Part shown: positions 1-64,000 of the stretch, piece by piece
Layout of the letters: each line of letters begins with the position of its first letter
Position numbering within the stretch: position 1 is the first letter of the stretch
DNA from: Bacteroidota bacterium
GTDB lineage: Bacteria; Bacteroidota; Bacteroidia; UBA7662; CANHCV01
Reading direction: 5' to 3'
DNA length: 64,000 bases
NCBI GenBank assembly: GCA_947501265.1
Contig: CANMVY010000003.1
Coordinates: 62,001-126,000 of the forward strand
Program-made: the position numbers and the translations under genes
The notes under the pieces: generated by a model
What the model was told of the DNA's origin: nothing
What the model saw: only the letters and a program-made list of their open reading frames with translations
Databases searched by the model: none

Positions 1-2
1 TT

Positions 3-737
3 CTGGATCGTTGGAAAGTGAACTACAGCAAAGCATTGTACGAAGTGGCCATGTTCCCAGGCAGAAGTGCCTCCTTCGGCGCCCTCGATATCAATTTTAA
101 ATACAACGTTCCCAGCGCCGAGGTGCGTTACACGGTGGATGGAAGCAATCCAAATACGCAAAGTGATCGCTCCCGAACAGGAATTACCATTTCGGAAAGC
201 ATGACGGTGAAAGCGCAACTGTTCCAAAATGGAATGGGAATCGGCCCAGTGGCCGAACAAGCTTTCGAGTTCAGCAAAGCCACTTGCCGTTCGGTTCGTC
301 TTAAAAATCCACCGCATAAAAATTATTCTACTGGTGGAGCATTTACTTTGGTAGATGGCATCGTTGGGAAATTGCCGTGGTACGGAAAAGATTGGTTGGG
401 TTTTCAAGACGACTTTGAAGCAACGTTGGATATGGGCTATACCCGCCCCATTCAGCGCGTTTCGGCAGACTTTTTGGAAGAAACGGCTTCATGGATTCAT
501 CTTCCGAAATTGGTTCAGGTGTATCTTTCATCCGATGGGATGAATTTTCAATTGGCGGGTGAACTTTCTAAAGACGATTTATTGGCAGATGGGGGAAGAC
601 GGGCCATCATCAATGTTGGCGGACTTTCTGGTCGATTCATTAAAATTGTTGCCAAGCATCCTGGAAAAATTCGGGATGGAATGCAAGGAGCTGGAGAAAC
701 GGCTTGGTTGTTTGTAGATGAAGTTTTGGTAGATTGA
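3..737 (+). CDS. Probable GH20 beta-N-acetylhexosaminidase, C-terminal part (5' end outside window)
   Basis: The frame is open to the left edge, so only the C-terminal ~245 residues are present. It opens with LDRWKVNYSKALYEV, which resembles the end of the GH20 catalytic barrel in Bacteroidota enzymes. A chitobiase C-terminal-like beta domain follows (EVRYTVDGSNPN, roughly residues 35-90), then an F5/8-type discoidin or carbohydrate-binding domain up to the final FVDEVLVD. The likely role is release of N-acetylhexosamine from glycans in the periplasm or at the surface. The same two accessory domains end the GH92 enzyme at 20436-23315, so GH92 cannot be excluded, but the barrel-end motif favours GH20. 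Its TGA shares one base with the ATG of the next gene, which implies translational coupling. Confidence 0.65.
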   Translation: MDRWKVNYSKALYEVAMFPGRSASFGALDINFKYNVPSAEVRYTVDGSNPNTQSDRSRTGITISESMTVKAQLFQNGMGIGPVAEQAFEFSKATCRSVRLKNPPHKNYSTGGAFTLVDGIVGKLPWYGKDWLGFQDDFEATLDMGYTRPIQRVSADFLEETASWIHLPKLVQVYLSSDGMNFQLAGELSKDDLLADGGRRAIINVGGLSGRFIKIVAKHPGKIRDGMQGAGETAWLFVDEVLVD

Positions 738-1714
738 TGACTTGGGAAGAGGTTAAAAAACGATCCATTCACGATTTTTCTTCAACTGCATTGGAAGTTT
801 TCCGCTTTCAATGGGAACATAACAACGTTTATCGGGAGTTTTGCGACGCATTAAACATTCAGGTTGACCAAATTACTACGGTGGAAAAAATTCCGTTTTT
901 ACCCATCGAAACCTTTAAAAACAGGAAAGTGATTACGGGGAATTGGCCCGAATCCACTCGGTTTACCTCTTCGGGTACAACTGGCCAAGTGGCATCAATC
1001 CACTCCATTCGATTCCTTCAAGATTACCATTCCATTTGCTTAGAATTGTTTGAAAACCAATTCGGATCTCTATCCAATACCTCCATTTTTTCTCTTCTGC
1101 CCGGTTATTTGGAGCGCCAAGGTTCGGGGTTGGTGGCCATGATGGAAGAAGTAATGAAACATGCTTCCCAACCATCAGGTTTTTATTTAAATCAGTGGGA
1201 GGCGTTGAATCAAGCCATTGAAGATGCAAGGCAAAAAGGGCACCGAATCATTCTCCTTGGGGTAACTTTTGCCTTGTTGGAAGCTGCAGAAAATCAACTC
1301 TTACCATTGGATGCCCATGATATCGTGGTTGAAACGGGCGGAATGAAGGGAAGAAGAAAAGAAATTACCCGAGAAGAATTGCATGAGATTCTGAAAAAAG
1401 GCTTGGGGATAAGCCAGGTATTTAGCGAATACGGCATGACCGAACTGATGTCGCAAGCGTATTTCCAGCCGGAAACCGGATGGTTTGTACCAGCGCCATG
1501 GATGAAGATCTTGGTTCGAGATCCTTTAGCTCCTACGCAATTGTTGGATGTTGGACAAGCGGGTGGCCTTCAAGTGATCGACCTGGGAAACCTGCACACG
1601 TGTGCGTTTTTAGCGACAGGCGATGTGGGGAAAGTTTGGGAAGATGGGACGTTTGAAGTGATGGGTCGTTTCGATGCAGCCGAGGTGAGGGGTTGTAATT
1701 TGTTGGTTCAGTGA
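737..1714 (+). CDS. LuxE-like acyl-protein synthetase family protein
   Basis: This 325-residue protein matches the LuxE/acyl-protein synthetase family, relatives of adenylate-forming enzymes that activate a fatty acid as acyl-AMP. The Ser/Thr/Gly-rich nucleotide loop TSSGTTGQ lies near residue 80, followed by a VVETGGMKGRRKEITREEL segment and the EYGMTEL motif typical of AMP-binding enzymes. ATG at 737 overlaps the upstream TGA (TGATG); a TTG two codons earlier is less likely. No luxC or luxD genes are near, so bioluminescence is not implied. It more likely activates an acyl or aryl acid for an unknown envelope or secondary product. The substrate cannot be read from the sequence. Confidence 0.7.
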   Translation: MTWEEVKKRSIHDFSSTALEVFRFQWEHNNVYREFCDALNIQVDQITTVEKIPFLPIETFKNRKVITGNWPESTRFTSSGTTGQVASIHSIRFLQDYHSICLELFENQFGSLSNTSIFSLLPGYLERQGSGLVAMMEEVMKHASQPSGFYLNQWEALNQAIEDARQKGHRIILLGVTFALLEAAENQLLPLDAHDIVVETGGMKGRRKEITREELHEILKKGLGISQVFSEYGMTELMSQAYFQPETGWFVPAPWMKILVRDPLAPTQLLDVGQAGGLQVIDLGNLHTCAFLATGDVGKVWEDGTFEVMGRFDAAEVRGCNLLVQ

Positions 1715-2134
1715 TTAAAACGAACGTTTCTCTTGGTCCATGTACAACACGTTCCATTTGTGTCCGTCCAAATCGGTAAATCCGCAGCCAAACATCCATC
1801 CATCAATTTCGCTGGGTTCGCCGAAAACAGTACCGCCCAACTCTCGTGCTTTTTGGGCTTGAGCCACCACGGTTTCGCGGTTGGGCGCATCAATAGAAAC
1901 CAATATCTCGTTTCCTTTTTGCAGATCGGAGATTTCACCGCCAATAAAGTTTTTGAAAATTTCCCGTTGAAACAACATAACAACGATCGGTTTACTTCCC
2001 ACCAACATCACCGCTGAATGGGGACCCTGGCTTTGGTCTTCCTGAAAGGAAAATCCCAAGGATTGAAAAAAAGTTTTCGATTTTTGAACATCTTCCACAG
2101 GAAGATTTAACCAACATTCTTGAATCATGTTCAT
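1715..2134 (-). CDS. VOC (glyoxalase/bleomycin-resistance) superfamily protein
   Basis: A 139-residue single-domain VOC protein. The beta-alpha-beta-beta-beta pattern is visible: WLNLPVEDVQKSKTFFQSLGF at the start and GFTDLDGHKWNVLYMD at the end, the latter being the usual metal-ligand and substrate strand. Such proteins bind divalent metals and act as lyases, dioxygenases or antibiotic-binding proteins, and the specific substrate is unknown. It faces the LuxE-like gene tail to tail with no gap. The start is one of two ATGs two codons apart. It may be the last gene of the peroxidase/rlmN/GreA-like run, 31 bp upstream on the same strand. Confidence 0.75.
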   Translation of the reverse strand: MNMIQECWLNLPVEDVQKSKTFFQSLGFSFQEDQSQGPHSAVMLVGSKPIVVMLFQREIFKNFIGGEISDLQKGNEILVSIDAPNRETVVAQAQKARELGGTVFGEPSEIDGWMFGCGFTDLDGHKWNVLYMDQEKRSF

Positions 2135-2165
2135 GCTTGTAGGACGATTGAAATGGGGTGAAATT

Positions 2166-2612
2166 TTACTCCAACTGGAGGATGGGATATTGATTCTGAT
2201 TGAACTCTACGATTTCACCGTTTTTTTTTCCTTCGAATGCTTTGCCGATGGGGGAGTGTAGGGAAACCCCCATCCATTCGGTTTCGTTGAAGTTGAATTT
2301 TCCGAATGGGATGGCAAAAAATAACCGGAGCGTAGGCGTGATGACCAAAGAACCTTGATTCACCTTTTGATGAGGGCTTCCGGTTTGGATTTGTTGAAGG
2401 ACGTGGATTTGTTGAACAATTTGGCCCTTCCGTTCTTGGAGTTTGTTCCACTCTGCTTGGGCCATTTCCCGGGAGGTTTCGTATTTGTCGCCCATGCTGC
2501 TTTTGGTATCGTTGTTTTTCGATTCCTCCAATGCAGCTATATCCTTATCGATGGATGCTTTTCGTTCTTCAAGCTCTCGAAGTAAAGCTTGTATAATTGA
2601 TTCTTTTTTCAC
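2166..2612 (-). CDS. GreA/GreB C-terminal-like domain protein
   Basis: 148 residues. An N-terminal charged helical region (about residues 1-75, LLRELEERKASIDKDIAALEES) looks like a coiled coil. The C-terminal half ends in SPIGKAFEGKKNGEIVEF, which closely resembles the C-terminal FKBP-like domain of GreA/GreB (SPLGRALLGKKVGDEV). The arrangement suggests a factor working at the RNA polymerase secondary channel or a Rnk-like regulator. Relatives in Bacteroidota are, in my recollection, sometimes mislabelled 3-oxoacyl-ACP synthase, which this is not. The start codon is GTG, overlapping the rlmN stop by four bases (GTGA), so translation is probably coupled to rlmN. Confidence 0.6.
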   Translation of the reverse strand: MKKESIIQALLRELEERKASIDKDIAALEESKNNDTKSSMGDKYETSREMAQAEWNKLQERKGQIVQQIHVLQQIQTGSPHQKVNQGSLVITPTLRLFFAIPFGKFNFNETEWMGVSLHSPIGKAFEGKKNGEIVEFNQNQYPILQLE

Positions 2613-3640
2613 CCCTTATTCGCCAATTGTCCGCAAGCAGCATCGATGTCCTTGCCGCGACTGCGGCGAACAGAAACCATGATCCCCAACTTTCGCAGTG
2701 CAATGGCAAATCGATCAATTCGGTCCGATTCAGATTTGGTAAAATCAACCTGATCGATGGGGTTGTATTCAATGATATTCACCTTTGCGGGGAATTGTCG
2801 GCAAATTTTAGCCAACTCCCGAGCATCTTGTTCCCCGTCGTTGAAATGGTTGAAGGTGATGTACTCGAAGGTGATTTTATTTTTCGTTTTTTGATAAAAA
2901 TACGTCAATGCTTCCTCCAATACTTCCAAGCTATTGGTTTCATTGATGGGCATGATGGTATTTCTTTTCTCGTCGTTGGCCGCATGCAAAGAGAGGGCTA
3001 AATTGAAACGTACTTCATCATCGGCCAACTTTCGAATCATTTTAGCTACGCCAGCCGTGCTAACGGTAATTCGGCTTGGCGACATTCCTAGGCCAGAAGG
3101 GGAGGTGAGGTGTCCAATCCCTTTCATGACGTTGGCGTAGTTGAGCAACGGCTCTCCCATGCCCATGAAAACAATGTTCGACAGGTTCATGCCGTATTCT
3201 CGTTCAGCCAATTGATTGATGTGCACCACTTGGTCATAGATTTCGGCCGGATCGAGGTTTCGTTTTCTGGCCATGTATCCTGTAGCACAAAATTTACACG
3301 TTAAGCTGCACCCCACTTGCGAACTCACACAAGCCGTCATTCGGTCTTCGGTAGGAATCAGAACCCCCTCAATAAAATGACCGTCGTGAAGTTCAAACCT
3401 CAACTTAAATGTTCCATCCGAACTGCGTTGGGATGTTTCAACCTTCATGGTGTTAAACAAGAAAGTTGCCTTGAGTTTATCCCTGAATTCAATGGAAAGA
3501 TTGGTCATGGAATCGAAATCTACACATTTCTTTTTCCAAATCCATTCAAAAATTTGTTTTGCGCGAAATTTTGATTCCCCCAATTCCATCACGGCTTTTT
3601 CTAGTTCCTCCAACGAAAGGAGGCGAATGTCATTTTTCAT
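2609..3640 (-). CDS. rlmN: 23S rRNA (adenine2503-C2)/tRNA (adenine37-C2) methyltransferase
   Basis: This 343-residue radical-SAM enzyme methylates C2 of A2503 in 23S rRNA and of A37 in some tRNAs. The 4Fe-4S cluster motif CSLTCKFC gives cysteines at about 111, 115 and 118, and the GMGEP segment (about residue 160) and the C-terminal mechanistic cysteine in DAACGQL are present. Length and order match the family. ATG at 3640 overlaps the stop of the upstream peroxidase gene by four bases, and its own stop overlaps the GreA-like gene by four, so the three genes form a coupled operon. Confidence 0.95.
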   Translation of the reverse strand: MKNDIRLLSLEELEKAVMELGESKFRAKQIFEWIWKKKCVDFDSMTNLSIEFRDKLKATFLFNTMKVETSQRSSDGTFKLRFELHDGHFIEGVLIPTEDRMTACVSSQVGCSLTCKFCATGYMARKRNLDPAEIYDQVVHINQLAEREYGMNLSNIVFMGMGEPLLNYANVMKGIGHLTSPSGLGMSPSRITVSTAGVAKMIRKLADDEVRFNLALSLHAANDEKRNTIMPINETNSLEVLEEALTYFYQKTKNKITFEYITFNHFNDGEQDARELAKICRQFPAKVNIIEYNPIDQVDFTKSESDRIDRFAIALRKLGIMVSVRRSRGKDIDAACGQLANKG

Positions 3641-4647
3641 CGGTTCGGGAATTGGTTGGCAAATTGATCGTCGGTTAAAGATCGTAAAAAGGCTTCTAAA
3701 TCAGCTTTTTCTTGAGCGGTTAAGCCCAATGGCTTCGATAATCGATGGTCGAGATTGACGGGATTTTTGATAAATTTTGATGGGTTATCGTAGTATTCGA
3801 TGACTTCTTTAAGGGTTTTAAACATTCCATTGTGCATGTATGGTGCAGTAACGGCAACATTTCTTAGTCCAGGAACTTTGAATTTCCCGATGTCTTTAGG
3901 ATCATGCGTGATGGAGAAACGCCCGGAGTCGTTCAACTCTTTGCCATTAAAAAGTCCAATGTTCCAAAACTCATCTCCGGTAAAATCAGGCGTAAAATGG
4001 CAATCTAAACATTTCGCTCTCTCTGAACGGAATACATTCCTCCCGCTAATTTGTTGAGGCGTTAACCCACGGCCATTCAACGTGTCATCTTCCATCCATC
4101 GATCATTGGGGGTGTTGGTCGTTTCTAGGCTTCTTTCAAATGCAGCGATGGCCGAAACGATGGTGGCGGAATCGGGATTTTGGCTATAAATTTTTTTGAA
4201 AGCCTTAGCATAGAAGGGATGGTGGGAAACTCGTTGGACGGCTTGGGAGAACTTCAGCGCCATTTCCAATCCATCCTGAACAGGGAAATGCATTTGGTGT
4301 TCCAGTGAATTTGCTCTTCCATCCCAAAAAAGGGACTCACGAGAGGCGGTATTCATAACGGATGGAGCATTTCTTTTGCCGAATGTACCGTTCATTCCCT
4401 TAGAAAGAGGCACGGTATCGGCAAAGGCGAAGGTTTTGATGTGGCAGGATGCGCATGAAATGGAAGAATCCAACGAAAGAACGGGGTCGTTAAACAACAA
4501 TTCCCCCAAATGAACCTCATCCATTGAATCCAGGGAAGGAAATGAAAAAGCTTTTTTTGGTGTGCTTTCAATCCCTTTTGTTAAAAAATTCGATGAGAAA
4601 ACAATGAAAAAAGCCGCAACAACTGAAAAAAAGAAGCCGATTTTCAT
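3637..4647 (-). CDS. Di-haem cytochrome c peroxidase (MauG/CcpA family)
   Basis: 336 residues with an N-terminal signal or anchor segment (MKIGFFFSVVAAFFIVF) and two c-type haem sites, CASCH at about 65-69 and CLDCH at about 213-217. This is the layout of the bacterial cytochrome c peroxidase/MauG family, which reduces hydrogen peroxide in the periplasm using cytochrome c electrons. A distal PYMHNGMF segment near residue 270 is also typical. A strong promoter lies just upstream (4652-4682, minus strand). It heads a run with rlmN and the GreA-like gene; a functional link between them is not evident. MauG-type amine oxidation partners are absent. Confidence 0.9.
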   Translation of the reverse strand: MKIGFFFSVVAAFFIVFSSNFLTKGIESTPKKAFSFPSLDSMDEVHLGELLFNDPVLSLDSSISCASCHIKTFAFADTVPLSKGMNGTFGKRNAPSVMNTASRESLFWDGRANSLEHQMHFPVQDGLEMALKFSQAVQRVSHHPFYAKAFKKIYSQNPDSATIVSAIAAFERSLETTNTPNDRWMEDDTLNGRGLTPQQISGRNVFRSERAKCLDCHFTPDFTGDEFWNIGLFNGKELNDSGRFSITHDPKDIGKFKVPGLRNVAVTAPYMHNGMFKTLKEVIEYYDNPSKFIKNPVNLDHRLSKPLGLTAQEKADLEAFLRSLTDDQFANQFPNR

Positions 4648-4651
4648 GGGA

Positions 4652-4682
4652 CAAAGGTAATTTTTTTTTGACGGGTGTCAAA
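4652..4682 (-). promoter_or_regulatory. Bacteroidota-type promoter of the di-haem peroxidase operon
   Basis: Read on the minus strand: -33 TTTG (4682-4679), a 19-bp spacer, and -7 TACCTTTG (4659-4652), an exact match to the primary sigma consensus of Bacteroidota (TTTG-N19-TAnnTTTG). The start codon begins at 4647, so the transcript leader would be only a few bases long. Confidence 0.75.
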
Positions 4683-4748
4683 TTTTGTGGTAGAAGTTTA
4701 GCAATTTTGAAAAAAAAACTTAACTTAGTGTTTTGTAAACCAACCCTC

Positions 4749-6866
4749 ATGAAGAAACTAGTTTTACTTTTCTTTCTTTCATTCTTCTCCTACGAGATTT
4801 TTGCTTCTCACGTCGCTGGTGCCACGATTTATTACGATCCCATTAGCAGTAACCAGTACCGTGTAACCTTGGTGCTTTACCGGGATTGTTCGGGAATCAC
4901 CCTGGGAATTACCTCTGCTCCAATCACTTGGAGGAGTCGATGTGGCCAACAAGGCACGTTCAACGTTAATCTTCAAAGCACGGGTTCAACCAACCGAGCA
5001 CTGCCCGATGAGTGTAAACTAAATTTGCCTCCAACTACCTGTGAGGGTGGAACCCGATACGGTTTGGAAAAATTTGTTTTCTCTGGAATTTGGACGGTTC
5101 CAACCAACGTCCCCTTCAACTGTCGCCAGTTTGTTTTCGGTCACCAAGTTCAATGTTGCCGAAATACCAACGCTACAACCAACTCAGCTGATGCTTATGT
5201 AGAATCCTATTTGAACGATACCTTGGTTCCCAAAAATTCCAATGCTCGTTCACAGAATTTTTATCTCCCCGGGTATTGCGCTGGACAGCCCATCGAGTTT
5301 GATTTGGGTCCCTTCGATCCAGATCGTGATTCACTTTCATTTTTTATGATCCCCGCAAAAACTGGTCCCGGAGCCTACAATACCAATGCTACAGGAGTAA
5401 ACGTGCTTTATAATGCGGGTAGAACGTTTCAAGCTCCTATTGCCCTTCAACCTGGAACCAATATTCGAATTGACTCCACCCGAGGAATCATGTACATTAC
5501 GCCAACCCCGGCCATTCAAATCGGAATTTTCGCATTTATGGTTCAGGATTGGCGATTAACGAAGGTAGATAGTGCTACAGGACAAAAAACATGGGTACTA
5601 GCCGGTACGAATAATCTTGATCTTCAATATTATTTCCAAAATACACCCGCCTATTGCGATAACGTTCGTCCTAATTTCCGTCCCAATAATTTCACCGTAG
5701 ATTGTTTTACGGATTCAATTGCACTTACCTTTAATGTGGATGTTACCTGCAACACAGTAACTACCGATGCCACCGAGTTTCGTTTGTTAGCGCCCTCCAA
5801 CCAACAGATTCCAATGCTTTGGGCTCAACCCATTCTTTGCAATCAAATTTCAAGTCCAGGGATTTTCAAAACCCGCAACATGCTTCTTAAATTCCGTAAT
5901 CCACTCAATCGTAATGGAGTGTACAAGCTTTATGTGAAAAAGGGACGCGATGGGGATACCTTCGGTAACAAGTGTAAGAAATTTATGAACGAATTCGATA
6001 CCATCCGAATTGTTGTCAACAATTGCTACGAATACAACGATCCACAAGATCTATTGAACGTTACGGTTGATTCCATCACGAACAAAGGTGTTTTTGTAGA
6101 ATGGGCAGATCCAAGTGCAGCTTTGGATTACAACTACTTCAAATCGTTCAACATTTACAAAAAAGCTGCGGCTTCCGATCCATGGTCTTTGATCCACGAA
6201 GAAAAAAATCCAGCTGTTCGTACCTTCAAGGATAACGACATCAATGTAGATAAAGATACGGCGTTGTACACCATCACGGTTACCTTGAAAACAGGAGTAG
6301 AAACTCCCATCAATGATTCCATTTACAACATTCACTTTACCTACGATCCGAATAATGTACCCGATGAATTCAAGGCCAACATTTCTTGGAATCAGTACGT
6401 AGGTTGGAATGCTCCTTCTTACACGGTTCAAATTTCTCCAGAATTTACTCCACCTGCATTTACAACCACTTCTCCAGTAATCAATACCACTTCTCTGGGA
6501 GATTCTTTGGTAAAGCCTTTGGAAGCTGGGAAATATCTAGTTCGTGTTATTTCCGACCAAGTGGGAGGTGCGCAAAAAAGAACGTATTCCAACTGGGTTG
6601 GTTTTGAAGTGCCCGTTCGACAATTGAAAACCTATAACGTTATCACTCCTAATGGAGATGGTGCAAACGATCTATTTGAAATTGATGGGTTGCAGTTTTG
6701 GCCAAGAACAAAACTAACCATTTACAATCGTTGGGGTCAAGCCGTTTATAAGTCAGAAGATTACCGAAACGATTGGGGAACCGATGCTGCTGAAGGAACT
6801 TACTTTTATCTGGTAGAACCATCCAACGGAAAGAATCTCCAAGGTGTACTCAAAGTAGTGAAGTAA
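4749..6866 (+). CDS. Secreted protein with gliding-motility-type C-terminal sorting domain
   Basis: 705 residues. The ATG at 4749 gives a clean signal peptide (MKKLVLLFFLSFFSYEIFA); an upstream in-frame TTG adds 27 residues without a signal and is rejected. The mature start SHVAGATIYYDPIS with YRVTLVLYRDCSG is a common N-terminal module of large Bacteroidota surface proteins. The middle holds beta-sandwich, fibronectin-like repeats. The last ~80 residues (YNVITPNGDGANDLFEI, then LTIYNRWGQAVYKS) are the gliding-motility-associated, type B sorting domain used by the type IX secretion system. It is probably an exported surface adhesin or matrix protein. A rho-independent terminator follows directly. 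Confidence 0.88.
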   Translation: MKKLVLLFFLSFFSYEIFASHVAGATIYYDPISSNQYRVTLVLYRDCSGITLGITSAPITWRSRCGQQGTFNVNLQSTGSTNRALPDECKLNLPPTTCEGGTRYGLEKFVFSGIWTVPTNVPFNCRQFVFGHQVQCCRNTNATTNSADAYVESYLNDTLVPKNSNARSQNFYLPGYCAGQPIEFDLGPFDPDRDSLSFFMIPAKTGPGAYNTNATGVNVLYNAGRTFQAPIALQPGTNIRIDSTRGIMYITPTPAIQIGIFAFMVQDWRLTKVDSATGQKTWVLAGTNNLDLQYYFQNTPAYCDNVRPNFRPNNFTVDCFTDSIALTFNVDVTCNTVTTDATEFRLLAPSNQQIPMLWAQPILCNQISSPGIFKTRNMLLKFRNPLNRNGVYKLYVKKGRDGDTFGNKCKKFMNEFDTIRIVVNNCYEYNDPQDLLNVTVDSITNKGVFVEWADPSAALDYNYFKSFNIYKKAAASDPWSLIHEEKNPAVRTFKDNDINVDKDTALYTITVTLKTGVETPINDSIYNIHFTYDPNNVPDEFKANISWNQYVGWNAPSYTVQISPEFTPPAFTTTSPVINTTSLGDSLVKPLEAGKYLVRVISDQVGGAQKRTYSNWVGFEVPVRQLKTYNVITPNGDGANDLFEIDGLQFWPRTKLTIYNRWGQAVYKSEDYRNDWGTDAAEGTYFYLVEPSNGKNLQGVLKVVK

Positions 6867-6874
6867 AACATACA

Positions 6875-6898
6875 GGGTGGCGAATGCCACCCTTTTTT
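6875..6898 (+). terminator. Rho-independent terminator of the gliding-type surface protein
   Basis: GGGTGGC (6875-6881), loop GAAT, GCCACCC (6886-6892), then six T residues. It begins nine bases after the stop codon. Confidence 0.9.
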
Positions 6899-7284
6899 AT
6901 GAAGTAAATATTTAAGTAGATTCTATTCCTCGTCTTTAAGAATATTTCCTTGATCTAAGATTTTCATTCAATCTCCAGTAAAGTGGTGAAGAAATGTAGT
7001 GCATGATCATCGAAGAACGATGTTCTGTATTGATGCATTTGAAATCTCCTTTTCAATCTTTTCCATAAAGAAAATCAGTTAACCTCAATAGTACATTCCA
7101 GTGTATGATGGCATTATTGATGAAAGGCAAAAGAAAAGTAGATGAATTGAGGACTATCCCCTTGTTGACCTGTGCTTTGGAAACCCTGCAAAAAATGGAT
7201 CTTGCTTTCAAGTATTCTATAAGAAATTAGATTAAGTCGGCTAGGTATAGGAATTTGAATGGGTGGATGAATTGGTTTTACAAT
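6899..7284. other. Intergenic region, no intact gene seen
   Basis: About 390 bp between two terminators. I see no intact gene, RNA gene or strong promoter. A short open stretch on the plus strand (about 7108-7230) reads MALLMKGKRKVDELRTIPLL and then ALETLQKM. The RTIPLL part faintly recalls tyrosine recombinases, but the frame lacks their catalytic residues and could be chance. Composition is AT-rich. Confidence 0.4.
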
Positions 7285-7313
7285 AAAAAAGGGAGCAAAA
7301 TGCTCCCTTTTTT
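7285..7313 (-). terminator. Bidirectional terminator, mainly for the M20 peptidase gene
   Basis: A run of A, then GGGAGCA (7291-7297), loop AAA, TGCTCCC (7301-7307), then a run of T. The A and T runs on either side allow termination on both strands. It lies 18 bp beyond the stop of the minus-strand peptidase gene. Confidence 0.85.
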
Positions 7314-7330
7314 ATTCAACGAAATCAGCG

Positions 7331-8710
7331 TTATTCCGAAAAATACTGAAAGAAATAAGGAATGGTTTTAATGCCCTGATAAAAGTTAAATATTCCGTAA
7401 TGTTCATTGGGAGAATGGATAGCGTCGGAATCCAAACCAAAGCCCAAAAGAACGGTTTTGATGTTTAATTTCTCCTCAAACATGGCTACGATGGGGATGG
7501 ATCCTCCAGACCGAACGGGAAGAGGTTTTTTGCCATAGGTCATTTCAATGGCCTTGCTCGCTGCATGGTATGCCTTTGAATCAATTGGGGTAACGGCGGG
7601 AAAACCTCCGTGGTGGGGATGCACGGCTACTGTTACACCCGATGGAGCAATGGACTCAAAATGATCTTTGAACAGCTGGGTGATTTCATCGGGTGTTTGA
7701 TGGGGAACCAAACGCATGCTAATTTTTGCAAAGGCCTTGGAAGGAATGACGGTTTTTGCGCCATCTCCGGTATAGCCGCCCCAAATACCGTTTACATCCA
7801 ACGTTGGACGTGTAGCGGCTCGCTCAAGGGTATGGTATCCTTCCTCTCCAGCTACATCGGTTAATGCTAAAGCATTTTTGTATTCTTCCAAATTGAATGG
7901 AATTTCTTGAATGAGTTTTCGCTCATCATCGCTTAACTCTTCAACCGAGTTGTAAAATCCTGGAATGTTGATTTTCCCTTGCTCATCTTTTAAGGAAGCA
8001 ATCATTTCGCATAGAACATTGATGGGATTGGCTACGGCCCCTCCATACAATCCAGAATGCAAGTCACGATTGGGGCCGGTTACTTCAACCTCTAAATACG
8101 ATAATCCTCTTAAACCCATCGTAATGGATGGAACGTCGTTCGAAATCATTCCGGTGTCGGAAATCAAAACTACGTCAGCTTTCAAACGTTCCCGATTCGC
8201 TTCCACAAATGGTCCAAGGTTAATGGATCCTACTTCTTCCTCGCCTTCCAATAAGAATTTGACGTTACAGGGTAATGTTTGGGTGGAAATCATCGCCTCG
8301 AAAGCTTTGATGTGCATGAACATCTGTCCTTTGTCGTCGCAAGCACCTCGAGCGAATATGGCGCCATTGGGATGAATTTCTGTTTTTCGAATGACAGGTT
8401 CGAAGGGAGGGGTCGTCCATAATTCAAAGGGTTCAGCAGGCTGAACATCGTAATGGCCGTACACCAAAACGGTAGGAAGCGAAGGGTCGATGATTTTCTC
8501 ACCGAAAACAATGGGAAAGCCATCTGTTGGACAAATTTCAACGTTATCGGCCCCTGAACTTTCCAATTGATTCTTTAAAAAATCAGCCGCTTCATACACA
8601 TCCTCGTTGTAGCTCGGATTTGCGCTAACCGATGGAATTCTTAAAAAGGCAAATAATTCTTGTAAATATTTATCCTTGTTGGCTTCGATGTAGTCTGCTA
8701 AATTTTTCAT
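7331..8710 (-). CDS. M20 family metallopeptidase (dipeptidase)
   Basis: 459 residues from ATG 8710; an in-frame start 39 bases upstream lacks support because the family begins near MKNLADYIEANKDKYLQEL. The M20 zinc site is clear: GHYDVQP (about residue 83), the catalytic DDKGQ, EGEEEVGS (general base and metal ligand) and SDTGM, followed by the dimerisation domain (GLRGLSYLEVEVTG) and a C-terminal catalytic segment. These enzymes hydrolyse dipeptides or other short peptides in the cytoplasm with two zinc ions. It stands alone on the minus strand and is divergent from the DUF7662-like gene. Confidence 0.92.
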   Translation of the reverse strand: MKNLADYIEANKDKYLQELFAFLRIPSVSANPSYNEDVYEAADFLKNQLESSGADNVEICPTDGFPIVFGEKIIDPSLPTVLVYGHYDVQPAEPFELWTTPPFEPVIRKTEIHPNGAIFARGACDDKGQMFMHIKAFEAMISTQTLPCNVKFLLEGEEEVGSINLGPFVEANRERLKADVVLISDTGMISNDVPSITMGLRGLSYLEVEVTGPNRDLHSGLYGGAVANPINVLCEMIASLKDEQGKINIPGFYNSVEELSDDERKLIQEIPFNLEEYKNALALTDVAGEEGYHTLERAATRPTLDVNGIWGGYTGDGAKTVIPSKAFAKISMRLVPHQTPDEITQLFKDHFESIAPSGVTVAVHPHHGGFPAVTPIDSKAYHAASKAIEMTYGKKPLPVRSGGSIPIVAMFEEKLNIKTVLLGFGLDSDAIHSPNEHYGIFNFYQGIKTIPYFFQYFSE

Positions 8711-8805
8711 TTTCTTTAGATTTTTAAAAAAGTTGTCATGTTTTGACAAACTTGTTTTTTTTATTTCTTAAGTTAACGTAAATTTACAACCTAAATCGAT
8801 GCATT

Positions 8806-9246
8806 ATGAAAAAGTATTCAAATTTAAAATTCCATTTGGAGGAAGCTGGTATCCCTGTTGTTACCATGTCTTTTGCTGAAATGGGACAGGTATTAGGATT
8901 CCCATTGCCTTCATCCGCTGGAAAATTCAAAAATTGGTGGTCAAACACCCGCAGCGGACAATCTTCTGCTTGGCAGGAAGCCGGTTACAAAGCCGATGCA
9001 AAGTCGTTGATTTTTGATGAAAACGCAGAAGGTCGCAATTTCGATCAGTACCAAATTTCATTTGTTCGCCGTGGTCGTCCAATGTATGCAAACGTAAGTG
9101 AAAATTCTTCAAATGCTGGTAACGACTTGAAGAACATGCAACTGATTGCTGAAGCCATCTTAGGTTTCGATGAATTGTTGCAACTTGGTCACATCAGCAA
9201 AAAAGATTTCGAGAAAGTACGTGACCGTGCTTTGAGTTTCCTATAA
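8806..9246 (+). CDS. DUF7662-like domain protein of unknown function
   Basis: 146 residues with no signal peptide or membrane segment. Residues 20-65 (MSFAEMGQVLGFPLPSSAGK, then WWSN, then WQEAGYKADA) match the pattern of the DUF7662 domain, seen in proteins near defence or nuclease genes in other bacteria; its biochemical role is not known to me. The C-terminal helical part (KNMQLIAEAILGFDELLQLG) is unrecognised. It is a single transcription unit with its own terminator 27 bp downstream. Codon choice looks like well-expressed neighbours such as the OmpA gene. Confidence 0.65.
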   Translation: MKKYSNLKFHLEEAGIPVVTMSFAEMGQVLGFPLPSSAGKFKNWWSNTRSGQSSAWQEAGYKADAKSLIFDENAEGRNFDQYQISFVRRGRPMYANVSENSSNAGNDLKNMQLIAEAILGFDELLQLGHISKKDFEKVRDRALSFL

Positions 9247-9266
9247 TCGAGGAATCATTTCTAGAT

Positions 9267-9297
9267 AAAAAAAGGGGCTTTATTGCCCCTTTTTTTA
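9267..9297 (+). terminator. Rho-independent terminator of the DUF7662-like gene
   Basis: AGGGGC (9273-9278), loop TTTATT, GCCCCT (9285-9290), flanked by an A run and seven T residues. It can act on both strands and also lies beyond the end of the broken DUF6671 gene. Confidence 0.88.
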
Positions 9298-9320
9298 TTC
9301 GTGCAATAGAAAATCAGTAT

Positions 9321-10121
9321 TCATGGGTTACAAATTAAACAATACATGGGATCCTCTTTGGTTTTTCCATTTGGATTGCTTTTGATTTCTTCATGTTGGC
9401 AAACCTCACAAACATGAATGGAATAAAGGATGGAGGAGGTAGGGGAGTTGCACCACTGGCACGGAAGTCCTCGTTCTACTTTTTTTTGTGAGAAGCCAGG
9501 TTACTCGCACTTTGGACATTCCGTTTGAAGTTGGGTTAAGAAATTTGAGAAACCTATTCGAATATTCGCCATTCGGGTAGGATTGTTCATTGCTCTCATA
9601 TCGCTTTCAGCCATAACAGTATCTCCTAAAGTTCCATAAACTGAAAAAAGGGTTTTCCAATCAAAAATGTCCTTAAAAATTTCCAAGTCATTCCCGCTGT
9701 TTTTTTTGAGAATGATCCCATGGCTTGGGAATTTAATCCGGTTGCAAAACTCAACCAATTGTTGCTCGGAATGAATGGATTCAATCTGGAAATTGGTGTG
9801 TTGGGAAGTGTAATGATGATAGAATTTGGAGTTTGAGGAACGATCGAAAAGAATAAACGATTCTTGGTGTTGGGGCACCCACGGAAATAAAGGATGAGGT
9901 CCGAAACTTCCTTCCGTGGCGATAAACAAGGAATGCTTGGAACTAGAAAATCCTAATTTGCATTTTTCTTCCAAGGTGTCCATTACGGAAAGATTCCTAG
10001 GAATTTCACCGGAAAAAGTTCCAAGCGCATCGGTCTCTGCTTCAATAACTAAGGTTTTCGATGCGCCATTTTGGTGTAAAATGGGAAAAATAGCAAGCTC
10101 TTTCTGATGTTTAGAAACCAA
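9321..10121 (-). pseudogene. DUF6671 family gene interrupted by an in-frame TAA
   Basis: The first 206 codons run from TTG 10121 to a TAA at 9503-9501 and carry the family signature (DALGTFSGEIPR, ATEGSFGPHP, ESDMRAMNNPTRM, then ECPKC). In the same frame, directly after the TAA, the reading continues PGFSQKKVERGLPCQWCNSP, then CEVCQHEE and finally MYCLICNP before a TGA at 9321. In my recollection the family has one continuous CPxCxxPGF...GLPCxxC...CxxC...CNP zinc-binding tail, so the stop falls inside a conserved motif. The 5' end is also suspect: an in-frame TGA lies two codons upstream of the TTG and the usual first strand is missing. The function of the family is unknown. It is either a recent pseudogene, a sequencing error, or a truncated but expressed protein. 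Confidence 0.75.
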
Positions 10122-10189
10122 ATTTCAAGGCCCATTTAGCCAGTTTTTCTAGGTTGTGAACGGTTTCATTTTTGGCTGATTTTGGTCGC

Positions 10190-10238
10190 AAAAATGCCCA
10201 CTCCGTGAACCTGATTAAGGAAGCACAAAGTGGGCATT
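10190..10238 (-). terminator. Terminator of the isocitrate dehydrogenase gene
   Basis: On the minus strand AATGCCCACT (10238-10229) pairs with AGTGGGCATT (10202-10193) and is followed by a short T run. The 26-base loop holds a further small pairing (GTG/CAC). It lies 20 bp past the stop of the isocitrate dehydrogenase gene. Confidence 0.75.
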
Positions 10239-10257
10239 AGCGAAAATGAATGATCGA

Positions 10258-11694
10258 TTATTGACCCTGACCTAGAGAATACGCTCGAACACCGTTGAAA
10301 GAATACAAATTCTCGGTTTTTACCACATCAATTCCATGATTTTCTGCTTGATTCAATAAATCAATGATGTCTGACTTAGAAATTCCATTCCCTTCTGCGG
10401 GCTTGAAGCGGCAGCGCCAATGGTCCGTACAAAAGGTTTCTTTGAATCCATTCGGCCATACTTTAATTCCACGATTGGTAATCATGGATAAAGAGATGTT
10501 TGGGTGCTGGATATGTTTCATGATTTCTGCCAATTGGTTGGGATCGGTTCCGCTCCAATGGATGAACAAATCTACTCCTTCCAAATCTTTCTTTTGCGCA
10601 GGCTTGCGATGATAAGTTGGAAGAATCATTTTCTGGTCTTTGGAGTAAGTAACGCCTTTCAAGATCTGAGGTTTGTGTCCCAAATTGGCGATAACTGCTT
10701 CAGCAAATTCATGGGTTCCTACCTTTTCTTTGCTTACTCCATCTTTATAAATATCGTAGGTATGAACCCCATCTTCGATGGTTTTCAACCAAGCATTTTG
10801 AATTTTTTCAGCAACATCATTTTGGCCTAGGTGGCTCAACATCATGATGGCACCTTGCAATAAACCTGATGGGTTGGCCATGTTTTGACCTGCGCGTCGG
10901 GGTGCAGAACCGTGAATGGCTTCGAACATAGCGCACTCTTCACCGATATTAGCCGAACCTGCTAATCCAACCGACCCTGCAATTTGGGCAGCAACATCGG
11001 AAAGGACATCACCATAAAGGTTAGGCATGACAATGACGTCAAAAATCTCTGGGGTATCAGCCAATTTTGCAGCGCCGATATCGATAATCCAGTGTTCGTT
11101 TTCAATTTCTGGATATTCTTTGGCAATTTCATCGAAAACTTGGTGGAACAAACCATCGGTTTGTTTCATGATGTTGTCTTTGGTGAAACAAGTTACTTTT
11201 TTGCGGTTTTGAACACGGGCATATTCAAAAGCGTAACGAACAATTTTTTCGCAACCTGGACGGCTAATCAATTTCAAACATTGAATCACCTCGTCGGTTT
11301 GTTGGTGCTCAATCCCAGCGTACAAATCTTCTTCATTTTCACGAATGATTACCACATCCATGATGGGATGTTTGGTGCTCACAAAAGGGTGTAGGCTCAA
11401 GCAAGGACGAACATTGGAATACAACCCTAAAAATTTGCGGGTAGTAACGTTCAAGCTTTTATATCCACCACCTTGTGGAGTGGTGATAGGCGCTTTTAAA
11501 AAGATTTTGTTTTTTCGAATGATATCCCAAGATTCATCTGAAATACCCGAAGTATTGCCAGAAAGGTAAACTTTCTCTCCAACTTGAATTTCGTCTACTT
11601 CAATTTGAGCTCCAGCAGCTTTGAGAATGTTGAGGGTGGCATCCATAATTTCTGGACCAATTCCATCTCCTTTTGCAACGGTAATGCGTGTCAT
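10258..11694 (-). CDS. icd: Isocitrate dehydrogenase with C-terminal extension
   Basis: 478 residues. The N-terminal ~335 residues are a beta-decarboxylating dehydrogenase: GDGIGPEIM near residue 10, the substrate loop SNVRPC (about 93), IIRENEEDLYAGIEHQ (about 115), the metal-binding VMPNLYGDVLSDVAAQIAGS (about 230) and the coenzyme loop EAIHGSAPRRAGQNMANPS. The additional ~140 C-terminal residues resemble the extension of the Thermus-type enzyme, a form common in Bacteroidota. It oxidises isocitrate to 2-oxoglutarate in the citric acid cycle, probably with NADP+. It is divergent from the LysR regulator, 86 bp away, which may control it. A long hairpin terminates it. Confidence 0.93.
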   Translation of the reverse strand: MTRITVAKGDGIGPEIMDATLNILKAAGAQIEVDEIQVGEKVYLSGNTSGISDESWDIIRKNKIFLKAPITTPQGGGYKSLNVTTRKFLGLYSNVRPCLSLHPFVSTKHPIMDVVIIRENEEDLYAGIEHQQTDEVIQCLKLISRPGCEKIVRYAFEYARVQNRKKVTCFTKDNIMKQTDGLFHQVFDEIAKEYPEIENEHWIIDIGAAKLADTPEIFDVIVMPNLYGDVLSDVAAQIAGSVGLAGSANIGEECAMFEAIHGSAPRRAGQNMANPSGLLQGAIMMLSHLGQNDVAEKIQNAWLKTIEDGVHTYDIYKDGVSKEKVGTHEFAEAVIANLGHKPQILKGVTYSKDQKMILPTYHRKPAQKKDLEGVDLFIHWSGTDPNQLAEIMKHIQHPNISLSMITNRGIKVWPNGFKETFCTDHWRCRFKPAEGNGISKSDIIDLLNQAENHGIDVVKTENLYSFNGVRAYSLGQGQ

Positions 11695-11729
11695 GATTTT
11701 AAAATTTGATGGTGCAAATTTCCGAAGTT

Positions 11730-11756
11730 TTGTTCATTTCATTTCATTTATATTTG
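11730..11756 (+). promoter_or_regulatory. Probable promoter of the LysR gene
   Basis: -7 TATATTTG at 11749-11756 (TAnnTTTG) with TTTTG ending at 11732, a 16-bp spacer, slightly short of the usual 19. It lies in the 86-bp region between isocitrate dehydrogenase and the LysR gene, where a LysR site would also be expected. Confidence 0.5.
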
Positions 11757-11780
11757 CAATCAAAAGCATAAATTTTTTTT

Positions 11781-12695
11781 ATGAAGTACACCCTTCATCA
11801 GCTTCAAATTTTCAAGTGTTTGGTTGAAACCGGGAGCATTACAAAAACGGCTCAAGTTTTGAATTTATCCCAGCCGGCTATTTCCATTCAGTTGAGGAAT
11901 TTACAAAATCAATTCGACTTGAATTTGTATGAAATATTGGGTAAACAAATTTTTATCACAGAATTTGGGCGAGAAATTGCGGCTTCAGCCGAAGAAATCA
12001 TTCGGCAAGTGGAAGCCATCAATTACATTTCGAGTCGGTATAAAGGGCAATTGGCTAGCAAGTTAAGGATTTCTGTAGTTTCAACCGGAAAGTACGTGAT
12101 TCCCTTCTTTTTAAAGGATTTTCTCGATCGTCATCCTTCGGTAGAATTGGTTTTGGACGTAACAAACAAAGCCAAAGTATTGGACTCTTTGGAATCGAAT
12201 GAGGCCGATTTTGCTTTGGTTTCACTGTTGCCCGCCAAACTAAAAGTGGAATCTATCCCGATTTTGAAGAACAAATTGGTGTTGGTGGCCAATGAAAACT
12301 TTGAACTCCCTTTGAATGGTCTCTTCCTGAATGATTTTTCAAAGTTGCCTGTTATTTTGAGAGAAAAAGGATCGGGAACCAGGGAGACCATGGAACGATT
12401 TTTCCAACGAAACGAAATTCAGCTGAAGAAACCGTTGGTGTTAACCTCCAATGAAGCAGTAAAGCAAGCAATATTAGCTAACCTTGGAATTTCCATCATG
12501 CCGATGATAGGAATAAAAAGTGAGTTAGAACAAAATTTGGTGAAAGTTATTCCTTGCAAAGGGTTGCCTATTGAAACCGAATGGAGTTTAATATGGATGA
12601 AAGGAAAGGCCTTGAATCCAACAGGATTGGCGTTCAAAGAATACTTAGAAGACGGCAAAGAGGCGATTATTCAAAAGCATTTTAGTTGGATGTGA
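11781..12695 (+). CDS. LysR family transcriptional regulator
   Basis: 304 residues. The N-terminal winged helix-turn-helix (LHQLQIFKCLVETGSITKTA and LNLSQPAISIQLRNLQNQ, residues 5-60) is followed by a linker helix and a periplasmic-binding-like effector domain (KLRISVVSTGKYVIPFFLKD onward). The FLKDF and TSNEAVKQAILANLGISIMP segments resemble the CbbR/CysB-type branch. It is divergent from isocitrate dehydrogenase, the usual layout for a LysR protein and its target, but the effector is not evident. The ATG at 11781 follows an AT-rich leader of about 25 bases. Confidence 0.92.
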   Translation: MKYTLHQLQIFKCLVETGSITKTAQVLNLSQPAISIQLRNLQNQFDLNLYEILGKQIFITEFGREIAASAEEIIRQVEAINYISSRYKGQLASKLRISVVSTGKYVIPFFLKDFLDRHPSVELVLDVTNKAKVLDSLESNEADFALVSLLPAKLKVESIPILKNKLVLVANENFELPLNGLFLNDFSKLPVILREKGSGTRETMERFFQRNEIQLKKPLVLTSNEAVKQAILANLGISIMPMIGIKSELEQNLVKVIPCKGLPIETEWSLIWMKGKALNPTGLAFKEYLEDGKEAIIQKHFSWM

Positions 12696-12712
12696 AATTT
12701 TATGGGCTTCTA

Positions 12713-12878
12713 GACCTGATTTCCTCGCTTCGCTCGGAGGATTTGAATGGCATAGTAAAGGTTGGGCAGAAGCTAGGGAAAAGTGGGAAACGTTTATAAA
12801 CGTTTCATGTAAGGGTACATCAAGGCTCAATTGCTAGTTTTGTTCGAAATTTGTGGGTGGCAGGGTGGGGGTGGTGGG
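12713..12878 (+). repeat. 166-bp repeat, copy 1, with 18-bp palindrome and G-rich end
   Basis: Nearly identical to 12986-13151, offset exactly 273 bp, with only a couple of differences near the 3' end. It contains a small hairpin (TCCTC...GAGGA at 12721-12741), the perfect palindrome AAACGTTTATAAACGTTT (12788-12805) and a G-rich end (12855-12878) with four runs of three or more G separated by short loops. It has no coding potential and lies between the LysR gene and the initiator tRNA. Confidence 0.9.
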
Positions 12879-12937
12879 ACCCATTTCCTATATTTATTTT
12901 CTTACATCTCTTCCTGATGCAAGCATCGCTCACAAGA

Positions 12938-12988
12938 GAAAATAAAAAAGACCCTTCTTTCGAACTGCCTTGAAGAAGTAGTGGGGAC
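12938..12988 (-). repeat. Degenerate copy of the initiator-tRNA 3' end and terminator
   Basis: 51 bp that align without gaps to 13207-13257 at about 80 percent identity. The matching segment covers the terminator hairpin and the acceptor end of the initiator tRNA (GTAGTGGGGAC against GTAGCGGGGAC). The rest of the tRNA is absent, so this is a relic of a duplicated tRNA locus. Confidence 0.7.
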
Positions 12989-13151
12989 CTGATTTCCTCG
13001 CTTCGCTCGGAGGATTTGAATGGCATAGTAAAGGTTGGGCAGAAGCTAGGGAAAAGTGGGAAACGTTTATAAACGTTTCATGTAAGGGTACATCAAGGCT
13101 CAATTGCTAGTTTTGTTCGAAATTCGTGGGTGGTAGGGTGGGGGTGGTGGG
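12986..13151 (+). repeat. 166-bp repeat, copy 2, with 18-bp palindrome and G-rich end
   Basis: Second copy of the 12713-12878 repeat. The palindrome lies at 13061-13078 and the G-rich end at 13128-13151. It is preceded by a degenerate copy of the tRNA terminator and of the last bases of tRNA (12938-12988) and followed by the intact ones (13207-13257), so the whole 273-bp unit was duplicated in tandem and the tails then diverged. Confidence 0.9.
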
Positions 13152-13212
13152 TCCCCATTTTCAATATTTTTCCATCGTTTCGCAAATGTCATCAACGCCC
13201 ACTAAAGAAAAT

Positions 13213-13240
13213 AAAAAAGCCAGTTCTTTCGAACTGGCTT
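13213..13240 (-). terminator. Terminator of initiator tRNA-Met
   Basis: On the minus strand AAGCCAGTTC (13240-13231) pairs with GAACTGGCTT (13226-13217) around a four-base loop, followed by a T run (A run 13213-13218 on the plus strand). It lies 8 bp beyond the tRNA. Confidence 0.9.
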
Positions 13241-13247
13241 GACCTAG

Positions 13248-13320
13248 TAGCGGGGACAGGACTCGAACCTATGACCTCTGGGTTATGAGCCCAGCGAGCT
13301 ACCAACTGCTCCACCCCGCA
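13248..13320 (-). tRNA. Initiator tRNA-fMet (CAT)
   Basis: A 73-nt cloverleaf on the minus strand. The acceptor stem pairs from position 2 (GCGGGG with CCCCGC) while positions 1 and 72 are T and T and do not pair. The anticodon arm CTGGG/CTCATAA/CCCAG has anticodon CAT and three consecutive G-C pairs next to the loop. The unpaired 1-72 position and the three G-C pairs are the hallmarks of the initiator tRNA. The T arm is ATAGG/TTCGAGT/CCTGT. The CCA end is not encoded. A good promoter and a terminator flank it. Confidence 0.95.
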
Positions 13321-13334
13321 ATGCTTTGGGATTG

Positions 13335-13364
13335 CAAAGGTAAGAAAAAATTAATACTGAGCAA
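13335..13364 (-). promoter_or_regulatory. Promoter of initiator tRNA-Met
   Basis: Minus strand: -33 TTG (13364-13362), 19-bp spacer, -7 TACCTTTG (13342-13335). The tRNA 5' end at 13320 is 15 bases downstream. It has the same form as the peroxidase promoter at 4652-4682. Confidence 0.75.
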
Positions 13365-13372
13365 GATGTTTT

Positions 13373-14497
13373 TTAAATTTTTTGTAGAGCACTCACCAAA
13401 TTATCCCAAGAGTACTTTTTCTTCTCCTCCTGAATGCCTTCCAAAAACTCGTTTTCTCGTTGGTTATCAAAGAAATCTAAAATAGAATCGGCAATGGCTA
13501 TGGGTGTTTTTTCTACGCAGTAACCCACTTTTCCGTGAGGCACGGTTTCTTCCAAACCGCCAACATTCGTGGCCAACATCGTTTTTTCGAAATGATAAGC
13601 CACCTGCGTTACTCCACTTTGAGTGGCGGAATGGTACGTTAATGCAATCAGATCAGAGGCAGAAAAGTAATCGGCTACTTCAGAATTGGGAATAAATTCA
13701 TGTCGCCGAACAATCAAATCTTCCAATTGATGTTGTTCAATGAGGGAATTGTAATGTTCTGGACTGTCGTAAAACTCCCCAGCGATGAGCAAACGAATGG
13801 AACGGTTTCGGAAACGTGGATCGGCAAAAGCCTCCAACAACAAATCCAAACCCTTGTATTTGCGAATGAACCCGAAAAAAAGAACATATTGATGGTTTGG
13901 ATTCAATTGTAGTTTCTCAACGGCTTGCGTCCTAGGAACCAACGAGCCAAAATTATCGTACAAAGGATGCAAGCACAATTGAGCTCTTGGATTCGGAATG
14001 AAAGTCTTTAAGTCGGACATCACGGTTTCCGACATGGTGATGAAGGCGTGAAACGAATTCAAGAAGTACGAATTCAATGGTTTTGAAAACGGAAATTTTT
14101 CGTGTGGAATGATATTGTCCGTTATCGCAACCAACTTGGTTTTCTTGCTTTTCTTTCGAATGATCCTAGCAATGGTTCCGAGTGCGGGAGCCATGAAAGG
14201 CATCCAATACCGAAAAATCACCAAATCAGGTTTGCGTTTTGCAATGTATTTGGCGGTTTTGAACCAACTCAAAGGACCTACCGAATTGATGCTGGTATGA
14301 ATGAAAATATCGTCGGGTGGGGCTTCATCGGAAAACTGCGTTTTGCCGGGAAACAACACCTTGGGATATTGAAGTGAAAAACTGATCAACTCGCAATCGT
14401 TGCCCGATTCCAGAAATGCTCTGGCTAACCGTTCATTGAAGGTAGCTAAACCTCCCCGAAGCGGGTAGGCGGGACCAACGATCATGACTTTACTCAT
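13373..14497 (-). CDS. Glycosyltransferase family 4 (GT-B fold)
   Basis: 374 residues. The N-terminal Rossmann half starts with MIVGPAYPLRGGLATFNERLARAF, a glycine-rich acceptor loop. The C-terminal half carries the nucleotide-sugar region FFGFIRKYKGLDLLLEAF (about 210), LLIAGEFYD and the distal glutamate region PHGKVGYCVE. It probably adds a sugar to a lipid-linked glycan or exopolysaccharide. It overlaps the preceding GT2 gene by eight bases and is the last gene of the long minus-strand chain. The annotation tail GGLEETVPHGKVGY is the usual GT4 donor motif. Confidence 0.88.
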   Translation of the reverse strand: MSKVMIVGPAYPLRGGLATFNERLARAFLESGNDCELISFSLQYPKVLFPGKTQFSDEAPPDDIFIHTSINSVGPLSWFKTAKYIAKRKPDLVIFRYWMPFMAPALGTIARIIRKKSKKTKLVAITDNIIPHEKFPFSKPLNSYFLNSFHAFITMSETVMSDLKTFIPNPRAQLCLHPLYDNFGSLVPRTQAVEKLQLNPNHQYVLFFGFIRKYKGLDLLLEAFADPRFRNRSIRLLIAGEFYDSPEHYNSLIEQHQLEDLIVRRHEFIPNSEVADYFSASDLIALTYHSATQSGVTQVAYHFEKTMLATNVGGLEETVPHGKVGYCVEKTPIAIADSILDFFDNQRENEFLEGIQEEKKKYSWDNLVSALQKI

Positions 14498-15455
14498 CTA
14501 CCCGTAACCGCTCAGAAATCTGATAATTGTTTCGGTTTACTGCAAAGCGGCTCACCAATTCGCCAATGAATCCGGCCAAAAATAGCTGCGTGCCGATGAT
14601 CATCGCCGTTAAAGAAATAAAGAACCAAGGATTTTCAGCTACCAACCGTGCTGGAACATCAGAAAAGTAAATGCTGTAAAACTTTTGCCCCAAAATTCCC
14701 AACATGGCCATGAATCCAACAAAAAAGGTCAAGGAACCCAAGGTGCCAAAAAAGTGCATGGGAGCATTGCGGAATTTCCCAACAAAAAAGATCGAAAGCA
14801 AATCGAGAAATCCTTTCACGAATCGATCCAATCCAAATTTGGTTGTGCCGTATTTTCGTGCTCGGTGCTGAACCACTTGTTCTTCAATGCGTTTAAATCC
14901 AGCCCATTTGGCAATTACAGGAATGTATCGGTGCATTTCTCCATATACTTCAATGGATTTAACCACTTCTTTGCGGTATGCCTTCAATCCGCAGTTAAAA
15001 TCGTGCAAATTGTGAATGCCGCTCATGCGTTGGGTAACCCAGTTGAAGAACTTGGAAGGGATGGTTTTGGAGATGGGATCGTAACGTTTCTTTTTCCAAC
15101 CGGAAATGAGATCCAATTTCTCGTTTTTGATGCGGTGGTAAAGAATTGGAATTTCATCCGGGCTGTCTTGCAAATCGGCATCCATGGTAATCACCACATC
15201 GCCTTCAACGGCTTGAAAGCCGGTATTGAGCGCGGCAGATTTACCGTAATTTCTGCGGAAGCGAATGCCGCGAACGGTGGAAAATCGTTGACCAAGTTCC
15301 TGAATAACCTCCCAAGAGCGGTCGGAACTTCCATCGTCAACCATGATCACTTCGTAGGTGAGCGATTCTGCAATACAAACCCGATCAATCCATTCCATCA
15401 ATTCTGGAAGGGATTCATCTTCATTAAATAAGGGAATAACAATGGATAAGTCCAT
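14490..15455 (-). CDS. Glycosyltransferase family 2, polyprenyl-phosphate sugar transferase type
   Basis: 321 residues. The GT-A domain (residues 1-220) has VIPLFNEDESLPEL, VDDGSSD, the DXD-like MDADLQD and RRNYGKSAALNTGF. Two membrane helices follow (about 230-255 FFGTLGSLTFFVGFMAMLGI and 270-295 FFISLTAMIIGTQLFLAGF). This is the layout of DPM1/GtrB/ArnC enzymes, which transfer a sugar from a nucleotide to undecaprenyl phosphate at the inner face of the membrane. The adjacent GT4 gene overlaps its 3' end, so both probably work in one envelope-glycan pathway. Confidence 0.9.
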   Translation of the reverse strand: MDLSIVIPLFNEDESLPELMEWIDRVCIAESLTYEVIMVDDGSSDRSWEVIQELGQRFSTVRGIRFRRNYGKSAALNTGFQAVEGDVVITMDADLQDSPDEIPILYHRIKNEKLDLISGWKKKRYDPISKTIPSKFFNWVTQRMSGIHNLHDFNCGLKAYRKEVVKSIEVYGEMHRYIPVIAKWAGFKRIEEQVVQHRARKYGTTKFGLDRFVKGFLDLLSIFFVGKFRNAPMHFFGTLGSLTFFVGFMAMLGILGQKFYSIYFSDVPARLVAENPWFFISLTAMIIGTQLFLAGFIGELVSRFAVNRNNYQISERLRVDE

Positions 15456-15461
15456 AATAAA

Positions 15462-16013
15462 TTAGGCGTCGAACATCGGACGCTTTTTGCGGGTAAAAAT
15501 AGAGATGATAGCGCAAATGAAGGCGCCGAAAATGACTGAGCCTAGAAGCTGTTTTAAAATGGAAACAATGTTGAAACCGAAATCTTGGTTTTCAATTTGT
15601 CGAATCGCTTTATTGATGTCTTTGGAAGAAGCACCGGCTTTTTCCATCCATTGTTCGGTTACTTCGATGCTGGCTTGTTTCACAATTTCAATGGAATCAG
15701 GTGCGATGACATAATTGTAAATCGAATTGAATGAAATGGTTAGGATGCTAGCAATGGAAAAGATGATGACTCCTTCCAAAAAGCTTTGGCCGTAAGTAAT
15801 GAAACCTTCTTGTTGAGTTTTTTTTCCATTGATTCCGAGAATAAGAATGGTAGCCATCAAAACCAAATTTAACAACATGCTCATGAAAAAGTTTCTTACC
15901 GGCCAATCTGGACCCAAAAGAGTATTAATCAGCAAGGTAAGAAGTACGGAAACCCCACCCAAGATGAGCCCCCAGCGTACGAAATTGATTTGAAATAATC
16001 CGGTTGAATTCAT
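15462..16013 (-). CDS. DUF4199 membrane protein
   Basis: 183 residues with four predicted membrane helices (about 12-32, 40-58, 72-95 and 145-170), a polar extracytoplasmic stretch before the last helix and a basic C-terminus (TRKKRPMFDA). This is the DUF4199 pattern, a family largely limited to Bacteroidota and of unknown role. The start overlaps the stop of the other DUF4199 gene by four bases. The pair lies next to the polyprenyl glycosyltransferase, in a context that I recall as recurrent in the phylum. Confidence 0.8.
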   Translation of the reverse strand: MNSTGLFQINFVRWGLILGGVSVLLTLLINTLLGPDWPVRNFFMSMLLNLVLMATILILGINGKKTQQEGFITYGQSFLEGVIIFSIASILTISFNSIYNYVIAPDSIEIVKQASIEVTEQWMEKAGASSKDINKAIRQIENQDFGFNIVSILKQLLGSVIFGAFICAIISIFTRKKRPMFDA

Positions 16014-16531
16014 GATGCTTTTTTTCTGAAGAATGCTGCGGCAAACAATGCGAATATAAACTGAATTGCCGATGATTTGATGAAATAATCCAAAACCAAA
16101 TTGGTAGAGTTTGTTTTTCCTAAATCGTTGATCAAATCAAAGTAGGCTTTTTCACCGTGGTTTTTGATGATTCCAGCTTTTTGAGCCTCAAATTCGGTGC
16201 TCATTTGGTGAATGTATTCCTGAACAATTTCGGGTTGAGCTTGCATCAAAAAGTAAAGAGTAATGCTAGCGATGTTGGTGCCAATCAAGGCCGTTAAAAG
16301 TCCGGTAACCACACCTTCTCCCGTACCAATGAATCCTCCGTTTACCTTTTGCTTTCGGTAGGAAATGGCAAATAAAACCATGATCACGGGAATGGAAATG
16401 GATAAAAACGTGTAAAAGGGATGAAACGGATTGATGCCGTTCATTTGTTCGTAGGCGAAAAAAGCTAAACTTATTCCCCCCGAACACAATCCCGTCCACC
16501 AAGCCGTTTCAAACAATACTTTGCGAATCAT
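16010..16531 (-). CDS. DUF4199 membrane protein (paralogue)
   Basis: 173 residues, four membrane helices and the same layout as the next gene, including the short soluble loop rich in Gln, Glu and Lys between helices three and four (QAQPEIVQEYIHQMSTEFEA) and a basic C-terminal RKKAS. The two probably arose by duplication and may form a heteromer. The stop codon overlaps the start of the second copy (ATGA). Confidence 0.8.
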   Translation of the reverse strand: MIRKVLFETAWWTGLCSGGISLAFFAYEQMNGINPFHPFYTFLSISIPVIMVLFAISYRKQKVNGGFIGTGEGVVTGLLTALIGTNIASITLYFLMQAQPEIVQEYIHQMSTEFEAQKAGIIKNHGEKAYFDLINDLGKTNSTNLVLDYFIKSSAIQFIFALFAAAFFRKKAS

Positions 16532-16535
16532 GGAA

Positions 16536-17201
16536 TTACTTTAGTCCTTCAACAAAACCACGAATCATGGCGAAAACCGCTTGCTCTTCCTCCAAAGAAT
16601 CGGCGTATTTCGCCAACTGAGCTGAAGCAAACTCCAATTCTTCTGGGTAATAGAACAACACAAACAAAGGAATAAACATAGATCCCAAAGGCGATTCGTC
16701 TTTCTTCTTCATCAAAACTTCCATCATGGGCGGGAAGGCAGAATCAATTTGATTGCGCAACAAAATAACCTCGCGGTAGATTTCGTGCTCGTCTTGAAAT
16801 TCGTCTTCATCTACCAATAAAAAGTCGTCCAAATAGTCGTCTAACGATATTTCAGACTCGGTATCCACCGCTTCGGCTAAATACAACAACAAATTCAATA
16901 ACTCGCTGCCTTCTTCGGCAAATGAATCCTCAATGGCTTCCCATTCTTCCGTTTCAAAAAACTCTTCTGAAATTTGAGACCCCTTGAAAATAAATTCAGT
17001 AAGAAGTAAATCAAACAAATACGAGCCGTAAGGCAGGCAATGGGGGTGATTCACCAACCACTTCTGCAAGAGAGCTTGGGCTTCCAACTCTTTTCCAGTT
17101 TCCATGGAAAAAACTCCTTGAATGCCTTGAATTTCTTCGTTGGTGAGTTGAACTTGGGCGGCAAACGATTGAAAAGCGGCCGGGATTGGACTATTAGACA
17201 T
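16536..17201 (-). CDS. Acidic protein of unknown function
   Basis: 221 residues, not recognised. It is strongly acidic, with a central segment very rich in Asp and Glu (about 85-155: EEWEAIEDSFAEEGSELLN, then DDYLDDFLLVDEDEFQDE). It looks helical, with no signal peptide, membrane segment or cysteine pairs. The start overlaps the stop of the dihydroorotase-like gene by eight bases and it lies four bases upstream of the DUF4199 pair, so it is clearly co-translated. It may be a cytoplasmic partner of one of the neighbouring proteins. Confidence 0.75.
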   Translation of the reverse strand: MSNSPIPAAFQSFAAQVQLTNEEIQGIQGVFSMETGKELEAQALLQKWLVNHPHCLPYGSYLFDLLLTEFIFKGSQISEEFFETEEWEAIEDSFAEEGSELLNLLLYLAEAVDTESEISLDDYLDDFLLVDEDEFQDEHEIYREVILLRNQIDSAFPPMMEVLMKKKDESPLGSMFIPLFVLFYYPEELEFASAQLAKYADSLEEEQAVFAMIRGFVEGLK

Positions 17202-18444
17202 ATAAAATGGATTTATTATTGTTGATGATGCCCGCTACGGTGTGTTGAAATGATCGGTCGAACAGCGGGCTATTCGAACTGATGGATAAATTATCGGAAT
17301 GTTTAAAAACCGATGGTCGATTCAAGGCAATTAAACTTAATTCGGCCAAACGTCCTTCCTCAATGTGTGCAACCTGTAAGCCGAATGCCTCGCGAATGCC
17401 GGTAGACCAAGCTCGACTAACCACATCGAGGTCAAACAGTTCCAAGGATAACAAAACTGCGGTTTGCAATCCCAATGCACCGGGTTGAGCCAATCCGAAT
17501 TCACAGTATTTGTGGTCGAAATTGACCGGTTGGTGGTTGGATACCAAATGATCGATGGTTCCGTCCTTCACGCCTTCCAATAAAGCAGCACGATCGGAGG
17601 CCGCGCGAAGCGGCGGTAGAAGTTTGAAATTCGTATCAAATCCTGCCAAATCATCGTCACAAAAAATCAAATGGTTGAGGTCAACCGAGCAAGTAACATC
17701 CAAACCTTGGTTTTTCGCTGTTCGAATCAATTGCACCGATTCTTGGGTTGAGACGGTAGGAATATGCAATTTGCCTCCGGCGTAAGCTAATATGGATAAA
17801 TCCCTTTGAATTTGTATCGTTTCAGCCAAACTTGGAAATCCTTTCATACCGAGTTGGGTAGACATCACCCCTTCGTGCATTTGTCCATACGGAGAAACCG
17901 AAAGGTCCAATGGAAAACTAAAAATTCTTTTTCCCGTATGTTGAGAATACTCCAATCCGCGAATGAGTAAACTCGAATCTTGAATCGATTTTTCGGGATT
18001 GTAAAAACCTACCGCCCCAGCTTCGTCCATTTCCATCAAGGGCGCCAATGTTGATTCCTTCAGCAATATGCCAATCGGATATATGGAACACGGCTGTCCG
18101 GCAGCAGATCGAATTTGATATTCTACCCCCGTTTTGTCTTGTACGGCTGGGGAAGTGTTGGGAAGTGAAAATACTCCAGTAAATCCTCCACGAGCCGCAG
18201 CCGATAAACCAGATTCTAAGGTTTCGGCATCTTCAAATCCAGGCTCGCCCAGAAAAGCTTGTCCGTCAATAAAACCGGGAAAAACGGCAAGTCCAGGGTG
18301 AGAAACCACTTGGAAATGATCTTCTGCTTCAATTGAACCAATTTTTTCAATGATTCCATTTCGAATAAGGATGTCTTGATCCGTCCCATGAAAAGAGCTT
18401 CGAGGGTCGATGATGCGAGCTGAACGAATGAGGGTTGTATTCAT
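17194..18444 (-). CDS. Dihydroorotase-like protein lacking the HxH metal motif
   Basis: 416 residues of the amidohydrolase/dihydroorotase family. The usual motif after GFID, HxH followed by L-x-EPG, is here GQAFLGEPG, so both first-shell histidines (about residues 62 and 64) are replaced by Gln and Phe. Other family segments remain: ETLESGLSAAARGGFTGVFSLPNTSP, MHEGVMSTQLGMKG and GLQTAVLLSLELF. This resembles the non-catalytic PyrC'-type proteins, which in some bacteria support aspartate carbamoyltransferase; I recall a similar form in many Bacteroidota. Carbamoyl-aspartate cyclisation is therefore doubtful. ATG at 18444 overlaps the upstream stop by four bases; a farther in-frame start would overlap by 60 and is rejected. 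Confidence 0.85.
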   Translation of the reverse strand: MNTTLIRSARIIDPRSSFHGTDQDILIRNGIIEKIGSIEAEDHFQVVSHPGLAVFPGFIDGQAFLGEPGFEDAETLESGLSAAARGGFTGVFSLPNTSPAVQDKTGVEYQIRSAAGQPCSIYPIGILLKESTLAPLMEMDEAGAVGFYNPEKSIQDSSLLIRGLEYSQHTGKRIFSFPLDLSVSPYGQMHEGVMSTQLGMKGFPSLAETIQIQRDLSILAYAGGKLHIPTVSTQESVQLIRTAKNQGLDVTCSVDLNHLIFCDDDLAGFDTNFKLLPPLRAASDRAALLEGVKDGTIDHLVSNHQPVNFDHKYCEFGLAQPGALGLQTAVLLSLELFDLDVVSRAWSTGIREAFGLQVAHIEEGRLAELSLIALNRPSVFKHSDNLSISSNSPLFDRSFQHTVAGIINNNKSILYV

Positions 18445-20411
18445 TTTCGAGATAAGAACCATTCGAAACCTAAAAGGAGAAATGCTGCACCCAGCATCCA
18501 ACGCGAAGCGGTAGATTTAATGGGAGGAGAATGGCCGAGTAAACTGCCCTTCTTGGCTTCAACAATTTCGAATAGGTTGAAATGGTGTTGGTTTTTTAAG
18601 GTTGATAGGTCGTCTTCATTGGGGAATTTAAGTTGAGACTCAAACGTAGGAACGTTGAAGGCAAAACCCAATTCTTGGTTATACCGGTAAAAACCGGGCT
18701 CATTGGGGACTTGGGAAAAGTCCAATTGAACATTTCCATTGAAGGATGTTTGAACGGGAATGATGGTATCTCTGTTGGAAGTTAACTCGATGGGCTTTTG
18801 AGAGGAATAGGGAAGGGAGGTGATGAATTTGGCCCCTTGTCCCAATCGGAAAGATGGAGGCGAAGCGGCATTGCCCTGTAGCGCTGTTTGATAAATAAAG
18901 GGAACAAACAGGGCATTTTGCGTAAAGTCGGATGAAGTGCTAGAAAGATCGGCTCCGGAAACAAAGACTTGACTGCCTTGAACCGAAAATCGACTCATCC
19001 AAGAATCGCCATTTCCAGATTTGAAGATAGTTACTCCCGAACCTCCCACGGATTTCCAGGAAATCAAAGATGGCCAACGGGTGTTTTGTGGAATTTTTGA
19101 AAAAACACCTCGGAAAATAGGATCTTCTAATTCTACTTTTTCGGTGGTGGAAGTGCCTTGAATGGTTCCTAATTGGATCCCCCAAGACGATAAAATTGCT
19201 TCGTTTTGGGTGTTTTTTCCTGAAAAGTACACCAACGATTTTCGTCGGTCAAGAAAAGATTGAAGCGCATCTTTTAGTCCTAAATTCCAAGATGGAATAC
19301 CTTGAATAAAGATGGCGTCGAAATTGTTGATTTGGTCGTAAGGAATGTTTCCTGTTGACGCAATTTGGGTAGAAAACCCATCGTTTTCGTTGAGAATGAG
19401 TCGAATTTTTTGAGCGATGTTGTTTTCGGCAACAACCAGAACGGGAACTTTGCGGTTAACCTGGGCTGCGAGGGTGAAGCGATTGTCGAATTCGATGGGT
19501 TGATCGTCGATTTCCAAGGTAAAATCGTGCCAGCCGGCCTGATTGGGGCGGAACGACAAGGTATCGGTGGTTTTTTGGCCGGCTTTTACAGAAAACTTCC
19601 CCGATGCCAAAAGTTGGTCCCCGCTTTTCAAGCGGATGTTTTTTTCTTTTTGATCGATCTCTCCTTCGTTCACGATTTGGTAAACGATGGAAACCGGACG
19701 ATTCAATCCCAAAACAGGAGTTGAAAACCAGGCGGAATCGATGAAAATATTGTTTTGCTCTTCTGCTTTTAGAATACCGGCCAAAATTCGGATGGAAGAA
19801 TCGTTAGTAAACGCTCCCCATTGAGATTTTTGAAAATCGCTGAATAAGAAAATTTTACGACCATTCACCGGAGCGTTGGCCAATCCTTCTTTTAACTTTT
19901 GAATTGCTTGCGAAATGGTTTTGGACGCATTGGTGTACGTCATTTGGTCGATCGCTTCCAAAGCTTCCTCCTTCGATCTCAAACGAAACGTAGGGGCAGT
20001 GTTCCCGAAACACGTGAGCAAGTAGCGGGTGTCGGCTGGTCTTCCTTGGATCACCTCTCGGGCAGCTTCTTTCGCCATTTCCAACAGGGGCCCTTCTTTA
20101 CCTTCTGCACTCATGGAAGGAGAATTATCGATGAATATTCCAACGGCTTCCCGTTTCCCTAATTTGGGAGAAGCTCCGAGGAAAGGTTTCGCAAAGGCCA
20201 AGGTTACGAGAATAATAAGGAGACAACGAATCAACAACAACAACCATCGTTTTAGGTTGCGGGTAGAGCTTTGTTGTTGAACCAAATTTTTGAGCAATCG
20301 AACGTCGCTGTAAGCAACGGTAACCGACCTTCGAAAATCGAAAAGGTGAACCAGAATTGGTACGGTAAGTGCCAATAATCCCCAAAGTGCAGCTGGATTT
20401 GCGAATCCCAT
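18441..20411 (-). CDS. BatA N-terminal domain / VWA-like membrane protein
   Basis: 656 residues. The N-terminal double-membrane domain (FANPAALWGLLALTVPILVH and LLLLIRCLLIILVTLAFAKP) is the BatA-type signature. A von Willebrand A-like domain follows with the metal site DNSPSMS near residue 95. Then come beta-rich regions, one with a glutamine-amidotransferase-like fold (DAIFIQGIPSWN), and a final membrane anchor (WMLGAAFLLLGFEWFL). Bat proteins in Bacteroidota are linked to stress tolerance and envelope integrity, often next to MoxR ATPases, none of which is visible here. The ATG at 20411 starts exactly at the family N-terminus; a TTG four codons earlier is an alternative. Confidence 0.88.
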   Translation of the reverse strand: MGFANPAALWGLLALTVPILVHLFDFRRSVTVAYSDVRLLKNLVQQQSSTRNLKRWLLLLIRCLLIILVTLAFAKPFLGASPKLGKREAVGIFIDNSPSMSAEGKEGPLLEMAKEAAREVIQGRPADTRYLLTCFGNTAPTFRLRSKEEALEAIDQMTYTNASKTISQAIQKLKEGLANAPVNGRKIFLFSDFQKSQWGAFTNDSSIRILAGILKAEEQNNIFIDSAWFSTPVLGLNRPVSIVYQIVNEGEIDQKEKNIRLKSGDQLLASGKFSVKAGQKTTDTLSFRPNQAGWHDFTLEIDDQPIEFDNRFTLAAQVNRKVPVLVVAENNIAQKIRLILNENDGFSTQIASTGNIPYDQINNFDAIFIQGIPSWNLGLKDALQSFLDRRKSLVYFSGKNTQNEAILSSWGIQLGTIQGTSTTEKVELEDPIFRGVFSKIPQNTRWPSLISWKSVGGSGVTIFKSGNGDSWMSRFSVQGSQVFVSGADLSSTSSDFTQNALFVPFIYQTALQGNAASPPSFRLGQGAKFITSLPYSSQKPIELTSNRDTIIPVQTSFNGNVQLDFSQVPNEPGFYRYNQELGFAFNVPTFESQLKFPNEDDLSTLKNQHHFNLFEIVEAKKGSLLGHSPPIKSTASRWMLGAAFLLLGFEWFLSRK

Positions 20412-20435
20412 TCTAAGCTTCAAAGATACATCGGA

Positions 20436-23315
20436 TCATCGAATAATTAGTTCATCAGCAAAAATCCAAGATTGTCCGCCAGCACCCAAATGCCAATCGG
20501 GCAATTTCCCGTAGTTTTTGGCCTTTAACTTAACGTATTGAACGTTTTTGAAATCAACATTTGCTTCTAAAACCCGTTTCATGTTGGTTTCATTTCGCAG
20601 ATCGTTGGAAAAAGGTAAGGTTTGTGGAGCCGAAAAGGATTTGCCATCGGTAGATGTTGAAATTTCAATCGAGGAGGGTAAAACGATCCAGGCGCCAATG
20701 TGCTGCAAACAACTCAAGCCAACTTGGGAAATGGAAGATGATTTTCCCAAATTTACGATCGCCTCCAAATCGGTTTGTGTACCTTGCCAACCGCCCGCAT
20801 TGAAGGCGTTTCCGCCACGAATTCCATCAATTAATGCTTCGTTTCCGCCACCGTTGTACATTTTGCTGTATTCGTAATTCAGTTGAATGCTGCGAAGAGA
20901 ATCTCTTTTAAAGAATTGTGCTTCAGCAACTGGAGAGAAAAGAGTGTCGGTTCCTTCCAATACTCGGTAAGCCTTTGCAAAGATGGTATTGGGTTTAAAT
21001 AACACGATGGAGTTGCCTTCTGAAGACTTCCAATTTTTCCCATCGGTAGAAACCAACATGGGCAATTGTTGAATGCTTTCCAGTTGAATGGAAATGGATT
21101 CGGTAAAAGTCATGGAAGGGGAATGAATAACCGGTATGGCCACATACGGAACATCAATTTGCTTCACATTTGTTGTGGCCTTTTCGGTGATTTCCTTTTT
21201 ACGGTAGTCCAACGTTCCTCCTTGTCGAAGGAGGTCGTGCGAAAGAAATGGCGTTTCTAAAGGTTTTCCGTTCCAATATGCTTGTCCATCAAATCCACTT
21301 TTCAAAGAATTTTTAATGAAGAGTTTCTTCCCGTTTGGAAGTTGTACGGTTGACTTTTTGAAATAGGGCAGGGAAGCTACCAAATTTCCGTCGCCCGGAC
21401 AAAAGGGATACAAACCTATGGCCGACCAATTGTACCAAGAACTCATTTGTCCGCAATCTTCATTGCCTGAAAGTCCGTCGGGTTGGTTCTGGTATTGGGT
21501 AGATAAAATTTGGTGCACCATTTTCGATCCTTTTTCAAACGAGTTGAGAACATGATAAAAATAGGCCATGTGGTGACTGGGTTCATTTCCGTGGGCGTAT
21601 TGGCCTATTAATCCAGTGATGTCGGCTTGCTCCCGGCCGTTTGTTTTTGAATCGGTGGTAAACAGCTGATCCAAATGTTGAAGAACTTTTTCGTTTCCAC
21701 CAGCAAGCTGGGCGTATTCTTTATAATGATGGGGAACGAACATGGAGTATTGCCAAGCATTGGCTTCTGTGTAATGGAAATTGACTTCGGCTGGATCAAA
21801 TTGTCGATCGAATTCCGCGTTGGATTTTCCTTTGAAGAAAAGAGATTTAGGATCAAAAACGTTCATCCAGTGGTAGCTGCGCTGAAGATAGGATAAGGAA
21901 TTTTTGCGATCACCGGCGATTTCAGTCATTTTCGCCGTACACCAATCGTCGAAGGCGTATTCCAACGTTCGGGAAACATCTTCCGACTCATCTTCCGAGC
22001 GTACATAACCGTATTTGCGGTAGGAGGGAAGTCCAAAAACATCGGCATTTCCTGAGGCGACCATGGCTTGGGCCGCGAGGGAAACATTCATAGGAATTTT
22101 CTGTCGATGGGCATCCAAAATTACCGGGGCGGCATGGTAACCGATCATGCATTCGGTTTCGTTCCCGGCCAATTCCCAAACCGGTAGGCGGCCCGATTGC
22201 TCGTAATGATTGAGGAAGGTTTGGATAAAATCTTCGCTGCGTTCGGGTTGAAGAAGGTTGAGCAATGGGTGAGTTGCTCGGAACGTATCCCAAAGAGAAA
22301 AGACGGTATACTCGGTATGACCTAGTTTGGTGATATGGATTTTTCCATCCACTCCTCGGTATTCCCCATTCACATCGGAATAGGTATTGGGATTGAGGAA
22401 GGAATGGTACAAAGCGGTGTAGAAAATGCTGCGTTTGTTGGGATCCATTTCTTCAATCATGATTTTGGAGAGTTCTTTTTCCCATGTTTGAGAAGCGGTT
22501 AACTTGGCGAGTTTGAAATCCCAATGCGGAAGTTCTTGCTGCAAATTGAGTTGGGAATTAGCGATGGAGGTAAACGAAGTGCCTACTTTGACCAAAACGG
22601 CTTGTTGCTTGAACTTGAGTCGGAAAGAGGTATTTTTTAGGATTGAATTTTGATTTTTAGGGAAGATTTTTGAAGATCCTTCATGCACCAATTCGTAGGG
22701 TTGATTGAACTCGATGGTGAAATAAAAATGCTGTTCATTGGCCCATGCTTTAGAAACTCGGTGTCCAACTATTTTGGTTGGTGAAATAAAGGTGTAAGAA
22801 ACATCCATCAATTGGTCGCGGTGTTGCAAATCGAAACTGAGGTAAGGGGTTTCATTTTGTGGAAATTGATAGGAATGGAATCCGGTTCGGGTGGTGGTGG
22901 TGAGTTGGGTTTTGATTTGGTTGTTGAAGGTTACTTCGTAGAAACCTGGCTCGGCGTGTTCGTTGTTTTTTGAAAACGAGGAGGCCAGGTCATAGGTTTT
23001 TGAAGCATTGGGGTTTTTGATGAAAGGAGTGATCAGCAAATCGTTGTAATCTGCTATTCCCGTGCCTGAAAGGTGGGTGTGGCTAAACCCATAAATCATG
23101 GAGTCGGAGTAGTGATATCCTGAACAACCATCCCAACCGTCCAAACGTGTGTCGGGCGAAAGCTGCACCATGCCAAACGGAAGCGATGCGCCCGGATAAG
23201 TATGTCCGTGACCACCCGTTCCGATGAACGGATTAACCGATTTAACGAGCGGCTGATTTTTTGATGATGCAAAAAATACCGCAAGTACTCCTATAAAGAT
23301 TGCGATGCTTCTCAT
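20436..23315 (-). CDS. GH92 family alpha-mannosidase with C-terminal carbohydrate-binding domains
   Basis: 959 residues. Signal peptide MRSIAIFIGVLAVFFASS, then the GH92 opening VNPFIGTGGHGHTYPGAS and LSPDTRLDGWDGCSGYHYSD. The helical (alpha/alpha)6 domain has FSLWDTFRATHPLLNLLQPE, GYHAAPVILDA, GNEPSHHMAYFY and GNEDCGQMSSWY, which carries the catalytic acidic and calcium-binding residues. GH92 enzymes are calcium-dependent exo-alpha-mannosidases acting on N-glycans or yeast mannan. The last ~220 residues are a chitobiase-like domain and an F5/8 discoidin domain, like those of the partial gene at the left edge. Its start overlaps the SDR stop by four bases. Confidence 0.95.
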   Translation of the reverse strand: MRSIAIFIGVLAVFFASSKNQPLVKSVNPFIGTGGHGHTYPGASLPFGMVQLSPDTRLDGWDGCSGYHYSDSMIYGFSHTHLSGTGIADYNDLLITPFIKNPNASKTYDLASSFSKNNEHAEPGFYEVTFNNQIKTQLTTTTRTGFHSYQFPQNETPYLSFDLQHRDQLMDVSYTFISPTKIVGHRVSKAWANEQHFYFTIEFNQPYELVHEGSSKIFPKNQNSILKNTSFRLKFKQQAVLVKVGTSFTSIANSQLNLQQELPHWDFKLAKLTASQTWEKELSKIMIEEMDPNKRSIFYTALYHSFLNPNTYSDVNGEYRGVDGKIHITKLGHTEYTVFSLWDTFRATHPLLNLLQPERSEDFIQTFLNHYEQSGRLPVWELAGNETECMIGYHAAPVILDAHRQKIPMNVSLAAQAMVASGNADVFGLPSYRKYGYVRSEDESEDVSRTLEYAFDDWCTAKMTEIAGDRKNSLSYLQRSYHWMNVFDPKSLFFKGKSNAEFDRQFDPAEVNFHYTEANAWQYSMFVPHHYKEYAQLAGGNEKVLQHLDQLFTTDSKTNGREQADITGLIGQYAHGNEPSHHMAYFYHVLNSFEKGSKMVHQILSTQYQNQPDGLSGNEDCGQMSSWYNWSAIGLYPFCPGDGNLVASLPYFKKSTVQLPNGKKLFIKNSLKSGFDGQAYWNGKPLETPFLSHDLLRQGGTLDYRKKEITEKATTNVKQIDVPYVAIPVIHSPSMTFTESISIQLESIQQLPMLVSTDGKNWKSSEGNSIVLFKPNTIFAKAYRVLEGTDTLFSPVAEAQFFKRDSLRSIQLNYEYSKMYNGGGNEALIDGIRGGNAFNAGGWQGTQTDLEAIVNLGKSSSISQVGLSCLQHIGAWIVLPSSIEISTSTDGKSFSAPQTLPFSNDLRNETNMKRVLEANVDFKNVQYVKLKAKNYGKLPDWHLGAGGQSWIFADELIIR

Positions 23316-24004
23316 TTTTTGGTGTTGGGGTTAAGGGGGCGAATTTCAAAATCGACCGGTAAAAAGTTGGGAGAAGTATTGGCGAGATACCAAATGGCTT
23401 CAGCCACATCTTTAGGTTCAAGCATATTATCGTTTGCAGTGATGCCTTCAACCTCATCAAAGAAATTGGTTTTTACCGATCCTGGATAAACGGCGGTTAC
23501 TTTTATTCCGTCGGTTCGCAATTCGGCATACAACGAATGAGAAATGCCTTTTACGGCATGCTTGGTAGCAGCATAGCCGGAACCGTTGACGATTCCATTT
23601 AATCCAGCGATGGAAGAAATATTGATGATGTGTCCGGATTGATTCTTTTTCATGGCGGGCACAACTTCTCGGGTTACGTACATGAGTCCGTGAACGTTTA
23701 CCTGAAACATTCCTTCCCATTTTTCGATGGGTAAATCGGTAATGCTTCCGAATGTTCCAAATCCAGCATTGTTCAATAACACATCAACATTTCCTTTTGA
23801 ATATTCCAAAGCGGATGCGACGGCTTGTTGAACCGAGGCATATTTAGAAATTTCACAGGGGATGAATTTAAAATAGGGATGATTGATTTCTGGATTATTT
23901 CTTCCTAGGCCGATCACCGACCAATCTTTAGAAATAAATTTCTTTACAGTTTCGAGGCCAATGCCTTTGCTTACTCCAGTGATGATGATCGTTTTTTGTT
24001 CCAT
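23312..24004 (-). CDS. Short-chain dehydrogenase/reductase
   Basis: 230 residues, classical SDR. The cofactor loop TGVSKGIG (residues 9-16), NNAG (about 83), the catalytic Ser in NISSIAG (about 130) and YAATK (Tyr and Lys, about 144-148) are all present. The YAATKHAV form and the PGSVKTNF exit segment resemble the YdfG/NADP-dependent oxidoreductase branch. Substrate unknown. It is the first gene of the nine-gene minus-strand chain and overlaps the GH92 gene by four bases. No clear promoter of the TAnnTTTG form was found upstream. Confidence 0.92.
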   Translation of the reverse strand: MEQKTIIITGVSKGIGLETVKKFISKDWSVIGLGRNNPEINHPYFKFIPCEISKYASVQQAVASALEYSKGNVDVLLNNAGFGTFGSITDLPIEKWEGMFQVNVHGLMYVTREVVPAMKKNQSGHIINISSIAGLNGIVNGSGYAATKHAVKGISHSLYAELRTDGIKVTAVYPGSVKTNFFDEVEGITANDNMLEPKDVAEAIWYLANTSPNFLPVDFEIRPLNPNTKK

Positions 24005-24055
24005 GCTTCAAAATTCGCAAATTTTGATAATGAGGGTATAAATTTTTTTAAAAAA

Positions 24056-24086
24056 TTTGGTGTGTTGACAAATGTTTGTAACTTTG
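24056..24086 (+). promoter_or_regulatory. Promoter of the OmpA gene
   Basis: -33 TTTG (24056-24059), 19-bp spacer and -7 TAACTTTG (24079-24086), followed by a leader of about 25 bases before the ATG at 24118. It matches the Bacteroidota consensus exactly, which fits a highly expressed porin-like gene. Confidence 0.8.
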
Positions 24087-24117
24087 TGGAAGTTAGACAG
24101 ATTGTAAACCAACAACT

Positions 24118-25938
24118 ATGTTCAAAAAATCACTTTCCAAAAGTTTAATTGCTTTTGGTTTTCTTTCTGCAGTATTTTCTTCAGAAGTTGCTTTTTCCCA
24201 AGCGTTAAACAAAAAAACTGCTTCTGATAAAGCAGAGAATGCCAATTTCCCAGATCGTAAAAAAGATCAGTGGGCGGTGGGTCTTCACGTTGGTAACCTA
24301 AACGTTACTGGTGATGTGAAATCTAAGAATCCTTCATTGGGTTATGCCTTGGATGTTCGCAAGTCCTTCGGTCACACTTTTTCACTTCGTGGATATGCTC
24401 TTTTGGGAAATGCCACTGGTCGTGATTTAAGAACTACGGGTTCTATTCGTACTTTGTATAAAACGAATCCTGCTTTAACCAAATACATCGCAGCTAACCG
24501 TTTGTTTGTTTACAATTATAAAACCAATATCAAAGATTTTTCTTTGCAAGGTGTTATTTCTTTGAACAACTTGAATTTTTACCGCAAGAGCAGCAAATGG
24601 AATTTGTATATGTTCGCTGGTATGGGTGCAATGACATACAACACCAAAGTTGATGCATTGGATGCTTCTGGTAATATTTACGATTTCTCTGGAGTAGATT
24701 TTGATAAACTTTCTCAAAAAGAAATCAAGAGTAAATTGGCTGATGTTTTTGATGGTACATACGAATCTGAAGGTCCAAGCTTTACCCGCGATTATAATGA
24801 TATTAAATGGAATGTTACAGCTCGTTTGGGAACAGGACTTCAATACAAATTGGGTAAAAACTATGCCGTTGGTTTAGAGTACTCTTTCACTAGAACATCT
24901 GATGATTATTTGGATACTCGTGCTTTCACATCTGCTCCTGATAATACACTAACCAATACCAAAGATTTCGACAATTATTCTTTTGTTAACGCTACTTTCG
25001 AGTACCGTCTTGGAAAAGCTCAAACTTCTCTTTGGTGGGAAAATCCTTTGGAGCCCGCTTACAAAGAATTAGCGGAAAGCAAAGAGAAAATCAAGAACAT
25101 TACAGCTGATGATGACAAAGATGGTGTGCCTAACTATGTAGATCAGGAGCCAAATACTCCAGCTGATGCACAAGTTGATTCTAAAGGGATGTCTTTGGAT
25201 TCCGATAAAGATGGAGTGCCAAATCACTTAGATGCTGAACCATTCTCTCCAGATCCAAAAAACGTAAACGAAAAAGGTGAAAGCGTTAATAAATTGGTTG
25301 TTGATAGAAATGCTCCGGTTGATACCAATAACCTTTTAGATCCCCGAAATCCTAAATCAATTTATTACGGTGCTGGAAACGGTGGAGATGATTCTTACGA
25401 TGAAGGTGATGCTGGCGATAACACTGGTGGCGACAATGCTGGTGGCGATAACACAGGTGGTAATAATAGTGGAAAAGGTGGAAAAGGCGGTTTCGGAAAA
25501 GGAACAGTTTGTAACCCAACTAATCTTCCAATGGTTCACTTCGATTTGAATCGCTTCTACATCAAACCTGAATTCAATGCAGCCTTGCACGAAGTAGCTA
25601 TGATGATGATTGCTTGCCCAAGTATCAAATTGGTAGTAACTGGTCATACCGACAACCGTGAGAATGCTGAATACAACAAGAAATTGTCTTACAATCGTGC
25701 TACTAAAGTAACCGATTACATTGTTTCCAAGTACGGAATCAACGCCGATCGATTCATGGTGAAGTTCGATGGTGAATCAGCTCCAATGGTTCCTGGATTG
25801 CCAGATTCTTGGTCTCCAAAATACGATTTCCGTCAGTATTTGAATCGCCGAGTTGAGTTCCGCATTGCTAAACCAGGTGAAACCGGTTCTGCTAAACCTG
25901 CGGCTCCTAACAAGATGAATGCTGGTAAAGATTATTAA
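24118..25938 (+). CDS. OmpA family outer membrane protein with thrombospondin type 3 repeats
   Basis: 606 residues. Signal peptide (residues 1-28, ending VAFSQA), a beta-barrel of about 300 residues (WAVGLHVGNLNVTGDVKSKN onward with alternating hydrophobic strands), two calcium-binding thrombospondin type 3 repeats (DDDKDGVPNYVDQEP, DSDKDGVPNHLDAEP), a Gly/Asp/Asn-rich linker (GDNTGGDNAGGDNTGG) and an OmpA peptidoglycan-binding domain (HFDLNRFYIKPEF, VTGHTDNRENAEYNKKLSYNRA). It links the outer membrane to the cell wall and is likely abundant, given its strong promoter and regular codon choice. The last codons belong to the 103-bp tandem repeat. Confidence 0.93.
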   Translation: MFKKSLSKSLIAFGFLSAVFSSEVAFSQALNKKTASDKAENANFPDRKKDQWAVGLHVGNLNVTGDVKSKNPSLGYALDVRKSFGHTFSLRGYALLGNATGRDLRTTGSIRTLYKTNPALTKYIAANRLFVYNYKTNIKDFSLQGVISLNNLNFYRKSSKWNLYMFAGMGAMTYNTKVDALDASGNIYDFSGVDFDKLSQKEIKSKLADVFDGTYESEGPSFTRDYNDIKWNVTARLGTGLQYKLGKNYAVGLEYSFTRTSDDYLDTRAFTSAPDNTLTNTKDFDNYSFVNATFEYRLGKAQTSLWWENPLEPAYKELAESKEKIKNITADDDKDGVPNYVDQEPNTPADAQVDSKGMSLDSDKDGVPNHLDAEPFSPDPKNVNEKGESVNKLVVDRNAPVDTNNLLDPRNPKSIYYGAGNGGDDSYDEGDAGDNTGGDNAGGDNTGGNNSGKGGKGGFGKGTVCNPTNLPMVHFDLNRFYIKPEFNAALHEVAMMMIACPSIKLVVTGHTDNRENAEYNKKLSYNRATKVTDYIVSKYGINADRFMVKFDGESAPMVPGLPDSWSPKYDFRQYLNRRVEFRIAKPGETGSAKPAAPNKMNAGKDY

Positions 25939-26011
25939 TCGTTCAATTTTCCCATATTAAAAGAGGGGTTGACATTTGTCATCCCCTCTTTTATGTTTAA
26001 TCTAATCGTTT
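25909..26011 (+). repeat. 103-bp tandem repeat, copy 1 (OmpA end plus terminator)
   Basis: Starts in the OmpA codons for NKMNAGKDY, runs through the stop and the first terminator, and ends in TAATCTAATCGTTT, whose reverse strand still reads KRLD-stop like the end of the NlpC gene. It matches 26012-26115 with few differences. Confidence 0.92.
25959..25992 (+). terminator. Bidirectional terminator, copy 1
   Basis: AAAAGAGGGG and CCCCTCTTTT form the outer stem; the inner TGAC/GTCA also pairs across one T-T mismatch, with loop ATTT. The A and T runs permit termination from both sides. Confidence 0.9.
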
Positions 26012-26115
26012 AACAAGTTGAATGCTGGTAAAGATTATTAATCGTTCAATTTTCCCATATTAAAAGAGGGGTTGACTTTTGTCAACCCCTCTTTTATGTT
26101 TTAACCTAATCGTTT
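26012..26115 (+). repeat. 104-bp tandem repeat, copy 2 (NlpC end plus terminator)
   Basis: Repeats the OmpA tail codons (now with a TTG in place of the ATG), the stop and a terminator. It ends within the final codons of the NlpC gene (IKRLG), one T longer than copy 1. Confidence 0.92.
26062..26095 (-). terminator. Bidirectional terminator, copy 2
   Basis: A perfect 15-bp stem (AAAAGAGGGGTTGAC with GTCAACCCCTCTTTT) and loop TTTT. The T-T mismatch of copy 1 is absent. It serves the NlpC gene directly, 6 bp past its stop. Confidence 0.92.
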
Positions 26116-26793
26116 GATGGTTGCGAGGTGATGGGTGTATTGTTGGGTTTCTCGATTGAATATTCCTTGTTGGTCCAATACGTCTATTTTTACCCAACCT
26201 GAGGCATGAACAATTTCATGATTTTCTAAACAGATTCCAACATGAATGATTTTTCCTTCTTTGTTGGAAAAAAATGCTAGATCTCCAGGAATGGCTTCAT
26301 TGGCGAAATGTACGGTTTTTCCAACTTCTACTTGTTGGTAAGCATTTCGCGGCAGAGGTATTCCCAATACTCGGAAAGCTGTTTGAACAAATCCGCTGCA
26401 ATCGGTGCCGAAAGTAGATTTTCCACCCCACAAATAGGGAACTCCTAAAAATTGATTGATTGACCAATCCAAACCAAGTATTGCTTCGCTTCCAAATTCA
26501 GATTGAGCTCCAAATGGAAGCGTTATTCTGCCATCTGGGAATTCGACCAATTGATGAGATAGGATGTGGTAAGAATGATTCAACGGCTTAGGTTTGAAGT
26601 GCAATACTTTTTTTTCCATAAACCCTTCGTAACCATCAAATTTTATTGATACCCTAACCCAATTCCCATGTTCTTCTAAAATTTCAACATCCTCTCCAAA
26701 TAAAACCTGATTAACCATCTCAGATTTATCAGTCTTTTCTTTACGAAGTGGAGCACATGCTACACGGCATCTCCAAGTTTCAATTTCTTGCAT
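26101..26793 (-). CDS. C40 (NlpC/P60) peptidase with N-terminal SH3-like region
   Basis: 230 residues. An SH3b-type segment comes first (about 10-70: SEMVNQVLFGEDVEILEEHG, then NWVRVSIKFDGYEGFM), then an NlpC/P60 domain with the catalytic triad Cys in GTDCSGFVQ (about 128), His in IIHVGICL and a third polar residue in IVHASG. Such enzymes cut the D-Glu to meso-diaminopimelate bond of peptidoglycan peptides. No convincing signal peptide is seen, so it may act on recycled muropeptides, as in the YkfC/Spr-like cytoplasmic group. It is divergent from ftsE by 21 bp and convergent with the OmpA gene. Confidence 0.9.
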   Translation of the reverse strand: MQEIETWRCRVACAPLRKEKTDKSEMVNQVLFGEDVEILEEHGNWVRVSIKFDGYEGFMEKKVLHFKPKPLNHSYHILSHQLVEFPDGRITLPFGAQSEFGSEAILGLDWSINQFLGVPYLWGGKSTFGTDCSGFVQTAFRVLGIPLPRNAYQQVEVGKTVHFANEAIPGDLAFFSNKEGKIIHVGICLENHEIVHASGWVKIDVLDQQGIFNRETQQYTHHLATIKRLG

Positions 26794-26800
26794 TTTGATG

Positions 26801-26808
26801 TATCTTTG
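26801..26808 (+). promoter_or_regulatory. -7 element of ftsE promoter
   Basis: TATCTTTG (TAnnTTTG) lies six bases upstream of the ftsE ATG, so the transcript would be nearly leaderless. No clear TTTG is found at the -33 spacing. Confidence 0.5.
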
Positions 26809-26814
26809 AAGGGT

Positions 26815-27498
26815 ATGAATGAAATCTTAAAGGTAACGGATTTATCGGTTTCTCACGAAGGAATGAACATCCTTAAAGGAGTGAATTTTTCTTTAAATAA
26901 AGGTGAATTTTCATACCTCATTGGAAAAACCGGAAGCGGAAAATCTACCATGATGCGCAGTTTTTATGCCGATCACGATATTGATTCGGGGGCGGTTGAG
27001 ATTTGTGGATTCCATTTACCTGGGATTCCAATGAAAGATATTCCCCAATTGAGAAGAAAAATTGGAATCGTCTTTCAAGATTTTCAATTGTTGTTCGATC
27101 GAACAGTGAAAGCAAATTTATTGTTCGTGTTGGAAGCAACAGGTTGGGAAGATCAATCGTTGATGGAAACCCGAATGAATGAGGTGCTTGAGTTGGTCAA
27201 CTTGCCGCATATCCTAGATAAATCACCTCATCAATTATCGGGTGGTGAACAACAACGTTTGGCCATTGCACGCGCTCTTCTAAATCATCCCGAAATCATC
27301 TTAGCCGATGAGCCAACCGGAAACCTCGATCCCGATACTTCTTTGGAAATTATCCAATTGTTCAAGGATATTGCCGAAAAAGGTACTGCTGTTTTATTGG
27401 CAACCCACGATTACTACATTATCGAAAAACATCCAGCTCGTCTGTTTAAAGTGGAAGACGCTCAACTTTTTGATTTAGGTCAGATACTTTTTGAGTAA
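26815..27498 (+). CDS. ftsE: ABC transporter ATP-binding protein, FtsE type
   Basis: 227 residues, a complete ABC ATPase: Walker A GKTGSGKS (about 34-41), Q-loop FQDFQLLFDRTV, signature LSGGEQQRLAIARAL, Walker B ILADEPTGNLD and the switch His in LATHDY. FtsE-like features are the short length and the QDFQLLFDRTVKAN stretch. With FtsX it controls septal peptidoglycan hydrolases, but no ftsX is adjacent here. The neighbouring NlpC/P60 peptidase is a possible functional partner. ATG at 26815 is preferred over an upstream TTG at 26788, which would precede the promoter element. Confidence 0.85.
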   Translation: MNEILKVTDLSVSHEGMNILKGVNFSLNKGEFSYLIGKTGSGKSTMMRSFYADHDIDSGAVEICGFHLPGIPMKDIPQLRRKIGIVFQDFQLLFDRTVKANLLFVLEATGWEDQSLMETRMNEVLELVNLPHILDKSPHQLSGGEQQRLAIARALLNHPEIILADEPTGNLDPDTSLEIIQLFKDIAEKGTAVLLATHDYYIIEKHPARLFKVEDAQLFDLGQILFE

Positions 27499-28304
27499 TA
27501 ACCTCTTCTTACCGAACAATACACCAAATAGTGTATGCACATCCTCCGAAGATTCTTAGGTAAATGGTCTTGTATTTTCAATGTTATTGAATAAAACGAA
27601 ACCGGAATGCGACTTTTTATTCCGTACATCGCCAAGTTGGGATGCTTTTTTTGGATAATTCTCAATCCTATTTTTCCAAAATCATGCATTTGGTTCAATG
27701 CTGTTTCTAGTGGTTTATTTTCCGATGATTTCACATGCAAATCATTGGACTTGAAAAAAGGGGCATGGTGGTTTTTGGCTCGAATTGCAAATTCTAAATC
27801 TTCTCCTCCGTAGGTGGTAAACTGTTCATCGAACCCTTTCAAATGTTGAAATAGAGGTCGTGGTACAGCACAAATTCCTGTCGTAAATGATTCAAAAGTA
27901 ATAACTCCTACTTTTGATTTATTAACCCCTCTACTTGAACAATAATCCAACCACGAATTGTGTTCTTTGTTTTCGTAATGAACGCTGCCAACATAAATGT
28001 GGGTGTTGGAAGGATTTTGATAAAATGGCTGGATGTTCCCCGTAAACTCCATATCCGAATCCATAAAAATGATCCAATCCCAATCCAATTGCATTGCCAA
28101 ATTTCTCGTTGCTGCCCTTCCTCGATTTTCAAATTTGGGATGATGTAGAAAGGAATAATGGTTTTGTTGAAGCCATTCTACCGTGCCATCGGTCGATCCA
28201 TCCACTCCAACCACAAAAGGCACGGAATGCGGCAAAATGGAATTGATGGCTTTCTTCAATTCCTCTAAATTGTTGAACGTTGGAAGAAAAAAACCGACCT
28301 TCAT
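27480..28304 (-). CDS. Glycosyltransferase family 2
   Basis: 274 residues. A GT-A domain begins KVGFFLPTFNNLEELKKAIN, followed by VGVDGSTDGT, the DXD motif in FMDSDMEF (about 90) and a GGEDLEFAIRAK segment (catalytic-base region). No long C-terminal membrane helices are visible, only a basic tail. Its start (ATG 28304) overlaps the upstream GT4 stop by four bases. It probably adds a sugar to an envelope glycan. Its 3' end overlaps that of the convergent ftsE gene by 19 bases. Confidence 0.85.
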   Translation of the reverse strand: MKVGFFLPTFNNLEELKKAINSILPHSVPFVVGVDGSTDGTVEWLQQNHYSFLHHPKFENRGRAATRNLAMQLDWDWIIFMDSDMEFTGNIQPFYQNPSNTHIYVGSVHYENKEHNSWLDYCSSRGVNKSKVGVITFESFTTGICAVPRPLFQHLKGFDEQFTTYGGEDLEFAIRAKNHHAPFFKSNDLHVKSSENKPLETALNQMHDFGKIGLRIIQKKHPNLAMYGIKSRIPVSFYSITLKIQDHLPKNLRRMCIHYLVYCSVRRGYYSKSI

Positions 28305-29368
28305 GGGATCCATGTTTGAATTGATTTCCATTGTTCTTCCCATGTCCAAATGTTCTTTGCAAATTTACAGGCATCAACCCGATTTTTGTACTCCATGGGT
28401 TCTTTTTCGATTTGATCTAAAATGGAAACAATGGAATCGTCTTCCACCCAACCAACGTTGTAGGATTGCATCATGGCTCGATAGGTTGGTGTTGGTGCTG
28501 TGATCACCGGAATACCCAAGGATACGTAATCAAAAAACTTATTGGCTAAACTGAACTCGTAACTCTTGCTTTGCTGCCAATCCAAGCCGTTGTATCCAAC
28601 TTTGGCTTGTTTCGTTGCCTTGGCTAATTCTGATTTCGATAGCATTCCGAGCCACTTGATGCGATGTTGGTAGTGCAATGATTTGCTCCATGATTTAATC
28701 GATTCTTCCTCATCTCCTTTTCCGGCGATCCAAACTTCCCATTTTGGTGCATGTTCAATCGCTGCGATGAGTTCTCGAACTCTTCTGCCTTGGTTGATGG
28801 CACCTTGATACATGATGATGCATTCTTTCTCTTTTTGTGGCTCGAATGAAGTTAGGTTGGGCATGTTCATCAACACCTGAAATTCTCTTCCTGTTTTTTC
28901 GGATAATTGCTCGGCGATGGGGTTGGAAACCGTGAGGCAAACATCACTATTTCGAGCGCTTCGGTTTTCCAATTGGTTCCAAATCCATTTTTTTAAACCC
29001 TTTCCTTCTAATTCTGGAACTTCGGTAAACCATTCATGGCTGTCGTACACCAGGAAAAACGATTTCCAACGTTTCATGAGTCCTGCCGCCCACAACGTGT
29101 CGGGATCGCAAGCCCAAACCAAGGTGGGCGGATTTTTTCGCAAGTGTAGAAGAATTTTTAGTCCAAGGAACAAGTAAAAGAGAGGCCCACTTTTGATAGA
29201 CATTTTCCATCTCAAATCTTCCGTTTCGAATGCTTCCTTATGACGTTCAATACCACAAATCTGTACCGAATAACCCATTTTTGAGAGCGATTCCTTTACT
29301 TTTTGTGCCCGTTGGTCAAAAATGGGGTCGGAAGAAACAAAAATTATTGCTGTTTTATCGACGTTCAT
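28301..29368 (-). CDS. Glycosyltransferase family 4
   Basis: 355 residues, GT-B fold. N-terminal AIIFVSSDPIFDQRAQKVKESL; an HEWF motif (YDSHEWFTEVPE) near residue 115; nucleotide-sugar region IIMYQGAINQGRRVRELIAAI (about 190); and a C-terminal GYNGLDWQQSKSYEFSLANKFFDYVSLG, where the EFSLANKFFDY stretch is the usual donor-binding glutamate region. The ATG at 29368 overlaps the end of recQ by 14 bases. Role: probably lipopolysaccharide or another surface glycan, given gmhA upstream. Confidence 0.87.
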   Translation of the reverse strand: MNVDKTAIIFVSSDPIFDQRAQKVKESLSKMGYSVQICGIERHKEAFETEDLRWKMSIKSGPLFYLFLGLKILLHLRKNPPTLVWACDPDTLWAAGLMKRWKSFFLVYDSHEWFTEVPELEGKGLKKWIWNQLENRSARNSDVCLTVSNPIAEQLSEKTGREFQVLMNMPNLTSFEPQKEKECIIMYQGAINQGRRVRELIAAIEHAPKWEVWIAGKGDEEESIKSWSKSLHYQHRIKWLGMLSKSELAKATKQAKVGYNGLDWQQSKSYEFSLANKFFDYVSLGIPVITAPTPTYRAMMQSYNVGWVEDDSIVSILDQIEKEPMEYKNRVDACKFAKNIWTWEEQWKSIQTWIP

Positions 29369-31256
29369 AGGCATCTTCTTCCAATTCAACAATCAATTCT
29401 TCCAACAGCAATTCTTCGAGAATGGCATGCAGTACATTTTTGCTACAATTCCATTTTTCCAACAACTCCGATTTTCCCCAAATGCGTTGTTTGGTAAAAT
29501 CTTTCCAAATGGCTTCTTTTAACTCACCCGTTGATAAGCTTTCGGTTTGTTTCTTTTTTCTGCAAACATCGCAATGCCCGCAAGCAGGTGCATTTTCTCC
29601 AAAGTATTGCAGTAAAAGTGCGGTCCTACAATGTTCTTCTTCCTTACAAAATCCTAAAAAAGTGGTCCACTGCTTCCAAATTGTTTCTTCCCATTTTTTT
29701 AATTCCAGGTACGGTTGAACATCCAATTTGGTTTTTCGAGGAGATAAAAACTCAATCCAAGGCTCATCGGTGCCCGCTTGGAAATCGAACAGTTGAAGTT
29801 GATGAAGGGCAAGGAGACCTTGAAGGATTTTTTCTTTCGGCTGCTGGGTGAAATTGCTGATTTTTTCGAGGTCGATGCGGGAATAACCGTGAAACAAGTT
29901 TCCATCCATACGAACCAACGCCTGAGCCAACCACCCCCACTGCGAATTTTCCAATTGAAAAGCATACAAATGGGTGGGTTCTGCAATGGCTTTGATGCGA
30001 TCAGGACGGATGGTTTCCGAGTCGTAAACCAATACGCCCATTTGGTGCAGGGCCTTCAACGCAACCACCGTTTTCACGGGTTGAAGTTGAAATGAATGGC
30101 AGAAATTTCGCAAAGAAAGGGAAAAATGTTGCTCGGGCTGGTCGCCAAGGGCGATTTGAAAATGATTGCAAAGTTTGTTGTAAACGACCTCAATGGATTC
30201 AAGTTCAAGAAAGCTTTGTTGAAGTTTGTCACTTTGAATTTTCTCATCCAATTCGTCGAACAAAACCACCGAATAGGCGCGTTCGCCGTCTCGGCCTGCT
30301 CGTCCTGCCTCCTGAAAATACGCTTCCGGAGAGGCCGGTAAATCGTAATGCACCACCAATCGAACATCGGGTTTGTCGATTCCCATGCCAAAAGCATTGG
30401 TGGCCACCATCGTCCTAAATTTATTTTGTATCCAATCTTCCTGAATCTTTTCTCGGTCCTTGGCCTTCAAACCAGCGTGATAAAATCCTGCAGAAAAATG
30501 GTTGTGATTTAAAAAACGTGCAACTTCCTCGGCATGGGCCCGGGTGTTCACAAAAACAATGGTAGAAAAGGCCTTGAAAGGTTGAAGTACTTCCACCAAC
30601 AACGCAAATTTATTGGCCCCTTTGCGCACATTGTAACTCAAATTTTCTCGTACAAACGATTGTTTGAAAAGGGTTGGTCGAAGCAGATTCAGTTGAATAG
30701 AAATGTCTTCAACTACTTTTTCGGTGGCCGTTGCCGTTACCGCCAAACAAGGAGTGTTGGGAATCAATTCCCTGATCTTTGCGATTTGGCGGTATTCCGG
30801 ACGAAATTGGTGTCCCCATTGGGAAATGCAATGTGCTTCATCAATGGCCAACAACCCCACGTTCATTTGTTTTAAGCGTTCCTGAAACAACGGTTGTTGG
30901 AGCCGTTCTGGAGAAATGTACAGAAATTTCGTTCCTCCAAAAATGCAATTGTCCAGGATAACATCTTGTTCGTGAAACGATTGATGACCAGAAAGATAGT
31001 AGGCTGGGATTCCTTTCTGTTTTAGGTTTTCGACTTGATCCTGCATCAATGCCACGAGTGGAGATACAACGATGGTGATTCCATCCAAAACCATTCCGGG
31101 AACTTGAAAACAAATGGACTTTCCTCCGCCGGTAGGAAGTAGGGCCAAGGTATCGCCTTTCATCGCAGCTTGAATGATCTCCTCCTGCAACGGTCGAAAG
31201 GCGTCGAAACCCCAATACTTTTTTAATACCGCAAGCGGAGTCGGACGTATTCTCAT
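29355..31256 (-). CDS. recQ: ATP-dependent DNA helicase RecQ
   Basis: 633 residues. Helicase motifs: [15 protein letters not shown] (Walker A), DEAHC with [21 protein letters not shown], and in domain two [10 protein letters not shown] with the arginine finger. The zinc-binding cysteines ([12 protein letters not shown] then [10 protein letters not shown]) are near residues 540-575, so the RQC region is present; a typical HRDC domain is not evident at the end. RecQ unwinds DNA 3' to 5' in recombination and fork repair. ATG at 31256 overlaps the stop of gmhA by four bases. A longer in-frame start would run into gmhA and is unlikely. Confidence 0.93.
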
Positions 31257-31831
31257 CCCATTTGAGCTTCGATGGATTGAATAAAAGAATGGATGATTTT
31301 GATGTGTAATTCTTGAGCTCGGTCGGCAAAAGGGGTGGTGGGTGCGCAAATTTCAGCATCGCACAGTCCCCGCATTTTGCCCCCATCTTTTCCGGTTAAA
31401 CCCACCACTTTTATTCCCATTTCTTTGGCTACTTTGATGGCTTCCAAAACATTTCCAGAGTTTCCACTGGTAGAAATCCCCAACAAAACATCACCGGGTT
31501 TGCCCAATGCTTCTAAATAACGGGAAAAAATGAAGTTATATCCGTAATCGTTTCCTACGCAAGAAATATGGGATGGATCCGAAATGCTCACCGCTGCCAA
31601 TGCCCGGCGATTTTCCCGAAACCTGCCCGAAAGTTCTTCGGCAAAGTGCATGGCATCGCACATCGATCCTCCATTCCCGCACGAAATGATTTTCCCCCCG
31701 TTCTTCAAACAAGCCACCATCAATTCCACAGCATGATCAAAGTTTTTCGATTGATCTTCTTGAGACAAAAAATGACTTAAAACCTGTTGGGCTTCTTGAA
31801 TATTTTGATGAAGGATTTCGGATGGTTTCAT
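31253..31831 (-). CDS. gmhA: SIS-domain phosphoheptose isomerase (GmhA-like)
   Basis: 192 residues, one SIS domain. Substrate-binding motifs are [23 protein letters not shown] (about 50-72) and [22 protein letters not shown] (about 118-140), with a C-terminal HIKIIHSFI helix. GmhA converts sedoheptulose 7-phosphate to D-glycero-D-manno-heptose 7-phosphate for lipopolysaccharide core synthesis. It heads a coupled run with recQ and two glycosyltransferases, so an envelope role fits the neighbours. A promoter element lies just upstream, and aroC ends 16 bp before its start. Confidence 0.9.
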
Positions 31832-31835
31832 ACGT

Positions 31836-31843
31836 CAAAAATA
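31836..31843 (-). promoter_or_regulatory. Possible -7 element of the gmhA promoter
   Basis: TATTTTTG on the minus strand, five bases before the gmhA ATG. It lies between gmhA and aroC. No -33 TTG is found at the preferred spacing, so it is weak evidence. Confidence 0.35.
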
Positions 31844-31847
31844 AGAA

Positions 31848-32936
31848 TTAGATGGATTGATAGGCGCGTTGCCACAACCAAAAATCGAGGACCGTTAAGG
31901 CCGTCATCGCATCCACAATCGGAACTGCACGTGGAAGAACGCTAGGGTCGTGCCGTCCTTTTGCTTTCAATGTTGTGGGCTCGCCCTGGATATTGATGGT
32001 CGATTGATCCACGGAAATCGTAGAAGTAGGTTTAAAAGCCACCCGAAACCAAACGGGCATGCCATTCGTGATTCCTCCAAGAACTCCGCCACTGTGGTTG
32101 GTTGAAGTCATCGCCTTCCCTTGCTCCATGCTAACAAATTCATCGTTGTTTTCACTTCCAAAACGTAGGGTTGAAGCAAATCCATCGCCCATCTCAAACC
32201 CTTTGGTGGCGTTGATGGAAAGCATCGCATAGGCAAGCTGGGATTCGAAACGGTGAAAAACCGGATTCCCTAACCCAGCTGGAAGACCCTGAACAACGGT
32301 GGTGATGATTCCTCCAACCGAATCGCCCTTTTCTTTTGTTTCAAGAATGAAATCCTCCATTTTTTTGGAGATTTCGGGGTGCGGACAGCGAATGGGACTT
32401 TCATCGATGGCGTTTCGGTCGAAAAAATCGTTTGAAAAGGGTACGGAAAGGTGATGAACGGACGAAACGTAACTGGAAATTTGGATGCCTTGTTGAACAA
32501 GAAACTGCTGGGCCAACGCTCCTGCAGCCACCCTCGCTACCGTTTCTCGGGCCGAACTTCGTCCTCCACCGCGCGGATCCCGAATCCCAAATTTCGCTTG
32601 GTAGGTAAAATCTGCGTGGCCCGGCCGGAAAGACCGTTCCATTTCTTCGTAATCGGCCGGCCGCTGATCCCGATTTCGAATGAGCAAGGCGATGGGGGCT
32701 CCGGTGGTCTTCCCCTGAAAAATTCCCGAAAGAACTTCTACTTCATCGCTTTCATTGCGTGCAGTGGTAAAGGTCGATTGTCCAGGCTTTCGTCGATTCA
32801 TTTCAGCGGAAAACGCATCCCAATCGATTTCAAATTGAGACGGAAATCCATCGATCACCACCCCGATGGCCGGTCCGTGGGATTCACCAAAGGTGGAGAT
32901 GCTGAGAAATTGACCGAAACTGTTTGCTGCACTCAT
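31848..32936 (-). CDS. aroC: Chorismate synthase
   Basis: 362 residues. Family signatures are FGESHGPAIGVVIDGFPSQ at the start, RSSARETVARVAAGALA (about 130) and GGITNGMPVWFRVAFKP with RHDPSVLPRAVPIVDAMTAL near the end. It uses reduced FMN to convert 5-enolpyruvylshikimate 3-phosphate to chorismate in aromatic biosynthesis. ATG at 32936 overlaps the upstream FAD-oxidase stop by four bases. The product lacks an obvious functional link with its neighbours, as is common for Bacteroidota gene strings. Confidence 0.97.
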   Translation of the reverse strand: MSAANSFGQFLSISTFGESHGPAIGVVIDGFPSQFEIDWDAFSAEMNRRKPGQSTFTTARNESDEVEVLSGIFQGKTTGAPIALLIRNRDQRPADYEEMERSFRPGHADFTYQAKFGIRDPRGGGRSSARETVARVAAGALAQQFLVQQGIQISSYVSSVHHLSVPFSNDFFDRNAIDESPIRCPHPEISKKMEDFILETKEKGDSVGGIITTVVQGLPAGLGNPVFHRFESQLAYAMLSINATKGFEMGDGFASTLRFGSENNDEFVSMEQGKAMTSTNHSGGVLGGITNGMPVWFRVAFKPTSTISVDQSTINIQGEPTTLKAKGRHDPSVLPRAVPIVDAMTALTVLDFWLWQRAYQSI

Positions 32937-34321
32937 GAATCTGGGAAAATTTTACCGGGATTAAGGATTCCCTTGGGGTCGAACTGTTGTTTGATGGAAC
33001 GCATGAGGTTCAATTCCGTTTCCGAAAACACAATGGAGAGGTAGTTTTTTTGAACGTACCCGATGCCGTGTTCGCCTGAAATGGTTCCTCCCATTTCCTT
33101 CACGGCTTGGAACAATTCTGAAATGCCCTCCATGACCGTGGTTTGCCAAGCATCGTCCGATAAATTTCCTCGAATGATGTTGACGTGCAAATTCCCATCG
33201 CCAACGTGTCCGTAACAAACCGATTCAAATCCGTATTTTTTTCCGATTTCTTTGACGGTTTTGAGCAACAGAGGCATCTGAAATCGAGGGACTACGGTGT
33301 CTTCTTCCTTATAAACGGAGTTGGCTTTCACCGCATGAGCAACGTTTCGGCGAATTTTCCAAAGTTGTTCTTTTTGATGGGAGGCATCAGCCATGAGAAT
33401 TTCGCCGGTGGGGTATTTCTCGCAAACGGCCGCTATGGTTTCCGCATCTTGATAAAGCACTTCCAAATGGCGGCCATCCAATTCAATCAATAAATGAGCT
33501 TGAATGTTGGTCGGAATGCTGAGCGATTCTCCCAAATATTGGGCCGACCATTCGATGGCGTTTCGCTCCATGAACTCCAAGGCCGAAGGTGTAATTCCCG
33601 CTTTGAAAATGTCGGAAACGGCCGAACACGCATCTTCCATGTTTTCAAATGGAAGCAGCAGCAACAAATCGTGAAGCGGTTTTGGAATGAGTTTCAGGTG
33701 AATTTTGGTGATGATTCCCAGCGTGCCTTCACTGCCAATGAACAACTGGGTGAGGTTGTAACCGGTTGAATTTTTAAGGGTTCGAGCCCCAGTTTGGATG
33801 ATTTTTCCATCGGCCAAGACTACTTCCAATCCCAAAACATAATCCTTGGTAACGCCGTATTTTACCGCTCGAGGTCCACCTGCATTTTCGGCCAAATTGC
33901 CGCCCAAAAAGCACGAACCTTTGGAAGATGGATCGGGCGGATAAAAAAGGCCAACGGCTTCAACGGCATCTCGAAGATTTTGGTTGATGACTCCAGGTCC
34001 AACGGTGACTTGCAAATTATCGGTATCGATTTCGATAGAATCGAGCAAATGGGTTAGCACGACCACCCCTTGGTGAACGGGTAGCGCTCCACCCGACAAG
34101 CCCGTGCCGCCACCGCGAACGGTAAGGGGAATTCCCTCTTGGTGGCAATAGGCGGCAATTTTCGCCACTTCTTCCGTGGTTTTGGGCGCAAGAGCGATGG
34201 ACGGAGGAAAACAAAAATCCTCGGTTTCATCCGATCCCAATCGTTCCAATTGCTCCGAATCGCAAATGGTTTGTTCGGATAAAAGTAGACTTTTTAAAAC
34301 GTCGAAATTCTTTTCGTTCAT
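32933..34321 (-). CDS. FAD-linked oxidase, GlcD-like
   Basis: 462 residues from ATG 34321, four bases upstream of the region that fits the family. The FAD-binding type 4 domain has RGGGTGLSGGALPVHQGVV (about 70) and GSEGTLGIITKIHLKLIPKP; the C-terminal cap has GHVGDGNLHVNIIRG and SGEHGIGYVQK (flavin and metal ligands). This is the GlcD/D-lactate dehydrogenase group, oxidising 2-hydroxy acids. It lacks a ferredoxin or cysteine-rich subunit, so substrate and electron acceptor are uncertain. It is divergent from msrB. A start 46 residues farther upstream has no support. Confidence 0.9.
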   Translation of the reverse strand: MNEKNFDVLKSLLLSEQTICDSEQLERLGSDETEDFCFPPSIALAPKTTEEVAKIAAYCHQEGIPLTVRGGGTGLSGGALPVHQGVVVLTHLLDSIEIDTDNLQVTVGPGVINQNLRDAVEAVGLFYPPDPSSKGSCFLGGNLAENAGGPRAVKYGVTKDYVLGLEVVLADGKIIQTGARTLKNSTGYNLTQLFIGSEGTLGIITKIHLKLIPKPLHDLLLLLPFENMEDACSAVSDIFKAGITPSALEFMERNAIEWSAQYLGESLSIPTNIQAHLLIELDGRHLEVLYQDAETIAAVCEKYPTGEILMADASHQKEQLWKIRRNVAHAVKANSVYKEEDTVVPRFQMPLLLKTVKEIGKKYGFESVCYGHVGDGNLHVNIIRGNLSDDAWQTTVMEGISELFQAVKEMGGTISGEHGIGYVQKNYLSIVFSETELNLMRSIKQQFDPKGILNPGKIFPDS

Positions 34322-34347
34322 GTGGAATAAAGGTAAAACCGAAATGC

Positions 34348-34355
34348 CAAAAGTA
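34348..34355 (-). promoter_or_regulatory. Possible -7 element upstream of the GlcD-like gene
   Basis: TACTTTTG on the minus strand, 27 bases before the ATG. The nearest upstream TTTG (34378-34381) would give a 22-bp spacer, longer than usual. Confidence 0.35.
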
Positions 34356-34368
34356 ACGTTATGAATGC

Positions 34369-34755
34369 ATGAAAAATCAAAAAACAGAGTCGGAGTGGAG
34401 AGAAATTTTAGATCCTGAAGCGTACCGAATTTTGAGGGAAAAAGGAACAGAACGGGCATTTACCGGAAAATATTGGGACACGAAAACCAACGGATTGTAT
34501 GTTTGCGCAGGTTGCGGTGAGGAATTGTTTGAGGGCGTCTCAAAATTCGACAGCGGCTGTGGGTGGCCTTCGTTCACCGCACCAAAATCCAAAGAGGTGA
34601 TCATGAGTGAAATGGATACCAGTTTTGGAATGATTCGAGAAGAGGTGATGTGCCAAAGTTGCGGCGGACATTTGGGTCATGTTTTTAACGATGGTCCGGC
34701 TCCAACTGGATTACGATATTGCATCAACTCGGGAGCTATTCACTTAAAAGAATAG
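34369..34755 (+). CDS. msrB: Peptide-methionine (R)-S-oxide reductase
   Basis: 128 residues. Zinc-binding pairs CAGCGEE (about 45) and CQSCGGHLGHVF (about 98-108), the substrate region SGCGWPSFT, and the catalytic cysteine in RYCINSGAI (usually RYCINSASL; the last residues differ slightly). It reduces the R form of methionine sulfoxide with thioredoxin. It is a stand-alone MsrB without MsrA. selD follows within 13 bp, an attractive neighbour because some MsrB enzymes use selenocysteine, but this one has Cys. Confidence 0.95.
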   Translation: MKNQKTESEWREILDPEAYRILREKGTERAFTGKYWDTKTNGLYVCAGCGEELFEGVSKFDSGCGWPSFTAPKSKEVIMSEMDTSFGMIREEVMCQSCGGHLGHVFNDGPAPTGLRYCINSGAIHLKE

Positions 34756-34763
34756 TACTTTTG
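34756..34763 (+). promoter_or_regulatory. Possible -7 element of the selD promoter
   Basis: TACTTTTG starts at the base after the msrB stop codon, four bases before the selD ATG. No matching -33 is visible; the genes may also be co-transcribed. Confidence 0.3.
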
Positions 34764-34767
34764 TTGA

Positions 34768-35796
34768 ATGTCCGTTAAACTTACCCAATATTCCCACGGA
34801 GCAGGCTGTGGATGTAAAATTGCTCCTGCCGTTTTGGATCGAATCCTTCACCAATCCAGAAGCCAATCCCACTTTCCTAATTTACTAGTAGGCAATGCCA
34901 GCAACGACGATGCAGCGGTTTACGCCATCAACGAGGAAGATTGCATCATTTCCACCACCGATTTTTTCATGCCCATTGTTGATGATCCATTCACTTTTGG
35001 AAAAATCGCCGCAGTGAATGCCATTTCCGATGTGTATGCCATGGGCGGAACGCCTACCATGGCCATCGCCATTTTGGGTTGGCCCATGGATAAACTAGAA
35101 CCTGAAATTGCCGGCTTTGTGTTGGACGGAGGAAAAGCTGCGTGTGCCGAAGCCGGCATTCCGCTGGCGGGCGGCCACAGCATCGACTGTCCGGAGCCCA
35201 TCTTCGGATTGGCGGTAACGGGCATGGTGAAGAAAAATCATTTAAAACAAAACAACACCGCCCGCAACGGCGACCTCCTTTATCTCACCAAACCTTTGGG
35301 CGTTGGAATCATTACCACCGCTCAAAAGAAAGGAATTGTATCGGAAGAAGATGTCCAATTGGCCATTCATTCGATGACGACCTTAAATAAAATCGGTTCC
35401 ATTTTGGGGCCGATGGAAGAGGTTCACGCCTTAACCGATGTTACAGGTTTTGGATTGTTAGGACACGCCCTCGAAATGGCCAAAGGAAGTGGATTAACGG
35501 CGGTGATCGAGAAAGGTAAAGTTCCGTTTCTTCCTTGTGTTCCCGCGTATTTGGAGCAAAAAGCTGTTCCGGGAGGAACCCAACGCAATTGGAAAAGCTA
35601 CGGTCACGATGTTCAACTTTTGCAGGAAGAAGATTACCTCCTTTTGGCCGATCCTCAAACCAGCGGTGGTCTATTGGTAGCCGTAGATCCATCTTCTCAA
35701 TCCTCCTTTGAATCGCTGATGGCCGAAAACGGACTTTCGGTTTCACCGATTGGAAGAATGGAGGAAAAATCCAATCATTCAGTAGTAGTAAAATAA
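34768..35796 (+). CDS. selD: Selenide, water dikinase
   Basis: 342 residues. The N-terminal [16 protein letters not shown] motif is that of E. coli SelD, with the active-site Cys at about 14 and Lys at about 17. [31 protein letters not shown] and [14 protein letters not shown] are further family motifs. The enzyme makes selenophosphate from selenide and ATP for selenocysteine or 2-selenouridine. No selA, selB or mnmH is seen in this window, and this SelD itself has Cys rather than Sec. Confidence 0.95.
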
Positions 35797-35800
35797 GAAA

Positions 35801-36448
35801 ATGGAAAGATTTAAATCATTGGATCCTCCTCACAAAGGACTCCGACATGCCTTGGGGCAGTTAACGCTTTTAACGGGAAAGACCAAATTCTCAGATCAAC
35901 AACAGGTTGAAAAACTTAAGAAATTAGCCGAAGAGGTTTTCTTCCTTTTAAAAGATCATACCAAAACGGAGAATGAATTTATTCTAAAACCCTTGGAAGA
36001 AAAAAATGCCTTAGCTGCGGAACCGTATTTTGAAGATCATACCGACATTGAGGAATGGGAAAATCACCTTTTTGAATCCATTAAAAATTTGGATGGAACG
36101 CAAACCGATGACCAAGGCCATTTGATCTATTTGAATTTGTGTGACTTTCAAAGTGCATACTTGGATCATATCGACGAAGAAGATGTTGAGTTGGAAGAAA
36201 AACTACAAAAGCATTTTTCTGATGAAGAATTGATCCAACATCAAATCAAAATCATGCAGCAGATGGAATTTTCAACCCTTTTGCTTTGGTTTAAGTACAT
36301 TGTGCCTGCCCGGAGAATTGAAGAAAATGCCCAGGTTTTACGAAACTTCAAGAGTAATGCTCCTGAAGAAGCATTTCAAGCGGTGATTCAAACCATTCAA
36401 GGAGAATTATCTCATGAAGAATTTGAAGCAATCATCAAATCGATTTAA
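35801..36448 (+). CDS. Hemerythrin-like HHE domain protein
   Basis: 215 residues. A hemerythrin-like four-helix bundle starts HKGLRHALGQLTLLTG, with further histidine and acidic ligands in FLLKDHTKTENEFILKPL (about 50-65), FEDHTDIEEWENHLF (about 75-90) and SAYLDHIDEEDVELEEKL (about 125-142). It probably binds a di-iron centre for oxygen or nitric oxide sensing or for scavenging. It lies four bases after selD. Its last five codons (IIKSI-stop) are part of the 65-bp repeat at the left edge of the restriction-modification cassette. Confidence 0.85.
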   Translation: MERFKSLDPPHKGLRHALGQLTLLTGKTKFSDQQQVEKLKKLAEEVFFLLKDHTKTENEFILKPLEEKNALAAEPYFEDHTDIEEWENHLFESIKNLDGTQTDDQGHLIYLNLCDFQSAYLDHIDEEDVELEEKLQKHFSDEELIQHQIKIMQQMEFSTLLLWFKYIVPARRIEENAQVLRNFKSNAPEEAFQAVIQTIQGELSHEEFEAIIKSI

Positions 36449-36495
36449 TGCATGAAAGTTATCATCACAGGAGTAACCGGAATGATTGGGGAAGG
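36431..36495 (+). repeat. 65-bp direct repeat, left copy, at the restriction-modification insertion
   Basis: Matches 38610-38674 at 61 of 65 positions with no gap. It carries the last codons and stop of the hemerythrin gene and the first 15 codons of the epimerase gene (MKVIITGVTGMIGEG), which then hit a TAA at 36497. The match stops abruptly on both sides. Confidence 0.93.
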
Positions 36496-36499
36496 ATAA
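36452..36499 (+). pseudogene. Truncated 5' end of the epimerase gene (15 codons)
   Basis: ATG 36452 opens the same reading as the intact gene at 38631 (MKVIITGVTGMIGEG) and stops at TAA 36497-36499, formed where cassette sequence begins. It may be translated from upstream transcripts but makes no functional fold. Confidence 0.85.
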
Positions 36500-36540
36500 A
36501 ACCACAATAAATTTGTAAATTTGATAAAAAGTAAGAAGGA
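36486..36540 (+). promoter_or_regulatory. Promoter and ribosome binding site of the restriction-modification cassette
   Basis: -33 TTG (36486-36488), 19-bp spacer, -7 TAAATTTG (36508-36515), immediately followed by a second TAAATTTG (36516-36523). The -33 lies inside the duplicated host DNA and the -7 in the cassette. A purine-rich AAGAAGGA (36533-36540) precedes the methyltransferase ATG by seven bases, an unusually good Shine-Dalgarno for this chromosome. Confidence 0.6.
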
Positions 36541-36547
36541 AAATTAA

Positions 36548-37822
36548 ATGAGAGAAAAATACAAAATAGCAAGTCTTTTTTCCGGTTGTGGCGGTCTCGA
36601 TCTAGGTTTCATTAAAGCCGGTTTTGAAGTCATATGGGCTAATGATTTTTTTAAAGAGGCTGTTGAAACTTACAAATTAAACATAGGCGATCATATTGTT
36701 TATGGTGACATAACAAAAATTAATAGTTCGGAGATTCCAAACGATTTCGATATTCTTTTGGGCGGATTCCCGTGCCAAGGCTTTTCTGTTGCGAATGTAA
36801 AACGTAGTATGGAAGATGAGCGTAATTTCTTGTACAAAGAACTACTGCGTCTGATAAAAGATAAGCAACCTAAATTTTTTGTTGGTGAGAATGTAAAAGG
36901 ACTTCTCTCGATGCAACAAGGTAAGGTTATTAAAATGATTATTGAAGACTTCAAATCATTAGGTTATAATGTTGAGTACAGATTACTAAAAGCATCTGAT
37001 TATGGAGTTCCTCAAAACAGAGAAAGAGTTGTAATTATAGGCAATCGTCTAGGATTAAAAAACCCTTTTCCAGAAAAGTCTCATGGCCTGGTGAATGACC
37101 TTTTTAATAATTCACTAAAACCTTATGTTTCAGTAAAAGATGTTGTTGGCCATTTGGCAAATATTAGAACAAGAGATAAATCATTTGAACTAGAAAATAA
37201 AATCATTTATAATCATCTTGCTAGAACAAATGTTGCCGATAAATTTTGGGGAAGGAAACACAAAGTAAATCAACATGATATTTGTGATTATCTAAAATAT
37301 TGGAGAGATAGAAGCGGTTGGTCTACTAAAAAAGTAGATGAACACTTTGGATATGCCCATACAGCAGGTCATTGGTTCAGAAAAGATAACAATTCAGGTA
37401 GTATTCCTAATCCTAAGGATTGGTGGGAATTGAAAAAGATACTAGGATTTGATGATAAATATGATAAAGCGGTAACCGAGTTAGAATTAAAAGAAATAAA
37501 ATTTGAGCAATCCTTAAGAATAAACAATTGGGAATTACCAAGTGACACTATTACCGCCACAGGGCCTGAAATTCACCCAAATAGAGAGCGAAGAATGTCG
37601 GTAAGAGAATGTGCTATTATTCAAACTTTTCCTGATGATTTTATTTTCACGGGCAGTCTAGGAAATATGCACAAACAAATCGGAAATGCAGTACCCGTTT
37701 TACTAGCTCAAAAAATTGCAGAAGTGATTAAAATTGAATTGGATGAATATGAAAAATCTAACAAAAAAACAAGTGGAACAACTCAAGCAGATCGAAAAAC
37801 TAGAGCAAAAGTATTTGAATAA
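36548..37822 (+). CDS. DNA (cytosine-5-)-methyltransferase
   Basis: 424 residues, a C5 cytosine methyltransferase. Motif I FSGCGGLDLGF (11-21), motif IV GGFPCQGFS with catalytic Cys76, motif VI GENVKGLL (113-120), motif VIII QNRERVVIIG (156-165) and motifs IX-X near 350-400 (IQTFPDDF, QIGNAVPVLLAQKIA). Between about 195 and 340 lies a long target-recognition region that includes a helix-turn-helix-like stretch (WRDRSGWSTKKVDEHFGYAH then GHWFRK). It methylates cytosine in an unknown site and protects the genome from the adjacent nuclease. The gene ends about 80 bases inside the nuclease gene. Confidence 0.95.
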   Translation: MREKYKIASLFSGCGGLDLGFIKAGFEVIWANDFFKEAVETYKLNIGDHIVYGDITKINSSEIPNDFDILLGGFPCQGFSVANVKRSMEDERNFLYKELLRLIKDKQPKFFVGENVKGLLSMQQGKVIKMIIEDFKSLGYNVEYRLLKASDYGVPQNRERVVIIGNRLGLKNPFPEKSHGLVNDLFNNSLKPYVSVKDVVGHLANIRTRDKSFELENKIIYNHLARTNVADKFWGRKHKVNQHDICDYLKYWRDRSGWSTKKVDEHFGYAHTAGHWFRKDNNSGSIPNPKDWWELKKILGFDDKYDKAVTELELKEIKFEQSLRINNWELPSDTITATGPEIHPNRERRMSVRECAIIQTFPDDFIFTGSLGNMHKQIGNAVPVLLAQKIAEVIKIELDEYEKSNKKTSGTTQADRKTRAKVFE

Positions 37823-38570
37823 GTATTTTTACTTTTTAAAGTTTGCTGAAGATGAGTTGCTTCACGGTTTCAAAACAAAATATAGAATAAAAAAAGATTG
37901 GTATTCTAAATGGAATCCAAATGAAGAAGGCAAAGGAATTTCAGATTTTGCAACAGGTGCAGAAAGAATCGTTTATTCTTTGCTAAACGGAAAGGGCATT
38001 GGACAACCAAATTCAGCCCCTATTGGCGCAGATTTATTTTTTGAAGTTGATGATGCTTTTATTCATATTGACCTCAAAACTGTTCAAACCAGAAATATTG
38101 GAGACTATACTAGTGACATATTCGTTGGTAATAACCAAAATAGTTACAATGGAACTCTAGATGTAAGTGGTATAGAAAAAACATATGATGAGGCATGTTT
38201 GCCAACTTTCTACACACTACCAGATAAAACTAAAAAGATATGCTTGACATATTTTATTACGATTTTATACGAGGAAATCAATTTGGACATTCTAACAATT
38301 TCAATTATTTCAATGCCGAATGGGGCATTATTTCCTATATATGGAAAAAGGGTACTTAAAGCAGGTAAAGTTTTATATCCTGTTGGCAATCCAAAAAGGG
38401 ACACTCATGCAAAATCTGTCAGATTCAAATGGAAAGAAGTGTCTGAATTTGAACTTCTCGAGAGTAACAATAAAAGAATCAAGATCGCTTACTTTAACAA
38501 TAGCATGAACGATGAATTTAAGGAGAAGCTTACATACTTTGACGAGCTTAATAAGATTCAAAATTCTTAA
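37743..38570 (+). CDS. Probable type II restriction endonuclease (PD-(D/E)XK fold)
   Basis: 275 residues. After a helical N-terminus (MNMKNLTKKQVEQLKQIEKL) comes APIGADLFFEVDDAFIHIDLKTVQ (about 92-114), in which Asp97 and the D110-L-K112 pair fit the PD-(D/E)XK nuclease core, with Glu74 as a possible extra acidic residue. The position after the methyltransferase, with an overlap of about 80 bases, is typical of a restriction partner. The specificity family is not recognised. ATG at 37743 is preferred; 37749 is also possible. The gene is AT-rich like the methyltransferase. Confidence 0.75.
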   Translation: MNMKNLTKKQVEQLKQIEKLEQKYLNKYFYFLKFAEDELLHGFKTKYRIKKDWYSKWNPNEEGKGISDFATGAERIVYSLLNGKGIGQPNSAPIGADLFFEVDDAFIHIDLKTVQTRNIGDYTSDIFVGNNQNSYNGTLDVSGIEKTYDEACLPTFYTLPDKTKKICLTYFITILYEEINLDILTISIISMPNGALFPIYGKRVLKAGKVLYPVGNPKRDTHAKSVRFKWKEVSEFELLESNNKRIKIAYFNNSMNDEFKEKLTYFDELNKIQNS

Positions 38571-38609
38571 TTAAAACTTAATCATTTTTCTTGCAAGCAT
38601 GGAATATTT

Positions 38610-38674
38610 ATCATCAAAGCGATTTAATTCATGAAAGTCATCATCACAGGAGTAACTGGAATGATTGGGGAAGG
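38610..38674 (+). repeat. 65-bp direct repeat, right copy, at the restriction-modification insertion
   Basis: Matches 36431-36495 with four differences. It begins with an orphan copy of the hemerythrin end (IIKAI-stop) and continues into the intact epimerase start at 38631. Thus each junction keeps one broken and one intact gene end. Confidence 0.93.
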
Positions 38675-39284
38675 GGTTTTGTTGGAGTGTTTGAAGGATG
38701 ATCGCGTAACCGAAGTTTTGGGGGTGAGCCGAAAATCAAGCGGGATACAACATCCTAAATTTCGGGAATATTTGGTCCCCGATTTTTTGTTGTTGAAGGA
38801 AAATGATCTCCAATTGGAGGGGTACGATGCTTGTTTTTTCTGTGCTGGAGTGAGTTACATCGGCATGAAAGAAGATGATTATTTTCGGAACACCTACCAA
38901 ACCACGTTGCAGTTTGCAAAAGCCATCGGTCCGAAAGAAAAATGCACCTTTATCTACGTGAGTGGAAGTGGCACCGATAGTTCCGAAGCCGGAGCGTTGA
39001 AGTGGGCGAGAGTTAAAGGGAAAACCGAAAACGACCTCATCGCATTGCCGTTAAAAGCGGTTTTCGGTTATCGAATCGGAGCCGTTATTCCCGCTGAAAA
39101 TCAGAAGTTTGTTCTCAAATATTACCAACGATTGAAGTGGTTGATGCCGCTCCTCAAGCGGGCGTTCCCTGGAACATTTTCCACCATGCGGCAAGTGGCT
39201 TCCAGCATGATTTACTTCAGTATTCATGGGAATTCCCACCCCATCATTCACATCAAAGACATCAAACGGGTGGCTGAATTGTAA
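38631..39284 (+). CDS. NAD(P)-binding epimerase/dehydratase-like protein
   Basis: 217 residues, atypical short SDR or NmrA-like. Cofactor loop GVTGMIGEG (residues 6-14), YVSGSGTDSSEAG and the active-site-like WARVKGKTENDL (Lys), then FGYRIGAVIP. The YxxxK tyrosine is replaced by Trp (WARVKGK), which is usual for this Bacteroidota subgroup rather than for classical epimerases. Function unknown, perhaps a reductase acting on a nucleotide-sugar or flavin-like substrate. Its first 15 codons are duplicated upstream of the restriction-modification cassette. Confidence 0.8.
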   Translation: MKVIITGVTGMIGEGVLLECLKDDRVTEVLGVSRKSSGIQHPKFREYLVPDFLLLKENDLQLEGYDACFFCAGVSYIGMKEDDYFRNTYQTTLQFAKAIGPKEKCTFIYVSGSGTDSSEAGALKWARVKGKTENDLIALPLKAVFGYRIGAVIPAENQKFVLKYYQRLKWLMPLLKRAFPGTFSTMRQVASSMIYFSIHGNSHPIIHIKDIKRVAEL

Positions 39285-39290
39285 TTCGGG

Positions 39291-40088
39291 TTAAGATTTC
39301 CTGATTTTTGCCATTCGCATTTTTCCACGGAAATCTGTTCGGGTTTCCCAATGTAAATCGTGTTTCAATACCTCGCTTTGAACTTCCTCAACGTGCTGGG
39401 GATTCAGTTCGAAAAAGAGGGTTTGGGCTGTGGCGTCCTCAAGAAATAATTGCACGATTCGGAAGTAGAATCGATTCGGATCTTCCGAGAAAAGGGCCAG
39501 TTCAGGTTCAAAATCAAGAACGTTTTTCTCCATCGCTAATTTTTCATCCAACCCCACGTAGGGTGGATTGGAAATCCACGTTTCGTAGCCGTGGGGAGGG
39601 TTTTTCGTTAAAACATCCATGCGTTGAAAGTTGACGGAAACCTTCAAAAAATCTCGGTTTCTCTGGGCCGTCTCCAAGGCTTCCGAGGATAGATCAATGC
39701 CACAAATCTTGGCGTGGGGATAGAACGTTGATAAGGCCAAGGCGATGCAACCGCTTCCCGTACATAAATCGAGGAAGGACGCGCTAGGTTGCTCCGATGC
39801 CCATTCCACCAATTCCCATGTTTCAGGCCTCGGAATCAAAACTGAGGAATTTACCCCAATCCGCAGCGGCCCAAACCATTCGTACCCCAAAACGTATTGA
39901 ACGGGCCTTCCTTCACACAAATTTTCCAAATCTGAGCGATGGGCTTCCCATTCTTCCAAATTTTCTCCCATCCAAAAGGCCAAGGACCTACCGGTACGTT
40001 CCGTGAAAAATTTCCCCAAAACCGCTTTCGATTCTTCGGATGAATAAATTTCTTGCAATCGTTGGTACCAAAAATGAAATGGAAGCAT
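39291..40088 (-). CDS. prmC: Peptide chain release factor N5-glutamine methyltransferase
   Basis: 265 residues. The N-terminal helical domain (FHFWYQRLQEIYSSEESKAV) is followed by a Rossmann methyltransferase: FLDLCTGSGCIALALS (motif I, about 102-117), GIDLSSEAL, and the NPPY motif in ISNPPYVGLDEK (about 173). The linker PVQYVLGYEWFGPL is the PrmC signature. It methylates the GGQ glutamine of RF1 and RF2 for efficient termination. It is divergent from ribD, 45 bp away, with mirror-image promoter elements. Confidence 0.93.
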   Translation of the reverse strand: MLPFHFWYQRLQEIYSSEESKAVLGKFFTERTGRSLAFWMGENLEEWEAHRSDLENLCEGRPVQYVLGYEWFGPLRIGVNSSVLIPRPETWELVEWASEQPSASFLDLCTGSGCIALALSTFYPHAKICGIDLSSEALETAQRNRDFLKVSVNFQRMDVLTKNPPHGYETWISNPPYVGLDEKLAMEKNVLDFEPELALFSEDPNRFYFRIVQLFLEDATAQTLFFELNPQHVEEVQSEVLKHDLHWETRTDFRGKMRMAKIRKS

Positions 40089-40092
40089 ACGT

Positions 40093-40129
40093 CAAAGATA
40101 CCTCTCCCGAAGTGCATCGTGTATCTTTG
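40093..40129. promoter_or_regulatory. Divergent prmC/ribD promoter region with mirrored -7 elements
   Basis: Minus-strand TATCTTTG (40100-40093) for prmC and plus-strand TATCTTTG (40122-40129) for ribD. Together they form a 9-bp inverted repeat CAAAGATAC (40093-40101) / GTATCTTTG (40121-40129) with a 19-bp centre. Neither has a clear -33, and both genes would have 4- to 5-base leaders. Confidence 0.55.
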
Positions 40130-40133
40130 AATC

Positions 40134-41135
40134 GTGAATCACCAACAATGCATGCAACGGGCCTTGGAAATTGCCCGAAAAGGCGACGGACTTACGGGAA
40201 ATAATCCGTTGGTTGGTTGCGTTATTGTGCACGAAGGGGCCATCGTTGCCGAAGGATATCACCACGAATACGGCGGGCCCCATGCCGAGGTGGAGGCCGT
40301 TCGCCGATTGCCTCACCACCTCGATGCGCGCCAAACGACCATCTATGTCACCTTGGAACCTTGCGCGCATTTTGGCAAAACGCCGCCTTGTGCCGAACTT
40401 TTGCGCGACCGTGGATTTAAAAAAGTGGTGGTGGCTACCCTCGATCCCAATCCGCTCGTGGCTGGCAAAGGAGTAAAAATTTTACAAGAAGCAGGAATCC
40501 ACGTTGAAGTGGGAATATTGCAAGCAGAAGCGCAACGTCTCAATCGACGTTTTTGGGTGAATCAAACCGAAAAAAGGGCTTACCTCATTGCCAAATGGGC
40601 CGAATCGGCCAACGGTTGGATGGGTATTAACCAAGGAAAATCCGTACCCATTTCAGGATCGGAAGCAAAGTCGTTTGTTCATCAACTTCGGGCCAAAAAC
40701 CCGGCCATCATGGTCGGAGTGCAAACCTGGGAAAACGATCGGCCGCAGCTGAATACCCGATTGGTCGAAGGCCCAAGTCCGGCCATTTGGGTGATTGATC
40801 CCGAGTTTCGAGGACATTATCCCGAAGGGAAAGACCTGCAAATCTTCACGAAGAAATCGACGAGTGATCCTCGAGCCATCGTGTTGGAAGATTTCTCCCC
40901 TCGTGCCATGCTCGAAGAATTGTGGAAGCAAAAGGTTACATCGGTTTTATTGGAAGGTGGAAAACGAACCTTGGAAAAATTTTGGGATGCGGGAATGGTG
41001 GATGAAATAGCACAAATCATTTCTCCCTTGCCGTTATCGGTTGGCACAGATCACGTTGCTGCACCAAGCATTGAATTTACGCCAAACGAGGAGCAACGTT
41101 TGGGGGCAGATGTTCTAAAATGCTGGAAAAGATGA
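40134..41135 (+). CDS. ribD: Bifunctional riboflavin deaminase/reductase RibD
   Basis: 333 residues. The N-terminal deaminase domain has the zinc motif GGPHAEVEAV (His, Glu) and PCAHFGKTPPCAE (two Cys); the C-terminal reductase domain starts near 145 (YLIAKWAESANGWMG, AIMVGVQTWENDRPQLNTR, LLEGGKRTLEKFWDAG). It catalyses the second and third steps of riboflavin synthesis. GTG at 40134 gives the conserved MNHQQxMQRAL start; an internal ATG six codons later is the alternative. No flavin riboswitch fits the short gap. It overlaps the permease gene by 16 bases. Confidence 0.95.
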   Translation: MNHQQCMQRALEIARKGDGLTGNNPLVGCVIVHEGAIVAEGYHHEYGGPHAEVEAVRRLPHHLDARQTTIYVTLEPCAHFGKTPPCAELLRDRGFKKVVVATLDPNPLVAGKGVKILQEAGIHVEVGILQAEAQRLNRRFWVNQTEKRAYLIAKWAESANGWMGINQGKSVPISGSEAKSFVHQLRAKNPAIMVGVQTWENDRPQLNTRLVEGPSPAIWVIDPEFRGHYPEGKDLQIFTKKSTSDPRAIVLEDFSPRAMLEELWKQKVTSVLLEGGKRTLEKFWDAGMVDEIAQIISPLPLSVGTDHVAAPSIEFTPNEEQRLGADVLKCWKR

Positions 41136-41989
41136 TGTTGATTGCTTCCTTGATTTTCAATTTGCTGGTGTTTTTATTTTTTCGATTAGCACCGATCACC
41201 GACGAAGAACGCCCGGCCGTGATTGCAGTCAATTATATTGCAGCGTTTCTATGGGCGTTCTTTTCCATGTCAACCGCCGCAACCTCGTTAACCGATTTGG
41301 GTCCTTGGTTGCCCTACGCTTTGGGTTTGGGAGTTTTGTTCATTGCTACTTTCATAGGAATTTCGAAAAGTGTTTCGGAGAACGGCATGGGAATAACGGC
41401 CACGGCTGGGAAAATGTCGCTGGTTATTCCTATGCTCGTGATGGCCTTTGCCACGTCCCAAGGCATGCACATTCTGCAATGGGCGGCATTGGCGCTGGCC
41501 TTGGGAGGAATTTACCTGCAGTCGGGGAGGGCCGAGGGCGAAAAGAAACTTTATTTGCCGTTGTTGCTGGCGGTTTTCCTGGGGAGCGGTATCATTGACA
41601 CGTTGTTTTCTTGGGTGAGTCATCACGGATTAGGTTCGGAGATGAATGCGTTTTTCAATGCGGTGATCTTTGGTTTATCGGGTATTCTTGGATTGATTCT
41701 ACTGCTGATTCGCCGCCCGAAGATTCGATGGGGAAAGGCCGTTCTTTTGGGCGGAGTATTGGGAAGCATCAATTTCGGTTCGGTGTTTTACTATTTGAAC
41801 TCTTTGAATCCGAAGTTGAGCGGATTTTCTACGGCCACGGCACTGGGCATGAACAACATGGGGCAGGTGGTGGGAGCTGCGTTGCTGGGATTTTTCTTCT
41901 TCAAGGAACCCATGCACCCCCGTCAGATTGCCGGATTTGTTTGTTGTTTGCTGGCTTTATTTTTATTGGGTTATGTTGGAGGAGTATAA
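41120..41989 (+). CDS. DMT-superfamily permease (EamA-like)
   Basis: 289 residues with about ten hydrophobic helices in two halves, starting LIASLIFNLLVFLFFRL and ending FVCCLLALFLLGYVGGV. The layout fits the drug/metabolite transporter superfamily. The repeat segments SKSVSENGMGITATAGKMSLV and GFSTATALGMNNMGQVVGAAL sit at equivalent points in each half. Substrate unknown, but the position after ribD makes a flavin-related compound possible. ATG at 41120 lies inside the end of ribD. Confidence 0.8.
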   Translation: MLEKMMLIASLIFNLLVFLFFRLAPITDEERPAVIAVNYIAAFLWAFFSMSTAATSLTDLGPWLPYALGLGVLFIATFIGISKSVSENGMGITATAGKMSLVIPMLVMAFATSQGMHILQWAALALALGGIYLQSGRAEGEKKLYLPLLLAVFLGSGIIDTLFSWVSHHGLGSEMNAFFNAVIFGLSGILGLILLLIRRPKIRWGKAVLLGGVLGSINFGSVFYYLNSLNPKLSGFSTATALGMNNMGQVVGAALLGFFFFKEPMHPRQIAGFVCCLLALFLLGYVGGV

Positions 41990-42566
41990 AACCATTTCGG
42001 CACCGGTTGAGGTTGAAATGCGGGAATTGGGCAGCCGCTTCCTGGCTTTTTTATTTCCCATTTCCGATGCGGCTGAATTTCAATCCATCTTAAAATCATT
42101 AAAAACCACGTATTACGATGCATCTCACCACTGCTCGGCCTACCGCCTCGCTACCGATCCCGCTACGGAGAAATCGAGCGACGACGGTGAACCTGGAGGA
42201 ACGGCTGGATTGCCGATGCTGAATGCACTTCGTTCGGCCGAGTTGTTTCAAGTGGGTGCCGTGGTGGTTCGTTATTTTGGAGGAACAAAATTGGGCACCC
42301 GCGGATTGATCGATGCGTACGGAGGTGCCGTAGTGGAAGCTATTGCCGAGGCCAGTTGCGTTCAGGTGGTTCCTCAATTGGATTGGAGTGTTACGTTGCC
42401 CTTCGATCAGCTGGGGTTGCTTCAGCAAAACATGGGAAAAATTGGCGGATTTTCCATTTCTGGCAACGATTACCATCCCAACGGATTAACCACGCATCTG
42501 AAAGGAAAGAAAGACGCCATTGAACAACTAAAAATTGCGCTGGAGCGCTGGACCATTCATGATTAA
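41973..42566 (+). CDS. IMPACT/YigZ family protein
   Basis: 197 residues from ATG 41973. The family core is SRFLAFLFPISDAAEF, ASHHCSAYRL, SSDDGEPGGTAGLPMLNAL (the signature, about 65-82) and VVVRYFGGTKLGTRGLIDAYGGA. The protein is related to IMPACT, which modulates translation through Gcn1 in eukaryotes; the bacterial role is unclear. A second, small C-terminal UPF domain is reduced. It overlaps the permease gene by 17 bases and rlmH by eight. Confidence 0.9.
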   Translation: MLEEYKTISAPVEVEMRELGSRFLAFLFPISDAAEFQSILKSLKTTYYDASHHCSAYRLATDPATEKSSDDGEPGGTAGLPMLNALRSAELFQVGAVVVRYFGGTKLGTRGLIDAYGGAVVEAIAEASCVQVVPQLDWSVTLPFDQLGLLQQNMGKIGGFSISGNDYHPNGLTTHLKGKKDAIEQLKIALERWTIHD

Positions 42567-43023
42567 GATCAATGTCATTTGGATTGGGAAGAACCACGTT
42601 GGATTTCCCGAGAGTGGAGTTCAGGAATTTGTGACGAAGATTGGGCACATGGCCAAGTTGGACGTGCGCACCTTGGAGGTGAAAACCAAATCCAAGGATG
42701 CAGAAGGCATGAAGAAAGAAGAATCGGAGCGCTTACTGTCTATTTTGGACGATAAAATGAACGTGATTTTATTGGATGAGCGGGGGCAACAACCCGATTC
42801 CATTCAATTTGCAAAGAAGTTGGAGCAGTGGGTTGATTCGGGTAAGGTTCCTACGTTTGTGATTGGGGGCGCATACGGATTTCACGAGTCGGTGCTTCAG
42901 AAGTTTCCTCAGAAAATTTCCCTCAGTAACATGGTGATGACGCATCAGTTGGCGAGAGTAGTTTTGTTGGAGCAAATGTATCGGGCACTTAATATTCTCA
43001 AGGGGACCGAGTACCACAAGTAG
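42559..43023 (+). CDS. rlmH: 23S rRNA (pseudouridine1915-N3)-methyltransferase
   Basis: 154 residues, a small SPOUT enzyme. Signature segments are INVIWIGK at the start, LLDERGQQPDSIQFAKKL (about 75-95), TFVIGGAYGFHESV (about 105, SAM-binding knot) and SLSNMVMTHQLARVVLLEQMYRALNILKG. It methylates pseudouridine 1915 in helix 69. ATG at 42559 overlaps the YigZ stop. Confidence 0.95.
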   Translation: MIKINVIWIGKNHVGFPESGVQEFVTKIGHMAKLDVRTLEVKTKSKDAEGMKKEESERLLSILDDKMNVILLDERGQQPDSIQFAKKLEQWVDSGKVPTFVIGGAYGFHESVLQKFPQKISLSNMVMTHQLARVVLLEQMYRALNILKGTEYHK

Positions 43024-43025
43024 TT

Positions 43026-44192
43026 TTAATCGTGCGGCTTTTGTCCCGCAGCTCGCCCTACAGCCGTTTTGCCGTACTTGTTTTTAATTTGATCCATCGC
43101 AGCATACAGCTTCATTTTTTTACTTTCGTTCCCCCCCGAAATCCCGTCGAACAAGTCGAGTTGCGGACTTCCCGTAACGAGACCACTCACGCGCAGGCCC
43201 ACCAAACGGATCCGCTGCCGTCGTTCCCACACCTGCTCCAATAGCCGTTTGGCATGCGCCATCAGGGCCTCGTCCGATGCGGTGAGGGGAATGCGCATTT
43301 GTTTGCTGTGCGTGTTGAAGTCGGCATACCGAATTTTTACGGTGAGGGTGCTCCCCATTTTCCCCAATTCGCGCAGCTGTTTCCCGAGCGACTCGGCCAT
43401 GCGCACGAGCCGACCCGTGAGTTCGCTGGGTTCAATGGTGTCTTGATCGAAGGTATGTTCGTGGCTGATGGATTTTTCTTCCCGATAAGGTTCCACTGCC
43501 CGCTCATCAATGCCATTGGCGCGTTGCCACAAGTCGATGCCATTCTTTCCAAACACGGTTTGAAGTCGCTCCGGAGTAATTTGTTGGAGGGTTCCAATGC
43601 GCTGAATGCCGAGTTGTTGGAGGGTTTTGGCGGTTTCAGCGCCAATCATGGGGATTTTTCGAACGGGTAGGGGAGAGAGGAAGGGTTTTTCCAGTCCTTG
43701 CCATACCCGTTGTTTGCCGTTGGGTTTGGCTTCTCCCGTGGCCACTTTCGAAACGGTTTTGTTGGTAGAGATCCCCATCGATAGCGGCAGACCACTTTCT
43801 CGGATAATTTTCTGCCGTAATTCTGCCGCATACCGTTCACACCCAAAAAAACGATCCATTCCCGTTAAGTCGAAGTAAAACTCGTCGATGCTCGCTTTTT
43901 CATACAAGGGGACCGACTCTGCAACGATTTCGGTGATGATGCGGGAGTGGTGGCTGTACGCTTCCAGGTCGCCCCGCAAAACCAAAGCGTCTGGACAAAG
44001 CCGTTTGGCCATTTTCATGGCCATGCCCGAATGAACCCCGTATCGCCGAGCTTCGTAACTGCACGAGGCCACGACCCCTCGCTCGGCGTTTCCCCCAATG
44101 ATCACCGGCCTCCCCATCAATTCCGAGTTTCGCAACCGCTCCACCGAAACAAAAAAGGTGTCCAAATCCATGTGCACAATGCATCGTTCCAT
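43026..44192 (-). CDS. dinB: DNA polymerase IV (Y family)
   Basis: 388 residues. Catalytic acids Asp9 and Asp11 (VHMDLDTFF) and Asp103/Glu104 (ASIDEFYFD), fingers motif VVASCSYEARRYGV, helix-hairpin-helix region GAETAKTLQQLG and a C-terminal little-finger domain. QLDLF near residue 350 matches the sliding-clamp binding motif, so the polymerase can be recruited to the beta clamp. It does translesion synthesis. It is divergent from an XRE-S24 repressor gene, which suggests damage-induced expression. Confidence 0.95.
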   Translation of the reverse strand: MERCIVHMDLDTFFVSVERLRNSELMGRPVIIGGNAERGVVASCSYEARRYGVHSGMAMKMAKRLCPDALVLRGDLEAYSHHSRIITEIVAESVPLYEKASIDEFYFDLTGMDRFFGCERYAAELRQKIIRESGLPLSMGISTNKTVSKVATGEAKPNGKQRVWQGLEKPFLSPLPVRKIPMIGAETAKTLQQLGIQRIGTLQQITPERLQTVFGKNGIDLWQRANGIDERAVEPYREEKSISHEHTFDQDTIEPSELTGRLVRMAESLGKQLRELGKMGSTLTVKIRYADFNTHSKQMRIPLTASDEALMAHAKRLLEQVWERRQRIRLVGLRVSGLVTGSPQLDLFDGISGGNESKKMKLYAAMDQIKNKYGKTAVGRAAGQKPHD

Positions 44193-44213
44193 GTTGACAA
44201 ATATTATGACAAT

Positions 44214-44238
44214 CTTTCGCCAATAAATTAGGCAAAAG
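44214..44238. promoter_or_regulatory. Candidate operator between dinB and the XRE-S24 gene
   Basis: CTTTCGCC (44214-44221), nine-base spacer, GGCAAAAG (44231-44238), a palindrome with one mismatch. Direct repeats TGACAA lie at 44195-44200 and 44207-44212. The position between the two divergent starts makes either a possible binding site for the S24 repressor. Confidence 0.4.
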
Positions 44239-44250
44239 AAATCAAGTTGC

Positions 44251-44258
44251 TATCTTTG
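44251..44258 (+). promoter_or_regulatory. -7 element of the XRE-S24 gene promoter
   Basis: TATCTTTG, 13 bases before the ATG at 44272, with no clear -33. The candidate operator ends 12 bases upstream. Confidence 0.5.
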
Positions 44259-44271
44259 AAAAAAAATAAAG

Positions 44272-45075
44272 ATGGGATTTTCCGAAAACTTGAAATTACT
44301 TCGGCAGCGCAAAGGCTGGTCGCAACAAGAAGTAGCCGATACGCTTGGGGTGAAACGTTCGTCCTGGAGTGCTTACGAAAATGGCGCTTCTGAGCCCAAT
44401 TTAACGCTTCTTCAAAAAATTACCGCCCTGTATGGAGTTGCGCTGGATGCGTTGGTGTGCGAAGATTTTACCACGTACGGCGAAAGCAAATGGAGCGAGT
44501 TGAATCATGCCATGCAAGCCGATGTGCGCGGACAGCGACTTCGGATTTTAGCAACAACCGTTGATCGACATAACAAAGAGCGGATTGAAACGGTGCCCGT
44601 TAAGGCCAAAGCCGGTTACACCGCTGGGTATTCCGATCCTGAGTTCATTGCCGAATTGCCCCACATCGAACTGCCGTTTTTAGACCGAAATCGAAAGTAC
44701 CGTTGTTTTGAGATTTCGGGGGATTCGATGCCGCCCGTGCACTCCGGTTCTTACGTGGTAGGCGAGTACCTCACCGATTGGTCGGGCATCAAGCCGGGAA
44801 CGCCTTGCATTGTGGTCACCCAATCGGAGGGGATTGTGTTCAAGCGGGTTCATGCGCGGGTAGAAACCCACGGCTCTTTTTTACTGGAATCGACTAATGC
44901 GGCCTATCCACCGTATTTTGTGGATGCCAAAGAGGTCTTGGAAATGTGGAAATTCTGCTACGCCATCGAAAGTGTGTTCGATGCGGCTCCCGTAACGGCC
45001 GCTCACGAATTGCCGGAGATGTTGCAGCAAATGCGGCTCGATATTGCCGACATCAAGAGGCGGCTGGAAGATTAA
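44272..45075 (+). CDS. XRE-family repressor with LexA/S24 autoproteolysis domain
   Basis: 267 residues. The helix-turn-helix (LKLLRQRKGWSQQEVADTLG, residues 8-60) is of XRE type. The S24 peptidase domain has the catalytic pair Ser152 (ISGDSMPP) and Lys191 (GIVFKRVH) with the spacing seen in LexA and UmuD. Ala-Gly pairs in AKAGYTAGY (112-120) are possible self-cleavage sites. It probably represses dinB and itself and is inactivated in RecA-dependent fashion. Canonical LexA is not seen in the window. The stop overlaps that of the convergent gene at 45072. Confidence 0.88.
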   Translation: MGFSENLKLLRQRKGWSQQEVADTLGVKRSSWSAYENGASEPNLTLLQKITALYGVALDALVCEDFTTYGESKWSELNHAMQADVRGQRLRILATTVDRHNKERIETVPVKAKAGYTAGYSDPEFIAELPHIELPFLDRNRKYRCFEISGDSMPPVHSGSYVVGEYLTDWSGIKPGTPCIVVTQSEGIVFKRVHARVETHGSFLLESTNAAYPPYFVDAKEVLEMWKFCYAIESVFDAAPVTAAHELPEMLQQMRLDIADIKRRLED

Positions 45076-46328
45076 GTTTTTTGCTTCTTCTTTTTGGCTG
45101 CGGGGAACAAAATATTGTTCAAAATCAAACGATAAGCCGGAGAATTGGGGAATAATGCCAAATCAGTTGGTGGCTCGTACACCATGTGTTGGTAATCTTC
45201 GGGGTCGTGGCCACCGTAAAACGTCCACGTTCCCTTGCCGTACTCTCCGTGAATGTAACGCGCCTCTCCCAAGGATTTGTTTTCTCCCAGCACCAAAACC
45301 CCCGGTTTTACCAATGATTTTTTATAGGCCGTAGATTGGCCCATGAAGGCGTGGACCACTTGCAAGTGATTTTGGCAAAGCATGGTAGGAACGGGATCCC
45401 ATTTTGCCGAGAAATCAAACAAGGTGAAAAAATCGGAGTTTTCGGGAACGTTGCCCCGGGTATTTGTTACGTCAATGTCGGAGTGTTCGTAATAATACGG
45501 ATCTCTAACCAACGTGAAGTTTTGAAAAGCAAAGGTTTTACTGAAATCGAGTTTGCGTTGGGCGTTAGCATCCATCGGATCTCCATCGAACATGGACTCG
45601 CAAATATCAACGCCGTCGGCGGCCAAAGCGATGTCGTAGGTGTCGGCTGCGCTGCACATGGCAAAAAGGAAGCCGCCGCCCATCACAAAGTCGCGCATTT
45701 TCTTCACCACGGCCCCTTTGAGTTGACTTACTTTAGCAAATCCCCATTTTTGTGCAGTTGCCGTTTGGTCGGCCACGTCTTTTTTGTACCAATCTGTTCC
45801 ATTGTAGCTCGACCAAAATTTCCCAAATTGCCCGGTGAAGTCCTCGTGATGCAAATGCAACCAGTCGTATTCGGGCAGTTTGCCTTGCATGATCTCATCG
45901 TCGTAAACGACTGTGTAGGGAATTTCGGCGTAGGTGAGGGCCAACGTAACGGCATCGTCCCACGGTTGTTTGGTTTTGGGTGAATAAACAGCAATTTTCG
46001 GCGCTTTCTCTAGCTTTACGACATCCTGATTCACTTCGGGATCGGAAATGTCTTGAAGGATAGCCGCATACTGAACGTCGGGAATGATTTCGTAGGAAAC
46101 GCCTCGAATCTTGCACTCTTTCTCCAGCAATGGATTTGCATTCATGGAGAAAGATCCGCCGCGGTAATTCAGCATCCAATCGGTAACCATGCCGCGTTCG
46201 ATCGCGTAAAACGCAATTCCGTATGCTTTGAGGTGATTTTTTTGAACATCATCCATGGGAATCACCAACTGAGCTGCAGGTAGGGAGAAAGAAAAAAACA
46301 GGGCGAAAAAAAAGACGATGAAACGCAT
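45072..46328 (-). CDS. Secreted glutamine-amidotransferase-like protein (often mislabelled asparagine synthetase B)
   Basis: 418 residues from ATG 46328 with a signal peptide (MRFIVFFFALFFSFSLPAAQ). The body has GIAFYAIERGMVTDWMLNYRG, DWLHLHHEDFTGQ and a GGGFLFAMCSAADTYDIAL segment that resembles a class-I amidotransferase fold, where the Cys could be a nucleophile-like residue. The family is abundant in Bacteroidota under the label asparagine synthetase B, without the residues of that enzyme. The role is unknown, but it is clearly exported. The C-terminus is lysine-rich (AAKKKKQKT). Confidence 0.75.
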   Translation of the reverse strand: MRFIVFFFALFFSFSLPAAQLVIPMDDVQKNHLKAYGIAFYAIERGMVTDWMLNYRGGSFSMNANPLLEKECKIRGVSYEIIPDVQYAAILQDISDPEVNQDVVKLEKAPKIAVYSPKTKQPWDDAVTLALTYAEIPYTVVYDDEIMQGKLPEYDWLHLHHEDFTGQFGKFWSSYNGTDWYKKDVADQTATAQKWGFAKVSQLKGAVVKKMRDFVMGGGFLFAMCSAADTYDIALAADGVDICESMFDGDPMDANAQRKLDFSKTFAFQNFTLVRDPYYYEHSDIDVTNTRGNVPENSDFFTLFDFSAKWDPVPTMLCQNHLQVVHAFMGQSTAYKKSLVKPGVLVLGENKSLGEARYIHGEYGKGTWTFYGGHDPEDYQHMVYEPPTDLALFPNSPAYRLILNNILFPAAKKKKQKT

Positions 46329-46357
46329 ATCCGAATAACGTAGAAAACTCAAAATGG

Positions 46358-46756
46358 TTAACCTTGTTGGTGTTTTTCTAAAACGGCTGCGATGTTGGGT
46401 TTGAAATACCGATTGCTTTTCATGATTTTCCCATCTTCTCGAAAAATGGGTTCCCCGTTTTCATCCAGTTTGGAGAGATTAGACTGTTGAATTTCTTCGA
46501 AAACATCTTCGATCACGTGCTGCAATCCGTGCGACAAGATGGTTCCGCATAAAATGTACAACTGATCGCCGAGGGCATCTGCAATTTCGGTGAGGTTCCC
46601 TTCTTTTGCAGCCTCCAAGTACTCGTCGTTTTCTTCGGCCATCAGGCGATGCCGGAGTTCAACGATGGAATCGGGGAGTTGAGCAACGGGCGAGTGGTGT
46701 TGGGGTACTTTGAATTTTTCGTGAAATTCAGCAACGTACGACAACGGTCTCTTCAT
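46358..46756 (-). CDS. MazG-like nucleotide pyrophosphohydrolase
   Basis: 132 residues from ATG 46756. The all-alpha NTP pyrophosphohydrolase core is visible: LRHRLMAEENDEYLEAAKEG (EExxE, about 36-50) and EIADALGDQLYILCGT (ExxDxxxD, about 53-65). The C-terminal part (LSKLDENGEPIFREDGKIMKSNRY) matches phage and bacterial enzymes of the MazG/PRA-PH group. It probably hydrolyses a nucleoside triphosphate for housekeeping. A longer frame upstream would overlap the preceding coiled-coil gene and is rejected. It starts two bases after that gene's stop. Confidence 0.85.
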   Translation of the reverse strand: MKRPLSYVAEFHEKFKVPQHHSPVAQLPDSIVELRHRLMAEENDEYLEAAKEGNLTEIADALGDQLYILCGTILSHGLQHVIEDVFEEIQQSNLSKLDENGEPIFREDGKIMKSNRYFKPNIAAVLEKHQQG

Positions 46757-46758
46757 GA

Positions 46759-47652
46759 TTAATCCAAAGAAAAAGTCGTGGATCCAATGCGGTATCCTTC
46801 GCAGTATAGCTCTACGGAGTATTTTCCTGGTCCAAGGAAATTGGTTTTGTTGAAATAGCCGCACTCTTCAACTTCGTTTCCAAAGTAAGGAACTGTTTTC
46901 GTGAACGAGTAAAGGGTTTCTTTTCCTTCAAAACTAAACTTTCCAGATCCCGAACCTTCGTCGTACACTGTTGTACCATCGGGGGAGATGATGCGAATAT
47001 GCACCAATTTATTTCCATGATTGGCCACAGAATTGGGGAGCAGGTTAAAGCAAATTTTGATTTTTTCGACGTTTTTTGATTTTGAAACCACGTCTTCTTT
47101 GCCGTTTCTTTTGAATCGAATAGCAGAGGCAATAGATTTATTGGAAGCTAAAATCGCACCTCGGTTAATTTTCTCATACAAGAATGAGTTTTCTGCTGAG
47201 AGTTTTTGACTTCGATCTTTCTCTTCATTTAAATTTTGAGTGAGTGCGGAATTTTCTCCTTTGAGTTTTGAATTTTCAGTATTCAGTCGACCAATCTCAG
47301 CTAGATAAGAATCCTTTTCTTTGGTTAGACTTGCCATCAAGGCTCGAACTTTTTTCAAATCGTCTTCGGTTGCTTTTCCAACGCGAATCAAGGAATCGAT
47401 GCTGCGAGATTTGGTTTGAATCTCATCAATCTTTTGATCTATCACCCGATTGAGTTCGGTATTGTCTCCTTTCTGGGCTTGCAGCTCTGAAATAAGTCCG
47501 GTTCTAAGTTTCTCACTTTCAGTAAGTAAATTCTGTTCTTTTTGAATTTTGTCCTGTTGCGATGATTCCCTCATGAACCAAAATAGATTGGTTCCTATCA
47601 ACAATGCCAAAAGGATAATGAGGGTTGTTCGGTGGTTTATGTTCTGACTCAT
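46759..47652 (-). CDS. Membrane-anchored coiled-coil protein of unknown function
   Basis: 297 residues from ATG 47652. One membrane helix (TTLIILLALLIGTNLFWFM, 9-27), a coiled coil of about 110 residues (SEKLRTGLISELQAQ to ENSFLYEKI), and a C-terminal beta-rich domain (LVHIRIISPDGTTVYDEGSG, CGYFNKTNFLGPGKYSVELY). The layout (anchor, coiled coil, beta domain) fits a periplasmic structural or envelope protein; no precise family is named. Relatives are sometimes mislabelled as chromosome segregation proteins because of the coiled coil. It is divergent from the RluA-type gene. Confidence 0.75.
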   Translation of the reverse strand: MSQNINHRTTLIILLALLIGTNLFWFMRESSQQDKIQKEQNLLTESEKLRTGLISELQAQKGDNTELNRVIDQKIDEIQTKSRSIDSLIRVGKATEDDLKKVRALMASLTKEKDSYLAEIGRLNTENSKLKGENSALTQNLNEEKDRSQKLSAENSFLYEKINRGAILASNKSIASAIRFKRNGKEDVVSKSKNVEKIKICFNLLPNSVANHGNKLVHIRIISPDGTTVYDEGSGSGKFSFEGKETLYSFTKTVPYFGNEVEECGYFNKTNFLGPGKYSVELYCEGYRIGSTTFSLD

Positions 47653-47730
47653 AATTATTTCAAACGCCAAGATAATTGAAAAACTTGTTAATGACCAAAA
47701 ATAAGTTAACTTTTCGTTGAATTCCAAGGT

Positions 47731-47738
47731 TATTTTTG
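47731..47738 (+). promoter_or_regulatory. Possible -7 element of the RluA-type gene
   Basis: TATTTTTG, 33 bases before the ATG. The upstream segment lacks TTTG at the 19-bp spacing. Confidence 0.35.
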
Positions 47739-47770
47739 TATGTTTTTTTCCGTTTTCCAAAAAGTGATTC

Positions 47771-48445
47771 ATGCGTTTAAGAATTTTATTTGAAGATAAT
47801 CATCTCATTGCTGTTTATAAGCCTGCTGGCGTCTTGGTTCAAGCCGACGATACGGGAGATATTTGTTTGAAAGAAATCGTGGAGGACTACATTGTTCGGG
47901 AATACAACAAACCGGGCGCTGCGTTCGTGGGCGTAATTCACCGCATCGATCGGCCCGTTTCTGGGTTGGTATTGATGGCGAAAACCTCCAAAGCCTTGGC
48001 TCGAATGAATAAAATGTTCGAAGAAAAAACCATTCAAAAAACCTATTGGGCCGTGGTTCACAACCATGCAGAGTCCGAAGAATCCGTTGAACTCGTGAAT
48101 TGGATTTTAAAAGATTCGGCGAAAAACATGGTTCATTGCTACAACAAAGCCAGAGGCGCCTCCAAACGTGCTGAACTTTCCTACAAACAAGTTGGCGCCT
48201 CCAAAGGGTTTTCCCTCTTCGAAGTGAAACCCAAAACCGGACGCCCGCACCAGATTCGCGCCCAATTGAGCTATGCCGGTTTCCCCATTGCGGGCGACGT
48301 GAAATACGGTGCAAAAGGATTTCTTTCCGATCAATCCATTGCCTTGCATGCCTATTCCTTGGAATTCGATCACCCCATTTCCAAAGAAAAAGTCATCATC
48401 AAATGCCTGCCCGAGAAGAAAAATAAATGGAGTTTATTCGACTAA
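47771..48445 (+). CDS. RluA-family pseudouridine synthase
   Basis: 224 residues. The catalytic motif is HRIDRPVSG with Asp at about 59, preceded by ILFEDNHLIAVYKPAGVLVQ and followed by KTGRPHQIRAQLSYAG (the second family motif). No S4 domain is present, so it resembles small RluA/RluC relatives. It isomerises uridine in rRNA or tRNA, with target unknown. It is 15 bp upstream of metG on the same strand. Confidence 0.92.
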   Translation: MRLRILFEDNHLIAVYKPAGVLVQADDTGDICLKEIVEDYIVREYNKPGAAFVGVIHRIDRPVSGLVLMAKTSKALARMNKMFEEKTIQKTYWAVVHNHAESEESVELVNWILKDSAKNMVHCYNKARGASKRAELSYKQVGASKGFSLFEVKPKTGRPHQIRAQLSYAGFPIAGDVKYGAKGFLSDQSIALHAYSLEFDHPISKEKVIIKCLPEKKNKWSLFD

Positions 48446-48447
48446 GA

Positions 48448-48455
48448 TATCTTTG
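48448..48455 (+). promoter_or_regulatory. Possible -7 element of the metG promoter
   Basis: TATCTTTG, five bases before the metG ATG, right after the stop of the preceding gene. No -33 is visible. The same sequence occurs before ftsE, ribD and the XRE-S24 gene. Confidence 0.45.
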
Positions 48456-48460
48456 CAATC

Positions 48461-50557
48461 ATGCCTAAACATCACCTTATTACCGCTGCGTTACCTTATG
48501 CCAATGGCCCCATTCACATCGGACATTTGGCCGGGTGTTATTTGCCCGCTGATATTTACGTTCGTTACCTCCGTTTGATTGGAGAAGATGTAATTTTTAT
48601 CTGCGGTTCCGATGAACACGGTGTGCCCATCACCTTAAAAGCTCAGAAAGAAGGCATTACGCCCCAAGATGTGGTAGATCGCTACCATGCCCTGATGGGT
48701 GGAGCCTTTCAAAATTTCGGAATTTCTTTCGATTATTACGGAAGAACTTCCTCGGAGATGCACAAGAAAACCGCTGCCGATTTTTTTGAAAAATTGTACA
48801 ACGATGGCGTCTTTTTGGAAGAAGTCACCGAGCAATACTACGACGAAGAAGCCCAGCAATTTTTGGCCGACCGTTACATCACAGGAACGTGTCCGAGCTG
48901 CCAAAATCCAGGTGCATACGGCGACCAATGCGAAAAATGCGGAAAAACCCTCAGTCCTTCCGACTTAATTGATCCGAAATCGGCCCTATCGGGCAATGTT
49001 CCGGTTTTAAAACCTACCCGAAATTGGTTCTTGCCTTTGGATCGGTTGCAACCCAAAATTGAAGCCTTCATGGATTCCCGTCAAGGATGGAAAACCAACG
49101 TAACCGGGCAAGTGCGGTCTTGGTTGCAACAAGGATTGCAACCCCGTGCGATGACCCGCGATCTTTCCTGGGGCGTTCCCGTTCCAAGTCAAATTCCAAG
49201 TTCAGAAGGAAAAGTATTGTACGTGTGGTTCGATGCACCCATCGGATATATTTCGGCCACGAAAGAGTACTTCGCAAAAAAGGGAGATCCTGAAGGTTGG
49301 AAGAAATATTGGTCGGGCGACGATGCTCGATTGGTCCATTTCATCGGAAAAGACAACATCGTTTTCCATTGCATCATTTTTCCATCCATGCTGATGGAGC
49401 ACGGTGGATTTGTTCTGCCGGATAATGTTCCTGCCAATGAGTTTCTTAATTTGGAAGGCGATAAAATCTCAACATCAAGGAACCATGCCGTTTGGTTGCA
49501 CGAATACTTGGAAGATTTTCCCGGCAAAGAAGACGAATTGCGCTACGTATTAACCTCCATAGCTCCTGAGTCGAAGGATGCCGATTTTTCTTGGAAGGAT
49601 TTTCAAACCAGGGTGAACAGCGAGTTGGTGGCTATTCTAGGAAATTTCGTCAATCGTGTATTGGTGCTTTCCCATAAATACTACGAAGGAGTTGTTCCCA
49701 GCGATGCTGAAATTCCAGGTGATTCCGATGCACGGAAAAAAGTATTGGATGCTTATCATCATTGCCACACAGAGGGAAATCAAGCCATCCAAAAAATGGT
49801 GGAAGCATTGAAACACTACAAGTTCCGTGAAGCTCAGGCCGAAATGATGAACTTCGTTCGCTGTGGGAATAAATTCTTGGCCGACACCGAGCCATGGAAA
49901 CTTCAAAAAGTTGATCCTACTGCCGTTGAGGCCATCCTTAGTTATGCCCTTTCGTTAACCTGCAACATCGCTTGCGCTTGCGCACCCTTCTTGCCTCGAA
50001 CCTCGGAAAAGATCTTTTCCATGCTGAATTTTTCTTCAGATGAGGTGATGAAAGCATTTTGGCATCAAAGTGAAATGGTAGAAATGATGGCACCCGGACA
50101 TCGTTTGGGTGAAGTGAGTTTGTTGTTTCAGAATATTGAAGATGAGGTCATGCAACGTCAGTTGGATAAACTTGAAGCAGCGAAAATGGCCAATCAAACG
50201 GTTGCTGAAAAAGTAGTTTCTCCTCCGAAAGCCGAAGTAACGTTCGATGATTTTTCAAAAATTGATTTACGGATCGCTACGATTTTGGAAGCCCAAAAAG
50301 TTCCCAAAACCGATAAACTGATGCAGTTATTGGTGGATACCGGAATGGATCAGCGAATCATTGTAAGCGGAATCGCTCATCAATACTCCCCCGAAGAATT
50401 GGTGGGAAAACAAATCATGGTCCTTTGCAACCTGGCTCCAAGAAAATTAAAAGGGATCGAAAGCAAAGGAATGATTTTATTGGCAAAAGATTCCGATGAA
50501 AACCTTATTTTCGTTTCTCCCGTTCGTCCCACGACGAATGGCTCCGAAGTCGCATGA
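48461..50557 (+). CDS. metG: Methionyl-tRNA synthetase
   Basis: 698 residues. HIGH motif in GPIHIGHLAGCY (about 18), the zinc knuckle CPSCQNPGAYGDQCEKCG (about 144-161), the KMSKS equivalent DKISTSRNH (about 334) and the anticodon-binding helices. A C-terminal tRNA-binding domain begins near residue 595 (FDDFSKIDLRIATILEAQKV) and gives the dimeric long form. Charges tRNA-Met. Its stop overlaps the next gene by four bases (ATGA). Confidence 0.98.
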   Translation: MPKHHLITAALPYANGPIHIGHLAGCYLPADIYVRYLRLIGEDVIFICGSDEHGVPITLKAQKEGITPQDVVDRYHALMGGAFQNFGISFDYYGRTSSEMHKKTAADFFEKLYNDGVFLEEVTEQYYDEEAQQFLADRYITGTCPSCQNPGAYGDQCEKCGKTLSPSDLIDPKSALSGNVPVLKPTRNWFLPLDRLQPKIEAFMDSRQGWKTNVTGQVRSWLQQGLQPRAMTRDLSWGVPVPSQIPSSEGKVLYVWFDAPIGYISATKEYFAKKGDPEGWKKYWSGDDARLVHFIGKDNIVFHCIIFPSMLMEHGGFVLPDNVPANEFLNLEGDKISTSRNHAVWLHEYLEDFPGKEDELRYVLTSIAPESKDADFSWKDFQTRVNSELVAILGNFVNRVLVLSHKYYEGVVPSDAEIPGDSDARKKVLDAYHHCHTEGNQAIQKMVEALKHYKFREAQAEMMNFVRCGNKFLADTEPWKLQKVDPTAVEAILSYALSLTCNIACACAPFLPRTSEKIFSMLNFSSDEVMKAFWHQSEMVEMMAPGHRLGEVSLLFQNIEDEVMQRQLDKLEAAKMANQTVAEKVVSPPKAEVTFDDFSKIDLRIATILEAQKVPKTDKLMQLLVDTGMDQRIIVSGIAHQYSPEELVGKQIMVLCNLAPRKLKGIESKGMILLAKDSDENLIFVSPVRPTTNGSEVA

Positions 50558-51234
50558 ACATAAAAAAATGGTTGGGAATCGTTGCTCTACTTACGCTCGC
50601 AAGTTGTAAGAACGAAACATTGCCCCCGGTTTCCCTCGAACCAGGAATTTACGCTATTCAACCTGGAAACGAGTTTGTATACTCAGTAGATTCCATTCAT
50701 TACAACGATTTTACCAATCGAATCGACACCTTTCGTTTTCAAATGCGGGAACGGGTGGATTCCATTTTAGAACAATCATCAACCACCAAAAAAATAAGGA
50801 TTTTCCAAGAATCCTTGGACCCAATTACTCAATCGTGGAATCCGATCGCAACGGTGCTCGTTACTTTTGCTCCCGGCGTTGTTCGTAGCACAGAAGATAA
50901 CAACCAATTCATTCGGTTGATCCTACCGATTTACGAAGGAAATAGCTGGAAAGGTAATGTTTTAACCAACAACGAGCCGTGGAACAACGACTGGGAATAC
51001 TATTACTACAATGTTTGGCGTTCCAAAGAGGTGTTAGGAAAGAATTTTGATTCTACGGTTTCGGTAAACTGGGTAGAAACATCCACCTTTATTGACGAAA
51101 CGCTGGGTGAGGAAACCTACGCCCAAGGAATTGGAAGAATTTATCGGCGATTTAAAAACATTCGTTTCAAAATCGATGGAAACATTGAGTCGGGTTACGA
51201 CGTTACTTGGTCATTAAAAAGCTGGAAAAAATGA
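50554..51234 (+). CDS. Lipoprotein of unknown function
   Basis: 226 residues. Signal peptide with lipobox (LLTLASC, Cys at 18). The body is a single beta-rich domain with TFRFQMRERVDSILEQSS, GNSWKGNVLTNNEPWNN and WEYYYYNVWRSKEVL. It is not recognised. It overlaps metG by four bases and the secreted peptidase gene downstream by four, so it may be co-expressed with that enzyme and act as a chaperone or anchor on the cell surface. Confidence 0.8.
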   Translation: MNIKKWLGIVALLTLASCKNETLPPVSLEPGIYAIQPGNEFVYSVDSIHYNDFTNRIDTFRFQMRERVDSILEQSSTTKKIRIFQESLDPITQSWNPIATVLVTFAPGVVRSTEDNNQFIRLILPIYEGNSWKGNVLTNNEPWNNDWEYYYYNVWRSKEVLGKNFDSTVSVNWVETSTFIDETLGEETYAQGIGRIYRRFKNIRFKIDGNIESGYDVTWSLKSWKK

Positions 51235-52856
51235 AAATTGGATTTCTGTCGCTCTTCTTTTTGATATCTGCGTTTTCGTGGGCCCAAATTCCATCCACCC
51301 GCTTTTTTGTTGAATTTGTTGATAAAGGCAGCTCTTCATTCAGTTTACAGCGGCCATCGGAATTTTTGAGTCAACGAAGCATCGAACGCCGCTTAAAATT
51401 CAACATCCCCCTCGATTCATCCGATTTGCCAGTTACAGCTGCATATATTTCCAGTATTCAACGGTTAGGCGGATTGATTCATTGTACTTCCAAGTGGTTC
51501 AACGGAGTGGTGGTGGAGCCAATCGATTCTCAGAGTTGGGAAAATATTAAATTGTTGCCCTGTGTGAAGTCAACCCAACCGGTTTTCAAACTGAAGCGAA
51601 CCGATGATCCTTGGGTTGAACCCGCAGCAACCGAGGGCGTTGCGTCATTCCCTGATTCGGTGTATGGAATAGGACTTACCCAAGTGAAGCAATTGAATTT
51701 GCAAAGTTTGCATCAAGAAGGATTTACCGGAAAGGGAGTTTGGATTGCCGTACTCGACGCCGGTTTTATTAACGTTCCAAGTATCGCAGCCTTTCAACAC
51801 CTTTTTACCGAGGGAAGGATTGTTGGCAATCGTGATTTTGTAGATCGTGATAACGATCCATTCAATGGCGATATTCACGGGACTTTGGTTCTCAGTTGCA
51901 TGGCGGCAAAATTGCCTGGAGTCATGATCGGAACCGCGCCCGATGCAAAATATACGCTTTTAAGAACCGAAGACGTTGGTTCGGAGCGCCGCATTGAGGA
52001 GTTTAATTGGATTGCAGGAGCCGAATACGCCGATTCTTTGGGCGTTGATGTGTTCAATACTTCATTGGGATATACTTGGTACGATCCCATCGATTCGATG
52101 CAGCAAATTACCCAAGCTCAGTTGGATGGGAATACCACGTACATCACCCGAGGCGCCGACCTCGCAGCGAAGAAAGGGATTTTGGTTGTGAATAGCGCCG
52201 GAAACGAAGGCGGAAGCGCTTGGGGGAATATTTCAGCTCCCAGCGATGGCGACAGTGTTTTTTGCATCGGCGCCGTTGACTCTTCGGGTTTTCGAGCGGG
52301 ATTTAGCGGAAGAGGTTTGTCAAGTCAACACATCAAACCGAATGTCATGGCATTGGGTGCTCGAACGCCATTGCTCAATCACAATGGAAATCCCAGTACC
52401 GGCTCGGGAACCTCGTTCAGCGGACCGGTGATTGCCGGTGCAATGGCGTGTTTGGTTCAAGCATTTCCTCAAAAAAACAATTGGGAATTGATGAAAGCCG
52501 TTGAAAAAAGCTCCAGTCAATTTCAAAATCCAGACACGTTGATGGGGTACGGAATTCCCGACTTTGGGAAGGTCTACCAAGCGTTAAACCAATGGAACAA
52601 ATACTTTCCGAAAGATCAGGATTTCTGTTTGGTGTTCCCGAATCCGGTTGGCACGAACTCGAGAATTGTTTTCAAAGAGGCGTACGCATCGGTAACTCTG
52701 CGTTTGTGGGATAGCCGAGGTCGATTGATCAAACAATGGAACATTGCCAACCAAATGAGTGAAGATTTATCGTGGATCTCGCAAATGCAGCAAGGCGCAT
52801 ACTTTTTAGATGTAGAAACGGAATTGCTGCAAACCCGAATTCGGTTGGTTCATTAA
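51231..52856 (+). CDS. Subtilisin-like (S8) peptidase with type IX secretion sorting domain
   Basis: 541 residues. Signal peptide (MKIGFLSLFFLISAFSWA), a prodomain-like segment, then the catalytic triad Asp176 (IAVLDAGF), His216 (DIHGTLV) and Ser395 (GSGTSFSGP), with oxyanion Asn325 (NSAGNEGG). The C-terminal ~75 residues (FPNPVGTNSRIVFKEAYASV and GAYFLDVETELLQTRIRLV) are a type A sorting domain for the type IX system. It is thus a surface or secreted protease. It overlaps the lipoprotein gene by four bases and meets rsmG tail to tail. Confidence 0.92.
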   Translation: MKIGFLSLFFLISAFSWAQIPSTRFFVEFVDKGSSSFSLQRPSEFLSQRSIERRLKFNIPLDSSDLPVTAAYISSIQRLGGLIHCTSKWFNGVVVEPIDSQSWENIKLLPCVKSTQPVFKLKRTDDPWVEPAATEGVASFPDSVYGIGLTQVKQLNLQSLHQEGFTGKGVWIAVLDAGFINVPSIAAFQHLFTEGRIVGNRDFVDRDNDPFNGDIHGTLVLSCMAAKLPGVMIGTAPDAKYTLLRTEDVGSERRIEEFNWIAGAEYADSLGVDVFNTSLGYTWYDPIDSMQQITQAQLDGNTTYITRGADLAAKKGILVVNSAGNEGGSAWGNISAPSDGDSVFCIGAVDSSGFRAGFSGRGLSSQHIKPNVMALGARTPLLNHNGNPSTGSGTSFSGPVIAGAMACLVQAFPQKNNWELMKAVEKSSSQFQNPDTLMGYGIPDFGKVYQALNQWNKYFPKDQDFCLVFPNPVGTNSRIVFKEAYASVTLRLWDSRGRLIKQWNIANQMSEDLSWISQMQQGAYFLDVETELLQTRIRLVH

Positions 52857-53461
52857 TCAACCACAACGATTTTCTTGGTTTCGAAGAATTCTTCTTCAAA
52901 ATAATCTGAAATATTGGTTATTGATGCCTTCCAACCGCTTGATTCAATTTCTTCGTTCAAGTCGCCCCCCTTCAAAAAAACGTGTTTTCCGTCGTTGGAG
53001 ATGAGGTGTTCGGTCCAGTTTCGCAATTCCACCATTTGAGCTACAGCCCGGCAGGTGATGGCATCGTACTTGGATTTTAGGGTTTCAACCCTTACCGCTT
53101 CGGCTTCCACATGATCCAATTCTAGGGCATCAGCCACCCCTTGAACCACCTTGATTTTTTTGGCGATGCTATCCACCAAATGGAATTGTTTATCAGGATA
53201 AAAAATGGCTAAGGGAATTCCTGGAAATCCGCCTCCGCAGCCAAAATCTAAAATGGTATTTCGATCTTCCAAGACCCCCAATTTGGCAATGGCTAAACTG
53301 TGAAGAACGTGATGCACGTAAAACTGGTCGAGATCTTTTCTTGAAATAACATTGATTTGAGCGTTCCAAGTTTCGTACAACGATTTTAGTTGGTCGAACT
53401 GCTCTTTTTGCCGATCGGATAATTCGGGAAAATGATGGAAAATGAGATCAACGCCCTGCAT
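52853..53461 (-). CDS. rsmG: 16S rRNA (guanine527-N7)-methyltransferase
   Basis: 202 residues. SAM-binding motif ILDFGCGGGFPGIPLAIFYPD (about 68-88), HLVDSIAKKIKVVQ, and the family helix NVISRKDLDQFYVHHVLHSL before it. The conserved CRAVAQM region is present. It methylates G527 near the decoding centre. ATG at 53461 overlaps the stop of the upstream glycosyltransferase by one base. Confidence 0.95.
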   Translation of the reverse strand: MQGVDLIFHHFPELSDRQKEQFDQLKSLYETWNAQINVISRKDLDQFYVHHVLHSLAIAKLGVLEDRNTILDFGCGGGFPGIPLAIFYPDKQFHLVDSIAKKIKVVQGVADALELDHVEAEAVRVETLKSKYDAITCRAVAQMVELRNWTEHLISNDGKHVFLKGGDLNEEIESSGWKASITNISDYFEEEFFETKKIVVVD

Positions 53462-54600
53462 TACCAATCAGTTTTTTTGCTGAACCATCCGTCCATGGTG
53501 AAGTAAACGTGCAACATGGGGAAAATGAATTCAAGAATTGGAAAGAAGTAAGGAATACGTTTTTCACCCACTTTCATCGCCATTCTCGCCATGGAGATCC
53601 ATCGAATGAAGAAAGTGATTCCCCAAACTCCCAAAGCAACGTAAGCGAAGGTGGCGTTGTTTTCTTTCAAGAGCAAATACGGAAAGGCGAAAACAAAAAA
53701 CAACAACCCGAAATACCAAGAGGCAGTGCCCCATGCTAAGAAGAATTTATGGCTCGTTTTGTACCATTTGCTGGTGCTGGCATGCCGTCTTTTTTGACGC
53801 ATCCAATGGTTGAAATCTTCTTTCGGTTTGGAAATGGTCATGGCCGATCGATTCAAGACCAACCCCACATTGGTTTCCGTTGCGGCCATGTTTACGAATA
53901 AATCATCGTCGCCCGATGGGTGGTGAATGTGTTTGCTAAATCCTTTTTGTTCGTAGAAAAGCGATTTGGTGTATCCCAAATTTCGTCCAACGCCCATGTA
54001 CGGAATACCTGCAAGGGTGAAGGAGAAATAATTGAGGGCCGTTAAAACGGTGTCGAACTGAATAAGGAGATTGAGGAAATTCTTCTGTTTTTTGTAGCTT
54101 CCGTAGCCGAGAACGATGCGTTTCCCGTTGTTGAAACCGGCGTTCATCTCCTTAAGCCAATGCTGGCTTGCTGGACGGCAATCGGCATCTGAGAAGACCA
54201 AGTACTCGTTTTTCGACGCTTTGATCCCGTAGAAAAGGGCCAGTTTTTTCCCGCGTCGATACTTCTCGTTATCTTGAACTTCGGAAATGCGCAAGTGGGG
54301 ATAGTGGGTTTGTAGTTGCTCCAAAATAACCGATGTAGCGTCGTAAGAGCCGTCGTTCACCACCACAACCTCGTAATTCGGGTAATCCTGATTCAAAAAA
54401 TACTGCAAATTGTCGTGCAAATTTTCAGCTTCATTTTTTGCTGCAATGATGATTGAGATCGGACGAAATTCCGTTTGACCTTCGCTGGAAGTGGAGAAAC
54501 CCCACGATCTGATCCAGAAGTAAACAACGAAAAGCAAGTGGAGCCCGATGGGAAACACCACTAAAAACAAGATTATTTCTGCATGACTAAATCCAAACAC
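53461..54600 (-). CDS. Membrane-bound glycosyltransferase family 2
   Basis: 379 residues. An N-terminal membrane helix (EIILFLVVFPIGLHLLFVVYF), then a GT-A domain with ISIIIAAKNEAENLHDNLQ, VVNDGSYDAT, FSDADCRPA (DXD) and GDDDLFVNMAAT (catalytic region), QKRRHAST (Q/R-xx-RW-like), and three C-terminal helices. The layout resembles processive or polyprenyl-linked enzymes making surface polysaccharide. The start codon is GTG at 54600, divergent from tgt. The next gene, rsmG, overlaps its end. Confidence 0.87.
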   Translation of the reverse strand: MFGFSHAEIILFLVVFPIGLHLLFVVYFWIRSWGFSTSSEGQTEFRPISIIIAAKNEAENLHDNLQYFLNQDYPNYEVVVVNDGSYDATSVILEQLQTHYPHLRISEVQDNEKYRRGKKLALFYGIKASKNEYLVFSDADCRPASQHWLKEMNAGFNNGKRIVLGYGSYKKQKNFLNLLIQFDTVLTALNYFSFTLAGIPYMGVGRNLGYTKSLFYEQKGFSKHIHHPSGDDDLFVNMAATETNVGLVLNRSAMTISKPKEDFNHWMRQKRRHASTSKWYKTSHKFFLAWGTASWYFGLLFFVFAFPYLLLKENNATFAYVALGVWGITFFIRWISMARMAMKVGEKRIPYFFPILEFIFPMLHVYFTMDGWFSKKTDW

Positions 54601-54623
54601 CGCGTTTTCCTTTTTTTCAGGGT

Positions 54624-54631
54624 TATTTTTG
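54624..54631 (+). promoter_or_regulatory. Possible -7 element upstream of tgt
   Basis: TATTTTTG, 54 bases before the proposed tgt ATG. No -33 at the preferred spacing. Confidence 0.35.
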
Positions 54632-54685
54632 CAACAGCGAAATTACCTTCAATTTCACTTAAAGTTATTTTCAAGTTTTCAACGA

Positions 54686-55819
54686 ATGGATTTTTTTGAA
54701 CTTCAAGCAACCGATCCACATTCCCGCGCTAGGGCAGGAGTGGTTCGTACCGATCACGGAGATATTTTAACGCCTATTTTTATGCCTGTAGGTACCATTG
54801 GTTCGGTGAAGGCGGTGAAACAAGAAGATTTAGAAGAACTGGTGAAAGCTCAAATCATTTTGGGAAATACGTACCACTTGTATTTACGTCCTGGAATGGA
54901 TTTGATGCAAAAAAACGGCGGTTTGCATCGGTTCATGAATTGGGAACGCCCCATTTTAACCGACAGCGGTGGATATCAGGTTTTTTCCTTGGCACATCGT
55001 CGAAAAATTAAGGAAGAAGGAGTAACGTTTGCCTCCCACATCGATGGAAGCAAGCATTTGTTTACACCTGAAAACGTGATGGAAATTCAAACCGCTATCG
55101 GTTCCGATATCATGATGGCTTTCGATGAGTGCCCTCCGTATCCTGCTGAAAAGAAATACGTTGAGCAATCGATGCACCTCACTCACCGATGGTTGAAGCG
55201 GTGCGTGGCTCACAAAGCAACGCTCGAGCCGTTGTACGGACATCGGCAATTTTTGTTTCCGATTGTTCAAGGAGGTGTTCATGCCGATTTGCGGGCAGAG
55301 AGTTGCAAATTTATGGCCGACCAAGATCAGCCCGGAAACGCAATCGGCGGACTTTCGGTAGGTGAACCTACGGAGATGATGTACGAAATGACGGAAATTT
55401 GTACGGATATCCTTCCCAAAGATCGTCCGCGCTATTTGATGGGGGTTGGAACTCCAGCCAATTTGTTGGAATGCATCGAGCGCGGCATTGACATGTTCGA
55501 TTGCGTGATGCCTACCCGAAATGCCCGAAATGGAAATTTGTTTACCCGTCAGGGCATCATCAATATTCGAAACAAAAAATGGGAAAATGTTCAGGAACCC
55601 ATCGACGTTTTAAGCGATTTACCGCTGGATCACCGGTATTCGTTGGCATACCTTCGGCATTTGTTTGCTGCCGAGGAGATGCTAGGCCCCATGATTGCTT
55701 CCATCCATAATTTGGCGTTTTATTTGTGGTTGGTTGGCGAGGCCAGAAAGCACATTTTGGCCGGCGATTTTGTTGCGTGGAAAAACAGTATCTTACCTCA
55801 GATTTCTCAAAAATTGTAA
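54686..55819 (+). CDS. tgt: tRNA-guanine transglycosylase (queuine tRNA-ribosyltransferase)
   Basis: 377 residues from ATG 54686. Family motifs: ILGNTYHLYLRPG, LTDSGGYQVFSLA with catalytic Asp, ASHIDGSKH, DIMMAFDECPPYP, IVQGGVHADLR, GGLSVGEP and YLMGVGTPANLLE with the nucleophilic Asp in FDCVMPTRN. It exchanges G34 for the queuosine precursor preQ1. The C-terminal zinc site CxCxxC...H of most bacterial Tgt is missing: the place reads SDLPLDHRYS, only the final His in SIHNL remains. I recall the same loss in other Bacteroidota. An upstream in-frame start adds 19 unrelated residues. Confidence 0.95.
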   Translation: MDFFELQATDPHSRARAGVVRTDHGDILTPIFMPVGTIGSVKAVKQEDLEELVKAQIILGNTYHLYLRPGMDLMQKNGGLHRFMNWERPILTDSGGYQVFSLAHRRKIKEEGVTFASHIDGSKHLFTPENVMEIQTAIGSDIMMAFDECPPYPAEKKYVEQSMHLTHRWLKRCVAHKATLEPLYGHRQFLFPIVQGGVHADLRAESCKFMADQDQPGNAIGGLSVGEPTEMMYEMTEICTDILPKDRPRYLMGVGTPANLLECIERGIDMFDCVMPTRNARNGNLFTRQGIINIRNKKWENVQEPIDVLSDLPLDHRYSLAYLRHLFAAEEMLGPMIASIHNLAFYLWLVGEARKHILAGDFVAWKNSILPQISQKL

Positions 55820-55821
55820 CC

Positions 55822-56907
55822 TTGTTTAAAATCCTCGATCGATATATCCTTCAGAAATTCATTGGAACGTTTGTGTTTCTGATGTTTCTATTGATTTTGG
55901 TTTTTTTGATTTTCGATCTTTCTGAAAACATCGATAAGTTCCTTTCGAGGAATGCTCCCACCAACGAAATTGTTTTTAGTTATTATTTGAATTCCATCCC
56001 TTTTTATTTGTCGATGGTTTTTCCGCTGTTTGTATTTCTTTCGGTGATTTTCTTTACCTCGAAAATGGCCAATCGGAGTGAAATCATTCCCATTTTGGGC
56101 AGTGGGGTTAGTTTGTGGAGATTGGCTCGTCCGTATTTGATTGGTTCTGCCGCAATTGCTGCATTTTTCTTTGTCATGATTGGTTACGTTTTACCTCCTG
56201 CCAACAAGGAACGGATGGATTTTATGTCGAAGTACGTTCGCGATGGAGTTTATTTAACCGGGCGGAATTCGCACTTGCAAATTGCGAAAGGCAAGTACAT
56301 CTATTTTGAGAGTTTTCAGTATCCCGATTCGGCTGGATTTTTGTTTTCTTACGAAGAAATTTCGAAGGGAAGATTAAAGCGTAAATTTTTTGCCGACCGG
56401 TTGCAATGGGATTCAAAAAAGCAGTCATGGAAGGCCGATCAGTATTATTGGCGGATTTATTTGCCGAACCGAAAGGAGCGGATAGAGCGTGGGACGACCA
56501 CGTGGATTAAGTTACCATTTCATCCCAACGATATCGGCAAAAGTTTTGAAGGGGAAGATATTTCGACCTTAACCACGCCCGATTTGAAGAAGTACATTGC
56601 CTTGGAAGAATTGAGGGGTAGGGAAGTGGCGCATTTGAATTTTGAGGTTTGGAAGCGTTTAACGGCGCCGGCCACAACGTTGGTGTTAACCTTGATTGGT
56701 TTGGCACTTTCGGCCCGGAAGAAGCGGGGAGGAATTGGTTTAAATTTGGCAGTTGGAATTGGGTTGTGTTTTTCTTACATCTTGTTGGATCGGTTTTCAG
56801 CAATTTTTGCGGCGAACAACGATTTGCCCGTGGTGGTTGCAGCGTGGATTCCCACGGTGGTTTTTGGATTGATTGCTTTAATTTTGATTCGTTTTGCACC
56901 TAAATAA
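55822..56907 (+). CDS. LptF/LptG-family lipopolysaccharide export permease
   Basis: 361 residues. Three N-terminal membrane helices (FVFLMFLLILVFLIF, LSMVFPLFVFLSVIFF, LIGSAAIAAFFFVMIGYVL), a long periplasmic beta-jellyroll-like segment (residues ~110-275) and three C-terminal helices (TTLVLTLIGLALSA...LNLAVGIGLCFSYILL, VVVAAWIPTVVFGLIAL). This is the YjgP/YjgQ layout of the ABC transporter that moves lipopolysaccharide. Only one of the two paralogues is here. TTG at 55822 directly after the tgt stop is the likely start because upstream in-frame codons overlap tgt. Confidence 0.9.
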   Translation: MFKILDRYILQKFIGTFVFLMFLLILVFLIFDLSENIDKFLSRNAPTNEIVFSYYLNSIPFYLSMVFPLFVFLSVIFFTSKMANRSEIIPILGSGVSLWRLARPYLIGSAAIAAFFFVMIGYVLPPANKERMDFMSKYVRDGVYLTGRNSHLQIAKGKYIYFESFQYPDSAGFLFSYEEISKGRLKRKFFADRLQWDSKKQSWKADQYYWRIYLPNRKERIERGTTTWIKLPFHPNDIGKSFEGEDISTLTTPDLKKYIALEELRGREVAHLNFEVWKRLTAPATTLVLTLIGLALSARKKRGGIGLNLAVGIGLCFSYILLDRFSAIFAANNDLPVVVAAWIPTVVFGLIALILIRFAPK

Positions 56908-57796
56908 AATTCAGAGTCAGCTTTCCTTGCACGGGATTGTCTTCATTTGGGGATTTACCGCCATTTTAGGGAAATTGATTGATTTACCGTCGGAGCAGTT
57001 GGTTTGGTGGAGAATGGGATTAGCTTGGATTGGGTTGTGGGTTATTGGGAAGTTTTTGCATGCCCACTTGGTAAATCCGAAGAATCGATGGAAGGTTTGG
57101 GGAGTGGGCGCTTTGGTGGCCCTGCATTGGCTTTGTTTTTTCGAGGCGGCAAAAGTGTCGAACGTTACGGTTTCGTTATTGGGATTGAGCTCTTCGGCCT
57201 TTTTTACGGCTTTGTTAGAACCCTTCCTGTTGAAAAGGTCCATCGACAAGAAAGAGGTTCTTTTGGGGTTGATTACCGTTATAGGAATTTTGCTAGCATT
57301 TCCATTTGATCGGGCCGGGAATTTGGGATTGGGGTTGTTGTATTCCTTTGCAGCTTCGGTATTTGGAACGTTATTCAGCACCATCAATGGACTGTTGAAG
57401 CAAGAAGAATCGGCTGCGGCCATTGCCAAACACGAGTTTTTAGGCGGATTTTTAGTATTGACCATTTTTCTCATCTTTCTTGATCCTTCTATGCAATTTG
57501 TTTCCATTCCGTCGTGGGGGAACATGAAATATTTGTTGATTTTGAGCTGGATTTGCACCAGTTTCGCCTTTTTAGCCAGTGTTTATTTGTTGAAGTACAT
57601 CACTCCTTTTACGGTGAATTTAACGGTGAACTTGGAGCCGGTTTACGGCATTTTGATGGCCTTGTTTTTCTTCAACGAACATGCCATGATCACACCGTTG
57701 TTTTATTTGGGAGCCGTGATCGTATTGATTTCGGTGATGCTGAATGCCTGGTTCAAAAGGAAAGGAAAAGTGGTTGAAGAAGAAGTAGAGATCTAG
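56894..57796 (+). CDS. EamA/DMT-family transporter
   Basis: 300 residues, ten hydrophobic helices in two EamA repeats (HGIVFIWGFTAILGKLIDLP to LLAFPFDRAGN; LGLGLLYSFAASVFGTLFST to VIVLISVMLNAWF). A RMGLAWIGLW and a EPFLLKRSIDKKE segment are typical of each repeat. Substrate unknown. The start is TTG 56894, inside the end of the LptF/G gene; no ATG fits before residue 40. A poorly defined Glu/Lys-rich tail ends it. Confidence 0.85.
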   Translation: MHLNKIQSQLSLHGIVFIWGFTAILGKLIDLPSEQLVWWRMGLAWIGLWVIGKFLHAHLVNPKNRWKVWGVGALVALHWLCFFEAAKVSNVTVSLLGLSSSAFFTALLEPFLLKRSIDKKEVLLGLITVIGILLAFPFDRAGNLGLGLLYSFAASVFGTLFSTINGLLKQEESAAAIAKHEFLGGFLVLTIFLIFLDPSMQFVSIPSWGNMKYLLILSWICTSFAFLASVYLLKYITPFTVNLTVNLEPVYGILMALFFFNEHAMITPLFYLGAVIVLISVMLNAWFKRKGKVVEEEVEI

Positions 57797-58178
57797 GAAT
57801 TAATCTTCTTGAAATCAGGTTTATTCGAAACAGGTACCACTGGAATTTTATAAGGCTTAACATGAATGGATCATTATTCATCGTGAACCTCAAATAACAT
57901 AGAAAGTAAACTTTTTCAGGATGGGGTAAATTCACATCGAATTTCCATGATTCGTGTTTGGATAAACTTAGGTAATTCCCCAACCTTTTCGGGGATTTCG
58001 GAAAAAAAAACGGGCTTCCTTTTTTTTAAATCTGAAAGGTGGAAGCGTAAAAAAGGATAATATTCGAGTAAATGGGGTTGCTCTTGTCGCAAACGGGGGC
58101 TACCCTTCGCTCTTAGAAAAACTCCGGGACTACGTCTCACCCCTCCCCAGAAGTAAAGTTAATGCGTAATTTTTCGCT

Positions 58179-58217
58179 AGTCGTATTGAAACGTTTATAA
58201 ACGTTTACGTTACGACT
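58179..58217. repeat. Extended palindrome with AAACGTTTATAAACGTTT core, copy 3
   Basis: AGTCGTA (58179-58185), TTG, the perfect 18-bp palindrome AAACGTTTATAAACGTTT (58189-58206), ACGT, and TACGACT (58211-58217). The flanking arms are also inverted, giving an overall dyad of about 39 bp. The same 18-bp core occurs at 12788-12805 and 13061-13078. Confidence 0.85.
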
Positions 58218-58260
58218 AAATCTAAAAATAGCTGTAAATTGCTCTCGGTGGGGGCGGGGC

Positions 58261-58446
58261 GGTCCCTGAGTTAATCGAAGGGGATTTATCCCCCAGTATG
58301 ACTAATTTATTTTTTTACAGATTACATTGGTCCCACATTGTGCCTTCATGGTTTTAAATACAGTTAGGGTGGTCCCTGAGTGGTCCCTGAGGAATCTCGA
58401 AGGGAGAAGGGTGTTCCCTGAGTCCAATTGAAGGGTATCCCCCAGT
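58261..58446 (+). repeat. Cluster of CCCTGAG ... TCGAAGGG repeats
   Basis: GGTCCCTGAG occurs at 58261-58270, 58371-58380 and 58382-58391, and TTCCCTGAG at 58414-58422. Downstream partners TCGAAGGG, TCTCGAAGGG and TTGAAGGG follow, and TATCCCCCAGT appears at the ends of two units (58287-58297, 58436-58446). CCCTGAG and CTTCGA-type arms form imperfect inverted repeats like REP-type elements. Confidence 0.7.
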
Positions 58447-58660
58447 GTTATCTGTTCATTTTTTTGAGTCAATCAATTTCAGGAAAAGAAAAGTGATTTT
58501 TTCAAAAGAAGGAAAAATAGAATCATTGAACCGCAACCGTTACGGGGCATCACGAAAGGAGCTTTGTGATGGTGTCTTCGAGCGCATCAGACACTTGTGG
58601 AGATGCCCATTTTATTTCGTTTACATTTCTTTTTGAGCAAAATCCTACTTCCACTGAAAA

Positions 58661-58697
58661 AAAAACAGCCCCGAATTCCTTCGGGGCTGTTTTTTTT
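58661..58697 (-). terminator. Bidirectional terminator of the type IX secreted protein gene
   Basis: ACAGCCCCGAA (58665-58675), loop TTCC, TTCGGGGCTGT (58680-58690), with A and T runs on either side. It lies 14 bp beyond the stop of the minus-strand gene at 58711. Confidence 0.92.
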
Positions 58698-58710
58698 GAA
58701 TTCTTCTCAA

Positions 58711-60663
58711 TTATCGCTGAATCATGATTTTTTCCATTTTGCGATGCACTTTGTTTTCGGCATCGGTTGCAATGATTTCCAAATGGTACAATCCTTCAGA
58801 TACATCGTTGTAGTTCAACGTTTGGGTTTCTACCTGACCATATGCTTGGCGCTTTACCAAACGGCCATCAGCAGCATAAACGCTTACTTGAACATTTTTT
58901 ACCGGTGCACCCAACTGCAACTGGAATTCACCACGGCTGGGGTTCGGATTGATATTCAAAGAGAAGTCACCAACCATTCCACGACAAGCAGAAGTATTTA
59001 ATGACAATGAACCGGGTTGAGACCAACCGCACAAAGTGGTTTGAACTTGAGCACCCAAAGAACCGGAAACAAATGAACCATTATTGGTAATTACCGCGCT
59101 GTTTGCGTTCTGACTAACCAACGATAAGCCTGAGGGAAGGTTAAAACGATAACGAATAGCTCCAGGAACAACCGGCATGGTATAGGTAACCAAATCGCCA
59201 GGACAAATGCTGTTTGATCCGCTGATAACCGGCTTGGCCAACAAAGAAACGGTGATGGAACGGGATGGTGTATTTCCGCAAGCAGAAATACCTAAGACCG
59301 AAATGGAACCGCTGGAGAAAGAAGCCGCGAAAGTAACTTGAATGGAGTTGGTACCTTGACCAGAAACCAAAGTGGCATTGGTAGGAAGCGTCCATTGGAA
59401 TCCGCTGCAACCGGCTATGGATTGAACGGAGTAGGTTGCTTGGGTAGCGGTACCACGAATGTTACACACGGAAGTAACCGATTGACTGAATTCAGGAACT
59501 GTGGTAATGGCTGATTTTTTAGGATAAATCGCACGAGCTGAACCGTTTCCGCAACTGTTAACAGGCGTAGCGCGAATTTGACCGGTTGAGAAGCCAGCAG
59601 GATAAGTAACGGAAATAACGTTTCCGGTAGCGTTACCCACTGCCGTGATTCCGTTGGTAAGCAACCAAGTGTACGATAACGCATTGGGATCTGCAGGAAC
59701 GGAATAGGTTAACGTATTGCTTGTTCCTAAAACAGCGCATGGATTTAAGTCACCGGTAATGGCAACCGGACGTGTAGGAACTGCTGTAAATTTGTTAACC
59801 TGAATGGAATTTGAAACAGCAGTACATCCGTTGGAATCGGTTGTTGTAACCGAATAGAGTCCGGAAACGGATGCTACGATGGAAGCTGTAGAATCTCCAT
59901 TACTCCAAACATATCCATTTGCAGAGGATGATTGAAGGTTAACATTGGTGTTACATACGTTGGTTGCTCCAGTTGCTGTAATGCTAGGAACTACCGGGCT
60001 GTACACGGTTACATTTACTGCAGAAGCCGAACCCACGCATCCGTTGGTATCGGTTCCTACAACCGAGTAACTTCCTGAAGCATTTACCTGCAAGAAAGAG
60101 TTCGTGCTAGCATTTGACCAAGAATATTGGCTTGCACCCGATGCGGTAAGCGTTACCGCCCCCCCTTGACAGAAAGCCAAATCACCAGAAGCTTGAATGG
60201 AAACGGTAGGATTGGTGTTTACCGTAACAATTTTCTCATTGGAAGTGGCGCTGTTGGAACCATCGGATACTACCACGCGGTAAGAACCACTTGTTGAGGC
60301 ATAATAAACAGTGTCGGTTGCACCTGAAATATTGTTCCCGTTTAAAGTCCATTGATAGGTATTCCCTGTAGCAAAATTTGTAAACAATTTTACACTATCA
60401 CCTTGGCAAAATGCCAAATTTCCAAGATTGAAAATAGGGGCAGATAAATCAACCGAATCATCCGGTTGCAAAAACCCTTGGCGTAAAGTAATTCCATTGT
60501 TGGAGATGGTACCAATCACGGCTTCGCCAATGTTGGTGGTTAGTGTAATTCCACCGTTGGTAAAGGTGCCTCCAGCAGAATTAATCACTTGCCGTTGAAT
60601 GGACTGCGCCATTCCCAAAGTGCCAATGCAGAGAAGCGCAAAGAGAAGGTGTGTTTTCTTCAT
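58711..60663 (-). CDS. Large secreted protein with Ig-like repeats and type IX sorting domain
   Basis: 650 residues. Signal peptide (MKKTHLLFALLCIGTLGMAQ); first domain INSAGGTFTNGGITLTTNIGEAVIGT, common at the start of these proteins. Then four or more Ig/PKD-like repeats (FCQGDSVKLFTNFATG, FCQGGAVTLTASGASQYSWSNAS, NVCNTNVNLQSSSANGYVWS) with single cysteines that could pair. A C-terminal type A sorting domain reads INPNPSRGEFQLQLGAPVKNV and GLYHLEIIATDAENKVHRKM. It is probably exported to the surface by the type IX system and anchored or released there. It is a single transcription unit with a strong terminator. Confidence 0.9.
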   Translation of the reverse strand: MKKTHLLFALLCIGTLGMAQSIQRQVINSAGGTFTNGGITLTTNIGEAVIGTISNNGITLRQGFLQPDDSVDLSAPIFNLGNLAFCQGDSVKLFTNFATGNTYQWTLNGNNISGATDTVYYASTSGSYRVVVSDGSNSATSNEKIVTVNTNPTVSIQASGDLAFCQGGAVTLTASGASQYSWSNASTNSFLQVNASGSYSVVGTDTNGCVGSASAVNVTVYSPVVPSITATGATNVCNTNVNLQSSSANGYVWSNGDSTASIVASVSGLYSVTTTDSNGCTAVSNSIQVNKFTAVPTRPVAITGDLNPCAVLGTSNTLTYSVPADPNALSYTWLLTNGITAVGNATGNVISVTYPAGFSTGQIRATPVNSCGNGSARAIYPKKSAITTVPEFSQSVTSVCNIRGTATQATYSVQSIAGCSGFQWTLPTNATLVSGQGTNSIQVTFAASFSSGSISVLGISACGNTPSRSITVSLLAKPVISGSNSICPGDLVTYTMPVVPGAIRYRFNLPSGLSLVSQNANSAVITNNGSFVSGSLGAQVQTTLCGWSQPGSLSLNTSACRGMVGDFSLNINPNPSRGEFQLQLGAPVKNVQVSVYAADGRLVKRQAYGQVETQTLNYNDVSEGLYHLEIIATDAENKVHRKMEKIMIQR

Positions 60664-61079
60664 GGATGATTTTTTATTTCGTCAAATATATACTTTTTTT
60701 CTCGAATTCTCATTTGATCTTCCTGTTTTATTTCCGTCTTTTTTTTATGGACGAAAAGGTTGGGTTTAAAAATGGGTTTTTTAGCTTCTTAAGCGTTTTT
60801 TACTTTTCCTTGAAGTGAATCATTTTTAAAAAAATACTCCTTTTTGAGTAGGTTATTTTCCCTTAAAATCGATCGATCTACTATAAAGAACCCTCGATTA
60901 AATGGATTTTAATGTTTTGTCGTTAAGCGATGATACGGATTTCGAAACATTTCATTGTCAACCCAGCATTAAAGAAGATGAAAGTTTGTGGGTTCTATGA
61001 ACAATTCAACCTGCTTTTTTGCCAAACGACGCATATGCGCTTAAACGTTGTTCAAGGTCTGTAGCAATTCCAATGAACT
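60664..61079. other. Intergenic region, no intact gene
   Basis: About 415 bp. AT-rich, with runs of T. The minus-strand open stretch at about 61008-61082 reads IKFIGIATDLEQRLSAYASF and then GKKAG before a stop. It resembles the YIGxTxDLxxRL core of GIY-YIG nucleases, but it overlaps the end of the ABC ATPase gene and lacks the rest of the domain. A remnant is possible. No RNA gene is seen. Confidence 0.4.
60683..60690 (-). promoter_or_regulatory. -7 element of the type IX secreted protein gene
   Basis: TATATTTG on the minus strand, 19 bases upstream of the ATG at 60663. No exact TTTG is found at the -33 spacing. Confidence 0.5.
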
Positions 61080-61760
61080 TTATGAAATAATCCGCCCATC
61101 TTCCATGATGATATTGCGTTGGGTATTGTCTGCAAAATTCTGATCGTGGGTAACAACCAGCAAGGTTTTATTGAACGTATTGACCAATTCACTGAAAATG
61201 TCAAAAACAATTTCAGTGTTTTTGCTATCTAAATTTCCCGTGGGTTCGTCGCACATCAAAATCAAGGGGTCGTTGATCATCGCTCTGGCAATGGCAATGC
61301 GTTGTTTTTCTCCTCCTGAAACCTGATAGGCCATTTTCATGGCGAGTTTTTCTATGCCTAGTTTTTTGAGTAATTCGTAAGCATTGTGTTCGAGTTCTTG
61401 TTCCGATAATTTATTGGCTTTAAGACCCGGAAGCATCACATTTTTCAAAACACTAAATTCATTCAACAAATAATGAAATTGAAAAATAAACCCAATTTTT
61501 TCATTTCTCACCCGTGCTAGTTCAGCTTCTGTTTTTCCTGCCATTAATTCATGGTCTATCCAAAGCTCTCCTTCATAGTCGGAGTCCATGGTGGAAAGAA
61601 TGTAAAGCAAAGTTGATTTCCCACACCCAGATCTACCCGTTATTGCTACAAATTCTCCACGATTAATGGTAAAAGAAAGGTCTTTTAGCACATCTATTTT
61701 CACAGGATCGTGAAACGATTTGTAAATGGATTTGGCTTCTAAAACGATTTGCTTTTCCAT
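61080..61760 (-). CDS. ABC transporter ATPase, LolD/MacB type
   Basis: 226 residues from ATG 61760. Walker A GRSGCGKST (about 40), Q-loop FQFHYLLNEFSVLKNV, signature VSGGEKQRIAIARAM, Walker B ILMCDEPTGNLD and the switch His in VVTHDQNF. The family members power lipoprotein release or macrolide/peptide export together with an FtsX-like permease. It lies one base after the permease gene, which makes it the ATPase of that system. A longer in-frame start lies inside the permease gene and is rejected. Confidence 0.93.
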   Translation of the reverse strand: MEKQIVLEAKSIYKSFHDPVKIDVLKDLSFTINRGEFVAITGRSGCGKSTLLYILSTMDSDYEGELWIDHELMAGKTEAELARVRNEKIGFIFQFHYLLNEFSVLKNVMLPGLKANKLSEQELEHNAYELLKKLGIEKLAMKMAYQVSGGEKQRIAIARAMINDPLILMCDEPTGNLDSKNTEIVFDIFSELVNTFNKTLLVVTHDQNFADNTQRNIIMEDGRIIS

Positions 61761-61761
61761 T

Positions 61762-63021
61762 TTATTTCCCTCTAATGATTTCCACTGGATCAACAACACT
61801 CGCTTTTCGCGAGGGAAACCAACCTGCAAAATAGGTCGTAGCTACGGCAAAGATAACCGCTATTGCATAGTATTGAATACCGTAATCTACGGGGTAGGTA
61901 TCAACCATGGGCACAGCTGCAGAATTAAACGGAATATGATCGATCGCCACAGAAAAGAGCAAACCCAGCAAAGCACCCAACAAGGCACCACCTAAACCGA
62001 TACTCAATGAGATCGCAATGAAAATTTTCTTCACATCTGCTCCTGAAAAACCAGTGGCTTTGAGGATGGCAATGGTATCCATTTTTTCATAAATCATCAT
62101 ATTCAGGATGTTGTAAATGCCAAACCCGGCTACAATTAAAAGAACAATGCCTACTGAAAATGAAATGATGGTTCGTGCACTGCTACCCGTTTCAAACTGT
62201 GCATTGGCTGTTTGAATATCTTCAGCATCTATTTTAAACAGTGCTGCGTATTCCTTTGCTAATTCGGGAGCCTTATCCATATCGTAGAGTTTGATTTGGA
62301 TATCGGTCATGTAATTACTCGATTCGCCCAGGAGTTTCTGGCAGGTAGCCAAGCTCACATAACTTTGTACCTTGTCCAATTCCACCAAACCCGATTGAAA
62401 AAAACCGACCACTTTTAGTGAAAATTGTTCGCCATAAATGGTAGTCACTTGGATCAGATCGCCTTTTTTTGCTTGCATTTTGTCGGCAATACCTTGTCCT
62501 AAAATGATACTGTTGGAGCGGTTTTCTAAATCAAAAGCATTGCCACCAAACACGTAGTCTTGAAATTTAAACAATTTGGATTCTTGGCCCACTTCTACAC
62601 CATTTACAACTCCATTGAGTTCAATATTTCCAAGATTGTAGAAAACTTGAGCCGACAATTTCGGCGCTACCCCAATCACCCGAGAATCGTTTTTGAGGCG
62701 TTTGAAAATGGTTTCTACCTGGTAAATTTCTTTTCGGGCATTGGCAGGCTTAATGGAATGAATGAAATGATGGTAATTTTTAAAAGTTGAATCCAACGCT
62801 ATCGGCTGATTATCAGATGGGCGGATGTCGTTATAGAGTCGAATATGGGGTGTTCTGTTTAACACCAACCCGTCAAGCAGGGTATTCAACCCTTCCATAA
62901 AACCCAAAAGCGAAACGAAAAAAGCCACACTAAAGGCCACACCAATAGCAGCTACCAAAGTTTGTTTGGAGCGTGCAAGAAGCAAGGCTTTCGCTATTTC
63001 AAAAATGTGTTTGACTTTCAT
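61762..63021 (-). CDS. FtsX/MacB-type ABC transporter permease
   Basis: 419 residues. One N-terminal helix (TLVAAIGVAFSVAFFVSLLGFMEG, about 20-45), a large periplasmic MacB-PCD domain (about 50-270: KIYQVETIFKRLKNDSR, ILGQGIADKMQAKKGDLIQV) and three C-terminal helices (TIISFSVGIVLLIVAGFGIYN, FIAISLSIGLGGALLGALLG, YAIAVIFAVATTYFAGW), ending in ARKASVVDPVEIIRGK-like FPSRKASVVDPVEII. This is the mechanotransmission-type permease. Four bases overlap with the adaptor gene. Substrate unknown: a lipoprotein, a peptide or a drug. Confidence 0.9.
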   Translation of the reverse strand: MKVKHIFEIAKALLLARSKQTLVAAIGVAFSVAFFVSLLGFMEGLNTLLDGLVLNRTPHIRLYNDIRPSDNQPIALDSTFKNYHHFIHSIKPANARKEIYQVETIFKRLKNDSRVIGVAPKLSAQVFYNLGNIELNGVVNGVEVGQESKLFKFQDYVFGGNAFDLENRSNSIILGQGIADKMQAKKGDLIQVTTIYGEQFSLKVVGFFQSGLVELDKVQSYVSLATCQKLLGESSNYMTDIQIKLYDMDKAPELAKEYAALFKIDAEDIQTANAQFETGSSARTIISFSVGIVLLIVAGFGIYNILNMMIYEKMDTIAILKATGFSGADVKKIFIAISLSIGLGGALLGALLGLLFSVAIDHIPFNSAAVPMVDTYPVDYGIQYYAIAVIFAVATTYFAGWFPSRKASVVDPVEIIRGK

Positions 63022-64000
63022 TCTTTCGAAAGTTTGATTTTGGTATGCTCGTCTATTCCGCCGAGAACTTCTACAGTATTGAAATCCTTCAAACCCGTTT
63101 TGATGGAACGAAGGGTTCCATCTTCTAACATAACAGCCGTATCATTTATCAAATAGTTGCTGGGAATGGTTAAAACATTCGTTTTTTCCTTGATAAGGAT
63201 ATTTACCTCCAAAGAAAGGTTGGGGTACAGCACTTTTGGAGTTTTTGTGAAAAGGGCTTCTACCCGAAAGGCTCTTTTCCTTTCATCCATCATGGGATAG
63301 ATGAAACTTATGGTGGCCTCGAAAACTTGATCTTTGTAACTATCCATCCGGACCATCACTTTTTGACCATTTTTTATTTTAACAATATCTAATTCATCAA
63401 CATTGAACTCAATAACAAAATCACGTTTTCCGAGTACCGCTAAGGGTTTGGTTCCACTGGCAAATTCTCCTTTTTTGGCATTGATTTTATACACCACCCC
63501 TTCCAATTCACTTCGTATGATCAGGTTGTTTTCTGTAGATTGAGCTATTTTAAGGTTGTTTTTGCTTTGCTCTGAGGCCAGTTTCAGTTGCCGATTGAGG
63601 TCTTCATAAAGGACTTTGGCTTTTTTTAGATTGGCTTTGGCATTTTCATAACTCAGTTCTTGCTTCTCCAAATCAATTTTTGCTCCAATGTTTTGTTTCC
63701 ACAAGCTTTGTTGCCGTAAAAGGGAGATTGAATCGTTCGTTGCTTTCTTTTGAGCCAATTCAATGAAATTTTGGGCTTCCAAAAGTTTTGTTTTATTGCG
63801 TTGATAATCATTGCTGAATGCGGTTGCCAACGCATTTTTAGTGGATAATTTGGTACTGTTGTTTTCAAGCTGAAATAGGGGAGTACCTTTCTGAACAAAG
63901 TCGCCTTCTTTTACAAAAATGGTTTCAATTTTCCCATTCAACTCCGCAAAAACCTCGTATTGATGATTGCTTTTTACAATTCCTGCCGCATATACGCTTT
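63018..64000 (-). CDS. MacA/HlyD-type periplasmic adaptor (5' end outside window)
   Basis: The frame is open at the right edge (SVYAAGIVKSNHQYEVFAEL), so the N-terminal signal peptide is missing. The biotinyl-lipoyl hairpin is present: NGKIETIFVKEGDFVQKGTP near the start and a second half ELEGVVYKINAKKGEFASGT, separated by a coiled coil of about 100 residues (LLEAQNFIELAQKKATNDSI to KNNLKIAQSTENNL). The barrel and membrane-proximal domains follow (VRMDSYKDQVFEATISFIYP). The adaptor connects the FtsX-like permease to an outer-membrane channel, giving a tripartite exporter. Confidence 0.9.
   Translation of the reverse strand, partial: SVYAAGIVKSNHQYEVFAELNGKIETIFVKEGDFVQKGTPLFQLENNSTKLSTKNALATAFSNDYQRNKTKLLEAQNFIELAQKKATNDSISLLRQQSLWKQNIGAKIDLEKQELSYENAKANLKKAKVLYEDLNRQLKLASEQSKNNLKIAQSTENNLIIRSELEGVVYKINAKKGEFASGTKPLAVLGKRDFVIEFNVDELDIVKIKNGQKVMVRMDSYKDQVFEATISFIYPMMDERKRAFRVEALFTKTPKVLYPNLSLEVNILIKEKTNVLTIPSNYLINDTAVMLEDGTLRSIKTGLKDFNTVEVLGGIDEHTKIKLSKE

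Follow-up and report, generated by a model that had tools for sequence, protein, structure and literature searches.

A DUF6671 gene with three in-frame stops beside a deleted sbtA: a probable recent loss in a Bacteroidota bacterium

Introduction

When a gene is cut by a stop codon and its frame stays conserved past that stop, is the gene dead, does it make a shortened product, is the stop an error of the assembly, or is it read through? The question is raised by the single DUF6671 gene in the genome of a Bacteroidota bacterium, which lies within a contig stretch of 64,000 nucleotides, here called the window. Three readings had been put forward in a preliminary description of this locus: a recent change, a sequencing error, or a suppressed stop. 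Our comparison with intact relatives favours recent inactivation, and adds two things which that description did not contain, a deleted transporter gene and a neighbourhood concerned with inorganic-carbon uptake.

Results

Three stops in a conserved frame

The DUF6671 frame (9321-10169, minus strand) runs from an ATG at 10169-10167, which matches the start of an intact relative's gene, to a TGA at 9323-9321, and it contains three in-frame stops. One of these, a TAA at 9503-9501 (minus strand) that was read directly from the sequence, interrupts the frame within the first zinc ribbon. The surviving open frame before it (10121-9501, minus strand) encodes 206 amino acids ending in ...ECPKCE and covers most of a predicted ITPase-like domain, with its first strand cut. 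Beyond the TAA stand 59 in-frame sense codons (9324-9500, minus strand; PGF...GLPCQWC...CEVC...CLICNP), the remainder of two zinc ribbons, followed by the final TGA. Both halves match PF20376 (DUF6671), the part before the stop over profile positions 1-157 (E 4.6e-34, 118.5 bits) and the tail over positions 159-217 (E 4.4e-17, 63 bits), while the frame read through with X matches positions 1-217 (E 1.9e-58, 198.2 bits); all three score above the family cut-off of 23.8 bits. The in-frame TAA in the zinc tail and the conserved GLPCxxC, CxxC and CNP motifs past it, both reported in the preliminary description, are therefore borne out.

In an alignment of relatives the eight invariant cysteines of the tail fall into two groups of four, which would be expected to bind zinc, and all eight are present in the window. 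The TAA comes after two of the four cysteines of the first ribbon and so splits that group. On sequence evidence the conservation of the tail past the stop is far beyond chance. Read through, the window's frame has lost none of the 34 residues invariant among 43 aligned relatives, and where a column is at least 90% conserved (62 columns) it never departs from a family residue that the closest intact copy keeps.

The 5' end had also been described as apparently damaged, with a weak TTG start, and it proved to carry the other two stops when set against the relative's 282-residue gene, a TAG at 10151-10149 and a TGA at 10127-10125 (both minus strand). The sole possible start left is the TTG at 10121, four codons before a conserved histidine, with five open codons in all before that residue. 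Each of the 43 aligned relatives has at least 14 open codons ahead of the histidine and a candidate start at least 11 codons ahead of it, and a start at the TTG would cut the first strand of the ITPase-like domain in the predicted structure of the relative. A single open frame through domain and zinc tail, absent from the window, is found at all 47 of the relatives' loci.

An intact copy and a deleted sbtA in the same genus

A search of 40 genomes returned seven with DUF6671, including the window's own (G000). One of them, the same-genus G002 (MAG contig CANHCV010000001.1, locus L010), has an intact gene of 282 amino acids that is 79% identical to the window copy. Their alignment is free of gaps in the coding part, and the interior stops of the window are one TGA, one TAG and one TAA.

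DUF6671 is followed in G002 by a 322-residue Sbt_1 gene, sbtA, for a Na+/bicarbonate transporter (PF05982, E 3.6e-112), the start of which overlaps its stop. BLAST aligned both flanks of this locus with the window, and 947 bp (L010 4866-5812, nearly all of sbtA) were absent. The joint lies at 9296-9301, with left homology up to 9302 and right homology from 9295. Only the first seven codons of sbtA (MNTDFLL) are left, within a remnant reading MNTDFLLHE before a stop (9295-9324, minus strand); as in the relative, its ATG overlaps the stop of DUF6671. Apart from this start, no SbtA or DabA gene adjoins DUF6671 in the window, and no Sbt_1 gene was found in the window's genome (rated 99.99% complete); G001 and G002 have one each.

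A GC-rich hairpin with a T run (9267-9296, read from the sequence) is retained from behind the relative's sbtA, and an intact DUF7662 gene (8806-9246, plus strand), the downstream neighbour, marks the far side of the deletion. Upstream, an inverted repeat with a T run (10190-10237, minus strand, read from the sequence), also present in the relative and a probable terminator, separates DUF6671 from an intact isocitrate dehydrogenase gene (10258-11694, minus strand), beyond which lies an intact gene for a LysR-type regulator (11781-12695, plus strand), a family recurrent at DUF6671 loci. A scan with a sigma-70 promoter model, which does not cover Bacteroidota promoters, gave no match.

In G001, sbtA was observed in the same place, beside DUF7662 and M20 genes; this contig ends inside sbtA, just before the expected position of DUF6671, and no DUF6671 match was found in G001. 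Eight distant loci (L012, L013, L015, L017, L045, L049, L050, L056) show LysR, isocitrate dehydrogenase, DUF6671 and sbtA in that order, with genes in between at some of them. Since G002 and G001 have sbtA at this position and the distant loci keep the gene order, the state of the window is derived.

Background of broken genes in the syntenic stretch

We compared the 56 ORFs of at least 100 amino acids in about 60 kb of G002 with the window's genome. Forty-nine were intact, one (sbtA) had no match and six contained stops. These six comprised two over-extended starts, in which the stop precedes a plausible ATG, three short frames that we judged spurious (two, 70-74% identical, have no methionine; the third, of 150 amino acids, is 91% identical), and DUF6671, which alone among the real genes of the stretch has interior stops. 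Compared the other way, 51 of the 56 ORFs in the window's genome had an intact match in the relative, three were unmatched and two contained a stop close to an over-extended start. As an account of the stops, general pseudogene noise or error was rejected, the cases outside DUF6671 being over-long starts or frames judged spurious. The 56 ORFs of the window's genome in this stretch end in TAA (38), TGA (17) or TAG (1), so that TAA, the commonest, is an ordinary terminator here.

Two other regions of the window stood out. At 35801-37819 lie a hemerythrin-like gene, which scores below the family cut-off, and a gene for a C-5 cytosine DNA methylase (PF00145, 5.4e-88), both missing from the syntenic stretch of the relative. 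They overlap the block of lowest GC in the window (0.339 at 36001-38000) and are likely a lineage-specific insertion. Strand asymmetry was largest at 56001-58000 on both measures (GC skew 0.219, AT skew -0.193).

Age of the break and traces of selection

Judged by these alignments the break is young. The dN/dS of the window's DUF6671 against G002 was 0.19, compared with 0.041 for isocitrate dehydrogenase, 0.083 for DUF7662, 0.031 for M20 and 0.034 for LysR. Pairs of intact DUF6671 genes gave 0.048-0.187 (n=11; L014-L026 had no value, its synonymous sites being saturated), so that the window's value is hardly higher. In neutral simulations, three stops with no conserved column hit arose in 0.4-1.1% of cases, and in a further simulation in at most 0.25% at any substitution number tried, while a single stop was unremarkable (16-20%). 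The rarity of three stops in an otherwise unharmed frame is a real strain on a pseudogene model.

Divergence was higher at the 5' end, where 7 of 15 residues differed, versus 51 of 266 (p 0.018). The strain would ease if the two 5' stops lay in a leader that is untranslated in the genus, as they may; against this stand the open codons ahead of the histidine in all 43 aligned relatives and the strand that a TTG start would cut. Divergence of the tail was not above that of the rest of the gene (Fisher p 0.40).

Neighbourhoods of intact DUF6671 genes

The 47 DUF6671 loci came from one scan of genome contigs with the relative's own protein as query, so near kin are favoured, and 43 were aligned (L021, L022, L043 and L056 were left out). 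None has an internal stop. The preliminary description had asked for relatives whose protein ends at the position of the TAA, and there were none: all 47 extend past it. Elsewhere we observed a diverged paralogue of DUF6671 that stops short of the zinc ribbons (L009, G034:C3:67679-68140, minus strand); its genome carries two full-length copies as well.

Within neighbourhoods reaching to 4 kb, or to the contig end where that is nearer, sbtA was present at 21 of the 47 loci. Another ten had dabB-dabA directly upstream on the same strand (DabA confirmed by Pfam in all ten, DabB checked in one representative), and no locus had both sbtA and dabA, giving 31 of 47 with one or the other. LysR (21 loci), Sua5 (20) and isocitrate dehydrogenase (19) were other recurrent neighbours. 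Sixteen loci had neither sbtA nor dabA nearby, seven of them with Sua5 and nine with none of the three. The Sua5-type threonylcarbamoyl-AMP synthase, an enzyme that uses bicarbonate, is encoded near DUF6671 at its 20 loci (e.g. L015 4820-5776). Small proteins of about 80-100 amino acids without a Pfam match also recur (L013 3667-3954, L016 3695-3943), one cluster at 20 loci and another at six.

An even draw from the phylum, a fairer sample than the single scan, contained DUF6671 in 12 of 395 genomes, the window's included. Seven of the 11 others were linked to a transporter gene, with sbtA within 2.5 kb in G034, G105, G179, G376 and G240 and, in G298 and G416, dabA no further off than 0.4 kb; neither was linked in G121, G152, G183 and G286, and the DUF6671 matches in G152, G240 and G286 were partial. 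The five further positive genomes from the 40-genome search showed linkage only in G002 and not in G004, G005, G016 and G033. By simple arithmetic, a single gene would be expected within 4 kb in a genome of about 3.5 Mb at a chance of roughly 0.25%.

Predicted fold

The AF2 model of the relative's DUF6671 had a mean pLDDT of 93.6. VIA-align placed the ITPase-like group on top over about residues 12-216, with VC0702 (Z 11.7, rmsd 2.8, 114 aligned) and TM0159 (Z 11.7, rmsd 4.0, 140 aligned) best, and HcgB, RdgB, human ITPA, YjjX and Maf among further matches. We take HcgB, YjjX and VC0702 to form one superfamily with HAM1 and Maf. A Foldseek search of the PDB returned nothing at E of 0.001 or below; its best match stood at 3.1e-3, and CinA, Maf and HAM1 proteins ranked high. 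From the model, the relative's intact protein is predicted to have an ITPase-like fold ahead of two zinc ribbons.

Sequence profiles spoke neither for nor against this kinship. Profile-profile comparison gave probabilities of 4.8% for YjjX and 0.7% for HAM1, and the positive control, YjjX against HAM1, failed as well, at 1.0%. NCBIfam and PADLOC searches returned no meaningful match, and a PDB sequence search only weak ones (best E 0.0056).

Discussion

We think it likely that the window holds a recently inactivated DUF6671 gene, the left-over half of a two-gene operon for inorganic-carbon uptake (DUF6671-sbtA) that its lineage is losing. This rests on the contrast between three in-frame stops and an intact, syntenic, same-genus copy in a gap-free coding alignment, on the missing 947 bp of sbtA in a genome with no Sbt_1, on the lack of internal stops in any of the 47 relatives, on DUF6671 being the only real gene so broken in about 60 kb, and on a stop that splits the first zinc ribbon. 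The gene order shared by the eight distant loci also speaks for it. Among the readings offered at the outset, a recent change thus fits best, because the nearest relative is intact and the adjoining transporter gene is deleted in the window. Counting against it are the 34 invariant residues and 62 conserved columns left unharmed and a dN/dS near that of intact pairs.

The same unharmed residues would suit a shortened but working protein, running from the TTG at 10121 to the TAA and consisting of the ITPase-like domain without the zinc tail, in which case the two 5' stops would sit in a more variable leader; the tail-less, diverged paralogue L009 offers a parallel in another genome. We consider this unlikely. 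The TAA interrupts the first zinc ribbon between the second and third of its four cysteines, the tail that would have been abandoned has not diverged beyond the rest of the gene (Fisher p 0.40), and the TTG both cuts the first strand and lies closer to the conserved histidine than the candidate start of any of the 43 aligned relatives.

That the stops stem from an error of sequencing, binning or assembly is quite improbable. The assembly is in 26 contigs and the frame is otherwise well conserved, but a single gene would need three separate substitution errors, and it adjoins a clean deletion whose flanks are homologous, in a stretch where no other real gene contains an interior stop. Suppression or recoding of the stop to give a full-length protein was unsupported and hardly credible: the conserved frame past the stop, its one attraction, is expected if the break is recent, while the stop is shared by none of the 47 relatives, G002 is intact, TAA terminates 38 of 56 ORFs here, and stops of two other kinds (TAG and TGA) come earlier in the same frame.

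Under recent inactivation, the lineage would have lost bicarbonate uptake by SbtA, DUF6671 would no longer have been needed and would have decayed, although either event may have been first, and full-length DUF6671 protein would not be made in this lineage. In intact genomes DUF6671 would act as a partner of SbtA or DabAB, perhaps one that responds to nucleotides. Its neighbourhoods suggest that it probably supports inorganic-carbon uptake there; a nucleotide-linked role is a guess by analogy. One could go further and propose that DUF6671, with its ITPase fold and double zinc ribbon, is a dedicated and hitherto undescribed partner of inorganic-carbon uptake in mostly heterotrophic Bacteroidota, a functional counterpart of SbtB that senses or hydrolyses a nucleotide, adjusts SbtA or DabAB and decays once the transporter is lost. 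We put this forward tentatively, as a possibility that may well turn out otherwise.

The pseudogene itself is ordinary. Less ordinary is what it brings to light: a family of unknown function often found beside SbtA or DabAB, which are unrelated systems for inorganic-carbon uptake, and a lineage in which transporter and family member went together. We found no open-licence PubMed Central paper that names DUF6671 or links it to carbon uptake, and its neighbourhood yields a testable hypothesis on bicarbonate handling by heterotrophic bacteria. A search for DabA and for alpha- and beta-carbonic anhydrases found no match in G000, G001 or G002, and SbtA may stand in for these in the genus. With Sbt_1 missing as well, the carbon dioxide economy of the window's species is worth a look.

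Compared with known systems, the window copy agrees with PF20376 in both halves and at 34 of 34 invariant residues, and differs by three stops where 47 of 47 relatives are open. The ITPase-like superfamily (HAM1/RdgB, YjjX, Maf, HcgB) has the fold seen in the model of the intact relative over residues 12-216; a double zinc ribbon is the addition in DUF6671, and sequence profiles do not connect the two. DabAB (MpsAB) is encoded by the dabB-dabA pair upstream of DUF6671 at 10 of 47 loci, while G000, G001 and G002 are without DabA. In Staphylococcus aureus, a carbonic anhydrase and the MpsAB transporter are reported to be interchangeable (PMC6689103). Another comparison is with the cyanobacterial sbtA-sbtB operon, where SbtB is a PII-like regulator with apyrase activity and a C-terminal redox loop, encoded beside sbtA (PMC10117731). 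DUF6671 differs from it in being predicted as ITPase-like with zinc ribbons, and regulation of SbtA by DUF6671 is hypothetical, but in intact relatives, too, sbtA stands beside the gene of a small soluble protein, and the handling of adenine nucleotides by SbtB (PMC10117731) has its likeness in the ITPase-like fold of the DUF6671 model.

What the first reader, a model, noticed from the sequence alone, without database searches (positions are those of the whole stretch)
36431..38674. Restriction-modification cassette bounded by 65-bp direct repeats that duplicate both neighbouring gene ends
The methyltransferase/nuclease pair lies between two 65-bp repeats (36431-36495 and 38610-38674) with four mismatches. 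Each repeat spans the last codons and stop of the hemerythrin gene and the first 15 codons of the epimerase gene. The left copy keeps the hemerythrin end intact and truncates the epimerase; the right copy keeps the epimerase intact and holds an orphan hemerythrin tail (IIKAI-stop). This is the outcome expected if the cassette entered an existing hemerythrin/epimerase junction and duplicated the target. Comparative work on Helicobacter genomes described insertion with long target duplication for restriction-modification genes; here no transposase or integrase is present, so the mechanism is open. The four mismatches suggest that the event is not very recent, or that one copy came with the incoming DNA.
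Basis: partly seen in the sequence, partly recalled or inferred. Interest (0 to 1): 0.8.

Follow-up and report, generated by a model that had tools for sequence, protein, structure and literature searches.

The report
Restriction cassette with duplicated insertion site
A two-gene DNA-cutting and DNA-protecting cassette inserted precisely between two neighbouring bacterial genes and duplicated 65 bases of the site, leaving both neighbours whole; a sister genome still has the empty site, so this is a clean new example of a described but mechanistically unexplained kind of gene movement.

Summary
Confirmed. The 65-bp direct repeats at 36431-36495 and 38610-38674 match at 61 of 65 bases. They occur only there in the genome and bracket a C5-cytosine methyltransferase (424 aa) and an overlapping endonuclease (273 aa). 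The endonuclease's predicted fold matches BglI and SfiI.

The proposed decisive test was run. A same-genus genome (G001, 96-97% identical flanks) has the uninterrupted hemerythrin/epimerase junction with one copy of the sequence and no cassette. So the cassette entered an intact junction and duplicated it. G001, partly helped by a second congener, shows the ancestral base at three of the four mismatches: two changes fell in the left copy, one in the right.

The insert has no transposase, integrase or terminal inverted repeats, and neither joint shows microhomology. No Ku gene was found in the genome.

Of 43 further loci carrying relatives of the methyltransferase, four have comparable bracketing repeats, of differing kinds. 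A second restriction gene in the same genome sits between exact 14-bp repeats, and both congeners lack it.

This fits 'insertion with long target duplication', described in Helicobacter pylori. It is a new member of a known kind; the insertion mechanism remains open.

The parts
35801..36448 (+). hemerythrin-like gene (215 aa); its last codons and stop form the 5' part of the left repeat
   Evidence: weak PF01814 match, below the cut-off; 98% identical orthologue in G001, no match in the G002 stretch examined
36431..36495 (+). left 65-bp copy of the duplicated target: hemerythrin end plus a 15-codon epimerase stub
   Evidence: single copy in G001. Derived at 36440 (G>T, Ala>Ser in the hemerythrin) and at 36460 (C>T)
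36496..38609 (+). inserted DNA, 2114 bp, 32-34% GC against about 46-50% in the outer flanks
   Evidence: absent from G001; single copy in own genome; composition; similarity to the Melioribacteraceae cassette starts at 36497
36548..37822 (+). C5-cytosine DNA methyltransferase, 424 aa, with PCQ, ENV and GNAVP motifs
37749..38570 (+). type II restriction endonuclease of BglI/SfiI-like fold, 273 aa, overlapping the methyltransferase by 74 nt; invariant D95 and D108-L-K110 are the likely catalytic residues (my assignment)
   Evidence: the same overlap in L041
38610..38674 (+). right 65-bp copy: orphan hemerythrin tail (IIKAI-stop) plus the true epimerase start
   Evidence: derived at 38657 (C>T)
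38631..39284 (+). NAD-dependent epimerase-like gene (217 aa), intact
   Evidence: 98% identical in G001, 75% in G002

Best explanation
A self-contained type II restriction-modification cassette (2114 bp) inserted into an intact hemerythrin/epimerase junction in the G000 lineage, and 65 bp of host target was duplicated, one copy at each side. Shown: the empty site in a sister genome, the single target copy there, the boundaries, and the absence of a gene for a mobility enzyme in the insert. Inferred: incoming linear cassette DNA was joined without microhomology to target strands broken or copied about 65 nt apart, and filling in the two single-stranded stretches made the repeats. Because the duplication covers the end of one gene and the start of the next, both stay whole, which helps such an event survive. 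No recombinase is identified; Ku-dependent end joining is unlikely because no Ku was found. My confidence is for the insertion with target duplication; for the staggered-break mechanism it is about 0.4.
For: Empty site with one copy in G001. Repeats unique in the genome and far above the controls. Insert boundary on the left coincides within 1-2 bp with the start of DNA similarity to an unrelated genome's cassette. No terminal inverted repeats, and only M and R as gene candidates in the insert. No microhomology at either joint, by reading. Ancestral bases in G001 at three mismatches place changes in both copies after duplication. A related cassette in a termite-gut Bacteroidetes genome (L084) also lies between ~100-125 bp repeats. 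A second restriction gene in the same genome lies between exact 14-bp repeats, with empty sites in both congeners.
Against: One interrupted genome and one close empty site only. Most relatives of the cassette (39 of 44 testable methyltransferase loci, the window included in the 44) have no detectable flanking repeat, so long duplication is not a fixed property of the family. The physical mechanism is not observed. No Ku in G000-G002 removes the simplest end-joining route.
Confidence: 0.82

Rival explanations
1. The cassette arrived on DNA that already carried one copy of the 65 bp (from another strain with the insertion, or as a circle excised by recombination between such repeats), and a single crossover within the 65 bp produced the two flanking copies.
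For: Intrachromosomal excision and reinsertion through homologous repeats is the model preferred for flanking repeats of transposed Arabidopsis genes (PMC2869330). The four mismatches allow two slightly different source sequences.
Against: It only moves the first insertion to another strain and does not explain how the 65 bp was first duplicated. At the three polarised mismatches, the left part of the left copy, contiguous with the host hemerythrin, is the non-ancestral one, opposite to what a donor copy crossing into a G001-like recipient predicts (only three sites).
Confidence: 0.2
2. The repeats are attachment sites: the cassette was moved by a tyrosine recombinase or integron integrase that acted in trans or was later lost.
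For: The insertion lies at a 3' gene end and leaves it intact. Related cassettes elsewhere lie between attC-like sites (L052: GCCCAAC/GTTGGGC motifs) and between 50-bp repeats with a phage-type integrase about 1.3 kb outside (L054).
Against: The 65 bp is ordinary coding sequence of two host genes present in a genus mate without any element, and it is not repeated elsewhere in the genome. No integrase in the insert. I saw no attC core motifs in it by eye.
Confidence: 0.1
3. The insertion is older than the G000/G001 split and G001 lost the cassette cleanly by recombination between the repeats.
For: Direct repeats of 65 bp can recombine; 4 mismatches in 65 bp (6%) slightly exceeds the 3-4% flank divergence.
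Against: The G001 copy has the base of the right copy at 36440 and 36460 and of the left copy at 36478, not the left-then-right hybrid that excision leaves. The excess of mismatches is not significant (hand Poisson, P about 0.2).
Confidence: 0.1
4. Chance similarity or an assembly artefact.
For: The genome is a draft of 26 contigs.
Against: 100-bit match against a maximum of 26.5 bits in 232 dummy placements. The locus is inside a 270-kb contig, and the copies differ at four sites, so they are not one sequence read twice.
Confidence: 0.01

Closest known systems
Insertion with long target duplication of restriction-modification genes (Nobusato et al. 2000, H. pylori; Furuta et al. 2010), as cited in PMC3874152, PMC3031569 and PMC1643837
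   Same: RM genes inserted as a unit; direct repeats of tens of bp or more made of target sequence; single copy in an uninterrupted related genome; no linked mobile-element genes
   Different: Different host phylum (inferred GTDB Bacteroidota) and different RM family; 65 bp is below the 'order of 100 bp' quoted, and the duplication spans two gene ends so that both genes survive
BglI/SfiI-type type II restriction endonucleases
   Same: predicted fold (Foldseek E=1e-9 to BglI 1dmu and 1e-7 to SfiI 2ezv) and invariant D...D-L-K
   Different: about 15% identity, no sequence-level PDB match, recognition site unknown; GCCNNNNNGGC is not avoided in the window (10 found, 8.7 expected)
RM gene cassettes of integrons
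   Same: a related M-R pair in L052 is bracketed by attC-like sites
   Different: the window repeats are host coding sequence with no attC-like core seen

Membership tests
Insertion with long target duplication | Restriction-modification genes inserted as a unit relative to a close relative | tested here: met
   G001 lacks the 2114 bp and has the continuous junction
Insertion with long target duplication | Long direct repeats at the ends, present once in the uninterrupted genome | tested here: met
   65 bp, 61/65; single copy in G001
Insertion with long target duplication | No transposase, integrase or terminal inverted repeats in the insert | tested here: met
   only M and R as gene candidates; no inverted ends
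Insertion with long target duplication | Duplication length varies between insertions | tested here: inconclusive
   14 bp at a second RM locus of the same genome, ~100-125 bp in L084; an empty site was seen for the 14-bp case but not for L084
Type II restriction-modification system | Methyltransferase with C5 motifs next to a nuclease with a PD-(D/E)XK-type fold | tested here: met
Type II restriction-modification system | Cognate methylation and cleavage of one recognition sequence | not testable with these tools
   needs enzyme assay or methylome
BglI/SfiI endonuclease family | BglI-like fold and catalytic residues | tested here: met
   AlphaFold model mean pLDDT 82; top three Foldseek matches are BglI and SfiI; Pfam Endonuc_BglI at 23.4 bits is below its cut-off of 25
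BglI/SfiI endonuclease family | GC-rich interrupted palindrome as recognition site | not testable with these tools
   no avoidance of GCCNNNNNGGC seen in the window, which is weak evidence either way
Transposon with short target duplication | Terminal inverted repeats and a transposase | tested here: not met

The most novel reading that the evidence does not exclude
Cassettes of this M-R family insert by a homology-independent route of their own, perhaps with the nuclease or the break-repair it provokes making the widely spaced breaks, and so generate target duplications of variable length without Ku or a recombinase.
Probability: 0.07. Interest if true: 0.75.

Novelty: new member of a known kind. 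Interest (0 to 1): 0.42.

Why it matters
How restriction-modification genes move without transposases has been open since long target duplications were noticed in Helicobacter. This case is unusually clean: an empty site in a sister genome, exact boundaries, both neighbouring genes preserved, and a second RM locus in the same genome with 14-bp repeats and empty sites in both congeners. It brings the pattern to another lineage and gives constraints on mechanism (no inverted ends, no microhomology, no Ku). The relatives of the same methyltransferase suggest that one gene family is carried by several routes: integron-like sites, possible integrase sites, plasmids and bare insertion.

Tried and rejected
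PF01555: none in G000-G002. PF02384: one hit, the second RM gene. The L084 empty site could not be sought because 'of' accepts only G handles. Avoidance of the BglI site as a clue to specificity: no signal. The closest phylum hit by the endonuclease, G398 = L041/L057, has no repeats immediately flanking its cassette. G422/L042 is a distant relative without repeats. PDB sequence search for the endonuclease gave nothing; the fold search did. No endonuclease relatives in the phage collection; two in plasmids. Rejected: chance, assembly artefact and transposon, for the reasons in the rivals and membership rows.

Full report
OBSERVATION. The repeats are real and exact as described: 36431-36495 and 38610-38674, 65 nt, four mismatches, start-to-start spacing 2179. 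The whole genome (2,328,218 bases, 26 contigs) holds only these two copies. Inside the window they are the only direct repeat at E<1e-3 that is not a head-to-tail tandem, and 232 dummy elements of the same size placed elsewhere in the window had no bracketing match above 26.5 bits against 100 bits here. Reading frames confirm the gene ends: hemerythrin stop in the left copy, then a 15-codon epimerase stub; orphan IIKAI-stop in the right copy, then the intact epimerase.

THE CASSETTE. The insert (36496-38609, 2114 bp) is single-copy in the genome and 32-34% GC, against about 46-50% in the outer flanks; the hemerythrin gene itself is about 36%. It encodes a 424-aa C5-cytosine methyltransferase (PF00145, E=5e-88) and a 273-aa protein overlapping it by 74 nt, with weak Pfam (Endonuc_BglI, below cut-off) and PADLOC (REase_II) matches. 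An alignment of 20 relatives gave an AlphaFold model of mean pLDDT 82, whose three significant PDB matches are BglI and SfiI. It is therefore a type II restriction-modification system with a BglI/SfiI-like nuclease; activity and recognition site are untested. The only gene candidates in the insert are these two, and its ends are not inverted repeats.

THE EMPTY SITE. Of the same-genus genomes held, G001 (flanks 97.0% and 96.0% identical over 7.4-7.5 kb each side) has selD-hemerythrin-epimerase uninterrupted. The hemerythrin stop is followed by GT and the epimerase ATG, and the 65-bp sequence occurs once. BLAST of the window against that locus breaks exactly at the repeat, each flank running through it to give a 64-65 nt overlap. 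G002 lacks both hemerythrin and cassette at this place; its epimerase starts just after selD. In G001 the bases at three of the four mismatches are G, C and C, and G002 agrees at the two sites where it can be aligned (36460 and 36478). Two substitutions therefore fell in the left copy (36440 and 36460) and one in the right (38657). The fourth mismatch (36450) cannot be polarised, because both copies read TAAT[G/T]CATG where G001 reads TAAGTATG. That shared difference fits duplication within the G000 lineage, or a one-base loss in G001. Excision from G001 by recombination after these changes would leave a left-then-right hybrid, which is not seen.

JOINTS. By eye, the host sequence beyond the left copy (GGTGTT in G001) and the insert (ATAAAA) share no bases at the joint, and likewise the host before the right copy (GAAGCA) and the insert end (TATTT). 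So there is no microhomology. DNA similarity to the Melioribacteraceae cassette (L057 = G398) begins at 36497, one base inside the insert, which supports the left boundary independently. No Ku family gene is found in G000-G002; the control search rang in B. subtilis.

RELATIVES. A scan of one genome per species with the methyltransferase gave 47 loci, from Bacteroidota to Bacilli and Lachnospiraceae, and one viral contig. None of those loci is at this junction. Among 44 loci with enough flank, five including the window have bracketing repeats at 78-180 bits; the maximum was 36.5 in 257 mismatched pairings and 32.8 in 135 same-locus dummies. They are not all of one kind. L084: ~100-125 bp repeats at 5552-5676 and 7996-8119 around the C5 pair, and a third partial copy at about 9669-9735 after a second RM pair (N6_N4_Mtase plus a RE_BsaWI-like protein), just upstream of a ribosomal protein gene that I read as rpsJ. 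This looks like two successive insertions with long duplications, but no empty site was checked. L052: repeats with GCCCAAC/GTTGGGC motifs, resembling integron attC sites. L054: 50-bp repeats with a phage-type integrase outside. L092: paralogous genes on either side of the methyltransferase. Two plasmids encode relatives of the endonuclease, one next to a cytosine methyltransferase.

A SECOND CASE IN THE SAME GENOME. A 937-aa protein with an N6_Mtase domain, probably a fused restriction-modification enzyme, lies at C9 (L094:5943-8756). It sits between exact 14-bp repeats CAACGCCTCTCGTT at L094:5857-5870 and 8877-8890. G001 and G002 both have the uninterrupted site with one related copy. So two RM insertions in one genome carry target repeats of 65 and 14 bp.

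COMPARISON WITH THE LITERATURE. [quoted passage not shown] PMC3031569 and PMC1643837 describe the same pattern, the latter in H. pylori. I did not read the primary papers; Furuta et al. 2010 is not held. The window matches that description in every feature I could test. PMC2869330 offers the competing idea of excised circles reinserting by homology.

VERDICT. It is a new, well-documented member of a known phenomenon; the mechanism is inferred only. Interest is moderate because the empty site, the second 14-bp case and the varied carriers of the same gene family make a long-standing question testable.

Noticed in passing
L094 (G000:C9:66000-82000), 5857-8890: A fused 937-aa N6-methyltransferase restriction-type gene between exact 14-bp direct repeats; empty site with one related copy in both congeners.
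   Followed up: yes
35801-36448: The hemerythrin-like gene itself is low in GC (about 36%) and absent in congener G002 between selD and epimerase, so this junction may have gained or lost genes before.
   Followed up: partly
36486-36515: A Bacteroidota-like promoter (TTG, 19-nt spacer, TAAATTTG) would have its upstream part in the left repeat and its -7 element in the insert; read by eye only.
   Followed up: no
L084:5552-9735: Two different restriction-modification pairs stacked between three copies of a ~65-125 bp repeat just upstream of ribosomal protein genes.
   Followed up: partly
L054:5819-9178: The C5 pair plus a second endonuclease-like gene in convergent orientation between 50-bp repeats, downstream of a lysyl-tRNA synthetase-like gene, with an integrase outside.
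   Followed up: partly
L051:6001-8972: The methyltransferase match ends at residue 377 and the endonuclease match starts about 1 kb later, as if something were inserted between them.
   Followed up: no
L041:7051-9028 (G398): Methyltransferase 90% identical to the window's while the endonuclease is only 52% identical, so the two genes have diverged very unequally or been recombined.
   Followed up: no
12713-13257 and 25908-26115: Two tandem duplications in the window (about 275 bp at 88% and 105 bp at 95%).
   Followed up: no
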